DNA of 64,000 bases from Thermosediminibacter litoriperuensis (GTDB lineage: Bacteria; Bacillota; Thermosediminibacteria; Thermosediminibacterales; Thermosediminibacteraceae). Under the pieces are notes generated by a model that was not told where the DNA came from, did not search any database, and worked only from the letters and a program-made list of their open reading frames with translations. A program made the position numbers and the translations under genes. Below, piece after piece: positions 1 through 64,000 of this stretch (positions are counted from its first letter, which is position 1; each line of letters begins with the position of its first letter). The stretch lies in NCBI RefSeq assembly GCF_008124715.1, contig NZ_VNHO01000007.1, positions 1 to 64,000 of the forward strand. The letters run 5' to 3'.

Positions 1-1
1 A

Positions 2-301
2 GCGGAAGATATAAGACACACCCAATGGGGTAAAGAACTATACAAAATGCGCGGCCAGACCATCGAGCGGGTATTTGCCGATGCGAAGGAAAAGCATGGC
101 ATGCGCTATACAAATCTACGAGGCTTGAGGAAAGTCGGACATTACCTCACGCTTCTTTTCGCATGCATGAATTTAAAAAAGCTGGCTTTATGGAAGAAAA
201 GACGGGGAACGTTTCCGCCAACAGTCCCCGCTTTACATTCGTTTTTCTTAAAAATTTTCTTCGCCTTCAACAAAAAGCCGCTTTTAGGATGCATAACCTA
301 A
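2..301 (+). mobile_element. Transposase C-terminal fragment (IS1182-like), cut by window edge
   Basis: The reading frame is open from base 2 to the stop at 299-301 and lacks its N-terminal part, which lies left of the window. The residues resemble the C-terminal end of DDE transposases of the IS1182 type (a segment like RGQTIERVFADAKEKHGMRY, then LRGLRKV and a hydrophobic LTLLFACMNLKKLA). The catalytic Asp residues would be upstream. Whether the element is intact cannot be told here. A 15-bp inverted repeat (274-288 with 297-311) straddles the stop codon and may be the element's own terminator or near its right end. Family assignment is by recognition of the sequence, not by search. Confidence 0.75.
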
Positions 302-324
302 AAGCGGCTTTGTCTACAAGCTGG

Positions 325-352
325 AAGGAGCCGGAAGGCTCCTTTGTTTTTT
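325..352 (+). terminator. Rho-independent terminator after the IS fragment
   Basis: An 8-bp perfect stem (AAGGAGCC / GGCTCCTT) with a GGAA tetraloop is followed by TGTTTTTT. It separates the insertion sequence from the redox operon. Confidence 0.8.
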
Positions 353-489
353 GATATATGAGTTAAAAAAAATATGGACAACGAAGGAAAAGTCAGATAA
401 ATATAGTATTATATAAATACAAAATGTTTTTTGAAATATCCCACTGGACCACTAAGTGGGCCAAAAAGACCGGGAAGGAGGAAGTTCGT

Positions 490-885
490 ATGAAAATGGT
501 CAAGGCTAAACCGGAGCTGTGTACCGGGTGCGGGGCCTGTATGATCGCGTGTTCCAAAGCGCTCTACAAAGTAGAGGATCCGGCAAAGTCAGCGATTAGG
601 GTAAAGGAAAAACCCGGCACCGGAGTCAAGTACGAGATCGCCGTATGCAATCACTGCGGGGAATGCATCCCAATCTGCAGCGTTGAGGCCGTTTACAGGG
701 CAAAAAACGGCGCGGTGAGAATTGACCATGGGAAATGCGTGGGGTGCTATATGTGCGTGGGATTCTGTCCGCATAATGCAATTTTCGTTCACAGGGACAT
801 AAACGAAACCATCAAATGCATTGCTTGCGGTTCCTGCGTAAAAGCTTGCCCGACGGGCGCTATCTACATGGAGGAAATAAATTAA
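490..885 (+). CDS. Polyferredoxin with four [4Fe-4S] motifs, AOR partner
   Basis: This 131-residue protein carries four consecutive CxxCxxCxxxC motifs (CTGCGAC, CNHCGEC, CVGCYMC and CIACGSC with their fourth cysteines), so it should bind four [4Fe-4S] clusters. Such small iron-sulfur proteins pass electrons between aldehyde ferredoxin oxidoreductases and their acceptors. The start is set at ATG 490 because GGAAGGAGGAAG ends 5-8 bases upstream; an in-frame ATG at 424 has no ribosome site and adds unrelated residues. AOR begins 14 bases after its stop, indicating cotranscription. The upstream 130 bases hold a small CCCACT/AGTGGG inverted repeat (about 440-460) of unknown role. The acceptor is inferred. 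Confidence 0.9.
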   Translation: MKMVKAKPELCTGCGACMIACSKALYKVEDPAKSAIRVKEKPGTGVKYEIAVCNHCGECIPICSVEAVYRAKNGAVRIDHGKCVGCYMCVGFCPHNAIFVHRDINETIKCIACGSCVKACPTGAIYMEEIN

Positions 886-899
886 AAGGGGGTAAGGTG

Positions 900-3038
900 A
901 TGACAACCGGAAAAATCCTGGCAAAATATGAATACCAGCCCGCAAAAATCGAAAAAGGTTACGCCAACCAGACCCTGTATATCAATCTGTCCGATAGGAC
1001 AATTAAGGCAAAACCGGTTACGGAACAGATGAAGCAAATTTTTACCGGAGGAAGGGGTTTCGGCCTGTGGTATCTCTGGAATGCGGTTTCGGGAGACACC
1101 AAGTGGAATGACCCTGAAAACGAGATAATAATCGCCGGCGGTCCCATATGCGGTATTACCCAGTATCCAGGGTCCGGTAAAGCAGCGGTGGTGACCCTTT
1201 CTCCTTTAACGGGATGCCCGATCGACAACAATGTAGGCGGCTACTTTGCGCCTTTGTTGAAATTTTCCGGGTGGGATGCACTGGAAATACAGGGTAAGGC
1301 GGATAAAGACGTGATAATTTTCATCGACGGCAATAAAGGGCTGGTCACGATAGAAGAGGCTGACGAAGGGCATGACGACACCCATCTGATAGCGGAAGAG
1401 CTTACTGAAAAGTACGCCGATTCCGAAGAGGACAAGAGGAACATCTCCGTTGTCTCCTCCGGTAGGGGTGCGGAAAACACCCTGATAGGGATACTCAACG
1501 TATCCTTCTACGATGTCAAGAGAAAAGCTGTAAGGGTGAAACAGGCTGGAAGAGGCGGTTCCGGCACCGTTTTCAGGGATAAGAAAATAAAAGCGATCAT
1601 AGTCAAATACAAGGGGGTAACCGGCGACTCCAATAACCCCGCCGATAAGGAAAAAATAATCAATGCAGCGATCAGGCTGCACAGGGAGATATTCGAGCTG
1701 GATAAACTGCAGAATAGGATGAGGGAAGTCGGAACCGCTCACCTGGTAGGAATTATGAACGATTATGACCTGCTGCCCGTAATGAACTTCCAGTATGGTT
1801 CGCACCCGGATGCGGTAAAAATCACTTCCGAAGTATTTCGGGAGAAGTATTTTACGCAGAATGTGCCCGATAACTGCTGGCACGGCTGTTCGCTTTCGTG
1901 CGCAAAAGCGGTCGACAATTACGAGGTGAAAACTGGGCCGTACAAAGGACAGAAGGTATGCGTGGACGCGGCTGAATACGAGACTATAGCCGCTGTTGCT
2001 TCCAACTGCGGCATTTTCGATCCCGAATACGTTATTGAAGCCAACTTCTACTGCGATACCTACGGTCTTGACACTATATCCTTTGGAAACATCGTTGGGT
2101 TTGCTATGGAATGTTACGAGAGGGGAATAATAAATAAAGAGATTACCGGCGGGCTCGAACTCAAATTTGGCAATGCCGAAGCAGCGCTGGAGCTTCTGCA
2201 CCAGATGGGCCGAGGGGAGGGTTTCGGAGAAATAGCCGGTCAGGGCGTAAAGCGCCTCAGGGAATACATCATTGAGAAAACCGGCGCCGATCCTGCGTTC
2301 CTGAGGGATATCAGTATGGAAGTAAAAGGCCTCGAAGTATCCATGTACGTGAGCAAGGAATCCCTCGCCCAGCAGGGAGGTTATGCCTTCGCCAATAAAG
2401 GGCCCCAGCACGACGAAGCCTGGCTGATATTCATGGACATGGTGAACAAACAGATACCAACCTTTGAGGATAAAGCGGAAGCTCTTCACTACTTCCCGGT
2501 TTTCCGCACCTGGTTCAGCCTGCAGGGTCTGTGTAAACTGCCGTGGAACGATATAATACCTGCAGATAACGCCATAACTAACGAGCCGCACAAGATTCCG
2601 GCCCACGTCCAGAATTACGTAGATATCTTTACCGGTGTAACAGGTAAAAACATAACGAGGGAAGAGCTTTTACTCCAGTCGGAAAGGGTATTTAATTTCC
2701 AGAGGATCTTCAACCTCAAGATGGGACGCGGCACCAGAGAATATGATAGGCCTCCGTTCCGGCTTATGGGCCCGGCAACAAAGGAAGAATACGAATCCAG
2801 GGCTGAGAGATACGACAAGCAGTTAAAGGAACTTGGATACGATATCGAGGGTAAGACCACGGAAGAAAAAATGACCATGTTAAGACAATACAGGGAGAGC
2901 CAGTTTGAAAAGCTCGTCGATGCCGTTTACAAGCGCCGCGGTTGGGATAAAAACGGTGTTCCAACCCTGGAGACCGTAAAAAAACTTGGTATCGATTTTC
3001 CCGATGTGGTAGAATTAATTAGCAGATATCGGGAGTAG
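900..3038 (+). CDS. aor: Tungsten-type aldehyde ferredoxin oxidoreductase
   Basis: The 712-residue protein belongs to the AOR family, which oxidises aldehydes to acids (or reduces acids) with ferredoxin, using a tungsto- or molybdo-bispterin and one [4Fe-4S] cluster. The N-terminal pterin-binding domain shows the typical GGRGFG, SPLTG and NNVGGYFAPLLKFSGWDAL segments. The cluster cysteines are seen as CWHGCSLSC in mid-protein and a late Cys in QGLCKLPW. The start is ATG 900, preceded by AGGGGG; upstream in-frame starts lie inside the ferredoxin gene. It is longer than the roughly 600-residue archaeal enzymes. Neighbouring polyferredoxin, ThiS/MoaD-like and hydrogenase-like genes suggest a redox operon. 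Metal choice and substrate cannot be read from the sequence. Confidence 0.93.
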   Translation: MTTGKILAKYEYQPAKIEKGYANQTLYINLSDRTIKAKPVTEQMKQIFTGGRGFGLWYLWNAVSGDTKWNDPENEIIIAGGPICGITQYPGSGKAAVVTLSPLTGCPIDNNVGGYFAPLLKFSGWDALEIQGKADKDVIIFIDGNKGLVTIEEADEGHDDTHLIAEELTEKYADSEEDKRNISVVSSGRGAENTLIGILNVSFYDVKRKAVRVKQAGRGGSGTVFRDKKIKAIIVKYKGVTGDSNNPADKEKIINAAIRLHREIFELDKLQNRMREVGTAHLVGIMNDYDLLPVMNFQYGSHPDAVKITSEVFREKYFTQNVPDNCWHGCSLSCAKAVDNYEVKTGPYKGQKVCVDAAEYETIAAVASNCGIFDPEYVIEANFYCDTYGLDTISFGNIVGFAMECYERGIINKEITGGLELKFGNAEAALELLHQMGRGEGFGEIAGQGVKRLREYIIEKTGADPAFLRDISMEVKGLEVSMYVSKESLAQQGGYAFANKGPQHDEAWLIFMDMVNKQIPTFEDKAEALHYFPVFRTWFSLQGLCKLPWNDIIPADNAITNEPHKIPAHVQNYVDIFTGVTGKNITREELLLQSERVFNFQRIFNLKMGRGTREYDRPPFRLMGPATKEEYESRAERYDKQLKELGYDIEGKTTEEKMTMLRQYRESQFEKLVDAVYKRRGWDKNGVPTLETVKKLGIDFPDVVELISRYRE

Positions 3039-3071
3039 AGAATAGTATTGATCCCAGGGGGGCAGAAACCG

Positions 3072-3272
3072 GTGATCAAGGTCAACAAGGAAGATATGGA
3101 TTATGTGGACGGCATGACCATCCAGGATATCCTGAAAATAAGAAAATATTCTCATACTATGATTACGGTAATAGTAAACGGCCAGGTTGTGCCAAAGGAC
3201 AGCTATCCCACATACAGGGTAAAAGATGGAGACGTAATAAACGTAATTCACATGATGAGCGGTGGATGCTGA
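3072..3272 (+). CDS. ThiS/MoaD-like sulfur-carrier protein ending Gly-Gly-Cys
   Basis: This 66-residue beta-grasp protein has the ThiS/MoaD signature (VNGQVVP, a Tyr-x-Val-Lys-Asp-Gly-Asp segment and VIHMMSGG at the end). Family members are adenylated and thiocarboxylated on a C-terminal Gly-Gly and donate sulfur to thiamine or molybdopterin; copies beside AOR genes presumably serve the tungstopterin cofactor. Here one extra cysteine follows the Gly-Gly. GTG 3072 is chosen as start because AGGGGGGC sits about 9 bases upstream and the protein then begins V-I-K-V-N as relatives do; TTG 3048 is an alternative. It lies 33 bases after AOR. Confidence 0.8.
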   Translation: MIKVNKEDMDYVDGMTIQDILKIRKYSHTMITVIVNGQVVPKDSYPTYRVKDGDVINVIHMMSGGC

Positions 3273-3317
3273 AACAGACTGTCTCCTCTTATAATGATCC
3301 TATAGGGGGTAACGGCA

Positions 3318-3611
3318 GTGAAGGCCGATATATCCGGTTGGGCAAAGGATTATGTGAAAAAGCACGGAGGAGTAATGTTCATCGAAAAACGCCTCAATAT
3401 TCACGGGTGATGAAACGCCTTTTACGCCCCATCAGGTTTGATGGGCAAGCCCGAGAATGAAGAAGATTTCGTGCTATATACCGTTGACGACGACATAAAG
3501 GTGTATATTGATAAAAAAATACTCGAAGCACTGGACTCCGGTGAAAGAGTATTAAAATTCGTGATTCCAGAGTACGGCTGGCATTATCTCACCCTTATAG
3601 AAGTGCCGTGA
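3318..3611 (+). CDS. Candidate selenoprotein with tandem in-frame TGA codons (97 residues)
   Basis: From GTG 3318, with AGGGGGT 8 bases upstream, one frame runs to TGA 3609 and is interrupted only by adjacent TGA codons at 3408-3410 and 3411-3413. Both flanks look protein-coding: 30 residues before (a lysine-rich segment ending RLNIHG) and 65 after (NAFYAPSGLMGKP, later IKVYIDKKILEAL and YGWHYLTLIEVP). If TGA is read as selenocysteine the product has a U-U pair, matching my recollection of a small (seleno)protein family of about 95 residues with a Cys-Cys or Cys/Sec motif, often near AOR genes; I could not verify this. A hairpin at 3426-3446 has the features of a bacterial SECIS. The function is unknown; a vicinal Cys/Sec pair suggests redox or metal chemistry tied to AOR. 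A pseudogene with two stop mutations is the alternative. Confidence 0.7.
3426..3446 (+). promoter_or_regulatory. SECIS-like hairpin downstream of the tandem TGA codons
   Basis: Bases 3428-3434 pair with 3439-3445, and 3426 with 3446 after one bulged C, leaving a GGTT loop. If the closing A-U pair opens, the loop is AGGUUU, close to the AGGUCU loop of the Escherichia coli fdhF element. There are 21 bases between the second TGA and the GG (24 from the first), inside the accepted range for bacterial SelB recognition. Confidence 0.6.
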
Positions 3612-3612
3612 T

Positions 3613-3648
3613 TAACTTCAGCCGACGGACGTCCGTCGGCTGAAGTTA
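3613..3648. repeat. 36-bp perfect palindrome, probable terminator
   Basis: The two 18-base arms are exactly complementary about the centre 3630/3631 (the arm begins TAACTTCAGCCGACGGAC). As RNA it would form a very strong hairpin between the candidate selenoprotein and the hydrogenase-like gene. Only a weak TTAAAAT tract follows, so it could be a terminator, an RNA-stabilising hairpin or a protein-binding palindrome. Confidence 0.75.
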
Positions 3649-3682
3649 TTAAAATAGCAGTTTGCATCGAGGAGGTAACACC

Positions 3683-4969
3683 TTGAGGGAAGATATTATC
3701 AAACTGCGGCGGAAGATCTACCGGCTGGTCGCCGAACACGCCAGAACTCTTGACAACCTTCAGGATGTATATACTGCGGTCATTGAATCTATAGGCAATG
3801 AGATAAGTCGAAAAGAAGCGGAAGCGCGCGTGCGCGCGGCACTCGGCACTTTCGATAAGGGAGATATACCCGAAGTCGTGGATTTTCCCTTCATATCAAT
3901 AGTAGAAAAGGCCTGCGCCGGTCACGGGGAAAACTGCGGATGCAGGATTTCCTGTGAGCCGAAGGCTATAAAGGTGAACGAAGAGGGAAGGCCGTCTATA
4001 GACCTCGACGAGTGCATATCGTGCGGGCTCTGTATCGTGGCCTGCCCTGAAGGCGCCATTACCGATAAAACCGAAATTGCCCAGACGATAAATATGATAA
4101 AAAAGAACCGGAGGGTGTATGCGGTTGTGGCACCGGCCTTTGCGGGCCAGTTCGGCCCAAGGGTCAGTGAGGAGCAGGTTAAGACCGCCCTGCTGATGCT
4201 GGGTTTTTACGACGTGATCGAGGTTGCTCTGGGCGCCGATATGATCACCGTGAAAGAGGCGGAGGAATTTATTAGGCGTATGGACAGAGGCGATCAATTT
4301 ATGATAACTTCATGCTGCTGTCCTCCATTTGTTCGGCTGGCCAAGGGCTACAGGGGGAAAATTGAAGGCATGGTGTCCGATTCGGTTTCGCCTATGGTGG
4401 CTATAGCCAGGTTCATCAAAGCCGAAGACGAAGATGCAAAGGTGGTTTTTATCGGTCCCTGTATAGCCAAAAAGACCGAGGCCAAACTGCCCGAACTCAG
4501 GGATGCGGTTGACTGCGTTCTTACCTTTGAGGAACTGGCTGCCATGTTTGAAGGTTATAGAATCAACCTAGATGAGCTAGAGGTCAAGATGCCTGTGGCG
4601 GATGCGTCTCACGACGGCAGGATTTACGCTCATACGGGCGGTGTCACCACCGCCATCGTATCGAGCATAAAAAGAATCAGACCGGATATTGACGTAAAAG
4701 CCCGACAGGGCGACGGCATCAAAGAGTGCAAGCAGATCCTCGATGATATAGAAAGCGGCACCATTGGCGCCAACTTCGTCGAAGGTATGGCCTGTGTGGG
4801 AGGTTGCGTGGGCGGGCCTGGGGCATTAATCCCCCGCGAAGAGGGGGCGAAGGCTGTCGATGCGTTTGCGGCAAGGAGCGGTGTTAAGGAGGCCGTGGCG
4901 AACGACGCCGCCAGGATACTGTACAGCAAACATAAAGACAAAGTAAAATTGGAATCCCACCGCATGTAA
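3683..4969 (+). CDS. FeFe-hydrogenase H-domain protein with ferredoxin domain
   Basis: The 428-residue protein has an N-terminal helical part (1-70), a two-cluster ferredoxin region (CxCxxxC then CISCGLCIVACPEGA, about 80-130) and a hydrogenase large-subunit C-terminal domain. The three H-cluster signatures are present in diverged form: TSCCCPPF, GPCIAKKTEA and GMACVGGCVGG, so all four H-cluster cysteines can be accounted for. Family members evolve or oxidise H2, or sense it. There is no accessory subunit, PAS domain or maturase nearby. The start is TTG 3683, 8 bases after GAGGAGGT. Association with AOR suggests electron disposal from aldehyde oxidation, which is inference. Confidence 0.85.
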   Translation: MREDIIKLRRKIYRLVAEHARTLDNLQDVYTAVIESIGNEISRKEAEARVRAALGTFDKGDIPEVVDFPFISIVEKACAGHGENCGCRISCEPKAIKVNEEGRPSIDLDECISCGLCIVACPEGAITDKTEIAQTINMIKKNRRVYAVVAPAFAGQFGPRVSEEQVKTALLMLGFYDVIEVALGADMITVKEAEEFIRRMDRGDQFMITSCCCPPFVRLAKGYRGKIEGMVSDSVSPMVAIARFIKAEDEDAKVVFIGPCIAKKTEAKLPELRDAVDCVLTFEELAAMFEGYRINLDELEVKMPVADASHDGRIYAHTGGVTTAIVSSIKRIRPDIDVKARQGDGIKECKQILDDIESGTIGANFVEGMACVGGCVGGPGALIPREEGAKAVDAFAARSGVKEAVANDAARILYSKHKDKVKLESHRM

Positions 4970-4986
4970 AAAAATCACTGCGATGA

Positions 4987-5015
4987 TTGACAGCCGGACG
5001 GGTAGAATGTATAAT
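4987..5015 (+). promoter_or_regulatory. Consensus sigma-A promoter for tRNA-Leu
   Basis: TTGACA and TATAAT hexamers are separated by exactly 17 bases and lie 32 bases upstream of the mature tRNA 5' end. Both hexamers are perfect matches. Confidence 0.9.
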
Positions 5016-5046
5016 ATATATTGTCAGTCGATGAATTTGAAAAACT

Positions 5047-5134
5047 GCAGGGATGGTGGAACTGGCAGACACGCTACTTTGAGGGGGTAGTGGAGATTTG
5101 CTCCGTGCGGGTTCAAATCCCGCTCCCTGCACCA
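5047..5134 (+). tRNA. tRNA-Leu (anticodon GAG)
   Basis: The 88-base gene folds as a class II tRNA. The acceptor stem is GCAGGGA/TCCCTGC with encoded CCA (5132-5134). The anticodon loop TTGAGGG puts GAG at 5081-5083. A long variable arm (GGAG/CTCC) and the T-loop GTTCAAATC are present. The long arm plus GAG identify leucine, reading CUC/CUU codons. Confidence 0.95.
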
Positions 5135-5187
5135 GAAAGAATGCGGATTCCGCGCGAGGGATTCGCTTTATTTTTTTGGTGATTTTT

Positions 5188-6198
5188 ATGAGCGTTAAAG
5201 AAAAAATTATCAATTATGCGAAGAGCGTAGGCGTTGATAAAGTGGGGTTTACAACCGCCGAGCCCTTTCTGGCTGAGAGGGAAATCCTGCTGGAAAGAAA
5301 AGAGCTGGGGCTTTTTTCACCCTTTGAAGAAAACGACGTCGAGCTCAGGTGTCACCCGAATAAACTTTTACCCGGTGCAAGGACCATCATATGTTTTGCC
5401 ATGGGTTACCTGATAGAACAGTCCGCCTGTACGGTGAAAGTGAATGCGGAAGAACCGTCGGGTATAATATCGAGATATGCTTCGATAAAGGATTATCACC
5501 GGGTGATGGGAGAAAAATTGAGGTTGGTGGCGGATTATATTTTTTCGAATTGGGGGGGCAATTTCAGGATATTCGTTGATACGGGAAGCCTTATGGACAG
5601 GGCTGCCGCCGGAAGGGCCGGATTGGGCTGGATCGGCCAAAATACCTGCCTTTTTACCGAGGAATTCGGTTCATGGGTCTTCCTGGGAGAGATCATCACC
5701 GACCTGGAGGTAGAGCCGGATGAACCCTCCGTAAACCGGTGCAATAACTGTGGAAAGTGTGTAAAAGCCTGCCCGACGGGAGCACTGGAAGCCCCGTACC
5801 GCCTTAACCCGTTCCGCTGTCTTTCATACGTGACGCAGATGAGGGGTTCCATCCCTGAAGAATTTAGGCCCCTGCTTGGCGTCAGGGTATTCGGCTGCGA
5901 TACCTGCCAGGAGGCGTGCCCGAAAAACAAAAGTGTGCGCATTCCCTTCCATGAAGAGTTTGTCCCCGATGTTCCCCTGGAAAGGCGCCTTATCAGGTTG
6001 ATAAATATCGGCAGCCGTGAATTCGAGAAGATGTTCAAGCCTACCCCCATTGGTTGGCGGGGGAAGAATGTATTGAGAAGGAATGCCGTAGTGGCTCTAT
6101 CCAATGCCGGTTCCGGGCATAAGAAATGCTTTGAAAAACTCCTGGAAGATCCTTCGCCTGTTATAAGGGAACATGCCCTATGGGCGTTGAAAAGATAA
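5188..6198 (+). CDS. queG: Epoxyqueuosine reductase QueG
   Basis: This 336-residue cobalamin- and iron-sulfur-dependent enzyme reduces epoxyqueuosine to queuosine in tRNA wobble positions. Two [4Fe-4S] signatures are visible, CNNCGKCVKACPTGA and CDTCQEACP, with the family-typical D-T-G-x-x-x-D-R-A-A-A and GLGWIGQNT segments in the N-terminal half. The C-terminal HEAT-like part is short, so the protein is somewhat smaller than the usual 370-380 residues. ATG 5188 has GGTGAT just upstream; longer frames run into the tRNA gene and are rejected. Its cobalamin need fits the B12 genes at the far end of the window. Confidence 0.93.
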   Translation: MSVKEKIINYAKSVGVDKVGFTTAEPFLAEREILLERKELGLFSPFEENDVELRCHPNKLLPGARTIICFAMGYLIEQSACTVKVNAEEPSGIISRYASIKDYHRVMGEKLRLVADYIFSNWGGNFRIFVDTGSLMDRAAAGRAGLGWIGQNTCLFTEEFGSWVFLGEIITDLEVEPDEPSVNRCNNCGKCVKACPTGALEAPYRLNPFRCLSYVTQMRGSIPEEFRPLLGVRVFGCDTCQEACPKNKSVRIPFHEEFVPDVPLERRLIRLINIGSREFEKMFKPTPIGWRGKNVLRRNAVVALSNAGSGHKKCFEKLLEDPSPVIREHALWALKR

Positions 6199-6222
6199 AA
6201 GGCAGTCTTTTGACTGCCTTTT
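6197..6222. terminator. Bidirectional terminator between queG and coat gene
   Basis: An 11-bp perfect stem (AAAAGGCAGTC / GACTGCCTTTT) with a TTTT loop lies between convergent genes. The A-run before and T-run after let it act on both strands. Confidence 0.85.
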
Positions 6223-6227
6223 ATGCG

Positions 6228-6446
6228 CTATTGGGGTTTGTACCAGCCTTTCTGAACCATGAAATCGAAAATCATTTTGGCATTCTGCTGCTCCTCGTCC
6301 TGGATCTGGCGAAGGGCGTTTCTTACCGCCTCATTGGTGCACTCCATTATCGCGGTTTCGTATACTCCGGAAAGGTATTTTGTCGTCATGAGTATGTCGT
6401 TCATTATATCCTTGTCGGCGATAGTCGCGTTAACGGTCTGCTGCAT
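6228..6446 (-). CDS. Spore coat protein, CotF-like
   Basis: The 72-residue helical protein (MQQTVNATIADKDIMNDILM..., later ALRQIQDEEQQNAKMIFDFM) matches the coat F domain, a ferritin-like helical unit of spore coat proteins. ATG 6446 is selected because GAGGAGGT lies 10 bases upstream; an upstream in-frame start would overlap that site. It is the second gene of a pair of related coat proteins on the minus strand. It is evidence that the host sporulates. Confidence 0.8.
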   Translation of the reverse strand: MQQTVNATIADKDIMNDILMTTKYLSGVYETAIMECTNEAVRNALRQIQDEEQQNAKMIFDFMVQKGWYKPQ

Positions 6447-6469
6447 ATCACCAATACCTCCTCTCACTT

Positions 6470-6679
6470 TTAATGGGATGGGGGCTGTACTCCGGCCTGC
6501 TGCAGCAGGTTTGTTATTGTATCTATATGCTGTTGTTCTCTGTTGGCCAGGTTCCTCAGCATATTTGCTATTTGAGGATCCTGAACCTGACTGGCATAAT
6601 AATTACACTTGGTGACGCTGACCCTCTCATGGCTTAGAGTATCCTCCAGGTATAGTTTTTCTTTTTGCGTTAACTGCAA
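6470..6679 (-). CDS. Spore coat protein, CotF-like
   Basis: The 69-residue helical protein (LTQKEKLYLEDTLSHE..., NMLRNLANREQQHIDTITNLLQ) is a second coat F-like unit, related to but distinct from the following gene, 23 bases downstream. The start is TTG 6679, with GGAGGTGAT 5 bases upstream. The product ends QPPSH. Such proteins assemble in the spore coat; a precise role is not established here. Confidence 0.8.
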   Translation of the reverse strand: MQLTQKEKLYLEDTLSHERVSVTKCNYYASQVQDPQIANMLRNLANREQQHIDTITNLLQQAGVQPPSH

Positions 6680-6861
6680 GGAAATCACCTCCAACTTTAT
6701 TTTTTCCTTCAGCTTTTTTTGTATTCCTGGTTACACAAATAACTTTGAAAAAAAGAGGAATATTAAATGTGATGTCTTCAAAAAAGTCCGGGTAAGTGTT
6801 ATTAAGATGAGTGTTGTTAATTGAAGTTCAATGTATTAAAATTGACTTAGGGTGAGAATAG

Positions 6862-7191
6862 ATGGAAATTAAATATAAATTATGGATAGAACACGAGGGC
6901 AAACAGGTTTTCGGCGACGGGATCTACAGGCTTTTACAGCTTGTTGAAAAACAAGGTTCCATCAATCAGGCTGCAGCGGCTCAGAAGATGTCCTATCGAC
7001 AGGCATGGGGGAAGATCAAGGAGATAGAAAAAAGGCTGGGAGTTAAGCTGCTGGAAAGACATAAGGGCGGAGAAAACGGCGGAGGAGCCGTGCTGACCGA
7101 GACGGGCAGGACGATGATGAATCGATATGGAGAACTGGTGGAAAAAATAGAGAGCCTCCTGGCGTCACAGGATTCGTGGAAAAAAATTTAA
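6862..7191 (+). CDS. ModE-like winged helix-turn-helix regulator (DNA-binding domain only)
   Basis: This 109-residue protein matches the N-terminal DNA-binding domain of the molybdate regulator ModE (GSINQAAAAQKMSYRQAW, then a wing and LTETGRTMM). The C-terminal molybdate-binding domains are absent, so how it senses a ligand is unclear. A role in molybdate or tungstate control would fit the nearby AOR, but that is inference. The next gene starts 16 bases later, so it probably heads the cysteine desulfurase operon. A TAGGGTGAG ribosome site precedes ATG 6862. Confidence 0.8.
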   Translation: MEIKYKLWIEHEGKQVFGDGIYRLLQLVEKQGSINQAAAAQKMSYRQAWGKIKEIEKRLGVKLLERHKGGENGGGAVLTETGRTMMNRYGELVEKIESLLASQDSWKKI

Positions 7192-7207
7192 CCGAGGTGG
7201 TTTTTAT

Positions 7208-8368
7208 ATGGGAGAAATAAAGGAGGTATATCTAGATAACAGCGCTACTACAAAGGTTGCGAAAGAAGCAGTTGATGCAATGGTGCAGGCATTGACTATA
7301 GATTTCGGGAACCCATCGTCTCTTCACAGAAAAGGGATCGAAGCCGAGAGAATCGTTAGTAAAAGCCGCGAAGCCCTGGCCTCCTTTCTGGGGGTAAAGG
7401 CGCGGGAGATTTATTTTACATCCGGCGGTACCGAATCCAATAATCTGGCGGTAAAGGGCACTGCGTACGCCAGGAAGCGCTACGGAAAGCATCTGATAAC
7501 TACGGCCATAGAGCACCCTTCCGTACTCGACGTTTTCAAGCGTCTGGAAGAAGAGGGTTTTTCCGTTACTTACCTGGGTGTGGACTATTCCGGGCATATA
7601 AACCTGGAGGAGCTGGAGCGGGCGCTTAAGCCCGATACTATTCTCGTAAGCATCATGTACGTCAACAATGAGGTGGGTTCCATTCAGCCTATTGAAGCTG
7701 CGGCGGAGATTATCGCAAAAAATAAAAATACGCTTTTCCATGTGGACGCCGTACAGGCTTTCGGCAAAATTCCGCTTATTCCCCACCTCAAGGGCATACA
7801 TCTTATGTCCCTGAGCGCCCACAAGATATATGGCCCTAAGGGGGTCGGAGCGCTGTACGTCAGGGACAGAATCAAAATCATGCCGCTTTTTAACGGCGGC
7901 GGCCAGGAGGCAGGATTGCGTTCAGGTACGGAAAACGTACCCGGCATAGCGGGCTTTAGCGCAGCTTCGGAACTCGCCTTTAAAAATATGGCCGCCTGGC
8001 AGGCGAGGATGCGGGAACTAAAGGAAAGACTAAAAGACAGAATCCTGGCTGAAATACCGGACACAGTTGTGAACGGTCCTGACAACGGTGCACCTCACAT
8101 CCTCAATATATCTTTTCTGGGCACCAGAGCGGAAGTACTGCTCCATGCCCTGGAGTCCCACGGCATATATGTGTCTACGGGTTCTGCATGCTCTTCTCAT
8201 AAAAAGGGCAGGAGTCACGTACTGGCCGCTATGGGAAAGACGGCTGAAGAGATAGACAGTGCCCTTCGCTTCAGCTTTTCGCCCCTCCTTTCTCAGGAAG
8301 ATATAGACTATACTGTTGAGGTACTAACGAAAGAAGTGACCGAATTAAGAAAATTTATTCGGAGGTAG
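7208..8368 (+). CDS. Cysteine desulfurase (NifS/IscS family)
   Basis: The 386-residue PLP enzyme removes sulfur from cysteine as a persulfide. The PLP lysine is in LSAHKIYGPKGVGALY and the active cysteine in STGSACSSHKKG; N-terminal YLDNSATT is typical. It is followed after 3 bases by thiI, the arrangement known from Bacillus nifZ-thiI, so the persulfide probably goes to ThiI for 4-thiouridine and thiazole synthesis. It could also supply Fe-S cluster assembly. RBS GAGGTGG is 9 bases before ATG. Confidence 0.93.
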   Translation: MGEIKEVYLDNSATTKVAKEAVDAMVQALTIDFGNPSSLHRKGIEAERIVSKSREALASFLGVKAREIYFTSGGTESNNLAVKGTAYARKRYGKHLITTAIEHPSVLDVFKRLEEEGFSVTYLGVDYSGHINLEELERALKPDTILVSIMYVNNEVGSIQPIEAAAEIIAKNKNTLFHVDAVQAFGKIPLIPHLKGIHLMSLSAHKIYGPKGVGALYVRDRIKIMPLFNGGGQEAGLRSGTENVPGIAGFSAASELAFKNMAAWQARMRELKERLKDRILAEIPDTVVNGPDNGAPHILNISFLGTRAEVLLHALESHGIYVSTGSACSSHKKGRSHVLAAMGKTAEEIDSALRFSFSPLLSQEDIDYTVEVLTKEVTELRKFIRR

Positions 8369-8371
8369 ACG

Positions 8372-9541
8372 ATGGAAAATATTTACCTTTTGAGCTTCGG
8401 CGAAATCGGATTAAAGGGGGAAAACCGCCCTTTTTTCGAGCGTATCTTAATAAAAAGGATAAAACAGGCCCTGGCCGGTTTTGAAGGTGTGGACGTCAGG
8501 AAAACCCACGGGAGAATATACGTTAAAGCCGTAGGGTCTCAGGATGCAGTAGTAGAAAGGCTGAAAAAGGTTTTTGGCATCGTTGCCATAAGTCCTGCAA
8601 AAAGCTGTGACCTCGACATCGATTCTATAAAAGAAGCGGCCCTTTCGGCGATACGTGAAGTCGATTACAGGGGTAAGACCTTCAAGGTAGAAAGCCGGAG
8701 GGCCAACAAGTCTTTTCCGATAAAGTCCCCAGATATAAGCCGCCTTGTAGGAGCGCATATACTCAAGAACCTGCAAGGGTTGAGCGTAGATGTTCATAAT
8801 CCTGACATAGAAGTAAATGTGGAGGTAAGGGAAAAAGGATTTGTATACTGCAGGAGAATTCCGGGACCCGGCGGCCTGCCGCTTGGTTGCAACGGAAAGG
8901 CTGTACTTTTGCTCTCCGGCGGGATCGACAGCCCGGTAGCGGGCTATATGGTAATGAAGCGGGGGGTCGAAATAGAGCCGGTTTATTTTCACAGCTTCCC
9001 GTTTACCAGCGACAGGGCCAAAGAAAAAGTGGTGGAACTCTGCCGGGTGCTTTCCGGGTATTCCGGCAAAATGCGCCTTCACGTGGTGAACTTTACCGGT
9101 GTACTTAAAGAACTGGGAGAAAAGGGCCCCAATGAACTCCTGACCGTCCTCATGAGGCGCATGATGGTCAGAATTTCCCAGCAAATAGCACAAAAGATCG
9201 GCGCTAAAGCCCTGGTAACAGGGGAAAGCATAGGGCAGGTGGCCAGTCAGACCATGGAAGCGCTGATGGCCACCAACGAAGTCGCGGAGCTCCCGGTATT
9301 CAGGCCGCTTATAGGATTTGACAAGGTGGAGATCATCGAGCTGGCAAAGAAGATAGGCACCTACGATATTTCAATAGAACCTTATGCCGATTGTTGCTCG
9401 ATATTTGTGCCGGAACATCCGAAGACCAGGCCGAAACTTAGCGATGTCCACAGGGCGGAAGAGAAGTTTGACATAAACGAGTTCATCCGGTGTAGCCTGG
9501 AGAACATCGAAATCATAGAGATCACTCCTAGATCCGATTGA
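8372..9541 (+). CDS. thiI: tRNA 4-thiouridine synthase ThiI
   Basis: The 389-residue protein has an N-terminal ferredoxin-like/THUMP region (1-165) and a PP-loop ATPase (LLSGGIDSPVAGYM at about 177). It adenylates U8 of tRNA for thiolation. The C-terminal rhodanese domain of the E. coli enzyme is missing, as in many Firmicutes where a dedicated cysteine desulfurase takes over; the upstream gene fits that role. A CCSIFVPEHPKT segment near the C-terminus is family-typical. Confidence 0.94.
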   Translation: MENIYLLSFGEIGLKGENRPFFERILIKRIKQALAGFEGVDVRKTHGRIYVKAVGSQDAVVERLKKVFGIVAISPAKSCDLDIDSIKEAALSAIREVDYRGKTFKVESRRANKSFPIKSPDISRLVGAHILKNLQGLSVDVHNPDIEVNVEVREKGFVYCRRIPGPGGLPLGCNGKAVLLLSGGIDSPVAGYMVMKRGVEIEPVYFHSFPFTSDRAKEKVVELCRVLSGYSGKMRLHVVNFTGVLKELGEKGPNELLTVLMRRMMVRISQQIAQKIGAKALVTGESIGQVASQTMEALMATNEVAELPVFRPLIGFDKVEIIELAKKIGTYDISIEPYADCCSIFVPEHPKTRPKLSDVHRAEEKFDINEFIRCSLENIEIIEITPRSD

Positions 9542-9581
9542 AGGCGGCGGGTGAGCTTTTCATTTACGAAAGGGGAGTTTC

Positions 9582-10451
9582 ATGGAAATCAGAGGTGATA
9601 CGAAGGTACTGGGCATCATAGGGTACCCTGTCGAGCATTCGCTCTCACCGGTAATCCACAATGCTGCTTTAAAGGAACTGAAGCTGAACTGCGTTTACGT
9701 AGCCTTTCCAGTAAATCCGGAAAAGTTAAAAGAGGCTATCGAGGGGATAAAGGCGTTGAATGTGGCCGGAGTGAACGTTACCATTCCTCATAAGGTAAAA
9801 GTCATGGATTACCTGGATGAAATATCGCAAGAAGCTGCTGCAATCGGGGCGGTAAATACCATCGTGAACGAAGGTGGCCGGCTGATTGGCTTTAATACCG
9901 ACGCTTCCGGATTTAAAGATGCGCTTTACAGAATAGCCGGAGTGGATTTGAGCGGCAAGAGGGTTCTGGTGCTGGGAGCCGGAGGTGCCGCCAGGGCGGT
10001 GGTAGGGCAGTGCCTTTTATCCGGAGCTTCATCAATTATAGTCTCCAATAGGACGAAGGCCAGAGCCCAAGAGCTCGTGCTGCACTTTAAAAATGCCGGC
10101 ATGGGCTCGAACATTTCCATCATAGAATGGGGAAAACAGTACTGGCGCCAGGTTGCAGCCCGGGTCGATATAATAGCAAATACGGCGGGTGCGGGACAAA
10201 AGGATGACCTTGGCCTGGAGCTGGAAATACCCTGGGATGACCTGGATAAGAATACCGTTTTCTTTGATGCTGTATACGGCCCCGGGTCGACGCGCCTTTT
10301 AAAGGAAGCCGAATCGAGGGGGTACCTCACTGTACCCGGAAAATTCATGCTGCTTTATCAGGGAGTCGAAGCGTTTAAGCTTTGGACGGGCCTGGAGGCG
10401 CCCCTTGAAGTAATGGAGGCCGCCCTGGATCGTTTTCTAAAGGGAGGATGA
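9582..10451 (+). CDS. aroE: Shikimate dehydrogenase
   Basis: The 289-residue enzyme reduces 3-dehydroshikimate with NADPH in aromatic amino-acid synthesis. It shows the substrate-site G-x-P-V-E-H-S-L-S-P motif, GVNVTIPHK with the catalytic lysine, FNTDASGF, and the Rossmann GAGGAARAV. AAAGGGGAG precedes ATG 9582. It is separated from thiI by 40 bases and from the next gene by 1 base, so it is likely cotranscribed although functions differ. Confidence 0.95.
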   Translation: MEIRGDTKVLGIIGYPVEHSLSPVIHNAALKELKLNCVYVAFPVNPEKLKEAIEGIKALNVAGVNVTIPHKVKVMDYLDEISQEAAAIGAVNTIVNEGGRLIGFNTDASGFKDALYRIAGVDLSGKRVLVLGAGGAARAVVGQCLLSGASSIIVSNRTKARAQELVLHFKNAGMGSNISIIEWGKQYWRQVAARVDIIANTAGAGQKDDLGLELEIPWDDLDKNTVFFDAVYGPGSTRLLKEAESRGYLTVPGKFMLLYQGVEAFKLWTGLEAPLEVMEAALDRFLKGG

Positions 10452-10452
10452 T

Positions 10453-11403
10453 ATGGGTAACAGCAAGCTCTATCAGGCGTTCGCAAAAATATTTATTTTT
10501 GCGTCCATTGGATATTTCCTGTCACGCAAGAAGATATTCGAAGAGAGGGATACCGAAGCTATAGCCAAACTCCTGCTTTATATTACATCCCCCGCACTGA
10601 TCGTTTTCAATATGACCCAGTATTTTACCCGGGATGTACTGCTTCAGACTTTTGTAGTTCCCTTCTTTTCCATACTGATGGTAGTAGTTTCGATTGCCGG
10701 GGCACGGGTAGCCGGAAAATTCCTGAGGATCGATAATCCGGCGAAGCTGGATGTATTTTATCTGACAATCGCCTTTTGCAATACCGTCTACCTGGGCTAT
10801 CCCGTTATAGATTCCCTTTACGGTGAGACTGCGGCCGGGTACGTATTTTTTTACGAGTTCGGTTCAGCAGTAATCCTGTGGTCTTTTGGGGTCTGGCTTG
10901 CATCCAGAGAAAATGATCTTTCCACCGGTACCGTTTCGCTTAAAGAAAACCTTAAAAATCTTTTAAATCCACCTCTCACGGCTCTGGCTTTTTCCATTTT
11001 GCTGATTGTGTTGGGTGTGAAGTTATCGGGGTTTTCCGGCGGTGTTATAAAAACCTTGGGTGACATCACTGTGCCTCTGTCGATGCTTTTCATAGGCATG
11101 TCGGTGGGCCGTGCAGGCATTTCGCAGGAAGTATTAAAACCCGAGTACATAGCCGCCTCTCTCATCCGGCTTATTATTTCTCCTCTAATAATAGGCGGTG
11201 TGGCGCATTTCGTCGACATCCCAGTTGCGATTAAGAAAGTAATCACGGTCGAGGCGGCAATGCCGTCCATGATGTTCACGGCCATTCTTGCCGCTCGATA
11301 CGGAAAGCATCCCGATTTTGCCGCTAAGATAGTAGTGATCACTACCATTTTTTCGATGGTTACCCTTCCGGTGGTGGCGTACATACTTCAGCTGGTATAT
11401 TGA
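10453..11403 (+). CDS. AEC-family membrane transporter
   Basis: This 316-residue protein has about ten hydrophobic segments and the auxin-efflux-carrier/malate permease pattern (FCNTVYLGYPVIDSLYG in the middle; GVAHFVDIP and EAAMPSMMFTAILAARYG near the end). The family moves organic anions such as malate or malonate; the substrate here is unknown. Its start codon follows the aroE stop immediately, with GGGAGG as ribosome site. Confidence 0.85.
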   Translation: MGNSKLYQAFAKIFIFASIGYFLSRKKIFEERDTEAIAKLLLYITSPALIVFNMTQYFTRDVLLQTFVVPFFSILMVVVSIAGARVAGKFLRIDNPAKLDVFYLTIAFCNTVYLGYPVIDSLYGETAAGYVFFYEFGSAVILWSFGVWLASRENDLSTGTVSLKENLKNLLNPPLTALAFSILLIVLGVKLSGFSGGVIKTLGDITVPLSMLFIGMSVGRAGISQEVLKPEYIAASLIRLIISPLIIGGVAHFVDIPVAIKKVITVEAAMPSMMFTAILAARYGKHPDFAAKIVVITTIFSMVTLPVVAYILQLVY

Positions 11404-11419
11404 TTCTGGGAGGGCAAAA

Positions 11420-13111
11420 ATGAAGGTATTGCTGGTAGGACTAAATTCCAAGTATATTCACACAAATCTAGCTGTCAGGAATCTGGCGGCGTACTGCCGG
11501 TCGGACGACATAAGAATTTTCGAGGCCACCATAAATGATAGCATGGATGATGTGCTGGAGGAAATAATCCTGCGCGCTCCTCAGATGGTGGCTTTTTCGT
11601 GTTATATATGGAATATCGACCATGTACATTTCCTGGCCGAAAATCTAAAGAAGGTAAGTCCGGAGATCACTGTGGTACTCGGAGGTCCGGAGGTTTCGCA
11701 CGATGCCGGCGAAATTCTGAAAAGATGCAACTATGTGGATTACATAATTATCGGGGAAGGGGAGTACGCCTTTAAGGCGTTTCTTGATGCCTTTCGGGGC
11801 TACGGCCGTTTGTCGGAAATCCCAGGGATTGCGTACCGCCAGGACGGCAGGCCTTGCGTAAATCCGCCGGCGGCCTATGTGGACTTGAATGAGATACCAT
11901 TCTCTTATGATGAACGGGAGGACCTGAGCCACAGGTTGGTGTATTACGAGACGTCAAGGGGTTGTCCCTTTAGGTGTGCCTTCTGTCTCTCATCTCTGGA
12001 CACGACTGTAAGGACGGCGAGCCTTGAAAAGGTGGAGAGGGACCTTTCTTTTTTCGTGAGGAAGCGAGTTGACACAGTCAAACTGGTAGACCGTTCCTTC
12101 AACTGCGATACCGAAAGAGCCGTAGCAATTCTGGATATAATCAGGCGTTTGGGGGGGAATACCGTTTTCCACTGTGAAATAAATCCGGAGCTTGTAAACG
12201 ACAGATTTTTAAAAGGCCTCGAAGGTATTGAAAACAAGCTCAGGTTTGAAGTGGGTATCCAGACCACCAACCCCGAAAGCCTTAAAGAGATATCCAGAAA
12301 TCCAGATGTTAAAAGGGCGCTGAGGGGCATCGAACTTTTAAAGGCAGCCGGAGTGAAACTCCACGTTGACCTAATCGCCGGTCTTCCCTATGATGACTTC
12401 GAAAGTTTTAGCCGGTCCTTCGACGATGTTTACCAGCTTGAACCGGATGAAATCCAGTTGGGATTCTTAAAACTTTTAAAAGGCACCCGTTTAAGGGATA
12501 AGTCGGGGCAATACGGTATCGTATACCGCTCCAGGGCTCCATACGAAATACTATACAGCGACTGGATGAGTTACGAAGAGTTCGTTGTGTTGAAGGGTAT
12601 AGCAAAACTGGTGGATAAATATTACAACACAGGCCGGTTTAAGCACTGCTTAGCTTACCTGAGAGGTACCTTCGAAAGGCCCTTAGAGTTATACCTTTCT
12701 TTGTACAGCTATTGGAGGCAAAACGAACTTTCGAGGAAGGAACTTTCACTGAAATCTCTGTACGATCACCTCTACCGTTATGCCGCTACTTTGAATCTTG
12801 ATCCGGAACTTGTTAAAGATCTCATCAAGTTCGATTTTATGTACTCTGGCTGCAAGGGATCTCCTCCCGATTGCATAAATCGGGAAGAGGACAGGCGGCT
12901 CAAAGACAGGGTCAGGTCCCTGATGGGCAGCCAAGAATGGCTGAGGCAAAATTTATCCAGGGCCAAAGTATTAGCGGGCGGGGAACTATGGAAGAAGATT
13001 TCTTACGGGTATTTCAGCCACGACGTAACATCTGGTTTTCGCAAAAGGGAAACAGGTGTAATTTTCCTGTATGACGGCGACGGAACGCATTTTGCTAAAT
13101 TCAACCTGTAA
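11420..13111 (+). CDS. B12-binding-domain radical SAM protein (DUF4080 type)
   Basis: The 563-residue protein has an N-terminal B12-binding-like Rossmann domain (MKVLLVGLNSKYIHTNLAV), a radical SAM domain with CPFRCAFC binding the [4Fe-4S] cluster (about 180), and a C-terminal helical extension of the DUF4080 type (about 400-560). Relatives act in methyl-transfer or other radical reactions, mostly uncharacterised. No substrate gene is adjacent. GGGAGGG precedes ATG 11420. Confidence 0.88.
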   Translation: MKVLLVGLNSKYIHTNLAVRNLAAYCRSDDIRIFEATINDSMDDVLEEIILRAPQMVAFSCYIWNIDHVHFLAENLKKVSPEITVVLGGPEVSHDAGEILKRCNYVDYIIIGEGEYAFKAFLDAFRGYGRLSEIPGIAYRQDGRPCVNPPAAYVDLNEIPFSYDEREDLSHRLVYYETSRGCPFRCAFCLSSLDTTVRTASLEKVERDLSFFVRKRVDTVKLVDRSFNCDTERAVAILDIIRRLGGNTVFHCEINPELVNDRFLKGLEGIENKLRFEVGIQTTNPESLKEISRNPDVKRALRGIELLKAAGVKLHVDLIAGLPYDDFESFSRSFDDVYQLEPDEIQLGFLKLLKGTRLRDKSGQYGIVYRSRAPYEILYSDWMSYEEFVVLKGIAKLVDKYYNTGRFKHCLAYLRGTFERPLELYLSLYSYWRQNELSRKELSLKSLYDHLYRYAATLNLDPELVKDLIKFDFMYSGCKGSPPDCINREEDRRLKDRVRSLMGSQEWLRQNLSRAKVLAGGELWKKISYGYFSHDVTSGFRKRETGVIFLYDGDGTHFAKFNL

Positions 13112-13118
13112 GGTTTCC

Positions 13119-13820
13119 TCACATGAGCCTGCTAAGCAGAAATGCGGCCAGGAATCCGGCAAGGAGACCGATGTTTTCGATCTTATCGCCTATTTTGTGA
13201 GCTTTCGGTATCATGTCGGTGCCGGTCAAGAAAAGTATTGAGCCGCCGGAAAAGGCCATTATCATTCCGAGCCAGGCTTCGCCTATATTGCGCAGCAGGT
13301 AGTACCCGGTTAAAGCAGCGAAGGGGTCCAGGAGGGCGATGAGGAATGCCAGAGTCATCGCAGACCTGGGTGAAAACTTGCCTTCTTTTATCAATTCGGT
13401 GGTGGAAGAAATCCCCTCAGGGATGTTGTGCAGGAAGATAGAAAGCGCGAGCACTATTCCGAGCCTTCCGGTATTGCTGGCAAAGCCGATGCCCATACTC
13501 AGGGCCTCGGGCAAATCATCCAGGGCGGTACCCAGTATCATCCCGATACCGGGAGCAACTTTCCTGATAAGCAGTTCTTCTATAGCGTAAAATACAAGGC
13601 CTCCCGCCAGGAAAGCAACTGATGTGAAGACTGGGCCCGAGTGCCGGTATGCTTCGTGCATCAGAGAATAGGACAGGACCGAAATAAGCACTCCAGAACC
13701 GAAGGTCAGTACGAAAGCAAAAATTTTATCCGGGATTTTTTTCGTGCCTAGGTAGCCGCCTATAATTACCGCCAAGCCTGAAAAGGAGCTGTATAAAAAA
13801 ATCTTCAAAAAAATACCCAT
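13119..13820 (-). CDS. ZIP-family divalent metal transporter
   Basis: The 233-residue membrane protein has about eight hydrophobic segments and the ZIP metal-site motifs HNIPEGIS and DDLPEALSMG, which bind Zn2+ or Fe2+ in the central helices. ZIP proteins usually import metal into the cytosol. It is convergent with the radical SAM gene (7 bases apart) and divergent from a small zinc-ribbon gene. GGGTGGAT precedes the start. Confidence 0.9.
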   Translation of the reverse strand: MGIFLKIFLYSSFSGLAVIIGGYLGTKKIPDKIFAFVLTFGSGVLISVLSYSLMHEAYRHSGPVFTSVAFLAGGLVFYAIEELLIRKVAPGIGMILGTALDDLPEALSMGIGFASNTGRLGIVLALSIFLHNIPEGISSTTELIKEGKFSPRSAMTLAFLIALLDPFAALTGYYLLRNIGEAWLGMIMAFSGGSILFLTGTDMIPKAHKIGDKIENIGLLAGFLAAFLLSRLM

Positions 13821-13935
13821 AAAAATCCACCCTATCCAGAAGGATTTAAAGGAAAAATGGTGAAATTAAATTATTAAAGCGAAGCGAAGCGTTTTTAAGT
13901 TACAAGTGTTATCTGGAAAGTTTGGGGGGTTTATA

Positions 13936-14085
13936 TTGCCGTACTCTATATGTCCTTACTGTTCTAAGAGATCTTACTCCGCCGCAGATTTAAAAGTATG
14001 GATATGCCCCTATTGCGGTAAAGAGATAATAGAAGGGGAAAGGGCAGAGGAAAAAGAAAATGTAAAAGAAGAGCAAGGCGCGTAA
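13936..14085 (+). CDS. Small zinc-ribbon protein (49 residues)
   Basis: A short frame from TTG 13936, preceded by GGGGGGT at spacing 5, encodes two CxxC knuckles (CPYCSKRSY and CPYCGKEI) and an acidic tail rich in Glu. Two CxxC pairs 16 residues apart are typical of a zinc ribbon or rubredoxin-like fold. It is divergent from the ZIP transporter. The function is unknown. Its last codons form the left arm of the following terminator. Confidence 0.75.
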   Translation: MPYSICPYCSKRSYSAADLKVWICPYCGKEIIEGERAEEKENVKEEQGA

Positions 14086-14097
14086 CCTTGCTCTTCT
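14069..14097 (+). terminator. Terminator of the small zinc-ribbon gene
   Basis: A 10-bp perfect stem (AAGAGCAAGG / CCTTGCTCTT) overlaps the stop codon and is followed by CTTATT. The stem is strong but the T-tract is short. Confidence 0.7.
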
Positions 14098-14111
14098 TAT
14101 TATAACCTAAA

Positions 14112-14133
14112 GGTAGCGATCTAAACCGCTACC
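14112..14133 (-). terminator. Weak terminator of the Na/Pi cotransporter gene
   Basis: A 7-bp stem GGTAGCG / CGCTACC lies just past the stop codon on the minus strand, with a TTTAGG tract after it. It is only moderately terminator-like. Confidence 0.45.
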
Positions 14134-14135
14134 CT

Positions 14136-15773
14136 TTACCATACGGTAGGTCTTTTATAGTTCTTGTCCACTTTTAGTATATAAGACGCTAGGTTGAAAG
14201 CATGATCCCCAATGCGTTCCAGGTTGCTTATTATATCGAGGTATATTACTCCGGAACTAGGATTGCATTTTCCCTCGTTGAGTCTCTTTATATGGTTGTT
14301 TCTGAGTTTGCGGTCCATTTGGTCTATCCTGTCCTCGTTCTGAATTACCTTGGCTGCCAGACTCATATCGGATTCCACAAAGGCCTTCACTGCACTTGAA
14401 AAACTTTCTCTCACCTGCGACGCCATTTCCGACAGCTCTCTTAGTGCTTCGTTGCTGAAGGGGAGGCGGTGGTCTTCTTTGTATTCTGCTAGCTCCAGCA
14501 GGTTAATGTCGTGGTCTCCCACTCTTTCCATGTCGTTGATGGCGTTGATCATATCAGCTACCGCGCGGGATTCGTCGGACGCTAGAGGCTTCTGGGACAG
14601 CAGTGATAAGTATCTGGTGGTTTCTCGCGCGAGCTCGTTTATAACCACTTCTCTTTCTCGTAAGGTTTGTGCTTCTTTTTCATTATAGTTCATAAACAGT
14701 TTGATGGAATCCTTCAGGTTTTCCAAGGCCAGCTCGCCCATGCGCCCGATTTCCTTTTTAGCCTGGGACAGGGCTATCGCCGGTGTCTCCAGGAGTCTAT
14801 CATCTATATACTTTGTGCCCCGCTCGACTACGTCGGGTTTACCGGGTATAAGGAAGGTCACCAACTTAACCAGCAGTAATGCAAAAGGTAATTGAATTAT
14901 CGTATTTATTACATTGAAAAAAGTATGGGCATTGGCGATCTGCCTTACGGGATCGGATGATGTGTTGGCTATAAACACCTGGAAAAGCGGCAGCATTAAC
15001 AAGAATATTATCGTGCCTATTACATTAAAGGTCAAATGCAGAAGAGCTGCTCTACGGGCGGTGATGTTGGTGCCTATGCTGGACAGCAGGGCGGTTACAC
15101 ATGTGCCGATGTTGTCCCCAAAAAGTATAGGCAGGGCAATTGAGATATCGACTATGCCCTGGCTGGCCAGGGCCTGGAGGATGCCTATCGTGGCGCTGCT
15201 GCTCTGGACTATGCCCGTTGTTAAAAATCCCGCTATAACGCCAAGTACAGGGGTTTTACCGAAGTTTGCCATAAAATTGATGAATTCGGGCATCTTAGCA
15301 AGAGGTTTCAACGCAACCTCCATAGTCTGCATACCGAAAAACAAAAGGCCGAATCCTAGAACCACCTGGCCGAGGAATTTCTGTTTTTTGCTCTTGGAGA
15401 AAAGGTGTAATGCCGTACCTACGCCTATTGCCGGGAGGGCGGCTTTAGTAAGCTTGAAAGCTATGAGCTGGGCGGTGACGGTGGTACCTATGTTGGCGCC
15501 CATTATGACACCAGTAGCCTGCATAAGGTCCATGAGTCCCGCGTTGACGAGGCCGACCACCATAACTGTAGTGGCGCTGCTGCTCTGGACGATAGTTGTA
15601 ACCAGCGTCCCCGTGAGGACTCCTATTATCCTGTTTCTGGTAAATAGTTCCAGGATAACCCTAAGCCTATCCCCGGCGGCTCTCTCCAGCCCTTCTCCCA
15701 TGAGTTTCATGCCGTAGATGAAAAGACCTAGGCCCCCGATTAAAGTTAATGAACTTTCTAAAGTCAAAAACAT
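14136..15773 (-). CDS. Na+/phosphate cotransporter with C-terminal PhoU domain
   Basis: The 545-residue protein has two inverted Na/Pi-cotransporter repeats, each with the QSSSAT motif (TTIVQSSSATTVMVV and TGIVQSSSATIGILQ), about eight membrane segments, then a PhoU-like helical domain (about 340-545). This is the bacterial NptA/YjbB-type family importing or exporting phosphate with sodium. ATG 15773 abuts GGGAGAGG; a TTG two codons later has better spacing and may be the true start. A longer frame to 15800 lacks a ribosome site. Confidence 0.9.
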   Translation of the reverse strand: MFLTLESSLTLIGGLGLFIYGMKLMGEGLERAAGDRLRVILELFTRNRIIGVLTGTLVTTIVQSSSATTVMVVGLVNAGLMDLMQATGVIMGANIGTTVTAQLIAFKLTKAALPAIGVGTALHLFSKSKKQKFLGQVVLGFGLLFFGMQTMEVALKPLAKMPEFINFMANFGKTPVLGVIAGFLTTGIVQSSSATIGILQALASQGIVDISIALPILFGDNIGTCVTALLSSIGTNITARRAALLHLTFNVIGTIIFLLMLPLFQVFIANTSSDPVRQIANAHTFFNVINTIIQLPFALLLVKLVTFLIPGKPDVVERGTKYIDDRLLETPAIALSQAKKEIGRMGELALENLKDSIKLFMNYNEKEAQTLREREVVINELARETTRYLSLLSQKPLASDESRAVADMINAINDMERVGDHDINLLELAEYKEDHRLPFSNEALRELSEMASQVRESFSSAVKAFVESDMSLAAKVIQNEDRIDQMDRKLRNNHIKRLNEGKCNPSSGVIYLDIISNLERIGDHAFNLASYILKVDKNYKRPTVW

Positions 15774-15829
15774 CCTCTCCCATTTTAATGTAATTCTCAA
15801 GGAATATTATAACACAACCTAGGCCATTT

Positions 15830-16105
15830 TTAAAACTTGTGGGCTAAAAGCAATATTCCGATAATTATAAAGCTGATTCCTGCGGCGGAGTGAATGAGGC
15901 TTTCGGGAAGGAACCTGGAGATATATCCACCCAGGCATACGCCTATGAAACTGCTCGCCATGAGAGCAAGCGATGCACCCATAAAGACGCTGGTTAAGGA
16001 TTCATTGTGAGCTGCCATCAGAAGAGTCGTGAGCTGGGTCTTATCCCCCAGCTCGGCCAGAAATACCAATAAAAAAGTTGTAAAAAAGGTTTTTAAGTGG
16101 GGCAA
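15830..16105 (-). CDS. GDT1/UPF0016 family membrane protein (half-size)
   Basis: The 91-residue protein has three hydrophobic helices and one copy of the family motif E-L-G-D-K-T. GDT1/UPF0016 proteins (MneA-like) export Mn2+ or exchange cations; full-length members have two such halves, so this one probably dimerises. The start is TTG 16105 with GGAGGGGG upstream. It lies 2 bases after the preceding membrane-protein gene on the same strand. Confidence 0.82.
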   Translation of the reverse strand: MPHLKTFFTTFLLVFLAELGDKTQLTTLLMAAHNESLTSVFMGASLALMASSFIGVCLGGYISRFLPESLIHSAAGISFIIIGILLLAHKF

Positions 16106-16107
16106 TA

Positions 16108-16407
16108 TTACAACCCCCTCCCGTAAAGCTTTTTCTTTTTCTGAGGGAAAAGGCCTACAATTTTTATTCCGTTCCTGGCAAAATCCACAATGCTGCCTAT
16201 TACAAATCCCATGCCCGCCCCCAGAAGAATGCTGTAAACGAAGGAATCACCCCCGTTCAAAGCCAGTTCCAGATTTAGTCCCAGAGCAGCCGGAATACCT
16301 ATAATTCCCCGGACAGACCCCAAATAGTCGGTATAATAAGGAATCCAGGCTAAGAGGCTCCAGATAATTCCTATTACAACCCCTTTTCTCTGCCTCTTTG
16401 ATATCAT
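16108..16407 (-). CDS. Hypothetical membrane protein
   Basis: I do not recognise a family. The 99-residue product begins MISKRQRKG and has two or three hydrophobic segments (VVIGIIWSLLAWIPYYTDYLG and a Gly-rich FVYSILLGAGMGFVIGSIV) and a basic C-terminus. The start is uncertain: ATG 16407 has GGGAGAG at spacing 6, and ATG 16413 is two codons earlier. The 2-base gap to the GDT1-like gene suggests they are co-expressed. Confidence 0.65.
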   Translation of the reverse strand: MISKRQRKGVVIGIIWSLLAWIPYYTDYLGSVRGIIGIPAALGLNLELALNGGDSFVYSILLGAGMGFVIGSIVDFARNGIKIVGLFPQKKKKLYGRGL

Positions 16408-16541
16408 TTGCATCTCTCCCGCCAAATATTTTTTTAATAAATTTTATTCCTAAAAGACCTTGCATATTCGGCGAAAATATCATAAGCAACGGGATGCGGG
16501 AATAAAGATAAGATGAGATTGAATTTAGGTGGTGGTGCCAT

Positions 16542-17309
16542 GTGAAGAGCTTAGATAAAAAATATTTTACAAGGCTTGTATGTTTGCTTACCGTCGTTGC
16601 GGTTATTCTGGCGTCTCAGGCGGCGGTATTTAAGAGGGCGATCAATGTTTTTGCCGGGCGGGATAGATTGGTGCCCATCTACAGGGTTCAAACCGATGAG
16701 AAGCGGATTGCCATATCCTTTGACGCTGCGTGGGGATCAGACAAGACTCCGAAATTACTGGAAATTTTAAAAAAATACGATATAAAGACGACTTTTTTTC
16801 TCGTCAAGATGTGGATGGACAAATACCCTGATATGACGAAACTGATAGCCCAGGAAGGCCATGAAATAGGTAATCATTCGGCCACCCACCCGCGAATGGG
16901 GAGCCTCTCCAGACAGGAGATAATCGAGGAGATTAAAACTACTCATGAAAAGATAAAAGAGCTTACCGGCCAGGAATGCAGGGTGTTTCGACCGCCCTTC
17001 GGAGATTACAGCAACACCCTGATTACAACCGCTAACGAACTGGGGTATTATGTTATTCAGTGGGATGTCGATTCCCTCGACTGGAAAGATCTGAGTGCAG
17101 GGGCCATTTACAGCAGGGTGGTCAACCAGGTAAAACCGGGGTCTATTATCTTATTCCATAACAATGGAAAGAATACCGCCGAAGCGCTGGAACCGATATT
17201 GAAGGAATTGAAAGGCAGAGGGTATGAAATAGTTCCCGTGTCCCAGCTCCTTATAAAAGGGGATTATTACGTGGACAGAAATACGGGAGAAATGCGGAAA
17301 AAGCAGTAA
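16542..17309 (+). CDS. Polysaccharide deacetylase, PdaB-like
   Basis: This 255-residue protein has an N-terminal membrane anchor (about 12-32) and a NodB-type deacetylase domain. The metal-site motifs are SFDAAWGSD, in which the usual T-F-D-D-G is altered as in PdaB sporulation proteins, and HSATHPRM, plus RPPFGDY. PdaB-type enzymes act on peptidoglycan or are needed late in spore formation. GTG 16542 follows AGGTGGTG. It stands alone, ending 99 bases before the response regulator. Confidence 0.85.
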   Translation: MKSLDKKYFTRLVCLLTVVAVILASQAAVFKRAINVFAGRDRLVPIYRVQTDEKRIAISFDAAWGSDKTPKLLEILKKYDIKTTFFLVKMWMDKYPDMTKLIAQEGHEIGNHSATHPRMGSLSRQEIIEEIKTTHEKIKELTGQECRVFRPPFGDYSNTLITTANELGYYVIQWDVDSLDWKDLSAGAIYSRVVNQVKPGSIILFHNNGKNTAEALEPILKELKGRGYEIVPVSQLLIKGDYYVDRNTGEMRKKQ

Positions 17310-17318
17310 AAAGAGCTG

Positions 17319-17347
17319 TTGACGCAAAAATCGTAAAAATTTATAAT
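17319..17347 (+). promoter_or_regulatory. Sigma-A promoter of the two-component operon
   Basis: TTGACG and TATAAT are separated by 17 bases, immediately after the deacetylase gene. Transcription would start near 17354. Confidence 0.85.
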
Positions 17348-17362
17348 AATGGTATGGATTGA

Positions 17363-17387
17363 GGGTCAAGTTTGCTTGGCCCTTTTT
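17363..17387 (+). terminator. Leader hairpin with T-tract (possible attenuator)
   Basis: GGGTCAAG pairs with CTTGGCCC (one G-U pair) around a TTTG loop, followed directly by TTTTT. It sits between the -10 box and the response-regulator start codon, so transcripts could end within about 35 bases unless antitermination occurs. Confidence 0.55.
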
Positions 17388-17407
17388 GCAGATAAGGAGG
17401 ACGCGCA

Positions 17408-18091
17408 TTGTCGAAAATAAAGATTCTCATAGTTGACGACGAAAAGAAAATTGTGGAGCTGGTAAGGCTCTATCTGGAAAAAGAAGGGTTTAAAGTAGAC
17501 GAAGCCCATGATGGCCGGCAGGCCCTTGACATGATAACAAAGGGAGAATACAACCTGATTATTCTGGATCTTATGCTGCCCGTCATTGACGGGTGGACTG
17601 TATGCAAGGAAATCAGGAAAAAATCCGATATACCTATTATAATGCTGACGGCCAGAGGAGAAGAATTTGATAAAGTCCTGGGATTTGAGCTGGGTGCCGA
17701 CGATTACGTCGTGAAACCCTTCAGCCCGAGGGAGCTAGTGGCCAGGGTAAGGGCTCTGATGAGGCGCTTCGGCCCCAAAGACCCGGAGCAGACGCTGGAA
17801 TTTCCGGGGCTTGTTATAGGACCTGAGTCCCGGACGGTGAGAGTGGACGGCAAAGAGGTGGCTCTCACCCCGAAAGAATTTGATCTTTTATACTTTCTCG
17901 CGAAAAACAAGGAGAAGGTATTCACAAGGGAAAAGCTGCTGGAAGAGGTATGGGGATACGACTTTTTTGGAAGCTTGAGGACTGTGGACACGCACATTAA
18001 GCAGATCAGGGAAAAACTGGGGAGGAGCAGGGCTGCCTCGTATATCACTACGGTCTGGGGAGTAGGGTATAAATTCGAGGTGGTAAAGTGA
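17408..18091 (+). CDS. OmpR/PhoB-family response regulator
   Basis: The 227-residue protein has a receiver domain (1-120) with acidic D10-D11 and phospho-acceptor D54 (LIILDLMLP), the K in VVKPF, and an OmpR-type winged helix (130-225, ending TTVWGVGYKFE). It starts at TTG 17408 with AAGGAGG 7 bases upstream. It overlaps the kinase gene by 4 bases. The phosphatase/acetate or envelope stimulus is unknown; PhoP/PhoR-, ResD/ResE- and Wal-type systems have the same layout. Confidence 0.92.
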   Translation: MSKIKILIVDDEKKIVELVRLYLEKEGFKVDEAHDGRQALDMITKGEYNLIILDLMLPVIDGWTVCKEIRKKSDIPIIMLTARGEEFDKVLGFELGADDYVVKPFSPRELVARVRALMRRFGPKDPEQTLEFPGLVIGPESRTVRVDGKEVALTPKEFDLLYFLAKNKEKVFTREKLLEEVWGYDFFGSLRTVDTHIKQIREKLGRSRAASYITTVWGVGYKFEVVK

Positions 18092-19821
18092 ATTATCGAA
18101 ATAGTATAACGGGGAAACTGTGGTTTTATATGACGCTTTTGTCCATTATAACCCTTGTTTCCTCCGGGCTCATCCTATCCAGCTTTTTTGAAGATTTTTA
18201 CATCGAACTAAAACAGAATGAGATGATAAACGAGGGCCAGCAGCTTGTGGCCCTTATTATTCGCGGCATTGAGCCGGCGGAGCTCATAGATATAAGCAAG
18301 TTCATAAACGCCCACGCGGTTGTGGTAGACCGTAGAGGACTCGTTATGGCGTGCTCCAAAATGTTCGATTACGGCTACAGGGTGCCGATGGACGGCGGAA
18401 GGTTGTCGAACGTGCTGAAAGGCGAGGTTGTGGTTCATAAAGGCTATTTGCCCCAGTTAGGCACTTCAATGCTCATGGTTGCCCTTCCGATTACCCGCGA
18501 TGGAAGCGTTGTCGGAGGACTTATTCTCTTCTCCCCGATGGCATCCATCCAGGAGTCCATATGGCAGATAAGGCGGGGAATACTTTTTGTGGCCGCGGGA
18601 GCTGTGATGATATCCACCGCTTTGAGTTTCGGGCTCTCGGAAAATATCACCAGACCTCTGGTAAAAATGAAAAAAGTTGCGGAAGGTATGGCGAGAGGGG
18701 AATTCGGAGACAAAGTGGAACCTGAAACCGATGACGAAATCGGGACTCTCGCCAGGACCCTGAACTTTCTTTCTGATGCTTTAAAGAAAAATATAACCGC
18801 GCTTTCGCAGGAGAAAAATCAGCTGAGGAACGTTCTCCTGAGCATGACCGACGGAGTCATAACCTTTGATTCTTCGGGTCGGGTGCTCATGGCCAATCCG
18901 CAGGCGGAGGAATTGCTGGGGAATGGGCCTCAAGGCAGCGTTAATTTGGAGCTGACGGCGGCGCGGGTGCTCGGGGAACTGGTCCTTAGGGTGAAACAGA
19001 ATAAAAAATCTTTGCAGGAGGAAGTAAGGGTTGAGGGAAGAATTTTGAACGTAAGGTTTGCACCGCTTCTAAACGATGGATCAGAAGTATGGGGTGTTGT
19101 TGCGGTGCTGCAGGATGTGACGCGGGAAAAAAAGTTGGAGTCCCTAAGAAGGGAATTCGTGGCCAATGTGTCCCACGAACTGAGGACCCCGCTGACTTAT
19201 CTTCAGGGGTACACCGAAGCCCTTATCGACGGTATGGTGGAACAGCCGGAAGAAGAGAAAAAATACCTGAACATTATATTGGAAGAAACATTGAGACTTC
19301 GCCGCCTGGTGAATGAACTCCTGGACCTTTCCCTTATGGAAACCGGGCATTTGACCCTTAAAAAGGACAGCATTTCTCTAAACCAACTGATTGAGAGAGT
19401 GATAAAAAAAGTTAACCCCGTTGCCGAAAAAAAGCGAGTCTCCCTTGTTGCCGAATTAAAAGAACTGCCTTTAGTCTACGCCGACGAGGATAGGATAGAG
19501 CAGGTTTTAATAAATCTCATAGACAATGCTTTGAGGTACACGGAAGACGGCGGAGAGATAATAATCGAAGCTTCGGCAGGTACCGGAAGCGTGACGGTAT
19601 GCGTAAAAGACCGGGGGCCTGGCATACCCGAAGACGAACTGCCGTTTATATGGGAGCGCTTCTATAAAGTGGACAAGGCCAGAACCAGGGATAACGGCGG
19701 TACCGGTATCGGTCTTGCCATAGTAAAGAGCATCATTGAGGCCCACGGCGGGAAGGTTTGGGCAAAAAATTTGGGAGACAGGGGGGCCGTATTCTGCTTT
19801 AACATACCATACGGGCAATAG
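18088..19821 (+). CDS. Membrane sensor histidine kinase (HAMP-PAS-HisKA-HATPase)
   Basis: The 577-residue kinase has a transmembrane segment at about 10-33, an extracytoplasmic sensor of about 130 residues, a second transmembrane segment near 165-188, HAMP, a PAS domain (about 245-340), a dimerisation domain with phospho-acceptor H363 in SHELRTPL, and an ATPase domain with NLIDNALRYT, DRGPGIP and GGTGIGLAI. The GTG start overlaps the regulator's stop, so the pair is translationally coupled. The stimulus is not deducible. Confidence 0.92.
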   Translation: MNYRNSITGKLWFYMTLLSIITLVSSGLILSSFFEDFYIELKQNEMINEGQQLVALIIRGIEPAELIDISKFINAHAVVVDRRGLVMACSKMFDYGYRVPMDGGRLSNVLKGEVVVHKGYLPQLGTSMLMVALPITRDGSVVGGLILFSPMASIQESIWQIRRGILFVAAGAVMISTALSFGLSENITRPLVKMKKVAEGMARGEFGDKVEPETDDEIGTLARTLNFLSDALKKNITALSQEKNQLRNVLLSMTDGVITFDSSGRVLMANPQAEELLGNGPQGSVNLELTAARVLGELVLRVKQNKKSLQEEVRVEGRILNVRFAPLLNDGSEVWGVVAVLQDVTREKKLESLRREFVANVSHELRTPLTYLQGYTEALIDGMVEQPEEEKKYLNIILEETLRLRRLVNELLDLSLMETGHLTLKKDSISLNQLIERVIKKVNPVAEKKRVSLVAELKELPLVYADEDRIEQVLINLIDNALRYTEDGGEIIIEASAGTGSVTVCVKDRGPGIPEDELPFIWERFYKVDKARTRDNGGTGIGLAIVKSIIEAHGGKVWAKNLGDRGAVFCFNIPYGQ

Positions 19822-19833
19822 ATATTTGACGTC

Positions 19834-19868
19834 AAAAGCCCTTCCGGAATGACCGGAAGGGCTTTTGG
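19834..19868. terminator. Strong bidirectional terminator between kinase and ald
   Basis: A 14-bp perfect stem (AAAAGCCCTTCCGG and its complement) with loop AATGA lies between convergent genes and ends in TTTT on either strand. Confidence 0.9.
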
Positions 19869-20993
19869 TTACATTTCAGGGAGAACTTCTTCCAGCGGAT
19901 GATAGGGCAGGTTGTGGGCTTCGGCCACAGCCTTGTAAGTGATCTTCCCGTTTACCACGTTTACGCCAAGGGCTAGGGCCTTGTTTTCCATAACCGCCTT
20001 TTTCCAGCCCTTGTTGGCGAGCTCAATGGTATAGGGTAGCGTTGCGTTGGTGAGGGCGAAGGTGGAAGTGCGCGGTACCGCACCGGGCATGTTTGAAACG
20101 GCATAGTGGATTACACCGTGCTTCACGAATACGGGATCGGCGTGGGTTGTGGGGTGATCGATGGTTTCAACGCAACCGCCCTGGTCTATGGCTACGTCAA
20201 CTATGACACTGCCGGGTTCCATGGCTTTGACCATATCCTCGGTGACCAGACGGGGCGTCTTGGCACCGGGGATTAATACTGCGCCTATGACAAGGTCCGC
20301 CTTGCTAACGGCCTTCATCATGTTGAAGCGGTTGGAGTAGAGGGTCTCGATCCGGCCTTGGTAAATGTCGTCCAGGTAGCGCAGCCTGTTTACGTTTACG
20401 TCAAGGATGGTAACCCTTGCCCCCATGCCAACGGCTCTTTTAAGGGCGTTCATGCCGACGGTTCCGGCACCCACGATAACGATTGAGGCTGGAGGAACGC
20501 CGGGTACGCCGGAGAGGAGAACGCCTTTTCCGCCTCGAAATTTCTCAAGGAAAGCGGCGCCTTCCTGAATTGCGAGCCTTCCCGCAACTTCACTCATCGG
20601 TGTGAGCAGGGGCAGGCTGCCGTCTTCCTTCTGTACGGTTTCATAGGCTATTGCGACGACCTTGCTGTTTATGAGGGCTTTTGTAAGTTCGGGTTCGGGA
20701 GCCAGGTGGAGGTATGTAAAGATCACCTGTCCCTCTCTAAAGTACTTGTATTCACTGGGCAGGGGCTCCTTTACTTTCACTATCATTTCGCTGTTTTCCC
20801 AGACGCTTTCCGCCGAAGGCATTATTTCGGCCCCGGCGAGCTTGTAATCCTCGTCGTGGATTCCGCTGCCCTCTCCGGCACCTTTCTCGATTAACACCCG
20901 GTGGCCGGCCGCTACGAGGGCGTCGACGCCCGCAGGCGTCATGGCAACCCGGTTTTCCTGAGGCTTTATCTCCTTTGGCACGCCAATGATCAT
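19869..20993 (-). CDS. ald: Alanine dehydrogenase
   Basis: The 374-residue enzyme interconverts L-alanine and pyruvate plus ammonia with NAD. It begins with the canonical [14 protein letters not shown] and contains the Rossmann [18 protein letters not shown] and the [13 protein letters not shown] segment. GGGAGGG precedes ATG 20993. It is expressed from a sigma-54-type promoter 54-70 bases upstream next to an operator, and lies beside its likely activator. With the symporter at 22970 it forms an alanine-utilisation module. Confidence 0.96.
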
Positions 20994-21046
20994 TTTTGAC
21001 CCTCCCTGTCTTTTTTTGAATGTAGAATTATATCAATTAGAATACA

Positions 21047-21063
21047 ATGCAAGATTCATACCA
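21047..21063 (-). promoter_or_regulatory. Sigma-54 (-24/-12) promoter of ald
   Basis: The minus strand reads TGGTATGAATCTTGCAT. GG and GC are separated by exactly 10 bases, matching the -24/-12 consensus. It faces ald. Confidence 0.75.
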
Positions 21064-21104
21064 TATCTTTCCGGGAGAACGGGCGGACCTCAGCAATCAA
21101 AGGG

Positions 21105-21124
21105 GTGGAAACATAAAGTTCCAC
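21105..21124. promoter_or_regulatory. Operator palindrome upstream of ald
   Basis: GTGGAAACATAAAGTTCCAC is a near-perfect inverted repeat about 42 bases upstream of the -24 element. Its half-site GTGGAAAC recurs upstream of the symporter gene, and CTATGGAAT follows or lies inside both sites. It is the probable binding site of the TyrR-like activator. Confidence 0.6.
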
Positions 21125-21131
21125 TATGGAA

Positions 21132-22679
21132 TTAGTCAGGGGTCAGACCATATTTTTTTATTTTTTTGATTACGGTAGTATGGGACACCCCCAGAATCTT
21201 TGCCGCTTTTCTCGCACTGCCTCCCTGGGATAGAGCTCTCAGCAGAGCCTCTTTTTCCGTTTCCCGGACCATTTCTTCTAAATGAAAATATTTTTCCCCG
21301 GGTGAAACCAAGATCGAGGGCGTATTTATGATGATATCTTTGGCTTTTATAATGTGGCCTTTGCAAAGGTTCATGGCCCTCTCCATAACGTTTTCCAGTT
21401 CCCTGATATTGCCCGGCCAGTGGTAGTTGAGAAGAAGTTCAAGGGCATCAGGAGAAATGCCCTGCACCGATTTGTTGAACTTCTGGTTGAATTTTTTTAT
21501 AAAGTAATCTACAAGAACGGGTATATCTTCCTTATGCTCTCTCAAAGGAGGCAGGTAAATGGGTATGACATTAAGGCGGTAAAAAAGGTCCGCTCTAAAA
21601 TCACCCCTGACTATCATCTCTTCGAGAGAACGATTGGTGGCCGCTATTATCCTAACGTCTACTCTAATCTCCTCCATTTCGCCGAGCCGGCGGACGCTTC
21701 CTTCCTGTAATACCCGCAGTAGCTTTGCCTGGATATGGGGTGGGAGTTCCGCTATTTCGTCGAGGAATATGGTGCCGTGATGGGCAAATTCAAAAAGGCC
21801 GGGTCGTCCTCCGCGCCTGGCTCCAGTAAATGTGCCGTCAGCGTAGCCGAACAGTTCACTTTCCAGCAGCGTATCAGGGATTGCGGCGCAGTTCACGGCG
21901 ACAAAGGGGTAGTCCCTCCGGGGGCTCTCCATGTGAATCGCCCTCGCAAAAAGTTCCTTACCGGTGCCGCTTTCCCCCCTCAAAAGCACCGTGGAGTCTC
22001 CGGCTGCTACAGTCTTCGCCAGGTCAACTATTTCTTTTATTTTTTTACTTTGATATATAATGTCCTCAAAGGTAACCATGACGGGCCTCGTCAGGGAATG
22101 GGCGAGCCGCCTGATTTCCGACATCTTCATTATAGTTATTACGGCTCCTGCCGTCTTTCCCCTGTCGTCGAAAATCGGTTTTGAGTTGATCATAAAGCGA
22201 GAAGGCCCCTTGGACGTCCTGATGATGACTTCTTTCTGCTCGACGGGTTTGCCTTTTTCCATTAGTTCTAAAATATCCTCCGGCAAATCCAGTACATTGT
22301 AAAGAATCGCTCCTACCGGAGGTTTATCGAACCCGAGGATCTGCATAGCACGGACATTGCACGTGGAGATGATAAAGCTCCTGTTTATAGAAAGTATGCC
22401 TTCGCGGACGGAATTTATCACCGTTCTCAGCTGTTGCTCGGCAAGTTCATGGGGCATCCATTCCACGGGAGTTAACTCGTAGACATCTGGGATGCGCGAA
22501 ATATCCCGGAGTATCGAATGGAGCTTATCATCAGGCATGGGTTCTACCTGAAGATAAATTTCGCCCCGTTTTACCGCCAGAGAAGATATGTTCGCCCCTT
22601 CTTTTGCCACGATTTCCGAAATATCCCTCACCATCCCCACCCGGTCGTTGAATCGTATCCTGTATCTTAATTTTTTCAC
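21132..22679 (-). CDS. TyrR-like sigma-54-dependent activator (ACT-PAS-AAA-HTH)
   Basis: This 515-residue regulator has an N-terminal ACT domain (1-75, likely amino-acid binding), a PAS domain (80-190), a sigma-54-interacting AAA domain with Walker A GESGTGKE and the sigma-54 loop GTFTGA (so it is a true activator, unlike E. coli TyrR), and a C-terminal helix-turn-helix (GGSARKAAKILGVSHTTVIKKI). It lies between ald and the alanine symporter, both of which carry -24/-12 promoters and a shared palindrome. Alanine or another amino acid is the likely effector, by inference. Confidence 0.92.
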   Translation of the reverse strand: MKKLRYRIRFNDRVGMVRDISEIVAKEGANISSLAVKRGEIYLQVEPMPDDKLHSILRDISRIPDVYELTPVEWMPHELAEQQLRTVINSVREGILSINRSFIISTCNVRAMQILGFDKPPVGAILYNVLDLPEDILELMEKGKPVEQKEVIIRTSKGPSRFMINSKPIFDDRGKTAGAVITIMKMSEIRRLAHSLTRPVMVTFEDIIYQSKKIKEIVDLAKTVAAGDSTVLLRGESGTGKELFARAIHMESPRRDYPFVAVNCAAIPDTLLESELFGYADGTFTGARRGGRPGLFEFAHHGTIFLDEIAELPPHIQAKLLRVLQEGSVRRLGEMEEIRVDVRIIAATNRSLEEMIVRGDFRADLFYRLNVIPIYLPPLREHKEDIPVLVDYFIKKFNQKFNKSVQGISPDALELLLNYHWPGNIRELENVMERAMNLCKGHIIKAKDIIINTPSILVSPGEKYFHLEEMVRETEKEALLRALSQGGSARKAAKILGVSHTTVIKKIKKYGLTPD

Positions 22680-22752
22680 AGCAAACCCTCCGGAGTAAGC
22701 ATTTTATCATGTATTAATATTCTCTATTAAATTAAAAAAACCCTTTTAAAAA

Positions 22753-22779
22753 TGGAAACTATGGAATAAAAAGTTTCCA
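22753..22779. promoter_or_regulatory. Operator palindrome upstream of the symporter
   Basis: TGGAAACT and AGTTTCCA face each other across 11 bases, 55 bases upstream of the -24 element. The half-sites match those of the ald operator. Confidence 0.6.
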
Positions 22780-22831
22780 CTACTGTATAACGATTATATT
22801 AAATAGTTTATAATTTAGCCCTTTGCAGTAT

Positions 22832-22849
22832 TTGGCAAGTAAATTGCTT
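22832..22849 (+). promoter_or_regulatory. Sigma-54 (-24/-12) promoter of the symporter
   Basis: TTGGCAAGTAAATTGCTT matches the -24/-12 consensus, with GG at 22834-22835 and GC at 22846-22847, exactly 10 bases between. The 290-base intergenic stretch otherwise holds the operator and an A+T-rich leader. Confidence 0.85.
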
Positions 22850-22969
22850 TTGTTATATAATAGTGATAGAAAAATCGAAAAATATAAATACATTTCGAAA
22901 GGGGGGATATGGGGTTAAATTTTGACTATAATAAGAAATTTATAAAAATGACTGTTTAGGAGGAGTCAT

Positions 22970-24358
22970 ATGTCAGAAAAATTACCACAAATTATGGACA
23001 AATTATTAGAAATCAATGGTATCGTCAATGGTATAGTATGGGGTCCACCTATGCTTATTCTGATCGTTGGAACGGGCCTTATCCTTACCATAGGCCTGGG
23101 ATTCATACAGCTTAGAAAATTCTCTTATGTAATGAAAAATACGTTGTTTAAAATGTTTGAAAAACAGCAGAGGGGAGAAGGAGAAGTAACCCCCTTTCAG
23201 GCTCTGGCAACGGCTCTAGCGGCGACGGTTGGAACCGGCAATATAGCGGGTGTTGCTACGGCCATTGCAACTGGCGGACCGGGAGCTGTTTTCTGGATGC
23301 TCGTCTCCGCTTTTGTGGGCATGGCAACCAAATTCGGTGAAGTCGTGCTGGCGGTTCATTTCAGGGAGAGAAAACCTGACGGAAGTTTTGCCGGTGGGCC
23401 TATGTATTATCTGGAGAAGGGGCTTAAAATCAAGGTGCTAGCGGTGCTTTTTGCACTGTTCGGTGCAATAGCTGCCTTCGGTATAGGCAATATGGTTCAG
23501 GCCAATTCGGTAGCTGCTTCCCTTGATGCGACTTTCGGGATCCCGAAGTTATATACCGGTATAGCTCTTGCAATAATGACCGCCCTTGTAATCCTCGGAG
23601 GTTTAAAGAGGCTGGCTATAGTTACTGAAAAACTGGTGCCCTTTATGGCCGCATTTTATATAGTTGGATCTGTCATAATACTTCTATTGAATATATCGCG
23701 ACTGCCTTCCGCCATCGCAATGATTATAAGTCAAGCCTTCACAGGATCGGCTGCCATCGGCGGATTCGCCGGATCTACAGTTATGATGGCGATGAAATAC
23801 GGTGTGGCCAGAGGTGTTTTTTCCAACGAAGCCGGTTTGGGCAGCGCACCCATAGCCCATGCTGCGGCCACCACCGACCATCCGGTCCGCCAGGGTTTGT
23901 GGGGGATTTTCGAGGTTTTTATGGATACTATCGTTATATGCTCGCTAACCTCCCTTACAATACTCACCACCGGCGTATGGACCCAGGTGGATGCGGCTGG
24001 CGAGCAGCTTACCGGTGCTGCGTTGACCACCGCTGCGTTTAACCAGGGGCTACCGGGACCGGGCGGCATTATAGTAGCCATAGGTATACTGCTTTTCGCG
24101 TTCTCAACCCTGCTCAGCTGGTCCTATTACGGGGAAAAGTCTGCCGAGTACCTCTTCGGCGTAGGCGTAAAGATTATTTACAGAATCATATTTATACCTT
24201 TTGTGGTAATAGGTGCAGTCGGTGGACTCGAGACACTGTGGGACCTGGCGGATACTTTAAACGGCCTTATGGCAGTACCGAACCTCATCGGCCTTATAGG
24301 TTTGAGAGGAATAATCTTTAAATTAACCAGGGAGTTTTTCGAGAAAGAGGGCGCGTAA
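22970..24358 (+). CDS. Sodium:alanine symporter (AGCS family)
   Basis: The 462-residue transporter has about eleven membrane helices and AGCS signatures (TALAATVGTGNIAGVATAI, GGPMYYLEKGL, GVFSNEAGLGSAPIAHAA). The family imports alanine or glycine with Na+. AGGAGGAGT precedes ATG 22970. It is transcribed divergently from its probable sigma-54 activator and shares the operator motif with ald. Confidence 0.95.
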   Translation: MSEKLPQIMDKLLEINGIVNGIVWGPPMLILIVGTGLILTIGLGFIQLRKFSYVMKNTLFKMFEKQQRGEGEVTPFQALATALAATVGTGNIAGVATAIATGGPGAVFWMLVSAFVGMATKFGEVVLAVHFRERKPDGSFAGGPMYYLEKGLKIKVLAVLFALFGAIAAFGIGNMVQANSVAASLDATFGIPKLYTGIALAIMTALVILGGLKRLAIVTEKLVPFMAAFYIVGSVIILLLNISRLPSAIAMIISQAFTGSAAIGGFAGSTVMMAMKYGVARGVFSNEAGLGSAPIAHAAATTDHPVRQGLWGIFEVFMDTIVICSLTSLTILTTGVWTQVDAAGEQLTGAALTTAAFNQGLPGPGGIIVAIGILLFAFSTLLSWSYYGEKSAEYLFGVGVKIIYRIIFIPFVVIGAVGGLETLWDLADTLNGLMAVPNLIGLIGLRGIIFKLTREFFEKEGA

Positions 24359-24392
24359 CTCGATCTTAACGTAGCATGAAGGATATTATTTT

Positions 24393-24449
24393 CCCGCCCA
24401 GAGATCTCTCTCAATAAGAGAGGGGACCAGGGCGGGTATTGTTTTTTTT
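24393..24449 (+). terminator. Terminator after the symporter
   Basis: CCCGCCC (24393-24399) pairs with GGGCGGG (24430-24436), enclosing a second hairpin CTCTC/GAGAG, then TATTGTTTTTTTT. The double-hairpin form is large for a simple terminator, but no riboswitch class was recognised. Confidence 0.75.
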
Positions 24450-24467
24450 GAATTATTTGAGTATAAT
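24439..24467 (+). promoter_or_regulatory. Putative sigma-A promoter before mobB
   Basis: TTGTTT and TATAAT are 17 bases apart. The -35 overlaps the T-tract of the preceding terminator, so it may partly be chance. Confidence 0.45.
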
Positions 24468-24510
24468 GCTTCTATACATTATTTCATTATTTACATCGCG
24501 GGTGGTGCTG

Positions 24511-25131
24511 TTGAAAGTCACAGGATTTGTAGGTTTTTCCGACAGCGGCAAAACCACACTGATAACCTGGGTTGTGCGGGAATTAAAAAAGAGAGGAATA
24601 AAGGTTGGAGTTGTAAAACACACCCCTCATGGTTTTGATGTGGGGCAAAAGGATACAGGCAGATTTTTTGACGCCGGAGCCGATGCTGTGATCGCATCGT
24701 CGGGCAAAGAATTGCTGAAGATAGAGCGCTGCGATGGAGAGAAATCTCTTTTTGAGATTTTAGACGAACTCAAAGATATGGACGTAGTGCTGGTTGAAGG
24801 TTACAAGGGAGCTGGTATACCCCGGGTGGTCGTTTTTGGAAAGCGAATATCACGGGATGATATAGAATTGCTCAACCATAATAAAGTTCTGGCGCTGGTA
24901 ATAGAGGATACCAGCATGCTGGTTTTTATAAAAAAACATTTTTACGGAGGCGTTGTAGAGGAAGACGAAAGGGGGAATATAAGAATCCGGTTGAAAGGCT
25001 GCGGGGAAATACCCGTTATCGGTTTTTATGATGACAGATTGCTGGAGATCCTGATGCGGGGAGGTTCGGGAGATAAGTGGGATTTGAGCTGTGATCCGCG
25101 TGACAAAATGCCGAAAATAAGTTATAATTAG
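24511..25131 (+). CDS. mobB: Molybdopterin-guanine dinucleotide biosynthesis protein MobB
   Basis: The 206-residue GTPase shows the MobB P-loop GFSDSGKTT and VKHTPHGF, and DVVLVEGYKGAGIPRV. It assists MobA in attaching nucleotides to molybdopterin. TTG 24511 is chosen (GGTGGTG just upstream; relatives start at this point), but GTG 24502 or 24505 is possible, and the longer in-frame extension to 24439 is doubtful. No mobA or moa genes are in the window. It may serve molybdo- or tungsto-enzymes. Confidence 0.85.
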   Translation: MKVTGFVGFSDSGKTTLITWVVRELKKRGIKVGVVKHTPHGFDVGQKDTGRFFDAGADAVIASSGKELLKIERCDGEKSLFEILDELKDMDVVLVEGYKGAGIPRVVVFGKRISRDDIELLNHNKVLALVIEDTSMLVFIKKHFYGGVVEEDERGNIRIRLKGCGEIPVIGFYDDRLLEILMRGGSGDKWDLSCDPRDKMPKISYN

Positions 25132-25161
25132 CAAAAAGGAATTATTAACAGGTGAAAGCCG

Positions 25162-25536
25162 ATGGAAGAAAGGAAAAATTCGAGCCCGGATTTATGCGAT
25201 GTATTTTGTATCGATGAAGAGAAAGTAAAAAACTTGATGGGGACCGTACCCCATATGGGGGATCTGGCGGAACTGTTTAAAGTACTGGCGGATGAAACCA
25301 GGGTCAAAATCGTGTACCTGCTTTCAAAGGAAGAGCTTTGCGTGTGCGATATTGCGGCCATACTGGGGATGACCATATCCAACGTATCCCATCACCTTCG
25401 AGTTCTCCGGGTGGCGCACCTGGTCAAATTCCGGAGGGAAGGGAAACAGGTGTATTATTCACTGGACGACGATCACGTAATTCAAATCATTAAAGAAGGT
25501 TTCGAACACGTAAACCACACGAGTCAGCGGCGGTGA
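25162..25536 (+). CDS. CadC/SmtB-type metal-sensing ArsR-family repressor
   Basis: The 124-residue winged-helix protein carries the alpha3N-type metal motif ELCVCDIA plus N-terminal CDVFC, as in CadC (Cd/Pb/Zn), and a C-terminal D-x-H-x10-H-x-x-H-like pattern (DDDHVIQIIKEGFEHVNH), the zinc site of alpha5 sensors. So both site types appear present. No metal efflux gene is adjacent, so its target is elsewhere or it is autoregulatory. An AGGTGA site precedes ATG 25162. Confidence 0.88.
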   Translation: MEERKNSSPDLCDVFCIDEEKVKNLMGTVPHMGDLAELFKVLADETRVKIVYLLSKEELCVCDIAAILGMTISNVSHHLRVLRVAHLVKFRREGKQVYYSLDDDHVIQIIKEGFEHVNHTSQRR

Positions 25537-25579
25537 TACCCTTTCGCTCATGGTATAATAAAAGCGGGAGGGATTTTTT

Positions 25580-27400
25580 ATGTTCAATCCCGAAAGAATA
25601 GAATCATTTCCGGAAAAACCCGGGGTCTATATAATGAAGGATAAAAACGGGAAAGTCATATACGTGGGAAAAGCCGTTTCATTGAAAAACCGGGTTAGAT
25701 CTTATTTTAAGGCAGGGGATAGCCTCCCTTCCAAAGTGAGTTCAATGGTTTCTCACATTGACGACATAGAGTATATCGTGACCGATTCCGAAGTGGAAGC
25801 GCTTATCCTGGAGTGCAACCTCATAAAATTTTACAAACCTAAGTACAACATCCTTCTAAAGGACGACAAGCAGTATCCTTACATCAAAATCACCTTGAAC
25901 GAGCCTTTCCCCAGAATTGAGGTGGTGCGGAAAATCAAAAAAGACGGCGCGCGGTATTTCGGGCCTTACGTCGACGCGGGAGCTATGAGGGAAGCAATAG
26001 ACGTTTTGAGAAAAATTTTTCCGGTTAGGAGCTGTAAAAAGGATTTAAGCCGGGTTCCCTTAAAAGAGCGGTCCTGCCTCAATTACCACATAAACCGGTG
26101 TCTTGCCCCCTGCCAGGGAAATCTGCAAAAAGGAGAATACGATGAATTAATTAAAAACGTCGTGATGTTTCTCGAAGGCAGACAGGAAGCGCTTCTTAAC
26201 TACCTGAGGCAAAAAATGGAACAAGCCGCCCAGGCCCTTGATTTCGAAACAGCGGCAGTTTATCGGAACCAGATTCAAGCCCTGGAAAAATTGCTGGAAA
26301 AACAAAAGATTGTGTCCACAGACATGGTTGACCAGGATGTCATAGCAATGACGCGCGGCTTTGATACGGCCTGCGTGATGGTGTTTTTTGTGCGGGAAGG
26401 AAAGCTTATAGAGCGGGAGCCCTTTATGTTAAAAAATACCGACGGTGCAGAAAGAAAGGAAATCCTGGCGTCTTTTGTTAAACAGTTTTACGACAACGCT
26501 TCTTTTATCCCAAAGGAGATCATCGTAGAAGAAGAAATAGATGACAGGGACACGATTGAAAGCTGGCTCTCCGGGAAAAAAGGCTCAAAAGTGAAGATAA
26601 CTATACCCAGGAGAGGAGAGAAAAAGCAGCTGGCTGAATTGGTGGCGGAAAATGCTAGGGCCTATCTGGAGCAGAGGGAAAGTGCTGAAGAGAGGGAGAG
26701 GATTAGAAACATAAAGGCGATGGAAGAGTTGAAAATATGCTTTGGCCTAAGAGATATTCCCAGGCGTATAGAGGCCTTCGACATTTCAAATATACAAGGG
26801 TACGAGTCGGTGGCTTCTATGGTGGTCTTCGAGGACGGCATGCCGAAAAAGGAGGACTACAGGAAGTTCAGGATTAAGACGGTTGAGGGCCCCAATGATT
26901 TTGAGAGTATAAAAGAAGCCGTTTCCAGGAGGTTCAAAAGGGGGCTTGAAGGCCACGAAAAGTTCAGGGATTTCCCCGACCTGCTCGTTATAGACGGGGG
27001 AAAGGGGCAATTAAGATACGCCCGGGAGGCCTTGAGAGAATTGAACCTGGATTATATTCCGACTATAGGCCTTGCGAAAGAATTTGAGCATATTTTTATC
27101 GAAGGCAAGGACGAGCCTATAATCCTGCCCTGCGATTCCCATGCTTTACAACTGCTTCAAAGGGTAAGGGACGAAGCTCACCGCTTTGCTTTAGCCTATC
27201 ACAGAAAACTGCGCACCAGGAGGAACTTGAAATCGGTTCTCGAAGATATACCCGGCATAGGAGAGGCGCGAAGAAAAGCTCTGCTTAAAGCCTTGGGGAG
27301 TCTGGAGGCTATAAAAAAAGCCACTCCGGAAGAATTGTCAAAGGTGCCTGGAATGAATAAAAAAGCCGCCCTGGCCGTATACGAGTATTTTCATAAATAA
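25580..27400 (+). CDS. uvrC: Excinuclease ABC subunit C
   Basis: The 606-residue nuclease makes both incisions in nucleotide excision repair with UvrAB. It has a GIY-YIG domain (PGVYIMKDKNGKVIYVGKA, 14-90), a UVR motif (about 200-235), the RNase H-like UvrC domain (DISNIQGYESVASMVVFEDG, LLVIDGGKGQL) and C-terminal helix-hairpin-helix motifs (IPGIGEARRKALL). Full length. GGGAGGG precedes ATG 25580. Confidence 0.97.
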   Translation: MFNPERIESFPEKPGVYIMKDKNGKVIYVGKAVSLKNRVRSYFKAGDSLPSKVSSMVSHIDDIEYIVTDSEVEALILECNLIKFYKPKYNILLKDDKQYPYIKITLNEPFPRIEVVRKIKKDGARYFGPYVDAGAMREAIDVLRKIFPVRSCKKDLSRVPLKERSCLNYHINRCLAPCQGNLQKGEYDELIKNVVMFLEGRQEALLNYLRQKMEQAAQALDFETAAVYRNQIQALEKLLEKQKIVSTDMVDQDVIAMTRGFDTACVMVFFVREGKLIEREPFMLKNTDGAERKEILASFVKQFYDNASFIPKEIIVEEEIDDRDTIESWLSGKKGSKVKITIPRRGEKKQLAELVAENARAYLEQRESAEERERIRNIKAMEELKICFGLRDIPRRIEAFDISNIQGYESVASMVVFEDGMPKKEDYRKFRIKTVEGPNDFESIKEAVSRRFKRGLEGHEKFRDFPDLLVIDGGKGQLRYAREALRELNLDYIPTIGLAKEFEHIFIEGKDEPIILPCDSHALQLLQRVRDEAHRFALAYHRKLRTRRNLKSVLEDIPGIGEARRKALLKALGSLEAIKKATPEELSKVPGMNKKAALAVYEYFHK

Positions 27401-27420
27401 CAAGGAGCATATCGGAGCCT

Positions 27421-27452
27421 AAAGAGCCTGACGCTACTGTCAGGCTCTTTTT
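27421..27452 (+). terminator. Terminator of uvrC
   Basis: A 12-bp perfect stem AAAGAGCCTGAC / GTCAGGCTCTTT with a 6-base loop continues into TTTTT. Confidence 0.9.
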
Positions 27453-27520
27453 ACAACAATGTTGAATAACCGGCATGTTTTGTGGAAAGATGATACCTGA
27501 ATTCCCTATAAAAACGAAAA

Positions 27521-27537
27521 TGGTACAGTTATTGCAT
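27521..27537 (+). promoter_or_regulatory. Sigma-54 promoter of the LevR-type regulator
   Basis: TGGTACAGTTATTGCAT has GG at 27522-27523 and GC at 27534-27535 with 10 bases between. It is 32 bases upstream of the start codon, so the sigma-54 activator gene may itself depend on sigma-54. Confidence 0.7.
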
Positions 27538-27568
27538 AAAATGTGAATTTAACGAGAGGTGGACGGGT

Positions 27569-30520
27569 ATGAAAGAACGTCTGATGGAGCTTATCAAAAA
27601 CGAAGATAAGAAAAACCCTTATACCGACGAACAGCTGGCTGCCATGCTGGGGGCAAGGCGCGACGAGGTGACTATCTTGAGGGGAGAGCTCAAAATCCCC
27701 GATTCTCGCGAAAGGCGCAAACCTCACCTGCTGAAAGCTATGGAAGAGGAGATGTTGAAAAACCCCGGCGTATCAGACAGGGAGCTGACAAGGCTCATTC
27801 AGAAACGCGGCTTTAACGTGTCCAGGTTTATAATTTCCCAGCTCCGCAGGGAATTGCCCGCAACAATTCAAAAACAAGTGCAGGAAACGCCTGAAAAAAA
27901 ATTTAAGGCTGGCTCCGAAAGTTCAACCGCTTTCGAGAGGATCATCGGTCACGACGGGAGTTTGAAGCCCCAGATCCAGCAGGCAAAAGCTGCCGTTCTT
28001 TATCCTCCCCACGGCCTTCATACCCTCATCCTGGGACCGACGGGCGTTGGCAAGAGCATTCTGGCGGAGGCCATGTACCACTATGCCATCGAAATCGGAA
28101 AACTTCCTCCGAACGCCCCCTTTGTGGTATTCAATTGTGCCGACTACGCCGAAAATCCGCAGCTTCTTTTATCCCAGCTGTTCGGCCATATCAAAGGCGC
28201 ATATACGGGGGCGGATTCATCAAAGGAGGGTCTGGTGGAAAAAGCCAACGGCGGCATACTGTTCCTGGACGAAGTACACCGCCTTCCTCCCGAGGGCCAG
28301 GAGATTCTGTACTACCTTATAGATAAGGGGAAGTTCAGACGCCTCGGCGAGACGGAGGCCTACCGCTCGGTAAATGTAATGATTATAGCCGCTACCACGG
28401 AAGATATCGAGTCCTCTTTGCTTTTGACTTTCAGGCGCAGGATCCCGATGATAATCGAGCTACCTTCTCTTTCGGCCAGACCCATATCCGAAAGATACGA
28501 GATAATAAAAGATTTTTTCAGGAAAGAGTCGGACCGGATAGGGGTAAAAATAAAAATCAGACAGGAGGCTCTGAGGGCTCTGCTGATGTACGATTGCCCG
28601 GGCAACATAGGACAGCTCAGGAGCGATATACAGGTGGCGTGTGCCAGAGGATTTTTGTCGTATATAGGAAACCAGCAGGATTTTATCGAGGTGGATCTGA
28701 TCGACCTGCCGGTACACGCCAGGAGGGGAATGCTGAAGGTTCAGTATCGAATACCGGAAATCGAAACGATTCTGAAAGGGGATCTTGTGGTAAACCCCGG
28801 CGAATCCAGCATTACGTTTTTGCCGAAGGAAGACCTGTATATTTTACCGGAGGAAATATACAGGTACATCGAAGAGAAATACCAGGAACTTCAGAACCAG
28901 GGCTTGAGCCAGGACGTCATCAACAGGGTTATAGGAGGGGAACTCGAGCTAAAATTCCAGCAACTGGTCAGACAGTTCGAGACAAAACATAAAATGCTGG
29001 ATAAAAAAGACCTGGAGGGCATCGTCGGTTCCCATATCGTCAATCTGGCGGAACAGATGGTCAGGATAGCCGAAAGAAAGCTGGGCAAGATGGACAACCA
29101 CCTATTTTACTGCCTGGCCATACACCTGAGCGCCACCCTTGATCGCATCCGGCAGGGCAAGCCCATCATCAACCCTCAGCTTGAAAAGGTCAAAAATGAA
29201 TACAGGCTGGAATACAGGGTTGCGAAGGAAATGGTGGAGATCGTCGAGTCGGCGACGGGATGTAAGATGCCGGAGGATGAAGTAGCTTTTGTAGCTATGT
29301 ATCTCCGGACTACAACTCATCCCATTGATTTAAAAACGGGAAGAGTAGGGGTGGTAGTACTAACTCACGGACATGTGGCTAAAGGTATGGTTGAAGTTGC
29401 CAACCGTCTCCTGGGGGTTAATCACGCCGTTGGCATAGAGATGGGTTTGGATGAAAAACCCGAGTCAGCTCTTCACAAAACTATGGAAGTGGTTAAAGAA
29501 ATCGATGAAGGTAAGGGTGTGTTACTTTTAGTCGATATGGGTTCTCTTGTAACTTTTGGGGAAATAATCACCCAAAAGACCGGAATACCAACGCGGACCA
29601 TGGGACGAGTTGATACCGTAATGGTTCTTGAGGCAGTTAGGAGAGCCATTCTACCCGATACTAATTTGGATGATATAGTAAAGAATATAGAAAAACACGA
29701 AATTGAAATAGGCAGGTATATGCCTGATCTAACAGTTCAAGAAGGGGATAAACGTGTTCTTCTAACCGTTTGTATAACTGGGGAGGGGACAGCGGTTAAA
29801 TTAAAAGAGCTTATTAAAAAGATGGTGCCAGATGTTTCTGAGAGAGCCGATATAATTCCTGTTGGCGCGATAGCGAATGAAGACATTAGACAAAAAATTA
29901 CTAGAATAAAATCAGTAAGAAAAGTGGCAGCAATAGTGGGGACTATAAACCCCGATGATAAAGATATTCCTTTCATTCCTTTAGAAGAATTAATCAGCGG
30001 TAGGGCAATTGATAAAATAAGAAGAATATTAGGATTAAGAGGCTTCTCCGATGCGTTAAGAAACGAGTCATTCGGGGTTCTACCTTTTGCGGATATTTTT
30101 CATGAGGATTTAATCATTATTACCGATGGTTTCAATGTAAAAAATGACGTTTTAGATGGTCTTGGAAATCTTTTGGTAACATGTGGTTATGTCAATGAGA
30201 AATTTTTGTTGGACGTATATAGAAGAGAGGTTATGGGACCAACCTTTATGAAAAATAAAGTTGCTATACCTCACGGCACCCCTGAAAATGTTATAAAACC
30301 TGCTGTAGCCATAGCGATTTTAAAACACCCCATAGAATGGTCACCTGAAAAAGAGGCAGAAATTGTGTTGATGATAGCATTAAAGGAAAACTCAGTAGAA
30401 ATTTTACGAGGTTTATATAAAATCATTGAAGATGCCGAGTTTATTGCCAAAGTCAAGACTTTAAAAGATCCTACCATAGTTAAAGAAGTATTTTTAGAAT
30501 ATATGCTGGGTATAAACTAA
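27569..30520 (+). CDS. LevR-type sigma-54 activator with PTS domains
   Basis: The 983-residue regulator has an N-terminal HTH region (1-110), a sigma-54 AAA domain with Walker A GPTGVGKS (about 155) and GAYTGA loop (about 209), one PRD (about 430-565, with His in LAIHLSATLDRI; the second PRD histidine position reads MY), an EIIA-mannose-like domain (about 590-715, LTHGHVAKGM), a Rossmann/EIIB-like linker (720-825) and a C-terminal EIIA fructose-type domain (830-983, VAIPHGTPENV). PTS phosphorylation of these histidines would control activation of the galactitol-type PTS that follows. The usual LevR C-terminal PRD is replaced here by an EIIA. Base composition changes abruptly near 29300. Confidence 0.92.
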   Translation: MKERLMELIKNEDKKNPYTDEQLAAMLGARRDEVTILRGELKIPDSRERRKPHLLKAMEEEMLKNPGVSDRELTRLIQKRGFNVSRFIISQLRRELPATIQKQVQETPEKKFKAGSESSTAFERIIGHDGSLKPQIQQAKAAVLYPPHGLHTLILGPTGVGKSILAEAMYHYAIEIGKLPPNAPFVVFNCADYAENPQLLLSQLFGHIKGAYTGADSSKEGLVEKANGGILFLDEVHRLPPEGQEILYYLIDKGKFRRLGETEAYRSVNVMIIAATTEDIESSLLLTFRRRIPMIIELPSLSARPISERYEIIKDFFRKESDRIGVKIKIRQEALRALLMYDCPGNIGQLRSDIQVACARGFLSYIGNQQDFIEVDLIDLPVHARRGMLKVQYRIPEIETILKGDLVVNPGESSITFLPKEDLYILPEEIYRYIEEKYQELQNQGLSQDVINRVIGGELELKFQQLVRQFETKHKMLDKKDLEGIVGSHIVNLAEQMVRIAERKLGKMDNHLFYCLAIHLSATLDRIRQGKPIINPQLEKVKNEYRLEYRVAKEMVEIVESATGCKMPEDEVAFVAMYLRTTTHPIDLKTGRVGVVVLTHGHVAKGMVEVANRLLGVNHAVGIEMGLDEKPESALHKTMEVVKEIDEGKGVLLLVDMGSLVTFGEIITQKTGIPTRTMGRVDTVMVLEAVRRAILPDTNLDDIVKNIEKHEIEIGRYMPDLTVQEGDKRVLLTVCITGEGTAVKLKELIKKMVPDVSERADIIPVGAIANEDIRQKITRIKSVRKVAAIVGTINPDDKDIPFIPLEELISGRAIDKIRRILGLRGFSDALRNESFGVLPFADIFHEDLIIITDGFNVKNDVLDGLGNLLVTCGYVNEKFLLDVYRREVMGPTFMKNKVAIPHGTPENVIKPAVAIAILKHPIEWSPEKEAEIVLMIALKENSVEILRGLYKIIEDAEFIAKVKTLKDPTIVKEVFLEYMLGIN

Positions 30521-30535
30521 ATTGATACGTTTTGT

Positions 30536-30551
30536 TGGAATGAAATTTGCT
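30536..30551 (+). promoter_or_regulatory. Sigma-54 promoter of the galactitol-type PTS operon
   Basis: TTGGAATGAAATTTGCT places GG at 30537-30538 and GC at 30549-30550, 10 bases apart, 70 bases before the EIIA start codon. This fits activation by the adjacent LevR-type protein. Confidence 0.7.
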
Positions 30552-30620
30552 TTAATTTATTTGGAGGAATTTGTGAGAAATAAAATTGAATTTCAAACTT
30601 ATTTCGAGGAGGCAAAATAA

Positions 30621-31103
30621 ATGCCGGAATTCAACTTATTAAATGTAGATTTAATCGAAACAGATTTAGAAGCTAAAAATAAGGAAGAAGTCATCGAAAG
30701 CCTGGCGAAACTGTTAATTGCTAAGGGATACGTTAAAGATAGCTATCTGGGGGCTATTTTAGAGAGGGAAAAGATTTTTCCGACCGGTCTTCCAACCGAA
30801 GGTGTTGGAGTAGCTATACCTCATGCTGATTTGAACCATGTTTTAATGCCCGGAATCGCGCTAGCAATATTGAAGAATCCTGTAAAATTCAATGTCATGG
30901 GGAACACTGCAGAAGAAGTCGATGTAAAATTAGTGTTTATGCTGGCTATAAACGAGCCTAAAATGCAGGTAAATTTGCTGAAAAATCTTGTCTCAATGTT
31001 TCAAGATAAAAAATTACTTTTGATGTTGTCAAATATGACGAGCAAAGATAGAATAATATCACTTTTGGCACCATTAATAAGCTTAAACCCACCAAAATCA
31101 TGA
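30621..31103 (+). CDS. PTS EIIA component, fructose/galactitol-type
   Basis: The 160-residue EIIA_2 domain protein accepts phosphate from HPr on the histidine of VAIPHADLNHV and passes it to EIIB. GAGGAGGC precedes ATG 30621. The EIIA domain is homologous to the C-terminal domain of the upstream regulator, sharing the IPHG/IPHA and LAILKNPV / IAILKHPI motifs. First gene of an A-B-C PTS operon; sugar specificity is galactitol-like by family only. Confidence 0.9.
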   Translation: MPEFNLLNVDLIETDLEAKNKEEVIESLAKLLIAKGYVKDSYLGAILEREKIFPTGLPTEGVGVAIPHADLNHVLMPGIALAILKNPVKFNVMGNTAEEVDVKLVFMLAINEPKMQVNLLKNLVSMFQDKKLLLMLSNMTSKDRIISLLAPLISLNPPKS

Positions 31104-31212
31104 TTCAAACGTTTATAATTTCCCAAGTTAAAAAATTGGGAAAACGGAGGTGTTATATTTTATAAAAAATTAAATTTTAACGCGAAAGATTAAACAGGGA
31201 GGAGATACGTTG

Positions 31213-31497
31213 ATGAAGACCAAAAGAATAATCGTGGCATGTGGCACGGGAATCGCAACTTCGACAGTTGTGGCAGACAAGATATCTGAAGCATGTAAGA
31301 AGGAGGGGATCAATGCCAGTATTATTCAATGTAAAATAACTGAACTTAGAAGCTATGCTGATGGGGCCGATTTAATTGTAACAACCACTATTCTAAAGGA
31401 TAAATACAATATTCCGGTAATAAATGGACTTTCTTTTATTACAGGTATAGGTGAAGAGAAAGCAATTCAGGAAATAATCAATGAATTGAAAAAGTAA
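31213..31497 (+). CDS. PTS EIIB component, galactitol-type
   Basis: The 94-residue protein begins KRIIVACGTGIATSTVVADK, with the phospho-accepting cysteine in ACGTGIATS as in GatB. ATG 31213 has GGGAGGAG at spacing 8; TTG 31210 is an alternative. The 109-base gap after the EIIA gene holds a small TCCCAA/TTGGGA hairpin and A+T-rich sequence. Confidence 0.9.
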   Translation: MKTKRIIVACGTGIATSTVVADKISEACKKEGINASIIQCKITELRSYADGADLIVTTTILKDKYNIPVINGLSFITGIGEEKAIQEIINELKK

Positions 31498-31516
31498 TTT
31501 AAAAGGGGGTTATCAA

Positions 31517-32770
31517 ATGTCGATTATCAAGTTTATCCTTGATCTAGGCGCTGTGGTGATGCTTCCTGTAATAATTTTTATATTGGGCTTAATCCTTGGG
31601 GAAAAGCCGGGGAAGTCCTTTAGAGCAGGCATAACAATTGGTATAGGGTTTATTGGTATCAATCTGGTTATTGGTCTCTTGGTTAACAACCTTGGGCCTG
31701 CTGCAAAAGCTATGGTGGAGAATATGGGAGTCAAACTCGACGTTGTAGATGTTGGTTGGCCAGCGGCTGCTGCCATTGCTTTTGCTTCAAAGGTTGGCGC
31801 CTTTGTAATACCAATTGGCCTTCTTGTAAATATAATAATGCTTGCTACCAAAACCACTAAAACCGTTAATGTAGATTTATGGAATTACTGGCATTTTGCC
31901 TTTACAGGTGCTCTTGTAACCGCCGCTACGGGAAGTCTGCCGTTAGGTATGCTGGCTGCCGCTATTAATGCTGCTATTGTTTTAAAACTAGGTGATTGGA
32001 CCGCACCTATGGTGCAGGATTTTTATGGCCTACCAGGTATATCATTACCTCACGGATTTTCCGCAGCATATGTTCCCATTGCTATACCATTAAATAAACT
32101 GATCGATAAAATACCTGTTATAAATAAAATTGAGGCTGACCCTGAACATATAAGTAAAAAATTCGGAGTTTTTGGAGAACCTGTGGTAATGGGCCTGGTT
32201 TTGGGTATAATCCTCGGGTTGCTGGCAAAGTACGATGCAAAAGCTACGTTGAACCTCGGTATGTCAATGGCAGGTGTCATGTTCTTAATGCCTAGAATGG
32301 TAAGAATCCTTATGGAGGGACTTATACCTGTTTCCGAAGCAGCTAAAACTTTCATGCAAAAGAGATTTGCGGGTAAAGAGTTTTATATAGGTTTGGATTC
32401 CGCGGTTGCTATCGGGCATCCCGCTGCTATAGCAACTGCGTTGATCCTCGTTCCTATTACGATATTTTTAGCTTTGATTATTCCGGGGAATAGAGTTTTA
32501 CCTTTTGGTGACCTGGCTACAATACCTTTTATGGTAGCAATGGTAGCGCCTATTGCCCGGGGAAATGTATTCAGATCAGTCATCATTGGCGCTATAGTAA
32601 TAGCTGTTGGATTATTAATCGCTACCAATGTGTCTCCCCTGCACACCCAAGCGGCTATCGACGCAGCCTTTAAATTCCCTGAAGGTGCTTCAAATATCTC
32701 AAGTATTTGCGATGGTGCTAACCCTCTGACCTGGGTTTTGCTGAAAATTATACAGCTATTTGGTCGATAA
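31517..32770 (+). CDS. PTS EIIC component, galactitol-type permease
   Basis: This 417-residue membrane protein has about ten hydrophobic helices and GatC-like features (MPVIIFILGLILGEKPGKSF, then VDVGWPAAAAIAFASKVGAF). It translocates and phosphorylates a polyol or sugar with the two preceding subunits. AAGGGGG precedes ATG 31517. No catabolic dehydrogenase or aldolase follows, so the substrate cannot be set from context; galactitol, arabitol or a related polyol are candidates. Confidence 0.9.
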   Translation: MSIIKFILDLGAVVMLPVIIFILGLILGEKPGKSFRAGITIGIGFIGINLVIGLLVNNLGPAAKAMVENMGVKLDVVDVGWPAAAAIAFASKVGAFVIPIGLLVNIIMLATKTTKTVNVDLWNYWHFAFTGALVTAATGSLPLGMLAAAINAAIVLKLGDWTAPMVQDFYGLPGISLPHGFSAAYVPIAIPLNKLIDKIPVINKIEADPEHISKKFGVFGEPVVMGLVLGIILGLLAKYDAKATLNLGMSMAGVMFLMPRMVRILMEGLIPVSEAAKTFMQKRFAGKEFYIGLDSAVAIGHPAAIATALILVPITIFLALIIPGNRVLPFGDLATIPFMVAMVAPIARGNVFRSVIIGAIVIAVGLLIATNVSPLHTQAAIDAAFKFPEGASNISSICDGANPLTWVLLKIIQLFGR

Positions 32771-32795
32771 AAATGAAAAACAATCTTTTATACAG

Positions 32796-32823
32796 GCTTG
32801 CCTTTAATGGCAAGCTTTTTTTT
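32796..32823 (+). terminator. Terminator of the galactitol-type PTS operon
   Basis: Stem GCTTGCC / GGCAAGC with loop TTTAAT is followed by eight or more T. The 140 bases beyond it, to the ldh stop, show no convincing gene. Confidence 0.9.
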
Positions 32824-32962
32824 GGGGGAGGTGTCGTGGTCTATGCTGCTGGCGATAGTATAATTTGCCGAAATCCGAAAAGAAATTGACCAGCAGTTAC
32901 AGCAGGGAAAAACGCTTTAGAGGTAATGCGCAGGTGATACTATTTGAAAAATATAAGAAAAG

Positions 32963-33904
32963 TTACACTGTTAATGACATCAACCGGTCGATATACTTTT
33001 TTATAACTTCCGCTGAATTCTGTAAAGCCTCTTTTTCTGCGGGTGAAAGAGGCGGCACAAGCACTTTGTCAACTCCGTTTCTGTTGACCACACACGGGAG
33101 GCTTAAGAAGACATCCTCGATTTCATCCAGGCACCGGACGTACGTCGATACCGTAAGTATCGAATTTTCATCCCTCAGAATGCTTTTTACTATTTTTGCA
33201 ATCGCCAGGGCAACGGCAAAGCTCGTTGCTCCTTTTTTTTCGATAACTTTGTAAGCCGAATATTTTACCTCCCGCTCTATCTCCTGCTTAATGGCTGGAT
33301 CGAAGTTTTTTATATAAGTCGCGCAGAATTCGTCAAATTTTATTCCCATGATGTTGGTAAGGCTCCAGGCGGCCACCTGGGAATCCCCATGTTCCCCTAT
33401 TATATAAGCGTGGATGTTGCGGGCATCGACGTTAAGCTTTTTGCTCAACGCGGCTCTGAATCTCGAACTGTCCAGGACTGTTCCCGAACCTATGACCCTG
33501 TTTTCCGGAAAGCCGGAGAGTTTTAAAGTGATGTAGGAGAGGACGTCCACAGGGTTCGTAACCACCAGCAGGATGCAGTTTTCGCTGTTTTCTACAATCT
33601 TGGGCACTATGTCCCTGAATACTTTAAAATTCTTACTGGCGAGGTCGAGCCTGGTTTTACCCCTGGAGATGCTCGGTCCTGCTGAGATTATGACTATACT
33701 GGCATCTTTCAGATCACGGTAATCGCCGGTGTAAATCTCGATAGGGCTCACAAAGGACATGGAGTGAATAAGGTCGAGGGCTTCGCCTTCAGCCTTATCC
33801 CTATTTATATCTATCAGTACCATTTCCGATACAATTCCCTGCAGCATGAGAGCAAAAGCGGCGGTTGAACCCACATATCCCGTTCCAATAATACCGATCT
33901 TCAA
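32963..33904 (-). CDS. L-lactate dehydrogenase-family NAD enzyme, altered substrate loop
   Basis: The 313-residue enzyme has the LDH fold signature: GIIGTGYVGSTAAFAL, VVTNPVDVLSY and the catalytic GEHGDSQ histidine. The substrate loop reads AGPSISRGKTRLDL where lactate dehydrogenases have A-G-x-x-Q-K-P-G-E-T-R-L-D-L, so the specificity glutamine is Ile79 and the following Lys-Pro is Ser-Arg, while the catalytic-loop Arg (R85) is kept. Substrates other than pyruvate are possible. It starts at TTG 33904 with GGGGGAGAT upstream and stands alone, divergent from the xylose cluster. Confidence 0.85.
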   Translation of the reverse strand: MKIGIIGTGYVGSTAAFALMLQGIVSEMVLIDINRDKAEGEALDLIHSMSFVSPIEIYTGDYRDLKDASIVIISAGPSISRGKTRLDLASKNFKVFRDIVPKIVENSENCILLVVTNPVDVLSYITLKLSGFPENRVIGSGTVLDSSRFRAALSKKLNVDARNIHAYIIGEHGDSQVAAWSLTNIMGIKFDEFCATYIKNFDPAIKQEIEREVKYSAYKVIEKKGATSFAVALAIAKIVKSILRDENSILTVSTYVRCLDEIEDVFLSLPCVVNRNGVDKVLVPPLSPAEKEALQNSAEVIKKYIDRLMSLTV

Positions 33905-34029
33905 AATTATCTCCCCCTCTTCATATTCTAAACTTTATTTTTCCGAAATCACGGTAAATTATTAATCTGAAAGGATTTTACGTTTTTTGGCAGAAATATT
34001 ATATAAGAGTTCAGAAAAGGAGTTATCCC

Positions 34030-35004
34030 ATGAGAGACAAAAACAACGGTCTTTACGTTAAGTTTATGCTTGTGTCCTTCGCACTGATTTTTGCCCTGAT
34101 GGTCTATGGTTTTTACATGACCGCGAGGCCTATATTTGAGGACCAGATTTTGGATAAAAGGCCCAAATATCATTTTTACATGGTGGCGCCAAATTCCGTG
34201 GATCCTTTCTGGATGGAGGTTCGCCGGGGAGCGCAAGATGCTGCAAAGCAATACAGAGTTGCTCTAGAATTTAATGCACCGCGATTCAACGATACTCGTG
34301 AAGAGATAAAGTACCTGGATATTGCCGTTACTTCAAAAGTCAACGGTATAGTCACCCATGTGTCGAACAACGAGGATTTTACCGCTCTTATAGAAAAGGC
34401 TTATGAAAAAGGTATTCCCGTTGTTACAGTTGACAATGATGCGAAACAGAGCCGGAGGAAGTCCTTTGTGGGCACCAATAGTTTCGTCCTTGGAGAAGAA
34501 GCCGGGAAACTGATGGTGGAGGCAACCGGGGGCAGAGCCAACATCGCGGTAATAATGAGCAGCGACGTACAGAAGGACACCAGTGCCCAGGACTTAAAGT
34601 TAAATGGATTTTTAAACGCTATCAAGGATTACCCGGGGATGAAAGTTGTGAAGATTTTTGCCTCAAAGCTGGGGATACTGAGCGCCGAGGAAATAACCCA
34701 GTCAATAATTAATAGCTCCGAGAAAATTGACGCTATATACTGTATGGATTCAGTAGACACTGTAGGCGCTGCTCAAACTGTGGTGGATTTTAACCGAGTG
34801 GGCTATATAAAAATCGTGGGTTACGGCGATACGCCGGATATCATGAGGTATATAGATAAAGGCATCATCTACGGTACTGTTATGAGCGATCCTTATAAAA
34901 TGGGCTACGAAAGCATAAAAACCCTTTTTGAGATAAGGGAAAAGGGTAACGCTTCTACCTTCATCGATACGGGGGTTAAGGTCATTACCAAATCGAACGG
35001 GTGA
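34030..35004 (+). CDS. Membrane-anchored sugar-binding sensor protein (XylFII-like)
   Basis: The 324-residue protein has an N-terminal membrane anchor (about 10-30) without a lipobox, then a ribose-type periplasmic-binding fold (VAPNSVDPFWMEVRRGAQDAA, VNGIVTHVSNN, GYGDTPDIMRYIDKG). Its gene precedes a LytS-type kinase and a YesN-type regulator, the XylFII-LytS-YesN order described for xylose sensing in Clostridium beijerinckii, so it is probably the extracytoplasmic sugar sensor of the kinase rather than a transport protein. AAAGGAGTT precedes ATG 34030. Confidence 0.85.
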   Translation: MRDKNNGLYVKFMLVSFALIFALMVYGFYMTARPIFEDQILDKRPKYHFYMVAPNSVDPFWMEVRRGAQDAAKQYRVALEFNAPRFNDTREEIKYLDIAVTSKVNGIVTHVSNNEDFTALIEKAYEKGIPVVTVDNDAKQSRRKSFVGTNSFVLGEEAGKLMVEATGGRANIAVIMSSDVQKDTSAQDLKLNGFLNAIKDYPGMKVVKIFASKLGILSAEEITQSIINSSEKIDAIYCMDSVDTVGAAQTVVDFNRVGYIKIVGYGDTPDIMRYIDKGIIYGTVMSDPYKMGYESIKTLFEIREKGNASTFIDTGVKVITKSNG

Positions 35005-36500
35005 TGCAGGTGCTCAGAGGTTTGAGAAAGAGACTGCTTTTCTATTACTTGGTCATAACGCTCTTGATGGGGATTACCAGCCTGTACTCATATTACAGCG
35101 CAAGGACGATAATATCCGGTTTCAGCGCAATTTTCGCCGATTACCTTTATTTGAACGATCTTTATTCAGACGTCAGTTCGCTGGAAACCAATGTAGAGAA
35201 GTACCTTGCTACCAGGTCTTCAGAGGCGATCCTTGAATATTACAATTTATCCAGCAGGTTGCAGGAAAAATCGGCGAAGCTAGCGGGGGAAAGGGGCTAT
35301 GATAAGAACAGCTTGATGCTGAAGGATATTGGCAATATGATCCAGAGCCTGCTCGATGAGGCCGATGCAGCTGTCAACGCCAAAAGGGGCCGGATAAGCA
35401 GCCAATACCTGGCACATTTTACCGAATCCCATAAAGTAGCCGGGTATATAAAGCAGTATATAAACGAACTACTTTATAATAAATTGCAGGAAGGTTCACA
35501 AAAATATGACGTAATTAGGGGAAACATGAATGTAATAAGTTTCATAAATATTTTTATCATATTGGGTTCAATGGGCCTCAACGTGTTTTTAGCGGTCTAC
35601 TTTACATACAAGATGACCGGTCCGATTATCGAGCTATCTTCTTCAGCCGAAAGAATTTCCAGCGGGGATTTTGATGTAGACCCCGTGTTGATAGAGACTG
35701 ATGACGAAGTTAGGGTGTTGGCAGAAGCGTTTAATAAAATGGCTGTCAGCATAAAAAACTATATAGATAAAATAAAAGGTCAGGCGGAAATGGAAAAAAG
35801 ACTTCAGGAGCAGGAAATGCAAAACTTAATGATGAAAAACCTGCTTAAAGACGCCAGACTCAAGTTTCTACAGTCGCAGATTAACCCCCACTTCTTATTC
35901 AACACCTTGAACGCGGCTTCCCAGCTTGCCCTGATGGAAGGAGCGGAAAAAACGGCAGTTTTTATCGAAAAGGTGGCAAATCTTTTCAGGTATAATTTAA
36001 AAAGGCTTGACAGGCCCGTCACCCTGAGGGATGAGATAGAGCACGTCAGAACATATTTGTATATCTTGAAAACAAGATTCGGGGATAAAGTGCAATTTAC
36101 TCTTGATATCGACGAGAGCCTTCTTGAGCTGGAGGTGCCCAGTACCATAGTGCAGCCGCTGGTTGAAAATGCCTTCATTCACGGGATAGAAGGGCTGGAG
36201 AGGAACGGCAGAATCGATATAAAAGTAAAAAAGCAGAGTGATTATATTGCTGTGGTAATCGAAGATGACGGCCAGGGAATGGAGGAGTCCGCAATAAGAT
36301 CTATTCTTAATTCGGAAGTGACGGAAGATCGAATTGAACGTCATGTGAGCGGCATAGGATTACATAATGTGATCAACAGGATGATGTTGTTTTATAATGT
36401 GAACCGAGTTTCGGATGTTATCGAAATTTACAGCAGGAAAAACAGCGGTACTAGGGTCATATTAAAAATTCCGTTAGCTAAGGGGGGAAAGAATGCTTAG
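35004..36500 (+). CDS. LytS/YesM-type sensor histidine kinase
   Basis: The 498-residue kinase has two transmembrane segments (about 15-35 and 180-205) flanking an extracytoplasmic helical region, HAMP (about 205-255), and a His_kinase domain with the phospho-acceptor in QINPHFLFNTLN, then the ATPase domain (VENAFIHGIEG, EDDGQGM). The start is ATG 35004, overlapping the upstream TGA by one base, which indicates translational coupling. It should interact with the upstream binding protein and phosphorylate the next gene's product. Confidence 0.9.
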   Translation: MQVLRGLRKRLLFYYLVITLLMGITSLYSYYSARTIISGFSAIFADYLYLNDLYSDVSSLETNVEKYLATRSSEAILEYYNLSSRLQEKSAKLAGERGYDKNSLMLKDIGNMIQSLLDEADAAVNAKRGRISSQYLAHFTESHKVAGYIKQYINELLYNKLQEGSQKYDVIRGNMNVISFINIFIILGSMGLNVFLAVYFTYKMTGPIIELSSSAERISSGDFDVDPVLIETDDEVRVLAEAFNKMAVSIKNYIDKIKGQAEMEKRLQEQEMQNLMMKNLLKDARLKFLQSQINPHFLFNTLNAASQLALMEGAEKTAVFIEKVANLFRYNLKRLDRPVTLRDEIEHVRTYLYILKTRFGDKVQFTLDIDESLLELEVPSTIVQPLVENAFIHGIEGLERNGRIDIKVKKQSDYIAVVIEDDGQGMEESAIRSILNSEVTEDRIERHVSGIGLHNVINRMMLFYNVNRVSDVIEIYSRKNSGTRVILKIPLAKGGKNA

Positions 36501-38082
36501 GATATTTATAGCCGACGATGAACAGATAGTTATAGACTCGTTGAAATTCATCGTCGAAAAGTTTGTGGACGGTGCCGAAGTTGTAGGGTATGCAAAATCG
36601 GGGCGTGAGACCATTGAGAAGGTAGAAACATTAAAGCCCGATGTGTTGCTGGTTGATATAAAAATGCCCGGAATCGACGGCCTTGAGGCCATTCGGCGAA
36701 TAAAAGACCGGCACGGCGATATGGTCTTCATAATTATTACTGCATACGAGAACTTCGGTTTTGCTCAAGAAGCGCTGAAACTAGGGGTTTTGGAATATCT
36801 GCTCAAGCCGGTAAACAAAGACAGAGTTGTGGAAGTGATAAAAAAAGCCGGAGAGGTCGTCGAACAGAATCGCCGGACCTTTCTCGCGGAGATAGAGCTG
36901 AAAGAAAAACTTGCGAAGGTTATGCCTCATCTTGAAGGAGAATTTCTTTACTCTCTTTTATTCGATGGCAATTGTTTGAAAAAACTCCCCTTTTACGAGG
37001 AAGTATTTGAAATGCCGCTGCGATACGGATACGTCATGATATTCGCGGTTCGAGATGAAAGTGATGACGAAAATAGCATCAGGTGCAATCTAGACAGGTA
37101 TGAGCTCGGCATCCTTTTCAGAGACTCGGCGAAAGACGCGGTGAAGTGCCTAGTAAGCCCGATGATGCTTGATCGGGTCATAGTATATGTGCCCGTACAT
37201 AAGGATGCAGACGAGTACTCGGTGAGGAACGAGTCCATAAAGACGGCCAACCGGATAATCGGTAGCCTTTCCGGCAGTATGGATCTGCCCTATAAGATAG
37301 GAATCGGGAGTCCGCGCGATATTAAACATTTCCTTAAATCTTACGAAGAAGCTGACAGGGCTGTTAAGTTGTCCGGCGAAGAAAAGGTGTTTCACTACGG
37401 GGACCTAAGTCTTCCGGCCAATGCTCCCGATTTTTACCCGTTCGATCGGGAAAAGCAGCTTCTGGATAAAATACTGCTGGGAGACATACTGGGAGCTTTG
37501 GAGATATTTGAGGAGATTTTTGCGTGGCTCACTCTGAATTACGCATTTGATGTTGCAAGAATAAAAGCCAGACTGACCGAACTTCTAATTGTACTTTTAA
37601 GATTTGTTTCATACCATAAAGAAACAGCTGTTATGGGAGAAAAGGGAAATCTGGAGGAATTTTCAAAGCTGAACGATATCAGAGAGATAAAGCTATGGTT
37701 CTTAAAAAAAATTGAAGATATAATCAGCGAGGTTCGGGTTATAAGATCCCATGAAATGGGGGAAGTAATAGAAACGGCCATAGATTTCATAAACGAGAAT
37801 TATGCAAAGGATATCTGCATGGACGATGTGGCAAGGAGGGTAAATATCAGCTACCACTATTTCAGCAAACTCTTTAAGGACAGAACAGGACAGACTTTTT
37901 CCGATTATCTGACCGATATACGGATCCGGCATGCCAAAGAGCTCTTGCAAAATGAAGCTTACAGTGTGAAAGATGTGGCCTACAGGGTGGGGTATCAAGA
38001 TCCAAACCATTTTACAAAAGTTTTTAAAAAATTAGTTGGTTTAACGCCTACCGAGTACAGGGAAAAATCAATTATACCGTAA
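36493..38082 (+). CDS. YesN-type response regulator with AraC DNA-binding domain
   Basis: The 529-residue protein has a receiver domain with phospho-acceptor D55 (VLLVDIKMPGIDG), a long helical middle (130-420) and a C-terminal AraC-type double helix-turn-helix (DVARRVNISYHYFSKLF... and VKDVAYRVGYQDPNHFTKVF). It overlaps the kinase gene by 8 bases. It would activate the following xylF-xylG-xylH genes. Its operator is not established; a direct-repeat-like TTACACGG/TTTACAGG lies at 39201-39225. Confidence 0.9.
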   Translation: MLRIFIADDEQIVIDSLKFIVEKFVDGAEVVGYAKSGRETIEKVETLKPDVLLVDIKMPGIDGLEAIRRIKDRHGDMVFIIITAYENFGFAQEALKLGVLEYLLKPVNKDRVVEVIKKAGEVVEQNRRTFLAEIELKEKLAKVMPHLEGEFLYSLLFDGNCLKKLPFYEEVFEMPLRYGYVMIFAVRDESDDENSIRCNLDRYELGILFRDSAKDAVKCLVSPMMLDRVIVYVPVHKDADEYSVRNESIKTANRIIGSLSGSMDLPYKIGIGSPRDIKHFLKSYEEADRAVKLSGEEKVFHYGDLSLPANAPDFYPFDREKQLLDKILLGDILGALEIFEEIFAWLTLNYAFDVARIKARLTELLIVLLRFVSYHKETAVMGEKGNLEEFSKLNDIREIKLWFLKKIEDIISEVRVIRSHEMGEVIETAIDFINENYAKDICMDDVARRVNISYHYFSKLFKDRTGQTFSDYLTDIRIRHAKELLQNEAYSVKDVAYRVGYQDPNHFTKVFKKLVGLTPTEYREKSIIP

Positions 38083-38097
38083 GAGGGTGAGGAAAAT

Positions 38098-39165
38098 TTG
38101 AAAGGGATGTCAAGAACTCACCTGGTGATTTTTTTAATGCTGTTCATAGCTGTCATGATATTGGCGGCCTGTTCTTACAGTTCGATCGGGAATGAAATAT
38201 CCGTCATGGAGGAGGAAGGTGACAGAATTAGAGTCGGAATATCGCTGGGCACCCTTAAAGAGGAAAGGTGGCTCAAGGACAGGGATATACTGATGGCAAA
38301 ATTGAAAGATTTGGGAGCCGAGGTATTCGTCAAGAACGCTAACAACGATGACGAGGATCAGTTGAAACAGGTGAGATACCTGCTGGATCAGAAAATCGAT
38401 GTACTCATACTTGTACCTAATGATCTCCAAAAGGCTTCAGCTGCCGTCCAGTTGGCAAAAAAATACGGTGTTAAAGTTATATCTTATGACCGGCTGGTTA
38501 CCAGATCAAACGTAGATCTTTATATATCCTTTGACAACATTAAAGTAGGGAGGCTAATGGCTGAGTGGCTGATAAAAAAAGCGCCGAAGGGTAATTACCT
38601 AATAATAAACGGTGCGACTTCAGACCACAATACGAAGATGATAAAAGAAGGCTACGATAGTATTCTCAGGGAAAAGGTTGAAAGGGGCGACATCAAGATA
38701 GTTGCCGAAGAATGGGCTCCCGACTGGATGACAGAATACGCTTTTAAGGTTACCGATGAAATCCTTCAGAGCGGCAGGAGAATAGATGCCGCCATAGCCG
38801 GGAACGACAGCCTGGCAGGGGGTATCATAGAAGCCCTGGCAGAACACAGGCTGGCTGGTAGGGTGCCCGTAGTCGGCCAGGATGCAGATCTCGCTGCATG
38901 TCAGAGAATAGTGGAAGGCACTCAGCTGATGACGGTTTACAAACCTATAGACAAACTGGCGGAGAAAGCGGCTGAAATGGCAATTAGACTGGCCAGGGGT
39001 GAACCACTGGATATTCGAAAGACGATTTTCGACGGCAGATACTACGTGCCTTATTACGTGTTGGAGCCTGTGGGCGTTGACAAAAGCAACATAGAAGATA
39101 CGGTTATAAGGGACGGCTTTCATTCCTCACAGGATGTATACAGAAACCTTCCGAAAGCCCACTGA
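38098..39165 (+). CDS. xylF: Xylose-type ABC transporter substrate-binding lipoprotein
   Basis: The 355-residue lipoprotein has a lipobox MILAAC near residue 24 and a XylF-type binding domain (VGISLGTLKEERWLKDRD, VISYDRLVTRSNVDLYISFDN, VVGQDADLAACQRIVEGTQ). It binds D-xylose or a related sugar outside the cell. The start is TTG 38098 with GAGGGTGAGG upstream. It is one of two tandem XylF-type paralogues; the next is closer to typical XylF. It follows the sensor genes directly. Confidence 0.85.
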   Translation: MKGMSRTHLVIFLMLFIAVMILAACSYSSIGNEISVMEEEGDRIRVGISLGTLKEERWLKDRDILMAKLKDLGAEVFVKNANNDDEDQLKQVRYLLDQKIDVLILVPNDLQKASAAVQLAKKYGVKVISYDRLVTRSNVDLYISFDNIKVGRLMAEWLIKKAPKGNYLIINGATSDHNTKMIKEGYDSILREKVERGDIKIVAEEWAPDWMTEYAFKVTDEILQSGRRIDAAIAGNDSLAGGIIEALAEHRLAGRVPVVGQDADLAACQRIVEGTQLMTVYKPIDKLAEKAAEMAIRLARGEPLDIRKTIFDGRYYVPYYVLEPVGVDKSNIEDTVIRDGFHSSQDVYRNLPKAH

Positions 39166-39324
39166 TTTTTGGGTCTCTGCCTGCTTTTTTTGTGCCAAAA
39201 TTACACGGCTTTTTTGCTTTACAGGTACAAATTCTTAATATGAGACTGTAACATCAAAAAAACGAACAGAGGTAAAAGAGCGGTTTCTATTGAAGTACAG
39301 ATAAAAAAAGGGAGGATTAGGTTA

Positions 39325-40404
39325 ATGGCGAAAAGATTTAATCGCGTGCTGGCATTGTTGCTTGTGGTATTTTTAACGGTATCGATTCTCACAGGGTGCT
39401 CAAAAACAGTTCAGGATCAGGCTGCAAGTTCCGATCAGCAACAGAGCCAGAATGAGGAGAAGAAGATAAAAATAGGTTTCTCGCTGCCAACCCTTCGGGA
39501 AGAGAGGTACATCAAAGACAGGGATTATTTTGTTCAGAGGGCCCAGGAACTGGGGGCTGAAGTGCTGGTCCAGGCGGCTAATAACGATGAAAATCAGCAG
39601 AACAACCAGGTGGAAAACCTTATAACTCAAGGAATCGATGTGCTGGTGTTGGACCCGCAGAACGCCGATTCGGCCGCAGCGTTGGTGGAGGCGGCTCATA
39701 AGGCAGGAATTAAGGTAATATCCTATGACCGGTTGATCAGAAATGCTGACGTGGACCTTTACATTTCTTTCGACAACGTGAAGGTAGGAGAGCTTCAGGG
39801 TAAATTCCTCACCGAGAAAGTTCCAAAGGGCAACTATTTCCTCTTTTCCGGGGCCCCTACGGACAACAACGCCAGGCTCTTTAAACAGGGGGCTATGAAA
39901 TACATACAGCCGCTGGCAGATAAAGGGGATATAAAGATACTTTTTGACCAGCCTATTAAAGACTGGCAGCCGGAAGAAGCTTTGAAGCTGTGTGAAAACG
40001 CGCTTACCGCCAACAAAAACCAGGTTGACGCCATACTGGCTCCCAATGACGGTACGGCGGGCGGTATCATCCAGGCCCTTCAGGCTCAGGGGCTTGCAGG
40101 AAAAGTAGTGGTGACCGGCCAGGATGCTGAACTGGCGGCTGCAAAGAGAATAGTAGAGGGAACCCAGTCGATGACCGTTTTCAAGGATGTTCGCGAACTC
40201 GCAAAGAAGGCTGCGGAAGTGGCTGTTATGCTGGCCCAGGGCAAAGAGGTAAAAGACCTGCCCGAGGCTAATCAGACCGTGAATAACGGCAAGATAGACG
40301 TTCCTTCAATACTGCTGACGCCGGTGGTCGTTACAAAAGACAATCTTGAAAGTGTTTTAATAGAGAGCGGTTGGTTTAAGAGGGAAGACGTTTATTCGAA
40401 ATAG
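39325..40404 (+). CDS. xylF: Xylose-type ABC transporter substrate-binding lipoprotein
   Basis: The 359-residue lipoprotein has signal residues ending ILTGCSKT (lipobox Cys near 26) and the XylF-type domain (IGFSLPTLREERYIKDRD, VISYDRLIRNADVDLYISFDN, VTGQDAELAAAKRIVEGTQ). It delivers xylose or a related aldose to the XylG-XylH permease. GGGAGGATT precedes ATG 39325. A 159-base gap before it holds no clear terminator and may contain a regulated promoter. Confidence 0.9.
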   Translation: MAKRFNRVLALLLVVFLTVSILTGCSKTVQDQAASSDQQQSQNEEKKIKIGFSLPTLREERYIKDRDYFVQRAQELGAEVLVQAANNDENQQNNQVENLITQGIDVLVLDPQNADSAAALVEAAHKAGIKVISYDRLIRNADVDLYISFDNVKVGELQGKFLTEKVPKGNYFLFSGAPTDNNARLFKQGAMKYIQPLADKGDIKILFDQPIKDWQPEEALKLCENALTANKNQVDAILAPNDGTAGGIIQALQAQGLAGKVVVTGQDAELAAAKRIVEGTQSMTVFKDVRELAKKAAEVAVMLAQGKEVKDLPEANQTVNNGKIDVPSILLTPVVVTKDNLESVLIESGWFKREDVYSK

Positions 40405-40468
40405 ATGGCAATCAAGGGATAGGCTGGACGGCCTACCCCTTGAATTTTGTGTTCGAGAAGGTGACGTC

Positions 40469-41992
40469 ATGAGCGAATATATATTGGAAATGCGAAATAT
40501 AACAAAAATTTTCCCGGGAGTCAAGGCTCTTGACAACGTGAACTTTAGGGTAAAAAGAGGTGAAATCCATGCCCTGTGCGGAGAAAACGGTGCCGGTAAA
40601 TCCACTTTAATGAAGATATTGAGCGGCGTATACCCGTACGGTACTTATGAAGGGGATATAGTAATAGACGGAAAGATAATGCCGTTTCGAAACATAAAGG
40701 ATAGTGAAAGAGCGGGTATTTCAATAATATACCAGGAACTGGCTCTGGTGAAAAACATGACCGTAGGAGAAAATATTTTTCTAGGCGAGGAGCCCGTCAA
40801 AAACGGCATTATAGACTGGATGAAGGTTTATTCTGATACCAGGGCAGTTTTAAAAGAATTGGGCATTGATGTCGACCCTTATGCAAAAGTCATGAATCTG
40901 GGTATAGGACATCAGCAGATGGTGGAGATAGCCAAAGCTATATCAAAAAAAGCTAAGATACTCATACTTGACGAACCTACCTCGGCTCTCACGGAGAGTG
41001 AAGTAGATCAACTTTTCAATATACTGCAGGATCTGAAGAAAAAAGGTGTAACCTGCATCTTCATTTCACACAAGCTCAACGAGGTATTCAGAATTGCTGA
41101 CAGCATAACGGTACTGAGGGATGGCAAAACCATACACACTGGTTATGTAAAAAATCTGACTAAAGACAAAGTTATTTCTCTGATGGTGGGGAGGGAGTTA
41201 ACAGACAGGTTCCCGCGAGTCGAACGTTGTCCAGGAGAGGTAGTGCTGGAGGTAAGGAACCTCACCGTTTACGACGCCGAGATGCCGTGGAAAAAAATAG
41301 TAGACAATGTAAGTTTCTCTGCAAGAAAAGGTGAATTACTGGGCTTTGCGGGTTTAATGGGTGCCGGCAGGACCGAGATGGCTCTTGCCATTTTCGGTGC
41401 CTATCCGGGAAGAGTCACAGGCGAAATTTACTTGAGCGGTAGGAAGTTAAACATAAAAAGCCCCGAAGACGCCATAAAGAACGGTATCGCTTATGTTTCC
41501 GAAGATAGGAAAAGATACGGGCTCATCCCGGTGCTCGATGTTCAGGAAAACATAGTTCTGCCGAATCTGGGCAGGATTTCAAGATGGTCGGTGATCAACA
41601 ACAATGAAAAAATCAAGTACGCTCAAGAGTACGTAAAAGAACTGCGCATCAAGACTCCGGGGCTCACTCAAAAGGTCCTTAATTTGAGCGGGGGAAACCA
41701 GCAGAAGGTCGTCCTGGCTAAATGGCTTATGTCCGATCCGAAGGTGCTTATTCTTGACGAGCCCACCCGGGGAATAGACGTAGGGGCCAAGTATGAGATT
41801 TATAATATTATGAATGAGCTCGTGCAAAAAGGAGTATGCGTAATAATGATATCTTCGGAACTCCCGGAAATACTGGGGATGAGTGATAGGATTATGGTAC
41901 TTCATGAAGGTAAGATAAGCGGTGAATTTTACTACCAGGATGCCGACCAGGAAAAAATAATGTATTGCGCAACCGGAGGTAGATATTCATGA
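40469..41992 (+). CDS. xylG: Xylose-type ABC transporter ATPase
   Basis: The 507-residue protein fuses two ATPase domains, as in XylG/MglA/RbsA. The first has Walker A GENGAGKSTLMK and LILDEPTSALTE; the second has a degenerate P-loop GLMGAGRTEMA, signature LSGGNQQKVVLAKWL and LILDEPTRGIDVGAKYEIY. It powers import of the sugar bound by the upstream lipoproteins. It overlaps xylH by 4 bases (ATGA). Confidence 0.94.
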   Translation: MSEYILEMRNITKIFPGVKALDNVNFRVKRGEIHALCGENGAGKSTLMKILSGVYPYGTYEGDIVIDGKIMPFRNIKDSERAGISIIYQELALVKNMTVGENIFLGEEPVKNGIIDWMKVYSDTRAVLKELGIDVDPYAKVMNLGIGHQQMVEIAKAISKKAKILILDEPTSALTESEVDQLFNILQDLKKKGVTCIFISHKLNEVFRIADSITVLRDGKTIHTGYVKNLTKDKVISLMVGRELTDRFPRVERCPGEVVLEVRNLTVYDAEMPWKKIVDNVSFSARKGELLGFAGLMGAGRTEMALAIFGAYPGRVTGEIYLSGRKLNIKSPEDAIKNGIAYVSEDRKRYGLIPVLDVQENIVLPNLGRISRWSVINNNEKIKYAQEYVKELRIKTPGLTQKVLNLSGGNQQKVVLAKWLMSDPKVLILDEPTRGIDVGAKYEIYNIMNELVQKGVCVIMISSELPEILGMSDRIMVLHEGKISGEFYYQDADQEKIMYCATGGRYS

Positions 41993-43152
41993 TAGTCAGG
42001 GAAAAAAATCCGGTGGTTTTACGGCAGGGCATTAATATAGACATCAGGTCCTACACGATGGTTATAGCCCTCCTTGCCATTTGGATCGTTTTTGCCGTTT
42101 TAACAAAGGGTAATTTCCTTACTCCCAGAAACCTCTCAATGCTTATGAGGCAGGTTTCCATTACATCTATCCTCGCTGTAGGTATGGTGCTGGTGATAGT
42201 GGCCGGCCACATAGACCTATCGGTGGGTTCCGTTTCGGGATTTACGGGGGCCGTGCTCGCAGTTCTGCAACTCTGGTATCACTGGAGCACAATTCCCTCC
42301 ATACTGGCGGCCCTTTTTGTAGGTCTCGTGATAGGCGCCTGGCAGGGTTTCTGGGTGGCTTACAGGGGGGTTCCGGCTTTTATCGTCACCCTGAGTTCCA
42401 TGCTGGTGTTTAGAGGAGGAATACTTTTGGTGACAAAGGGGGTAACAATTTCCCCTCTGAGGCCTGAATTCAAGATAATCGGACAGGGATACATTCCATC
42501 GTTCTGGAGCATTATTATGGCTCTTGCGGCGGTTCTCATTTACATCTATATGACGCTGAACAACAGGAAGTCCAGGTTGAAATACGGTTTACCGGTGACT
42601 TCGTGGAATATCGAGATTATGAAGATGATAGGGACCTTATCGCTGATAGCTGTATTTATTGGTGTCATGATTGCCTACCAGGGGATTCCAATACCTGTGA
42701 TAATAGTGCTTTTCCTCGTGGTGCTGTTCACATTCATAGCCAATAATACCACCTTCGGCAGGTATGTTTACGCCATAGGAGGTAACAGAGAAGCTGCCGT
42801 TTTGTCGGGCATAAATATCAAAAAGACGAACATGACCATATTCCTCATTATGGGGTTGCTTTCGGCACTGGCGGGCATAGTTTTGACATCAAGGCTTGAT
42901 GCCGCTACTACCAGCGCCGGAAACCTTTTCGAGCTCGATGCCATAGCTTCGGCTATAATAGGTGGTACCAGCACTCTTGGTGGAGAGGGCACAATCCCCG
43001 GTGCGGTTATCGGCGCCCTGGTGATGGCCAGCATAGACAACGGCATGAGCCTTTTGAACATTGACTATTCTATTCAAATCATCGTCAAGGGACTGGTGCT
43101 AGTATTGGCTGTGTGGATTGACATTGCGACCAGGAAGAGAACCGCGTATTGA
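41989..43152 (+). CDS. xylH: Xylose-type ABC transporter permease
   Basis: The 387-residue permease has about ten hydrophobic segments and the BPD_transp_2 pattern (VIVAGHIDLSVGSVSGFTG, RYVYAIGGNREAAVLSGIN, AIIGGTSTLGGEGTIPGAV). It forms the membrane channel of the XylFGH importer. Its start overlaps xylG. The stop codon lies within the -35 of the next gene's promoter. Confidence 0.94.
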   Translation: MIVREKNPVVLRQGINIDIRSYTMVIALLAIWIVFAVLTKGNFLTPRNLSMLMRQVSITSILAVGMVLVIVAGHIDLSVGSVSGFTGAVLAVLQLWYHWSTIPSILAALFVGLVIGAWQGFWVAYRGVPAFIVTLSSMLVFRGGILLVTKGVTISPLRPEFKIIGQGYIPSFWSIIMALAAVLIYIYMTLNNRKSRLKYGLPVTSWNIEIMKMIGTLSLIAVFIGVMIAYQGIPIPVIIVLFLVVLFTFIANNTTFGRYVYAIGGNREAAVLSGINIKKTNMTIFLIMGLLSALAGIVLTSRLDAATTSAGNLFELDAIASAIIGGTSTLGGEGTIPGAVIGALVMASIDNGMSLLNIDYSIQIIVKGLVLVLAVWIDIATRKRTAY

Positions 43153-43177
43153 CTGCTCCCTGTGAGTGAAATATAAT
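43149..43177 (+). promoter_or_regulatory. Sigma-A promoter of the transaldolase-like gene
   Basis: TTGACT and TATAAT are 17 bases apart. The -35 overlaps the xylH stop, so the aldolase can be expressed independently of the xylose operon. Confidence 0.7.
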
Positions 43178-43211
43178 AATGCCGAATAAAACGCTCACGG
43201 AGGTATGAAGT

Positions 43212-43862
43212 ATGAAGTTGTTCCTGGATACGGCTAATGTGGCGGAAATACGGGAAGCCGCAGCTCTCGGGGTTATTTCCGGTGTTACCACAAACCCAAC
43301 TCTGGTCGCAAAAGAGGGAAGGGATTTCAAAGAAACCATCCTGGAAATAACAGGAAATGTGGACGGTCCCATCAGCGCCGAAGTGGTTAGCCTCGATGCC
43401 CGGGGGATGATTGAAGAAGCCATGGAGATAGCCTCCTGGCATCCAAATATCGTAATTAAAATTCCGATGATCTGGGAAGGGCTGAAAGCCGTTAAGGAGC
43501 TCAGCAAGAAAGGGATAAAGACCAACGTAACCCTGGTGTTTTCCCCCAGCCAGGCTCTTTTGGCGGCCAGGGCCGGAGCAACGTACGTAAGTCCCTTTGT
43601 CGGCAGGTTCACCGATATAAGCCAGGACGGGATTGGCCTTATATCGGACATAGCTGACATCTTCACCCTTCACGACATAAAAACGGAAATTATCGCCGCC
43701 AGCATCAGAACGCCGATGGATGTCGTTAATGCCGCTAAAGCGGGAGCGGATATCGCCACGGTGCCTTATAAAGTGCTGGAACAGATGGTGAAGCACCCCC
43801 TGACCGACATCGGCGTGCAGAGATTCCTCGAGGATTGGAAGAAAGTGCCGAAAAAACAGTAG
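43212..43862 (+). CDS. Fructose-6-phosphate aldolase / transaldolase (TalC type)
   Basis: The 216-residue class I aldolase of the small transaldolase group has the Schiff-base lysine in IVIKIPM (about residue 84), N-terminal [13 protein letters not shown] and [13 protein letters not shown]. Members act as transaldolases in the pentose phosphate pathway or as F6P aldolases. Its position after xylose transport fits a transaldolase role in pentose use. GGAGGT is 7 bases before ATG 43212. Confidence 0.92.
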
Positions 43863-43876
43863 GATATAAGAAAAAA

Positions 43877-43914
43877 GCCCGTATTCCGATCAAGAATGCG
43901 GGCATTTTTTGTTT
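43877..43914. terminator. Terminator of the transaldolase-like gene
   Basis: GCCCGTATTC pairs with GAATGCGGGC (one G-U) around a 7-base loop and is followed by ATTTTTTGTTTT. An AAAAAA run before the stem lets it act in reverse for the small minus-strand gene whose last codons overlap it. Confidence 0.88.
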
Positions 43915-44057
43915 TCCGGACCTCGCTCGGGGTCCACCACCTTTCTCATTCCACGGATCCTGTTGAGTTCCTCTTTTCGAACCGCAGATTCCAGGGTTGT
44001 TTCCTCTTTTAATCTACCTTTTTCTTTTTTACCCTCATCTTTATTTTGACTGACCAT
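43890..44057 (-). CDS. Small charged protein (55 residues), unknown
   Basis: On the minus strand a frame from ATG 44057 is preceded by AAAGGAGG, a near-perfect ribosome site 10 bases upstream, and runs 55 codons to a stop inside the terminator hairpin. The product is very rich in Lys, Glu and Arg (GKKEKGRLKEE, RKEELNRIRGMRKVV) and ends KKCPHS. No family is recognised. It is alone on its strand between the transaldolase-like and SorC genes. The strong ribosome site is the main evidence that it is real. Confidence 0.6.
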   Translation of the reverse strand: MVSQNKDEGKKEKGRLKEETTLESAVRKEELNRIRGMRKVVDPERGPENKKCPHS

Positions 44058-44139
44058 TGGAAAGCGACCTCCTTTAAGGTGAATTAATATTATTATTAGA
44101 TTCTTGCTAAAAATTTATTGAATCATCTTCTGCCGATTA

Positions 44140-44169
44140 TTGACATATAAAAATAGAAACGGTTATAAT
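44140..44169 (+). promoter_or_regulatory. Sigma-A promoter of the SorC-family regulator
   Basis: TTGACA and TATAAT are separated by 18 bases, followed by CATATTCTTAAAATATG, an imperfect palindrome that could be an autoregulatory site. Confidence 0.7.
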
Positions 44170-44225
44170 AAATTGCACATATTCTTAAAATATGAACGAC
44201 CGGTTAAACAAAGAAGGTGACTTTA

Positions 44226-45182
44226 TTGAACGTCACAAAAGATAGAAGGCTTCTGATAAAAATAGCTCATATGTACTACGATGAAAACAGAACCCAGCAA
44301 GAGATAGCCGACAAGCTCGGTATATCAAGACCCTCGGTTTCAAGGCTCCTGCAGAAGGCTCGGGAAGAAGGAATAGTAGAGATAAAGATAAATTACGAAG
44401 GGAGTTTTGCCAGGCTTGAGGATACCCTCGAGAAATGTTTTAATCTAAAGGAGGTAATCATAACCCCTTACGATGAAGGAGAGGGACTTAAAAGATACCT
44501 GGCCGAAGCGGCGGCCGGCTTTCTGGTTAGGACTTTAAAGGATAAAAGTCTTGTAGGTGTTTCATGGGGGACTACACTGGCTTATGTGCCCGAATATATA
44601 AAAAACGCCCCCGAGCTGGATGTCACCTTTATTCCCCTGGTCGGAGGGGTTGGGCAGACCAGAATCGATCTGCATTCAAACCAAATAGTGATGAATTTAG
44701 CAAGATGTTTTAACGGCCAATGGCAGCTCCTTCACGCCCCGGCATTAGTAGACAGCGTGGAAGTTAAAAATACCCTTTTATCTGACAGGAATATAAGACA
44801 GGTTCTGGAAATGGCTGAACGGGTCGATATAGCCCTGATCGGTATAGGGTCTCCTTTTGCCGCCGAGTCCACCATGCTGGAAACGGGTTACTTTTCGGAA
44901 AGGGAGCTCGAAGATCTGAAAAGGTACGGCGCCTGCTGTGATCTATGCTCGCGATTTATAGACGAATACGGTAATCCGTGCTGTCCGGAATTAAACGAGA
45001 GGGTTATAGCCATAACTCTGGAGAAATTAAAAGAGATTCCATTGGTGATCGGCGTTGGGGGAGGTTATGAAAAACATAAAGCAATCCTCGCAGCTTTAAA
45101 GGGGCACTACTTGGATGTGTTAATCACCGATGAAAAAACCGGGCAGTTTTTAATGATTAATTCAAAAAAGACTCTAATTTAG
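44226..45182 (+). CDS. SorC/DeoR-family sugar-responsive regulator
   Basis: The 318-residue protein has an N-terminal helix-turn-helix (TQQEIADKLGISRPSVSRLL) and a sugar-binding domain of the SorC type (VGVSWGTTLAYV, LVGGVGQ, VIGVGGGYEKHKAILAAL). Relatives bind phosphorylated sugars and control sorbitol or sorbose operons. The start is TTG 44226 with GAAGGTGA upstream; GTG 44217 lies inside that site. It is the likely regulator of the downstream sorbitol PTS genes. Unusual cysteines CCDLC and NPCCPEL occur in the effector domain. Confidence 0.9.
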   Translation: MNVTKDRRLLIKIAHMYYDENRTQQEIADKLGISRPSVSRLLQKAREEGIVEIKINYEGSFARLEDTLEKCFNLKEVIITPYDEGEGLKRYLAEAAAGFLVRTLKDKSLVGVSWGTTLAYVPEYIKNAPELDVTFIPLVGGVGQTRIDLHSNQIVMNLARCFNGQWQLLHAPALVDSVEVKNTLLSDRNIRQVLEMAERVDIALIGIGSPFAAESTMLETGYFSERELEDLKRYGACCDLCSRFIDEYGNPCCPELNERVIAITLEKLKEIPLVIGVGGGYEKHKAILAALKGHYLDVLITDEKTGQFLMINSKKTLI

Positions 45183-45198
45183 AGTCTTTTGTCTTTTT
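45166..45198 (+). terminator. Terminator of the SorC-family regulator
   Basis: An 11-bp perfect stem AAAAGACTCTA / TAGAGTCTTTT overlaps the stop codon and runs into TTTTGTCTTTTTT. Confidence 0.88.
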
Positions 45199-45248
45199 TA
45201 TATGCTGCTTTAATATGCCTTTAATATATGTGACAATTTTCTCAATTA

Positions 45249-45277
45249 TTGACATTAAAATTTATTTATGCTATTTT
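45249..45277 (+). promoter_or_regulatory. Putative promoter of the sorbitol operon
   Basis: A perfect TTGACA is followed after 17 bases by TATTTT. It lies 56 bases upstream of the gutM start. Confidence 0.65.
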
Positions 45278-45332
45278 CTTTAATAAGAACATATGATACG
45301 TAAATGAACAAATGATTAACAGGGGTTGGCTT

Positions 45333-45698
45333 ATGTGGGTTAAGATATTGGCAATAATAGGCTTAATGTGGATTCTGCAGGGAGTTTTAACTTATTTTCA
45401 GATCAAAAACCTGCAGGGGAAAATAAAAGAACTAAAAAAAGTGGGTAGGGTGGGAATTGGCAGCGCTAAAGGCAGAATAACACCCGGAAACATCGTGCTG
45501 ATTGCAGCCGACGAAACGGGAAAGATCCTTGAGGCCCATAGGATGAGCGGGATGACGGTTTTCGCAAGGTTTAAGGAACTCGAGGAAATGAAGGGCCTTT
45601 ATTTATGGGAAGTGCCTTACTTCCTGAATGATAGTGATAAAGGTTTGAAAAAAGCAGTAGAAAATGCAGTAAAAACGCTGAAAGAAAAAAATCTATGA
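45333..45698 (+). CDS. gutM: GutM-family protein of the glucitol operon
   Basis: The 121-residue protein has one N-terminal transmembrane segment and the GutM/SrlM pattern (YFQIKNLQGKIKELKKVGRVGIG, ITPGNIVLIAADETGKILEAHRM). GutM was described as an activator of the glucitol operon, although its membrane segment suggests another role. ATG 45333 has AGGGG at spacing 7; the earlier in-frame ATG 45312 has no ribosome site. First gene of the sorbitol PTS set. Confidence 0.85.
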   Translation: MWVKILAIIGLMWILQGVLTYFQIKNLQGKIKELKKVGRVGIGSAKGRITPGNIVLIAADETGKILEAHRMSGMTVFARFKELEEMKGLYLWEVPYFLNDSDKGLKKAVENAVKTLKEKNL

Positions 45699-45761
45699 AA
45701 AAGTTATTGGGGGTGAGAGTTTTTTAATCCACTTAAAATATCTTATGGAGGTGAATTTTTC

Positions 45762-46286
45762 GTGAATGTTTTGGCCAATTTGGCCCAGAGCTTCATAGGT
45801 CTTTTCCAGGAAGGCGGTAAGGTGTTTTTAAGCCTTGCCGGAGGTATTCTGCCAACGCTGATTACTCTTATGACCGCCGTAAATGCTTTTATTAAATTTG
45901 TCGGTCAGGAGAGGATAAACCGAATGGCCCAAAATGCGGGGAAATATACCCTGCTCAGGTACACTGTAATGCCGGTAATGGCCGTGTTCTTCCTCACCAA
46001 TCCCATGGCTTATACCTTCGGGAGATTTCTCCCGGAAAAATACAAACCTGCCTTTTACGATGCGGCGGTTTCCTTTGTGCACCCTATAACTGGTCTTTTT
46101 CCCCACGCCAATCCGGCGGAGCTGTTCGTATACATGGGTATAGCCCAGGGGATTCAGCAACTCGGATTGCCACTGGGGGAGCTGGCCGTCAGGTACTTTA
46201 TAGTTGGCGTTATAGTGATCTTTATACGCGGATTAGTGACGGAGAGGCTTACCGTCAGGATGATGCGACAGAGAGAGCTTGCATAG
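45762..46286 (+). CDS. srlA: PTS glucitol/sorbitol EIIC component
   Basis: The 174-residue membrane protein matches SrlA/GutA (FQEGGKVFLSLAGGILPTLI, FLTNPMAYTFGRFLPEKYKP, GLFPHANPAELFVYMGIAQG). It forms part of the sorbitol channel with the EIIBC subunit. The start is GTG 45762 with GGAGGTGA upstream. Confidence 0.93.
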   Translation: MNVLANLAQSFIGLFQEGGKVFLSLAGGILPTLITLMTAVNAFIKFVGQERINRMAQNAGKYTLLRYTVMPVMAVFFLTNPMAYTFGRFLPEKYKPAFYDAAVSFVHPITGLFPHANPAELFVYMGIAQGIQQLGLPLGELAVRYFIVGVIVIFIRGLVTERLTVRMMRQRELA

Positions 46287-46298
46287 GAGGGCTGTGGA

Positions 46299-47294
46299 AT
46301 GAGTTATAGGGCTGTAAAAGTTGAAAAAGGCCCCGGGGGATGGGGCGGGCCTTTAATAATAAAGCCCGAAGGGGGTCGGGACAAGATTGTATCTATAACC
46401 GGCGGTGGAATCGACCCGGTAACGCGGAAAATTGCCGAACTTACCGGCGGCGTGCCGGTGGACGGTTTCAAATCTTCGGTACCCGAACAGGAGATCTGCT
46501 GCGTGGTCATCGACTGCGGCGGCACCGCCAGATGCGGCGTTTACCCCAAAAAGCGAATTCCCACCATAAACCTCACTCCGGTGGGACAGGCAGGCCCGCT
46601 AGCGAAGTATATTTCAGCAGATATATACGTTTCCGGGGTTAAGGTGGAAAATATAACTCCAGTATCCGATGAAGAGTCGGGTCATGTAACCCGCCGCGAA
46701 ACCATACCCGGATCTTCCGGAGTCGGTGCAGAAAAACCCCAGAAAACCGGTGGTAACGGCAGGCAGATGGGACTTGTTGAAAGAATAGGGCGTGGAATGG
46801 GCGGAGTTGTGGGCGTCATGTACCAAGCAGGTCGTGAGACCATAGAGCAGATAATCAAGAACATTCTCCCCTTTATGGCGTTTGTGGCTACCCTGATCGG
46901 CATAATCCTGAAATCGGGGGTAGGGAACTGGATAGCTAACGTAATCTCTCCGATGGCGGGTACACTGCCGGGACTGCTCATCATTTCAGTTATATGTGCT
47001 CTGCCGGTGCTTTCACCCCTGCTGGGTCCAGGAGCCGTAATAGCCCAGGTCGTCGGCGTGCTGGTGGGCGTGGAAATTGGTAAGGGTAATATACCTCCCC
47101 AGTACGCGCTTCCGGCGCTCTTTGCGATCAATCCCCAGGTAGGGTGCGACTTCATACCCGTAGGCCTCAGCCTTGGCGAAGCGGAACCGGAGACAGTAGA
47201 GATAGGTGTAGGCGCCATCTTGATTTCCCGGCTGATTACAGGTCCCATAGCGGTCTTAATAGCATACCTGTTCAGTTTCGGACTTTACGTATAA
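46299..47294 (+). CDS. srlE: PTS glucitol/sorbitol EIIBC component
   Basis: The 331-residue protein has an N-terminal EIIB domain with the phospho-cysteine in [19 protein letters not shown], a linker (about 125-160), and a C-terminal membrane domain ([41 protein letters not shown]). It completes the sorbitol permease with SrlA. It starts 12 bases after srlA with GGAGGG. Confidence 0.93.
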
Positions 47295-47311
47295 TTAATA
47301 ACATATGCAAA

Positions 47312-47331
47312 ATGGCGCCTTCAGGCGCCAT
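47312..47331 (+). other. Intercistronic hairpin between srlE and srlB
   Basis: ATGGCGCC and GGCGCCAT form an 8-bp perfect stem with a TTCA loop, followed by AGCCTTTGTT rather than a clean T-tract. It may attenuate or stabilise the operon message. Confidence 0.6.
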
Positions 47332-47359
47332 AGCCTTTGTTAGGAAGGGAAGGATATTG

Positions 47360-47722
47360 ATGAAAAAATTTGAAGCGGTGATTACTGCAATAGGGGATAT
47401 GGTAGAAGAATTCATAGAGCAGAAGATGATCATCTTGTTTGACGAAAGCGCGCCGCAGGAATTAAGAGAAATCTCGGTGGTTCACAAGGGGGGGAAGCTG
47501 GCGGAAGACCTGGTGCCCGGCGACGTGCTTTATCTGGGGCGGGCAAGTTACAAAGTGACAGCCGTCGGTGATGTGGCCAATAAAAATTTGGGAAAAATCG
47601 GGCACGTCTGCCTGAAATTCGATGGGAAGACAACTCCGGAATTGCCGGGGAATATCCACCTGGAAGAAAAAGAGATACCTTTGCCAAAAGTAGGAGAGGA
47701 AATACTGATACAGGGTAATTGA
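47360..47722 (+). CDS. srlB: PTS glucitol/sorbitol EIIA component
   Basis: The 120-residue soluble protein matches SrlB/GutB, with the phospho-histidine in ISVVHKGGKL and GDVLYLGRASYKVTAVGDVA. It relays phosphate from HPr to the EIIB domain. ATG 47360 follows GGAAGGGAAGGA; longer frames would run back into srlE and are not used. Confidence 0.92.
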   Translation: MKKFEAVITAIGDMVEEFIEQKMIILFDESAPQELREISVVHKGGKLAEDLVPGDVLYLGRASYKVTAVGDVANKNLGKIGHVCLKFDGKTTPELPGNIHLEEKEIPLPKVGEEILIQGN

Positions 47723-47786
47723 TGGTAATCCTGATAAATGTTAACATGATAAGGAAAGGTTTGTAATAAAAAGAAAGGGGATGGCT

Positions 47787-49079
47787 ATGCTTAATTTGAA
47801 TTCGAAGCTGCGGGAACTGGAAGCTAGCGGGAAAAAAATCAACGTAGGCTTAATCGGTGCCGGACAGATGGGCCGCGGAATGGTAAGCCAGATATTTTGT
47901 ATGAAGGGCATTAGGGTGGCGGCAATCTGCGACACAAAACTGAAGGAAGCCAAGAGAGCCTATACTATGGCCGGAGTAGCTCCCGACGACGTCCTTACGG
48001 CAAAAACCCCCTCAGAGGTGGAAGAAGCCCTAGGGCGGGGTAAATACGCAATAACCGAAGATTTGAGCGCTATAACGAGAGCTATACCCATCGATGTAGT
48101 GGTCGATGCTACGGGAGTTCCGGAGGTGGGGGCTCAAATTGCCCTTGATTCGATATACAACGGCAAGCATATTGTCATGTTAAACGTGGAGACCGACGTA
48201 ACGGTTGGACCGATATTAAAGAAGATGGCGGATAGTGCGGGAGTGGTATATACTGTTTCTGCCGGCGATGAACCCGGAGCAATAAAGGAATTATACGATT
48301 TTGCCGATGCTATGGGGTTTGAGATATTAGTCGCCGGCAAGGGGAAAAACAATCCTCTAGATCTGGAAGCCAATCCCGACTCTGTCATGGAAGAAGCCAT
48401 GAAAAAGAATATGAACCCGAAGATGCTGGCGTCTTTCAAAGACGGCACCAAGACTATGGTGGAGCTCACCGCCGTCTCCAATGCCACCGGTTTCCTTCCC
48501 ACCAGGAGGGGATTAATCGGCCCGAAAGCCACCGTTAAAGAATTGCCGGAGATCTTCAGGTTAAAAGAAGAGGGAGGAATTCTGGACAGGTACCAGGTGG
48601 TGGAATACGTAAACGGTGTTGCGCCCGGCGTTTTCGTGATCGTTACCACCAAACTGGAAGCCGTCCGGGAAGAAATGGCCTATCTTTCAATGGGTAAAGG
48701 TCCCAACTACGTATTTTACCGTCCCTATCACCTGACGAGCATAGAGACGCCCCTTTCAGCAGCTCGAGCGTACATTTACAAGGAACCCACTATCGCACCT
48801 AAAGGCCTTCCGGTATCCGAGACCATAGCGGTAGCAAAAAAAGATTTGAAAGCCGGGGAACATCTTGATGGTATAGGCGGTTTTACGGTTTACGGGGTAA
48901 TTGATACCTATGAAAACGCTAAAAAAGAGAACGCCCTGCCCATAGGGCTTGTAAATAAAAATGTAGTTATGACGAAAGATGTGAAAAAGGGCCAGGTAAT
49001 AACCTATGACGCGGTGAAGCTGGATGAAAATTCAATCATTTTACAACTGCGGAGAATGCAGGAAAAGTTGATAGGCTGA
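47787..49079 (+). CDS. Homoserine-dehydrogenase-like oxidoreductase with SAF domain
   Basis: The 430-residue protein has an N-terminal NAD(P)-binding domain (VGLIGAGQMGRGMVSQIF), a homoserine-dehydrogenase-like middle (VVDATGVPEVGAQIAL, SAGDEPGAIKELY) and a C-terminal SAF domain (about 340-430). It matches the COG4091 type of uncharacterised dehydrogenases found in sugar operons. It is the last gene of the sorbitol operon and the only dehydrogenase there, since no SrlD-type short-chain dehydrogenase is present. It may oxidise sorbitol-6-phosphate or a derivative; that is inference. AAAGGGG favours ATG 47787 over 47781. Confidence 0.85.
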   Translation: MLNLNSKLRELEASGKKINVGLIGAGQMGRGMVSQIFCMKGIRVAAICDTKLKEAKRAYTMAGVAPDDVLTAKTPSEVEEALGRGKYAITEDLSAITRAIPIDVVVDATGVPEVGAQIALDSIYNGKHIVMLNVETDVTVGPILKKMADSAGVVYTVSAGDEPGAIKELYDFADAMGFEILVAGKGKNNPLDLEANPDSVMEEAMKKNMNPKMLASFKDGTKTMVELTAVSNATGFLPTRRGLIGPKATVKELPEIFRLKEEGGILDRYQVVEYVNGVAPGVFVIVTTKLEAVREEMAYLSMGKGPNYVFYRPYHLTSIETPLSAARAYIYKEPTIAPKGLPVSETIAVAKKDLKAGEHLDGIGGFTVYGVIDTYENAKKENALPIGLVNKNVVMTKDVKKGQVITYDAVKLDENSIILQLRRMQEKLIG

Positions 49080-49100
49080 CATAAAATGTAGACAGGAATT

Positions 49101-49128
49101 GAAGGGGCTGAAGCCCCTTCATATTATT
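49101..49128 (+). terminator. Terminator of the sorbitol operon
   Basis: GAAGGGGC / GCCCCTTC form an 8-bp perfect stem with a TGAA loop, then ATATTATT, a weak T-rich tail. Confidence 0.65.
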
Positions 49129-49139
49129 CCGAGAATAAC

Positions 49140-49156
49140 CGGCATAAAAATTGCAT
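49140..49156 (+). promoter_or_regulatory. Sigma-54 promoter of the dehydrogenase-complex operon
   Basis: CGGCATAAAAATTGCATA has GG at 49141-49142 and GC at 49153-49154 with 10 bases between. Acetoin (aco) operons in Bacillus are driven by sigma-54 with AcoR, which fits. No AcoR gene is in the window. Confidence 0.75.
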
Positions 49157-49177
49157 AATATAAACAAATGGTACATT

Positions 49178-49197
49178 TAATTAACAATTGTTAATTA
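49178..49197. promoter_or_regulatory. Perfect 20-bp palindrome downstream of the sigma-54 promoter
   Basis: TAATTAACAATTGTTAATTA is exactly self-complementary and lies about 25-45 bases downstream of the -12 element. Its position suits a repressor operator on the leader. The binding protein is unknown; resemblance to Rex sites is partial and in the inverted arrangement. Confidence 0.5.
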
Positions 49198-49281
49198 CGA
49201 TTTTACTGCAGAACCGGGTTACCAGCTAAACGGAATTTTGCAGTGAAATCAATATTAAAATAAATCAGAGGTGGTAATGCG

Positions 49282-50241
49282 ATGGATTTGACAACGGACA
49301 AGAAGCTATGGATGTACAGGAAAATGTATGAAATAAGGTGTTTTGAGCTGGAAGTTGACAGGCTCTTCAAGGCCAACATGATCTGGGGCACATGCCATCT
49401 TTCTGTAGGGGAAGAAGCTACCGCAGTAGGAGCGATTGCAGCGCTGGAAGCTGACGATATGATTACCAGTACCCATAGGGGTCACGGGCACTGCATCGCG
49501 AAAGGAGGCAAGCTCCCCCAAATGTTTGCCGAGCTTCTGGGCAGAGAAACCGGTTACTGCAGGGGCAGAGGTGGTTCCATGCATATCGCCGATATCGATA
49601 CCGGCAATCTTGGGGCCAACGGTATAGTTGGAGGCGGGATACCTATAGCGACAGGCGCGGCGCTGGCATCCAAGATGAAAAAAGACGGCAGAGTTACACT
49701 ATGCTTTTTTGGCGATGGGGCCAACAACGAGGGAGTTTTCCATGAGTCCTTAAATATAGCCTCCCTGTGGAAGCTGCCGGTAGTGTATATATGCGAGAAC
49801 AATCTTTACGGTATGTCTGTAGCTTTCAGCAGGTCTACCGCAGTAAAAAACGTTGCCGACCGGGCGGCCGCGTACGACATGCCCGGGGAAATAGTCGACG
49901 GCAACGATGTGGAAGCGGTTTACCACGTGGTAAAAAAAGCGGTGGAGAGGGCCAGGAGGGGTGAAGGGCCTTCGCTGATTGAAGCCAAGACTTACCGGTG
50001 GTTAGGGCATTCAAAGAGCGATGCCAATGTGTACAGGACAAAAGAGGAAATAGAAGAGTGGAAGGAGAAATGCCCCATCAAACGTTACAGGCTAAAGCTG
50101 GTACAGGAAAAAATCGCCACTGACGAAGAGCTCGATAGAATAGAAAAAGAGGTAGAAAAGGAGATACGGGATGCGATAGAGTACGCCAAGAACAGCCCGG
50201 AACCCTCCGTGGATGACATCGCCAACGGAGTATACGCGTAA
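49282..50241 (+). CDS. acoA: TPP-dependent 2-oxoacid/acetoin dehydrogenase E1 alpha
   Basis: The 319-residue subunit carries the thiamine-diphosphate motif [17 protein letters not shown]...ENN and [22 protein letters not shown] and [11 protein letters not shown]. It is shorter than branched-chain E1 alpha and close to AcoA of the acetoin dehydrogenase complex, though pyruvate as substrate is possible. It heads an E1 alpha, E1 beta, E2, E3 operon. GAGGTGG precedes ATG 49282. Confidence 0.88.
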
Positions 50242-50269
50242 TTATCCTGATGAATGGAGGAGAATTGAA

Positions 50270-51247
50270 ATGGCTGAAAAACTTTATATAGACGCTCTGC
50301 GGGAAGGCTTGAGGGAAGAGATGCAAAGGGATCAAAGCGTATTCTTGCTCGGAGAAGACATCGGTATTTACGGTGGGGCCTTTGGTGTCACCAGGGGACT
50401 GATAGATGAGTTCGGTGAAGAAAGAGTTGTGGATACCCCCATATCAGAGCAGGCGATCACCGGTATCGCAGTGGGAGCAGCCGTGGCCGGCATGAGACCC
50501 GTAGTTGAAATTATGTTTTTCGACTTTTTAACCCTTTCCATGGATCAGCTGATAAACCAGGGTGCTAAAATTCGGTATATGTTCGGCGGCAAGGCAAAAG
50601 TTCCGATGGTGATACGTGCCCCGATGGGCTGCGGTACCGGTGCGGCTGCCCAGCACTCCCAGAGTTTTCCAGGTGTGTTCGCTCATTTCCCGGGCTTGAA
50701 GGTGGTTATACCTTCCACACCTCACGACGTAAAGGGGCTCATAAAGGCCGCAATAAGGGATGACAATCCCGTGGTATTTGCTGAGCACAAATTACTCTAC
50801 AGGGTAAAGGGCGAGGTGCCCGAGGAAGATTATGTACTGCCCCTCGGTAAAGCTGATATAAAGCGAAAGGGGCGGGATATCACCATAGTTGCCGGTTCCA
50901 TAATGGTTATCAGAGCCCTCGAGGCGGCTAAGGAACTGGAAAAAGAAGGAATAGATGTAGAAGTTATAGATCCCAGAACTTTAAAACCCCTGGATATGCG
51001 CACTATTATCGATTCGGTCAAAAAGACCGGCAGGGTTTTGATAGTAGAGGATGATCCCCTGAGCTTCGGCTGGGGTGCAGAAGTGGCGGCGGGAATAGCG
51101 GGAAGCGAGGCTTTCGATTATCTGGACGCGCCGGTCAAGAGACTGGGGGGACTTGATATTCCGATACCCTATAATCCCAATTTGGAGAGACACGCTGTTC
51201 CTCAAGTGGAAAACATCGTCGAAGCTGTCAGAGAATTGTTAAGATAA
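50270..51247 (+). CDS. acoB: TPP-dependent 2-oxoacid/acetoin dehydrogenase E1 beta
   Basis: The 325-residue subunit shows E1 beta signatures ([64 protein letters not shown]). ATG 50270 follows GGAGGAG. With the alpha subunit it decarboxylates the 2-oxoacid or cleaves acetoin and acylates lipoyl-E2. Confidence 0.92.
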
Positions 51248-51268
51248 TTCAATCAGGGGAGTGATAAA

Positions 51269-52567
51269 ATGGCCGAGATAGTAAGAATGCCCAAACTAGG
51301 TCTTACAATGACGGAAGGTACTATAATAAAATGGCTGAAAAAAGAGGGGGAAGAGGTAAAGCAGGGTGAACCTCTGCTGGAAATACAGACCGACAAGGTG
51401 AACCTGGAAGAAGAGGCGCCGGCTTCGGGGATTTTAAGGAAGATCTTGACCCCGGAAGGGTCGGTAGTGGCTGTGGGTCAAGAAATAGCAATAATCGGCG
51501 GCGAAAGCGAGCCCCTTCCGGAAATAGGGAAGCAAACAGGGGCGGAGGTAGAAGAGGTTGAGGTGGAACCCGAGCTCCCGGCGCCGGCACCGCAACCCGG
51601 CGAAAAAGTAAAGGCATCGCCGGCGGCTAAAAGGGTTGCCAGAGAATACGGCGTAGATTTGAGATTGGTAACCCCCACCGGGCCTGATGGACGCGTGGTT
51701 GAAAAAGACGTGCTTGAATACGTAGAATCCAGGAAGGTGAAGGCAACACCGGTAGCCCGGAAAATCGCAGAGGAAAAGGGCGTGGACCTGTCCCAAATCG
51801 GCAAGCCGGAAGGTGAGAGAATCACAAAGCAGGACGTTTTAGAAGCCCTGAAGTCGGCTTCGCTTGAACCGCAGGAAGAATACAGGGTAATTCCCTGGGC
51901 TGGAATGAGAAAGATAATTTCCGACAAAATGGCAAAGGTCAAGGCAGAAGTTCCTCACTTTTACCTTACACTGGAAGTTGACATGGGTAAGGTTCTGGAA
52001 CTTCGAGAAAAACTTGCGCCGAAGATTCAGGAACTAAACGGTGTAAAATTATCGATAAACGACATTCTCATAAAGGCGGCCGCCAGGGCTTTAGCGGAGT
52101 ATCCCATGGTAAACAGCAGCGCTGGGGAAGAGGGTATTGTTGTAAAAAACCGCATAAATATCGGATTGGCGGTGGCCCTGGAAAACGGGCTGATAGTTCC
52201 TGTGGTAAAGGATGCCGACAAAAAGGGCCTTGCTCAGATATCCAAAGAGACAGCGGAGTTAATAAAGAAAGCCAGAGAAGGCAGGTTGCTGCCCGATGAT
52301 TACTGCGGTGGAACTTTTACCATATCAAATCTCGGGATGTACGATATAGAAGAGTTTTCGGCTATAATAAATGCGCCGGAAAGTGCAATTCTGGCAGTAG
52401 GCAAGATCGCCAAAAAGCCTGTGGTAGTTGAAGACGAAATAGTCGTAAGACCTATGATGAAGCTAACCTTGTCCTGCGATCACAGGGTGATAGACGGTGC
52501 CCTGGGGGCTAAATTCCTGCGCAGGATAAAACAACTGCTGGAGGATCCAATAGAAATGTTACTTTGA
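51269..52567 (+). CDS. acoC: Dihydrolipoamide acyltransferase E2
   Basis: The 432-residue protein has one lipoyl domain (1-78, lipoyl lysine in ETDKVNLEEE-type QTDKVNLE), a Pro/Glu-rich linker, two tandem subunit-binding domains (about 115-155, AAKRVAREYGVDL, and 160-200, ARKIAEEKGVDLSQI), and the catalytic domain ending in CDHRVIDGALGAKFL, whose H-x-x-x-D-G is the transferase active site. Most relatives have one subunit-binding domain. It is the core of the complex. GGGGAG precedes ATG 51269. Confidence 0.92.
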   Translation: MAEIVRMPKLGLTMTEGTIIKWLKKEGEEVKQGEPLLEIQTDKVNLEEEAPASGILRKILTPEGSVVAVGQEIAIIGGESEPLPEIGKQTGAEVEEVEVEPELPAPAPQPGEKVKASPAAKRVAREYGVDLRLVTPTGPDGRVVEKDVLEYVESRKVKATPVARKIAEEKGVDLSQIGKPEGERITKQDVLEALKSASLEPQEEYRVIPWAGMRKIISDKMAKVKAEVPHFYLTLEVDMGKVLELREKLAPKIQELNGVKLSINDILIKAAARALAEYPMVNSSAGEEGIVVKNRINIGLAVALENGLIVPVVKDADKKGLAQISKETAELIKKAREGRLLPDDYCGGTFTISNLGMYDIEEFSAIINAPESAILAVGKIAKKPVVVEDEIVVRPMMKLTLSCDHRVIDGALGAKFLRRIKQLLEDPIEMLL

Positions 52568-52597
52568 TATCAAGTTTTACAAGAGGAGCTGGTTGTC

Positions 52598-53980
52598 GTG
52601 CACTACGATATAGTCGTTATTGGGGGAGGCCCCGGGGGCTATGTATCTGCAATATACGCGGCTAAAAAAGGGGTAAGAGTGGGGCTTGTAGAGAAAAGAG
52701 ACCTGGGTGGGACCTGCCTAAACCGTGGTTGCATACCCACTAAAGCTTTAAGCCACAGCGCTCATATTTATCAAAATCTGGAAAATGCGAGAAATTTCGG
52801 CATTCTGGCCGAAAATGTCAAGATTGACTGGCAACGTGCCCAGAGCCAAAAAGACGCTATAGTCAGAACTCTCGGCAAGGGCGTTGAAAACCTGTTAAAA
52901 GCCAACGGCGTATCGGTTTTCAGGGGCGAGGCGAAACTAGAAGATGAGAGGAGTATAAGAATACGTTACTCCGGGGGTCAACAGGTTATAACGGCGGACA
53001 ACATAATCCTGGCTACCGGTTCAAAATCGGCTGTGATTCCCTTCCCCGGTCACGACCTTCCTGGTGTTATCACCAGTGAAGAAGCCCTTGCCTTAAGCAA
53101 AATACCCGATTCAATGCTCGTGATCGGCGGGGGAGTAATAGGCGTCGAAATGGCTTGCATATACGGTTCACTTGGTTCCAGAGTAACGATCGTGGAACTC
53201 CTCCCGCGGATACTCCCCCGGGCGGACGAAGAAATATCCTCCGAAATGAAAAAGATTCTAGAAACCCGGGGAATAAAGGTCTTTACCGAAACCCGCTTGG
53301 AGTCCGTCGAAAAGGAAAAAGACCTTTTAAAGGTGAACATAACAACGTCTGACGGGCCCCGTTCTATCGCAGTGGAAAAGGTACTGGTTGCCGTCGGAAG
53401 AAAACCGGATCTGGAAGCTTTTGCGGATTTGAAAATAAACCTGAACAATAGCGGGGTTATTGTAGATGATTTTATGAGGACCAGCCTGAAAAATGTGTAT
53501 GCCGTTGGCGATATAACGGGAAAATTTCAGCTGGCTCATGTGGCGGCCCATCAGGGTATCGTGGCGGCTGCCAACGCCCTCGGTGAAAATATAAAAATGG
53601 ACTACAGGGCCGTGCCCAGCTGTATTTTTACAAATCCCGAAATAGCCCATGTGGGGCTGACGGAGCGGGAGGCCAGGGAAATTTACGGGGATGACATCAG
53701 GGTAGGCAGGTTTCCGTTTGTTGCCAGCGGCAGGGCTTTGACAATGGGCGAAAGCCGCGGTTTCGTTAAAGTTATCGCCGATTCCAGGTGGAACGAGATA
53801 TTGGGGGTCCACATAATAGGGCCGGGAGCCACCGAGCTAATCGCTGAAGCTACGCTGGCTATAAGGCTTGAATGCACTGCAAAAGAGCTGGTGGATACCA
53901 TTCATGCCCATCCGACCTTGTCTGAAACTCTTATGGAAGCTGCTATGGACCTTTTGGGAACACCGATTCACAAGATGTAA
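52598..53980 (+). CDS. lpdA: Dihydrolipoamide dehydrogenase E3
   Basis: The 460-residue flavoprotein reoxidises dihydrolipoyl-E2 with NAD. It shows the FAD motif VIGGGPGGYVSAI, the redox disulfide GGTCLNRGCIPTKAL, the NAD motif VIGGGVIGVEMA and the C-terminal HAHPTLSE active-site histidine. The start is GTG 52598 after AAGAGGAG. It is the last gene of the complex operon. Confidence 0.96.
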   Translation: MHYDIVVIGGGPGGYVSAIYAAKKGVRVGLVEKRDLGGTCLNRGCIPTKALSHSAHIYQNLENARNFGILAENVKIDWQRAQSQKDAIVRTLGKGVENLLKANGVSVFRGEAKLEDERSIRIRYSGGQQVITADNIILATGSKSAVIPFPGHDLPGVITSEEALALSKIPDSMLVIGGGVIGVEMACIYGSLGSRVTIVELLPRILPRADEEISSEMKKILETRGIKVFTETRLESVEKEKDLLKVNITTSDGPRSIAVEKVLVAVGRKPDLEAFADLKINLNNSGVIVDDFMRTSLKNVYAVGDITGKFQLAHVAAHQGIVAAANALGENIKMDYRAVPSCIFTNPEIAHVGLTEREAREIYGDDIRVGRFPFVASGRALTMGESRGFVKVIADSRWNEILGVHIIGPGATELIAEATLAIRLECTAKELVDTIHAHPTLSETLMEAAMDLLGTPIHKM

Positions 53981-53992
53981 TTGAAATCGATA

Positions 53993-54021
53993 TTGATATT
54001 TTTTAATTTTCGAGGTATAGT
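53993..54021 (+). promoter_or_regulatory. Sigma-A promoter of the zinc-ribbon/ptsI operon
   Basis: TTGATA and TATAGT are 17 bases apart. It lies 47 bases upstream of the zinc-ribbon gene, giving ptsI expression independent of the sigma-54 operon. Confidence 0.72.
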
Positions 54022-54067
54022 TAAAAAAAAGATTTCATTTCTTTAAAAAGAGGAAGGGAGTTGCCCC

Positions 54068-54382
54068 ATGACCTCTAAGATGGAGGCCGAACTCTTTTGC
54101 CTTCATTGCAATAAGGACACGCCCCACGTGGTCACTTACGCGGGGAAAATCTTAAAAAGTATTAAATGCGAGGAGTGCGGGAACGAAATCGAAATTAAGC
54201 GGGAAAAGCTCCTGGAAAATTATGCAGCTGAGTTTATCGAGAGAATTCTCACAAAACCCTACCGCATGACTAGAGAAGTGGAAAAGGATATAACCAAGTT
54301 CATACTTTCGCTGCCGATAAGGATTATAACCAAGCCTTACAGGATTGTTAAAGAAGTAGAAGATATATTAAAAAAAGATTGA
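54068..54382 (+). CDS. Zinc-ribbon protein with TKPYR repeats, unknown function
   Basis: The 104-residue protein has an N-terminal zinc ribbon (CLHCNKDTPH and CEECGNEI) and a C-terminal helical part holding two copies of a motif, ILTKPYRMTREVEKD and IITKPYRIVKEVED. I recognise no characterised family, although small proteins of this kind occur in Moorella and Thermoanaerobacter relatives. It lies 29 bases upstream of ptsI, so it is probably cotranscribed. GGAAGGGAG precedes ATG 54068. Confidence 0.75.
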   Translation: MTSKMEAELFCLHCNKDTPHVVTYAGKILKSIKCEECGNEIEIKREKLLENYAAEFIERILTKPYRMTREVEKDITKFILSLPIRIITKPYRIVKEVEDILKKD

Positions 54383-54411
54383 GAAAAGATGAAAATAAAC
54401 GGAGGGGTAAA

Positions 54412-56136
54412 ATGTATCAGGGGATCGCGGCTTCGCCAGGTATCGAAATAGGAAAGGCTTTTGTGCTCAAAGAGAACGAAATTGTTATAGAGACCGCTAA
54501 TATCACCGAAGATAAGATACCCGTAGAAATAGAGCGGTTCGAGGGGGCCATGACAAAATCAAGAGAGCAGCTGGTGAAGGTTAAGGAAAAGGCCGAAAAG
54601 GAGCTCGGCCCGGATAAAGCGCAGATTTTCGATGCACACATTATGGTTCTGGACGACCCGATCTTTGTTGAGGAAATAAGAGAGAAAATAAGGAGCGAGA
54701 GGATAACCGCGGCAAACGCGGTACACCAGGTAGTTGAAAAGTACGTGGGCATGTTTGAAAACATGGAGGACGAATACCTTAAGGAACGGGCTGCTGATAT
54801 AAAAGATGTGGGGGACAGGATTTTAAAGAACATACTAGGCGTTCCGATCCAATCCCTGGCGGATTTAAGCGAAGACGTAATTGTGATTGCAAAGGATTTG
54901 ACCCCCTCTAATACGGCCCAGATGGATAAAGAAAAGGTGAAAGCCTTTGCGACAGATATGGGGGGCAGAACGTCTCATACGGCGATCATGGCCAGGTCAT
55001 TAGAGATACCGGCTGTCGTCGGCCTGGGATTCCTTTCAAAAGAGGTCAATGACGGTGATACTGTAATAGTCGACGGCAACAAGGGCGTCGTCTACGTGAA
55101 CCCCGATGAGGAGACCCTGCGGCGGTATCACACCCTGAGATTCGATTATATAAGGTACAGGGAAGAATTGAAAAAACTCAGAGATCTTCCCGCCGAGACC
55201 AGGGACGGGGCAAAAAAGGTTGAACTTTCGGCTAATATCGGTACTCCGAAGGATGTCAAAGGTGCCCTGGAAAACGGAGCTGAGGGTATAGGTCTTTACC
55301 GGACCGAATTTCTGTATATGGACCGGGAAAACCTCCCCGATGAGGAAGAGCAGTTCCAGGCCTACAAGCAGGTGGTGGAGGCAATGAACCCCAGGCCTGT
55401 TATAATAAGAACCCTGGACATCGGCGGAGACAAAAGGCTGCCCTGCCTTGACATGCCGGAAGAATTGAACCCATTCCTGGGGTGGCGAGCAATCCGCATG
55501 TGTCTGGATACGCCGCAGATACTCAAAGTCCAGTTAAAAGCCATCCTGAGGGCCAGCCATTACGGTAATGTAAAAATAATGTACCCGATGATATCGAGCC
55601 TTGCTGAAATAAGAAAGGCAAACGCGATTTTGGAAGAGGCTAAAAACGAGCTCAGGCAGCAGGGCATACCGTTTGATGAAAACCTGGAAGTCGGCATCAT
55701 GGTGGAGATTCCTTCGGTTGCCGTTACCGCTGACATACTTGCCAGGGAAGTGGATTTCTTCAGTATAGGCACCAATGATCTAATTCAGTACACCCTAGCG
55801 GTGGATAGAATGAACGAGAAAATAGCCCACCTGTACGAACCTTTCCACCCTGCCGTACTCAGGTTGATAAAAAACGTCATCGACGCATCCCATAGAGCGG
55901 GAAAATGGACGGGCATGTGCGGAGAAATGGCGGGAGACCCCCTCGCTGCTCCCATACTGCTGGGCATGGGCCTTGACGAATTTTCCATGAGCGCCACTTC
56001 GATATCCCAGGTTAAGAAAGTGATAAGGTCCCTGACGTACGAACAGGCGAAGCAAATTGCAGCGAAAGCCCTTGAAATGGAAAGCCCCGAAGAAATAAAG
56101 AAAATGCTTCATGAAGTCCTGGAAGAAATTAAATAA
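54412..56136 (+). CDS. ptsI: PTS enzyme I (phosphoenolpyruvate-protein phosphotransferase)
   Basis: The 574-residue enzyme takes phosphate from PEP and passes it to HPr for the PTS permeases in this window. The phospho-histidine is in MGGRTSHTAIMARSLEIPAV (about residue 190), the PEP-binding domain has GIGLYRTEFLYM and IGTNDLIQYTLAVDRMN, and the active Cys is in MCGEMAGD. GGAGGGG precedes ATG 54412; the frame's longer start at 54379 overlaps the previous gene. No ptsH gene is present nearby. Confidence 0.97.
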   Translation: MYQGIAASPGIEIGKAFVLKENEIVIETANITEDKIPVEIERFEGAMTKSREQLVKVKEKAEKELGPDKAQIFDAHIMVLDDPIFVEEIREKIRSERITAANAVHQVVEKYVGMFENMEDEYLKERAADIKDVGDRILKNILGVPIQSLADLSEDVIVIAKDLTPSNTAQMDKEKVKAFATDMGGRTSHTAIMARSLEIPAVVGLGFLSKEVNDGDTVIVDGNKGVVYVNPDEETLRRYHTLRFDYIRYREELKKLRDLPAETRDGAKKVELSANIGTPKDVKGALENGAEGIGLYRTEFLYMDRENLPDEEEQFQAYKQVVEAMNPRPVIIRTLDIGGDKRLPCLDMPEELNPFLGWRAIRMCLDTPQILKVQLKAILRASHYGNVKIMYPMISSLAEIRKANAILEEAKNELRQQGIPFDENLEVGIMVEIPSVAVTADILAREVDFFSIGTNDLIQYTLAVDRMNEKIAHLYEPFHPAVLRLIKNVIDASHRAGKWTGMCGEMAGDPLAAPILLGMGLDEFSMSATSISQVKKVIRSLTYEQAKQIAAKALEMESPEEIKKMLHEVLEEIK

Positions 56137-56137
56137 C

Positions 56138-56166
56138 TTGTCTGGTCTCAGGTTTTGAAGTATAAT
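56138..56166 (+). promoter_or_regulatory. Sigma-A promoter of the cobalamin operon
   Basis: TTGTCT and a perfect TATAAT are 17 bases apart, starting inside the region just after ptsI. Transcription would start about 20 bases before the riboswitch. Confidence 0.8.
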
Positions 56167-56185
56167 ATAAGAAAGCGAAAAGTGA

Positions 56186-56345
56186 ATAACCGCCGACAGG
56201 TACCCTTGGGGTTTAAAAGGGAATCAGGTGCAAATCCTGAGCGGTCCCGCCACTGTAACCGGGGATAAACTGCTGGCCACTGGGAGAAATCCTGGGAAGG
56301 CGCAGGGAAGATGAGCCGGAAGCCAGGAGACCTGCCTGCCGGTCG
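56186..56345 (+). ncRNA. Cobalamin riboswitch aptamer
   Basis: The conserved elements appear in order: AGGGAATCAGGTGCAAATCC, GCGGTCCCGCCACTGTAACC, GCCACTGGGAGAAATCC, GGGAAGG, GATGAGCCGGAAGCCAGGAG and ACCTGCCTGCCGG. Bound adenosylcobalamin should favour the terminator at 56397-56431 and shut off the uptake and assembly operon. Confidence 0.96.
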
Positions 56346-56396
56346 CTGTACGAAGCCTTCGGAGGAAAGGGGGAGTACTCTTATTCAACGGATCTT

Positions 56397-56431
56397 ACCC
56401 GGCTTTGCGAGATGAAGGCCGGGTTTATTTT
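56397..56431 (+). terminator. Riboswitch expression-platform terminator
   Basis: ACCCGGC pairs with GCCGGGT, followed by TTATTTTTTT, just upstream of the btuF ribosome site. Its location after the cobalamin aptamer indicates control by transcription attenuation. Confidence 0.85.
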
Positions 56432-56453
56432 TTTAGGCAAAGGAGGCACGGGA

Positions 56454-57401
56454 ATGAAAGTTAAATTTTATAATATGATCACTATTATCTTGCTCGTGAC
56501 CCTCGCTACCGCACTAACGTCCTGCGGCTCAAAAACCGGAACAGACACCAAAGCTGATTATAAAAATACATATCCCATTAATGTGAAAGACCAAATGGGA
56601 AGAGAGATAGTCATTGAAAAGGAACCGGATCGTATCGTATCCCTTGCTCCTAGCAATACTGAAATCCTTTTTGCTCTGGGTTTAGGCGATAAAGTCGTAG
56701 GCGTTACCAATTACTGCGATTATCCTGAAGAAGCAAAGAAAAAAGAAAAAATAGGCGGTTTCGCCGACCCTAATATGGAAAAGCTGATTTCTTTAAAACC
56801 TGACCTGGTTCTCGCTACTATTATGCATGAAAAACCGGTCAGAAAACTGGAAGAACTAAAAATCCCGGTAATTGTTCTAAACCCTCAAAGTATCGACGAT
56901 GTCTTTAGCACTATAGAGCTTATCGGGAGAGCGACCAACAAGAACCAGCAGGCCGAGGAACTGATATCCACTCTTAAAAATAGAATAAAGGCCGTTGAGG
57001 ATAGGGTCTCTACGATACCCGCCGATAAAAGACCCCAGGTCTTTTACGAACTGTGGCCATCGCCCCTCACTACCGCAGGACCAGGAACCTTCGTGCACGA
57101 CCTTATAGAAAAAGCTGGGGGGCGGAATATTGCCGCCGATGCGGGGAAAGCATATCCGGAATACAGCCAGGAGATGGTAATTGACAAAAATCCGGATATA
57201 ATAATATTTTCCCATCACTACAGCAGCAATCAATCAAAAGAAGATATAATTAACCGCCCCGGCTGGAAAAACATAAAAGCCATCAAAGAGGGCAGGGTTT
57301 TTTACGTGGATGAAAACATAGTTCAGCGTCCCACCCCAAGGCTTGTCGACGGTCTGGAACAGTTTGCAAAGATAATTCACCCCGAAATTTTTAAAGATTG
57401 A
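56454..57401 (+). CDS. btuF: Cobalamin-type ABC transporter substrate-binding lipoprotein
   Basis: The 315-residue lipoprotein has a lipobox LTSCGSK (Cys near 24) and a BtuF/FepB-type fold (RIVSLAPSNTEILFALGLGDKVVG, PDLVLATIMHEKP, YELWPSPLTTAGPGTF). It binds cobalamin or a precursor outside the cell. ATG 56454 follows AAAGGAGG; the earlier in-frame start lies within the terminator. First gene after the riboswitch. Confidence 0.9.
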   Translation: MKVKFYNMITIILLVTLATALTSCGSKTGTDTKADYKNTYPINVKDQMGREIVIEKEPDRIVSLAPSNTEILFALGLGDKVVGVTNYCDYPEEAKKKEKIGGFADPNMEKLISLKPDLVLATIMHEKPVRKLEELKIPVIVLNPQSIDDVFSTIELIGRATNKNQQAEELISTLKNRIKAVEDRVSTIPADKRPQVFYELWPSPLTTAGPGTFVHDLIEKAGGRNIAADAGKAYPEYSQEMVIDKNPDIIIFSHHYSSNQSKEDIINRPGWKNIKAIKEGRVFYVDENIVQRPTPRLVDGLEQFAKIIHPEIFKD

Positions 57402-57414
57402 CGGGGGTTGTAGG

Positions 57415-58461
57415 ATGGACCTAAAAAACAAGGGCACGAAAATATACGCCCTGTTGCTGGTATTGATACTTCTTGGAAGTTTCGCATCGCTGGGAACAGG
57501 GGCGGTAAACGTACCGCTGTCAAAAACCTTAAAAATAATGGCGAGTCAAATTCCCGGTATTGGTGCCGGAGTCGTTTCCGACTGGTCGCCTTCTCAGGAA
57601 GTAATAATACTGAATCTGAGACTTCCAAGGATAATACTGGCTTTTCTCATAGGAGCGGAACTATCTGCAGCCGGGGTCATTTATCAGGGCATATTTCGCA
57701 ACCCGCTGGCTGACCCCTATATCATCGGCGCTTCCGCCGGTGCTTCACTGGGTGCGGCCCTGGCCATATTGCTATTTCAGGGAGTAAAAGTTATTGGTGT
57801 GGGGTCCGTGCCCTTTTTTGCCTTCCTTGGGGCCCTTTTAACTGTAATTATAGTCTACGTCATAGCCGGGATTGCTGGAAGGACCAATTCTCATACCCTT
57901 CTGCTGGCCGGTATCGCGGTAAGCAGTTTTATTTCCGCCCTGGTGTCCTTTCTGATGTACTTCAGTGATCAAAAGCTCCAGCATATTTACTTCTGGCTGC
58001 TCGGGAGTTTTTCCTCTCAGGGGTGGAAGGAGGTTTACCTGAATCTTCCTTACGGCATCCTGGGGTTTCTCCTGGGCATGTGGAATTTAAGGTCGCTCAA
58101 TATACTTCAGCTGGGCGAGGACACAGCCTTTTTCACCGGGGTCGATGTAGAATTGCTGAAAAGATTGAGCTTGGCCGCTGCCTCGTTGTTGACCGCTTCT
58201 GCTGTAGCGGTGAGCGGTATCATCGGGTTCGTGGGACTCATTATCCCTCATATAATGAGAATGCTGGCAGGACCCGATCACCGAAGGCTTTATCCGATGT
58301 CAGCCCTGGCCGGCGGGCTGTACCTGATGCTCGCCGATACGGTTTCAAGGATGGTTATAGCGCCTACAGAGCTGCCCGTAGGGATTCTGACAGCCCTTTT
58401 CGGGGGGCCGTTTTTCCTGTACCTGCTCTTGAAAAAAAGTAAAAGAGATTACAGGCTGTAA
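57415..58461 (+). CDS. btuC: Cobalamin-type ABC transporter permease
   Basis: The 348-residue FecCD-family permease has about ten helices and the motifs LPRIILAFLIGAELSAAGVI, NPLADPYIIGASAGASLGAA, GFVGLIIPHIMRML and PTELPVGILTALFGGPFF. It forms the channel for the BtuF cargo. The expected BtuD ATPase gene is not next to it. It starts 13 bases after btuF with GGGGTTG. Confidence 0.9.
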   Translation: MDLKNKGTKIYALLLVLILLGSFASLGTGAVNVPLSKTLKIMASQIPGIGAGVVSDWSPSQEVIILNLRLPRIILAFLIGAELSAAGVIYQGIFRNPLADPYIIGASAGASLGAALAILLFQGVKVIGVGSVPFFAFLGALLTVIIVYVIAGIAGRTNSHTLLLAGIAVSSFISALVSFLMYFSDQKLQHIYFWLLGSFSSQGWKEVYLNLPYGILGFLLGMWNLRSLNILQLGEDTAFFTGVDVELLKRLSLAAASLLTASAVAVSGIIGFVGLIIPHIMRMLAGPDHRRLYPMSALAGGLYLMLADTVSRMVIAPTELPVGILTALFGGPFFLYLLLKKSKRDYRL

Positions 58462-58487
58462 AGCTGAATAACGGGAGATGACGGAAC

Positions 58488-59045
58488 TTGGGTATCGTTT
58501 TTATCACTGGAGGAGCCCGTAGCGGGAAAAGCCGGTTTGCAGAAAAAAAAGCCCGGGAGGCGGGGAATAGAGTGGTTTACATAGCTACCGCCCAGGCGCT
58601 GGATGAAGAAATGGCCCATCGAATATCCGTGCACAGACAAAGGAGGCCTGGAACCTGGAAGACTATCGAAGAGCCCCGGCATCTATCCAGGGTTTTAAAC
58701 GAGATAAGCAAGGATGCGGATATTTCCGAATACGATGCGGTGCTCATAGATTGCATGGCTCTACTGACATCCAACTGGGTCTGTTCTGCAGAAATCGGAG
58801 AAATAAAACAGCAGGAGGCTTTAAGGAAAGCTCTGCTCCAGGAGATTGAAAACACCATCAGTGCCGCCAGGGTTTTGGAAAAGAAGGTGATTATCGTATC
58901 CAACGAAGTCGGGTTGGGCCTGGTGCCGGAGTATCCTCTGGGAAGAATTTACAGGGACCTGCTCGGCGAAATAAATCAGATACTGGCAGCGGCTGCCGAT
59001 GAGGTATATTTTCTCGTTTCGGGCATACCTATAAAGTTGAAGTGA
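58488..59045 (+). CDS. cobU: Adenosylcobinamide kinase / phosphate guanylyltransferase
   Basis: The 185-residue enzyme phosphorylates adenosylcobinamide and transfers GMP, giving AdoCbi-GDP. It shows the P-loop GGARSGKSRFAE, the guanylylated histidine in HRQRRP, and VIVSNEVGLGLVPEYPLGR. TTG 58488 is the start. It overlaps the next gene's frame end region by a few bases, implying a tight operon. Confidence 0.94.
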   Translation: MGIVFITGGARSGKSRFAEKKAREAGNRVVYIATAQALDEEMAHRISVHRQRRPGTWKTIEEPRHLSRVLNEISKDADISEYDAVLIDCMALLTSNWVCSAEIGEIKQQEALRKALLQEIENTISAARVLEKKVIIVSNEVGLGLVPEYPLGRIYRDLLGEINQILAAAADEVYFLVSGIPIKLK

Positions 59046-59074
59046 TTCTCACAAGTGGATCAGGGGGGAGAGAA

Positions 59075-59977
59075 TTGGTCGGTGAAGCCCGCTGTCCCGG
59101 TAGCTGCGGCGAGATAGTTCAGGGGGCTATAGGCGGCCGCAATTTTCTCATTACCTGCCCTATAACCTTGTACTCAACGGCCCGGGTGGAGTTAATACAG
59201 CACCGGGGCGAGAACAAGCCTACTGTAAATTCTGCCGGCATGATGGAGTCCTGGCAAAAAACCCGGAAGGCCGTAAGAAAACTTCTGGATTATTATGGCT
59301 TTTATGAATTGGATTTTGATATCCGCATAGTATCACAAATCCCGGTGGGAAAGGGGCTTTCCTCCAGTACGGCGGATATCACCGCCGCGTGTCTTGCCGT
59401 TGCCAGGGCACTCGATAAACCTATATCGCCCGACCTGATCGCGGACATAGCCCTGTCCATCGAACCGAGCGATGGCGTCATGTACAGAGGATCAGTAATT
59501 TTCGACCACGTGCACGGAACCTGGAGGGAGAGCCTGGGGGAATTGCCCGATATGGACATTTATATAGTTGATCCGGGAGAAGTGGTAGATACTGAGTCGT
59601 TTAACAGCCGGCGAGATCTGGACGAATTGAACAGAAAAAAAGAAAATATCGTGGAAGAGGCTTTGTATATGACTCGGGAGGCATTTAGAAAAAAGGATAT
59701 TGGACTGTTGGGAAAGGCTATGATGAAAAGCGCCGTAGCTCACCAGCAGATCCTTTACAAGCCTCATCTAGAGCATCTCATAAATTTAAGCCGAAAGCAC
59801 GGTGCCATCGGCGTTAATGTAGCCCATAGCGGATCGGCCGTAGGAGTATTCTTCGAAAAGGATCGCGCTCCGGAGAGCAGCTTTTTTGAAGACTTGAGGC
59901 GCATCATGGACGGCTTCGGAAAGGAATACAGGATTATAAAAACCGGCATAGATAATTTGGGGCCGCGGATTTTGTGA
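59075..59977 (+). CDS. pduX: L-threonine kinase, PduX-like (GHMP family)
   Basis: The 300-residue GHMP kinase has the ATP-binding PVGKGLSSSTADITAACLAV and begins VGEARCPGSCGEIVQG as PduX does. PduX makes L-threonine O-3-phosphate, the substrate of CobD, which is the next gene. TTG 59075 is chosen because GGGGGGAG sits 5 bases upstream; a GTG at 59042 would overlap cobU. Family context supports it strongly. Confidence 0.87.
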   Translation: MVGEARCPGSCGEIVQGAIGGRNFLITCPITLYSTARVELIQHRGENKPTVNSAGMMESWQKTRKAVRKLLDYYGFYELDFDIRIVSQIPVGKGLSSSTADITAACLAVARALDKPISPDLIADIALSIEPSDGVMYRGSVIFDHVHGTWRESLGELPDMDIYIVDPGEVVDTESFNSRRDLDELNRKKENIVEEALYMTREAFRKKDIGLLGKAMMKSAVAHQQILYKPHLEHLINLSRKHGAIGVNVAHSGSAVGVFFEKDRAPESSFFEDLRRIMDGFGKEYRIIKTGIDNLGPRIL

Positions 59978-59996
59978 AGCGGGCGGGGGTGTAAAA

Positions 59997-61091
59997 GTGG
60001 AAGAGAGAAGCCATGGCGGCAATATTTATGAGGTTAGCAAAAGGTTTAAATTGAATCACCGGGAGATACTGGACTTCAGCGCCAACATCAATCCTCTCGG
60101 CTTTCCTGATTCCGTGAGGAGAATTATATGGGAAAAAATTGACGATATAATCCATTATCCCGACCCGGGTCAGGTAGAGCTCCGAGAAGCCGCCTCCGTT
60201 TATTACGGAATAAAACCCGAAAACATCCTTTCCGGCAACGGTTCCGTGGAATTGATAAATCTAACCCTGGAAGCCCTGAGACCGTCAAAGGTGATTATTC
60301 CATCGCCGACTTTTACAGAATACGCTTTTGCATCCCAGAACAGGCGTATAAAAACCGAACTGGTGGATATGACGAAAAATGATTTCTATTGGGACGACGA
60401 TTTTGTTGAATCTATAAAAGCCAGGATATGCCCCGGAGCGCTGGTGATAGTATGCAATCCCAACAACCCTACCGGGTACCTTATCGTAAAAGACGTTATA
60501 AAAACCCTTATTGATGAAACGGAAAGAGCAAAGGCCTTCCTTCTTCTCGACGAAGCTTTTATGGACTTCGTGGGGGAAAGCCAGAGCTTATGCACTGAAG
60601 TTATGAGCTGTCCGAATGTCATAGTGCTAAGGTCCCTGACCAAGTTTTTTGCGCTGCCGGGCCTGAGGATAGGTTTTGCACTGGGGAACGAGAAATTGAT
60701 CAAAAAAATTGAAAAATTAAAGGACCCTTGGAATGTAAACACTTTTGCCGGTGCTGTGGGGTCCGCGGTTTTGAAGGAAACGGCTTACATAGAAAAAACA
60801 AGAAAATATATTTCCCAGGAAAGGGAATTCCTGTGGGATGGTTTAAGGCAGATTTCCTGTTTTAAGCCCTTTAGACCTGCAGCCAATTTTATCTTTGTAA
60901 AAATAACGGCTAAATTCGGAGCCGGATTTCTGGCACGGGAGTTGCTTAAAAGGGGTATAGCGATCAGGGAATGCGGTGATTTTGCGTTCCTGGACGATTC
61001 TTACTTTAGAGTGGCCGTGAAGGACCGGAAAGCCAACGAAACCCTGCTGGAAGCCTTGAGAGAAATAACCGCCGCCAGCGGGCTGGCGTAG
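59997..61091 (+). CDS. cobD: Threonine-phosphate decarboxylase
   Basis: The 364-residue PLP enzyme of the aminotransferase class II fold gives (R)-1-amino-2-propanol phosphate for the cobamide linker. The PLP lysine is in VLRSLTKFFALPGLRIGFA, and SANINPLGFP and NPNNPTGYL are typical. The start is GTG 59997. Adjacent pduX and cbiB make the same branch of the pathway complete here. Confidence 0.93.
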   Translation: MEERSHGGNIYEVSKRFKLNHREILDFSANINPLGFPDSVRRIIWEKIDDIIHYPDPGQVELREAASVYYGIKPENILSGNGSVELINLTLEALRPSKVIIPSPTFTEYAFASQNRRIKTELVDMTKNDFYWDDDFVESIKARICPGALVIVCNPNNPTGYLIVKDVIKTLIDETERAKAFLLLDEAFMDFVGESQSLCTEVMSCPNVIVLRSLTKFFALPGLRIGFALGNEKLIKKIEKLKDPWNVNTFAGAVGSAVLKETAYIEKTRKYISQEREFLWDGLRQISCFKPFRPAANFIFVKITAKFGAGFLARELLKRGIAIRECGDFAFLDDSYFRVAVKDRKANETLLEALREITAASGLA

Positions 61092-61104
61092 AGGATAGAT
61101 CGCC

Positions 61105-62064
61105 ATGGATAAGTACCACGGGGCAATAATTATATGTGCCTTCGCCCTGGACCTGCTCCTGGGTGACCCCCGGCGGCCGACGCATCCCGTCGTCCTCACG
61201 GGAAAACTAATAGCGTATTTAGAAAAGATCCTTTACGGCGCTTTTAAAACCCCGGCGGGTCTTAGAGCGGCAGGGGTTATCCTCTGGTTGCTAACTGTGC
61301 CAACCGTGTATTTTTCCACCAACGCGATAATCGGCCTGTCCTATAAGGTGAATTACTGGCTGGGATTCTTCAGCTCCACGTGGCTTATATACACATCGCT
61401 GGCGACAAAAAACCTGGCGGATGAAGCTCTTGCAATACTGGCCGAATTGCGGTCAGGGGATTTGCAAGAGGCCAGAGCGCGGCTCGGAGGCATAGTCGGC
61501 AGGGATACCGGAGATCTCACCGTGGAAGAGATATGCAGAGCCACCGTCGAGACGGTAGCCGAAAACACCATTGACGGCATCATATCTCCTATGTTTTACG
61601 CTTTTCTCGGCGGTGCCCCCCTAGCTTTGGCCTTTAAAGCTGCGAGTACCCTCGATTCAATGGTAGGGTATAGAAACGAGAGGTATATTTACTTCGGGTG
61701 GTTTTCGGCCAGGATGGACGACCTTTTAAACTACATTCCCGCAAGGCTGGGGGGCCTTCTAATCCTCATGGCATCGTTGCTTATCGGTCTCGATGCAAAA
61801 AGAGGGTTGAAGACGGTGCTCTCCGACGCCGGAAATCATGAAAGTCCCAACGCTGGAATTCCCGAAGCGGCTGTAGCGGGGGCTCTGGGCATCCGCCTGG
61901 GAGGCTGGAACTCGTATTCCGGCATTTTGCACTTCAGGCCTTATATGGGCCGGAAGTTGAGGGATATACGGCCGGGAGACATAAGGGTTGCGGTGGCGCT
62001 AAGTATAATCGCCGCCTTTCTGGCGCTGGTCGCCGGCGAAATAATTATTTTAATGTGGGGTTAG
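61105..62064 (+). CDS. cbiB: Adenosylcobinamide-phosphate synthase
   Basis: This 319-residue membrane protein joins the aminopropanol (phosphate) to adenosylcobyric acid. It shows the CbiB signatures LLLGDPRRPTHPVV, VAENTIDGIISPMFYAFLGG, STLDSMVGYRNERYIYFGW and DAGNHESPNAGIPEAAVAGAL. GAGGATAG precedes ATG 61105. Confidence 0.95.
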   Translation: MDKYHGAIIICAFALDLLLGDPRRPTHPVVLTGKLIAYLEKILYGAFKTPAGLRAAGVILWLLTVPTVYFSTNAIIGLSYKVNYWLGFFSSTWLIYTSLATKNLADEALAILAELRSGDLQEARARLGGIVGRDTGDLTVEEICRATVETVAENTIDGIISPMFYAFLGGAPLALAFKAASTLDSMVGYRNERYIYFGWFSARMDDLLNYIPARLGGLLILMASLLIGLDAKRGLKTVLSDAGNHESPNAGIPEAAVAGALGIRLGGWNSYSGILHFRPYMGRKLRDIRPGDIRVAVALSIIAAFLALVAGEIIILMWG

Positions 62065-62093
62065 AAGGTTTAATTTTACCGTAGAGACCTAAT

Positions 62094-62119
62094 TTAGGGC
62101 GGGTAACAGCCCGCCCTAA
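62094..62119 (+). other. Intercistronic hairpin between cbiB and cobS
   Basis: TTAGGGCGGG / CCCGCCCTAA form a 10-bp perfect stem with a 6-base loop. No T-tract follows (GGGAAATAAATT), so it may be a transcript-stabilising or processing structure rather than a terminator. Confidence 0.65.
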
Positions 62120-62161
62120 GGGAAATAAATTAAGATGTTATAAAAGGTGTGAAAGTGCTCT

Positions 62162-62905
62162 ATGGGGTTATACGCTGCCTTTTCGTTTCTGACGAGAATA
62201 CCGCTGCCGTATATTGAGTTGGATCAAAAACATATAACCCGATCCCTGCCTTTTTTCCCGGTAGTTGGAGCCGTCATAGGAACCCTTTTGGCCGGCGTAG
62301 ATTTATTGTTAAAGAGGTCTATTCCGGCTCCCGCCCTGGCCTGTTTATTTGTGGTCTGTGAGACGATAGTTACGGGCGGGTTGCACGTGGACGGTTTTGC
62401 GGATACTATGGACGGCCTTTTTTGCGGGAAGGAGAGGGACAAGAAGCTTGAAGTGATGAAAGACAGCCGCCTTGGGGCTTACGGCGCGATGGGAGTGGTA
62501 CTCCTCCTTTTGCTGAAGTATTCGGCCATACTATCTATACACCAGGAGCTTAGGACCAGGTTATTAATTGTATTTCCAGTGATTTCAAGATGGATGATGA
62601 CCTGCGCCATCACCTTTTTTCCCTACCTGCGGGAAAAGGGGCTAGGCAGGGCCTTCAATGAAAACAAATCATCAATGATGTTTGTATTATCCACCTTCTT
62701 CGCTCTGATGATCGTTTTTACAGTAGCGGGAATTGAAGGCATAAAAACCGCGTTTTTAACTTTTGTTTCAGGCCTTTTATTTTCGCTGTACATATTCAGG
62801 CAACTGGGGGGCATGACTGGAGATACTTACGGCGCCGTCAACGAATTCAGCGAAATTGCAGCCCTCTACTTTTATTTGATTTTTTTGGGTCAATGGAGTG
62901 CCTGA
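62162..62905 (+). CDS. cobS: Adenosylcobinamide-GDP ribazoletransferase
   Basis: The 247-residue membrane enzyme joins alpha-ribazole (phosphate) to AdoCbi-GDP, the last joining step. It contains the motif GLHVDGFADTMDGLFCGKER and KDSRLGAYGAMGVV, and about six hydrophobic helices. The ribosome site is weak (AGGTGT). Confidence 0.93.
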   Translation: MGLYAAFSFLTRIPLPYIELDQKHITRSLPFFPVVGAVIGTLLAGVDLLLKRSIPAPALACLFVVCETIVTGGLHVDGFADTMDGLFCGKERDKKLEVMKDSRLGAYGAMGVVLLLLLKYSAILSIHQELRTRLLIVFPVISRWMMTCAITFFPYLREKGLGRAFNENKSSMMFVLSTFFALMIVFTVAGIEGIKTAFLTFVSGLLFSLYIFRQLGGMTGDTYGAVNEFSEIAALYFYLIFLGQWSA

Positions 62906-63004
62906 ATACCGCCGGCTGGGAGTGGGCATTCCTGAAAGGGCGGACTACAAATAGCCCAGCCTCAAGCTGTACATTTTTGTACAGTTTGGGTAACAAGGAT
63001 CGGT

Positions 63005-63628
63005 TTGGCCAGGATATTTCTGGTGAGACATGGGGAAACCCTCTGGAATAGAAATTTTTTGTACCAGGGGCAGAAGGATATCCCGCTCAACGAAAAGGGG
63101 AGGCAGCAGGCTGAAAGGCTTGCAAAAGTTTTAAAGCGGGAAACTTTCGATGCTGTATATTCCAGTGACCTTGAAAGAGCCCTTGAAACAGCGGAAATTA
63201 TCGCAGCACCACGCGGGCTTCGCGTAATTTCCACAAAGGACCTGAGAGAGCTCAGTTTCGGAGAATGGGAAGGGCATTCATATCAGGAGCTTGAAGAAAA
63301 ATACCCCGATGAATTCCACCGGTGGCGGTGTGATCCGGGCGAAAACAGGCCGCCGGGTGGTGAAAGCTTGAAGGACCTGATGGAAAGGGTTTCAAGTTTC
63401 GTGAAGCTTGCAGCAAAAAACCATCCTGAGGGCAATATTTTGATTGTTACCCACGCCGGCCCGATAAGGGCGATATTAACCGCCGTTCTCGACCTGGATT
63501 TCAGGTATTTTTGGAAGTTTAAAGTAAGCAATGGTTCCATTACCGTATTTGAGTACGACGGCAGCGGTGAATTGAATAATGACAATACGTTTATAGTGAA
63601 GGTAAACGAGACCCTGCACCTGGAATAA
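63005..63628 (+). CDS. cobC: Alpha-ribazole phosphatase (histidine phosphatase family)
   Basis: The 207-residue phosphatase has the catalytic RHGET motif (residues 8-12), SSDLERALETAEI and THAGPIRAIL. Its place after cobS points to alpha-ribazole-5'-phosphate or adenosylcobalamin-phosphate dephosphorylation, although the phosphoglycerate mutase-like family is broad. The start is TTG 63005. A small CTGTAC/GTACAG hairpin precedes it (62968-62985). Confidence 0.85.
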   Translation: MARIFLVRHGETLWNRNFLYQGQKDIPLNEKGRQQAERLAKVLKRETFDAVYSSDLERALETAEIIAAPRGLRVISTKDLRELSFGEWEGHSYQELEEKYPDEFHRWRCDPGENRPPGGESLKDLMERVSSFVKLAAKNHPEGNILIVTHAGPIRAILTAVLDLDFRYFWKFKVSNGSITVFEYDGSGELNNDNTFIVKVNETLHLE

Positions 63629-63654
63629 AAAAACAGCCCGAAGGGCTGTTTTTT
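63628..63654. terminator. Terminator between cobC and the NifU gene
   Basis: AAAAAACAGCCC / GGGCTGTTTTTT form a 12-bp perfect stem with a GAA loop between convergent genes and can act on both strands. Confidence 0.9.
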
Positions 63655-63877
63655 AAACCGACTGTACTTCCTTTACACCGGGCACCTCTTCTTTTAATAC
63701 CTGTTCGATTCCGTTTTTGAGGGTCAATGTTGCGAACGGGCATCCAAAACAGCTACCCGTCAGTTTCACCTTGACAATACCCCTTTCTTCGTCGACATCT
63801 ACCAGCTCCACATCGCCACCGTCGGCCTGAAGCGATGGACGGATCTTGTTTAACACCTCTTGTACCTTTTCTTTCAA
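63653..63877 (-). CDS. NifU C-terminal domain iron-sulfur scaffold
   Basis: The 74-residue protein matches the NifU C-terminal (Nfu) domain ([23 protein letters not shown]) with the cluster-binding [12 protein letters not shown]. It assembles or delivers Fe-S clusters in the cytosol. The start is TTG 63877 with AAAGGAAG upstream. It is a lone gene convergent with cobC; the last 120 bases of the window hold its promoter region and no other gene that I can see. Confidence 0.9.
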
Positions 63878-64000
63878 GATACCGCACTTCCTTTCCCGAA
63901 GAATATATTATAAAGTTGATTTAATTATATCAAAATCAGTGTTCACGATCAATTGAACGACAAATAGAATCAATCCATTGACTTTCCAAAACGTTGTGTG

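Follow-up and report, generated by a model that had tools for sequence, protein, structure and literature searches.

The tandem TGA gene and its operon

Near its start, the window (the whole stretch of 64,000 nucleotides analysed here) carries an aldehyde:ferredoxin oxidoreductase (AOR) operon with the following features.

490-885, + strand: ferredoxin-like protein with four 4Fe-4S motifs, a conserved operon partner
900-3038, + strand: AOR family enzyme (AFOR_N, AFOR_C)
3072-3272, + strand: ThiS/MoaD-like sulfur carrier (TIGR01683, 57 bits)
3304-3310, + strand: Shine-Dalgarno-like AGGGGGT 5' of GTG 3318, read from the sequence
3318-3611, + strand: candidate UU selenoprotein gene, 97 residues (NF041239 match, and 22 homologues with tandem TGA)
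3408-3410, + strand: first TGA (U31), equivalent by homology to the lone U in paralogues, and placed on IscA Cys35 by profile alignment
3411-3413, + strand: second TGA (U32), aligning with Cys or Ala of paralogues
3428-3445, + strand: SECIS-like hairpin with arms 3428-3434 and 3439-3445 and loop GGTT at 3435-3438; 97% of cells paired, four of seven pairs changed on both sides
3613-3648, + strand: perfect 16-bp inverted repeat resembling a terminator (z -9.5), 3' of the UU gene and 5' of the hydrogenase-like gene
3683-4969, + strand: [FeFe]-hydrogenase-like protein (Fe_hyd_lg_C)

An earlier note on this DNA had described a 97-codon frame with its own ribosome site, AGGGGGT, lying between a ThiS/MoaD-like gene and a hydrogenase-like gene in an AOR operon and broken only by TGA TGA, and both the frame and its neighbours are as described. 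The frame runs on the plus strand from GTG 3318 to a TGA stop at 3609-3611, with TGA TGA at 3408-3413 as its only interruption, and its translation reads VKADISGWAKDYVKKHGGVMFIEKRLNIHG-UU-NAFYAPSGLMGKPENEEDFVLYTVDDDIKVYIDKKILEALDSGERVLKFVIPEYGWHYLTLIEVP, a 97-residue product in which the candidate selenocysteines are Sec31 and Sec32. The inverted repeat that follows may partially separate transcription of the UU gene from that of the hydrogenase-like gene.

The machinery that such a gene would depend on is complete, and all four of the sel genes that the earlier note had proposed looking for are present in the genome. The tRNA-Sec (selC), selB, and selA are clustered on contig C5, with selB identified by sequence and by its position beside selA, and selD lies on C2, where it too is a selenoprotein gene, carrying a single TGA in frame (L092, G000:C2:103087-104010). 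Because the Sec machinery is present and the UU gene itself ends in TGA, an alternative code in which TGA is read as Trp is unneeded, and was set aside.

Homologues, hairpin, and the probable decoding of both codons

A family with a Cys-Cys or Cys/Sec motif, which the earlier note mentioned as occurring near AOR, does exist, and corresponds to NCBIfam NF041239, the ‘CC/Se motif family (seleno)protein’. With Cys written for Sec, the window protein scores 44.6 bits against this model (cut-off 40), while a six-frame genome search gives the window gene 32.7, under the same cut-off; 14 of 15 UU members match NF041239 at E<=0.01. Profile comparison places the UU dipeptide on the [U/C][C/A] pair of NF041239 paralogues (E 4e-17). 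Homologues with Cys at the U-U positions are found as U-C and C-C members, beside others with U-A. When 61 genomes were searched with NF041239, we recovered single-TGA members and a separate two-TGA group, in which every member carries precisely UU, in most cases with [NT]AFYAPSG after it. A search of named genomes with two peptide patterns added UU relatives in Thermovorax, Fervidicola, Alkaliphilus peptidifermentans, Anaerosolibacter, and several Anaerolineae, and all of these are UU as well. One of the two patterns, PSGL[VMT]GKPE, is independent of the codons at the UU site and could therefore have caught close Cys versions of the protein, yet this search found none. The exact hexanucleotide TGATGA occurs in 22 of 22 homologous genes from 21 genomes of two phyla, carried by relatives in the Thermosediminibacterales, other Bacillota, and Chloroflexota. 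In one member, a Cys stands directly 5' of the pair to give C-U-U (L034, 5886-5894, minus strand). We found no relatives in viral contigs or in plasmids, and an origin from either was rejected.

The recurrence of the same pair in 21 genomes, cultured isolates among them, rules out sequencing error, which the earlier note had named as a possible source of the TGAs. In every comparison that allowed its calculation, dN/dS is 0.04 to 0.39 both before and after the TGA pair, and purifying selection acts on the two flanking coding segments. The deeper pairs are close to saturated at synonymous sites, and the persistence of TGATGA in every homologue against this background is more than chance would give.

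The codons are followed by a putative SECIS whose loop the earlier note had placed 21 and 24 bases after the TGAs. This spacing is correct, with 24 nt between the first TGA and the loop and 21 nt between the second TGA and the loop, and the stem is best drawn as 3428-3434 pairing with 3439-3445, so that the hairpin starts 17 nt past the first UGA and 14 nt past the second. Across the UU homologues, 97.1% of cells in the 7-bp stem are paired and there are 8 double-sided changes. Covariation in the stem is 0.264 versus 0.139 in shuffled alignments, none of 500 shuffles reaches the observed score, and the stem also exceeds every slid control, in which 28-46% of cells are paired. Even in the most divergent member (L035), where the stem sequence is largely different and three extra bases lie between the UGAs and the hairpin, the arms still pair, and many single-U paralogues have a hairpin at a similar distance from U1. 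The loop in the UU clade is GGT(C/T), like that of E. coli fdhF, and the apex of the UU consensus, CAGGTCTG, is identical to that of the fdhF SECIS, a sequence that we confirmed in 5,388 genomes of the E. coli collection. The distances differ, as fdhF has 18 nt between its UGA and the GG, compared to 24 and 21 nt in the UU gene. Folding of this region, which the earlier note had suggested as a check, gave a divided answer. Comparative covariation supports the stem, but the single-sequence fold of the window hairpin is ordinary (z -1.0 and -0.4). The minimum-energy fold of the window region is a different hairpin, and an Rfam scan of that region gave no match to a SECIS family. The case for the proposed hairpin is thus a comparative one.

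Could the TGAs simply be real stops, dividing a 30-residue upstream peptide from a downstream protein begun at TTG 3438 or ATG 3441, or else marking a decaying pseudogene? Stop and start codons commonly overlap as TGATG, and 27 nt past the second TGA there is an ATG in frame. However, the ATG within TGATGA opens a frame that ends within 17 codons, ATG 3441 has no ribosome site before it, and the peptide is under purifying selection on both sides of the TGAs. The pair is also invariant in 21 genomes, and the covarying hairpin overlaps the putative start. The stop/start overlap with an internal start is rejected on frame, selection, and covariation, and we regard real stops in any form as extremely improbable, the least probable of the readings weighed here.

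When the U columns were masked for tree building, all 22 UU sequences fell on one side of a single branch (support 100/96), with the U-A, U-C, and C-C members all outside, although few columns enter this tree and its inner order is uncertain. The U-C members have TGA TGC at the site, one substitution from TGA TGA, and we therefore infer that the first Sec of the pair is ancestral and that the second needed only the change from TGC to TGA. This history bears on the suggestion that one UGA only is decoded as Sec while the other is suppressed with a different residue. The two codons differ by 3 nt in their spacing to the hairpin, and the spacing is ancestral for the first UGA, both of which would suit decoding of a single Sec. 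Against this, a dispensable second position would be expected to show Cys or other sense codons, yet it is TGA in 22 of 22 genes, and we consider single-Sec decoding very improbable.

Taken together, the invariant tandem TGA, the sel genes, and the Cys- and Sec-containing homologues support the candidate U-U selenoprotein that the earlier note proposed. The UU gene very probably encodes a bacterial selenoprotein in which consecutive UGAs are both decoded as Sec, with one hairpin serving both; that SelB decodes the two from this one hairpin is what sequence, phylogeny, selection, and covariation jointly suggest. A second Cys or Sec lies within 3 residues of U1 in 52 of 58 U-containing family members. 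This pattern suggests, with lower confidence, that the CC/Se motif family relies on paired chalcogens, both of which became selenium in the UU clade.

AOR and arsenic-resistance neighbourhoods

The gene order ferredoxin-AOR-ThiS-UU-hydrogenase is kept in eight genomes, in one of which (L040) the last two genes are separated by a transposase-like gene. G002 has a further, divergent UU gene (L035, 5721-5999) next to a different AOR, one that is only 31% identical. In L041, a NifU-like protein, recognised by its sequence, is encoded beside the UU gene. Of the 26 genomes of the class in the relatives set, 13 have this AOR, and 10 of those have the UU gene, compared with none of the 13 that lack it (Fisher p 5e-5, with kinship ignored). 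The association is not obligate. Five genomes have the AOR-ThiS operon core but no UU gene beside it (G009, G021, G022, G024, and one G016 copy), and UU is therefore not essential for AOR; in G022 and G024, a UU gene lies elsewhere in the genome, away from the core. Conversely, UU genes occur without a neighbouring AOR in several genomes. An obligate partnership with AOR is accordingly rejected.

In lineages beyond the Thermosediminibacterales, the company that UU genes keep is different. In Clostridia their neighbours are ArsD, ArsA, ArsR, ArsP_1, thioredoxin_3, and DUF2703, and four UU genes lie within arsenic-resistance clusters made up of ArsD, ArsA, ArsR, ArsP_1, and DUF2703 (L086, L087, L088, and L089 around 5995). 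In L086, a rhodanese gene precedes the UU gene. In Anaerolineae the neighbours are ArsP_1, thioredoxin_3, radical SAM/SPASM proteins, and in one case AOR. The radical SAM/SPASM genes are at L080 7952-9115, at L090 6305-7405, and, directly upstream of the UU gene, at L081 2234-3418. The UU clade of the family mentioned by the earlier note is therefore not confined to AOR, as several members belong to arsenic-resistance clusters.

A predicted IscA-like scaffold, a possible role, and known selenoproteins

AlphaFold2 run on the UU alignment gives a model with pLDDT 90 that places the UU pair in a turn between predicted strands 19-29 and 33-42. The best Foldseek match in the PDB is E. coli IscA (probability 0.96, E 0.018, TM 0.45), and the other top structural matches are another IscA, AQ_1857, and SufA. 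Profile alignment with hhalign puts U1 on Cys35 of IscA, a conserved ligand (E 6e-5, probability 65%); of the IscA-family sequences used, the IscA one agreed with 1s98. The A-type carrier model PF01521 is matched weakly by 13 of 18 paralogues. The UU protein itself has no Pfam match to PF01521, no meaningful direct sequence match in the PDB, and no match to the HesB-like selenoprotein model TIGR01911 at E<=0.1. We suggest that the CC/Se motif family is likely a distant relative of the A-type (IscA/HesB) iron-sulfur carriers, though the relation to IscA is a weak one. PF01521 A-type carriers were found in none of the 26 genomes of the class in the relatives set, and the CC/Se family might fill part of the A-type carrier role there.

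The UU protein may have a tungstopterin or redox role, as the earlier note hinted from the operon. Two selenols held together in a turn between two strands could form a vicinal diselenol/diselenide, and such a diselenol could reversibly bind or exchange a soft ligand: As(III) or another metalloid, a metal, or an atom of sulfur or selenium. The UU protein would then play an accessory part, as carrier or reductant; in one lineage it would serve the neighbouring AOR cofactor system, and in other lineages the handling of arsenic. The A-type-like scaffold, together with the AOR/ThiS and arsenic contexts, leads us to prefer this soft-ligand role, as carrier or reductant, to plain electron transfer. 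We hold it tentatively, at somewhat less than even confidence, on the evidence of gene neighbourhood, and it has close alternatives.

One of these is that the selenoprotein is a plain low-potential thiol/diselenide electron carrier, passing electrons between ferredoxin or thioredoxin and AOR and binding no metal or chalcogen. Its operon does contain a polyferredoxin, AOR, and an [FeFe]-hydrogenase-like protein, Thioredoxin_3 genes occur near members away from AOR, and many paralogues have UxxC or CxxU, which are classical redox motifs. The predicted fold is not that of thioredoxin, however, and the four Clostridia loci with arsenic genes and the IscA-like scaffold suggest ligand binding, so that this reading is possible but doubtful. 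Alternatively, the protein could act in maturation, transferring sulfur or selenium to tungstopterin or another cofactor alongside the ThiS-like carrier. The adjoining ThiS-like gene, the A-type-like fold, and the NifU-like and rhodanese neighbours in L041 and L086 would all be consistent with this, but the AOR-ThiS pairs that lack UU, and the several genomes with UU away from AOR, speak against it and make it slightly less probable again. Unlikelier still is a strict form of the favoured soft-ligand reading, in which a vicinal Sec-Sec is required as a metalloid-, tungsten-, or chalcogen-binding site, one SECIS directs two Sec, and the clade never has Cys at either position. If true, the required Sec-Sec ligand site would represent an active site of a novel type, common to AOR and arsenic systems.

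In bacteria, decoding consecutive UGAs would require two deliveries of Sec-tRNA by SelB from a single hairpin, with the distance shifting by 3 nt, and the UU clade offers 22 natural templates for testing the mechanism and efficiency of double Sec decoding. An obligatory Sec-Sec pair would be a chemically extreme, strongly reducing site, and because it recurs next to AOR and arsenic genes, its role can be tested directly. Standard annotation likely misses or splits UU-type genes, and the clade may therefore be under-counted.

The family itself is already known. By HMM and profile, the UU protein belongs to NF041239 (Moor_selen_rel), with U1 and the hairpin at matching places, but that family is listed with the motif CxxU and one Sec in a 2026 review (PMC13188914), whereas in the UU clade two Sec stand side by side and a motif particular to the clade, PSGLMGKPE, is present. 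The table of 119 (sub)families in the same review contains no adjacent UU (PMC13188914). We found no report of adjacent Sec-Sec in bacteria in the literature searched, for which journal coverage was partial and the original Haft and Zhang family papers lay outside it, and the UU clade thus appears to be a distinct clade with an adjacent Sec pair that is unreported for bacteria.

The A-type carriers IscA, SufA, and HesB (PF01521) may share a similar fold with the predicted one, with U1 placed on IscA Cys35 by profile alignment, but their C-terminal Cys pair (CGCG) is absent from the alignments (A3 and A5), and only the UU protein has the adjacent Sec pair. The HesB-like selenoprotein (TIGR01911) is by name a selenoprotein of the A-type lineage, with the motif UxGP and one Sec. 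UxxU selenoproteins (the Prx-like thiol:disulfide oxidoreductase, NF041115, and FmdB-like proteins) resemble the UU protein in having two Sec in one active site, but they belong to other families and their Sec are three residues apart rather than adjacent. Eukaryotic selenoprotein genes, such as that of algal PDI_e, carry their SECIS elements in the 3' untranslated region. Algal PDI_e, with its GUGUU motif, was reported in 2020 as the first selenoprotein with consecutive Sec-Sec (PMC7539508), and shares this adjacency with the UU protein; it is a eukaryotic thioredoxin-fold protein, whereas the UU gene has a single in-frame hairpin directly after both codons.
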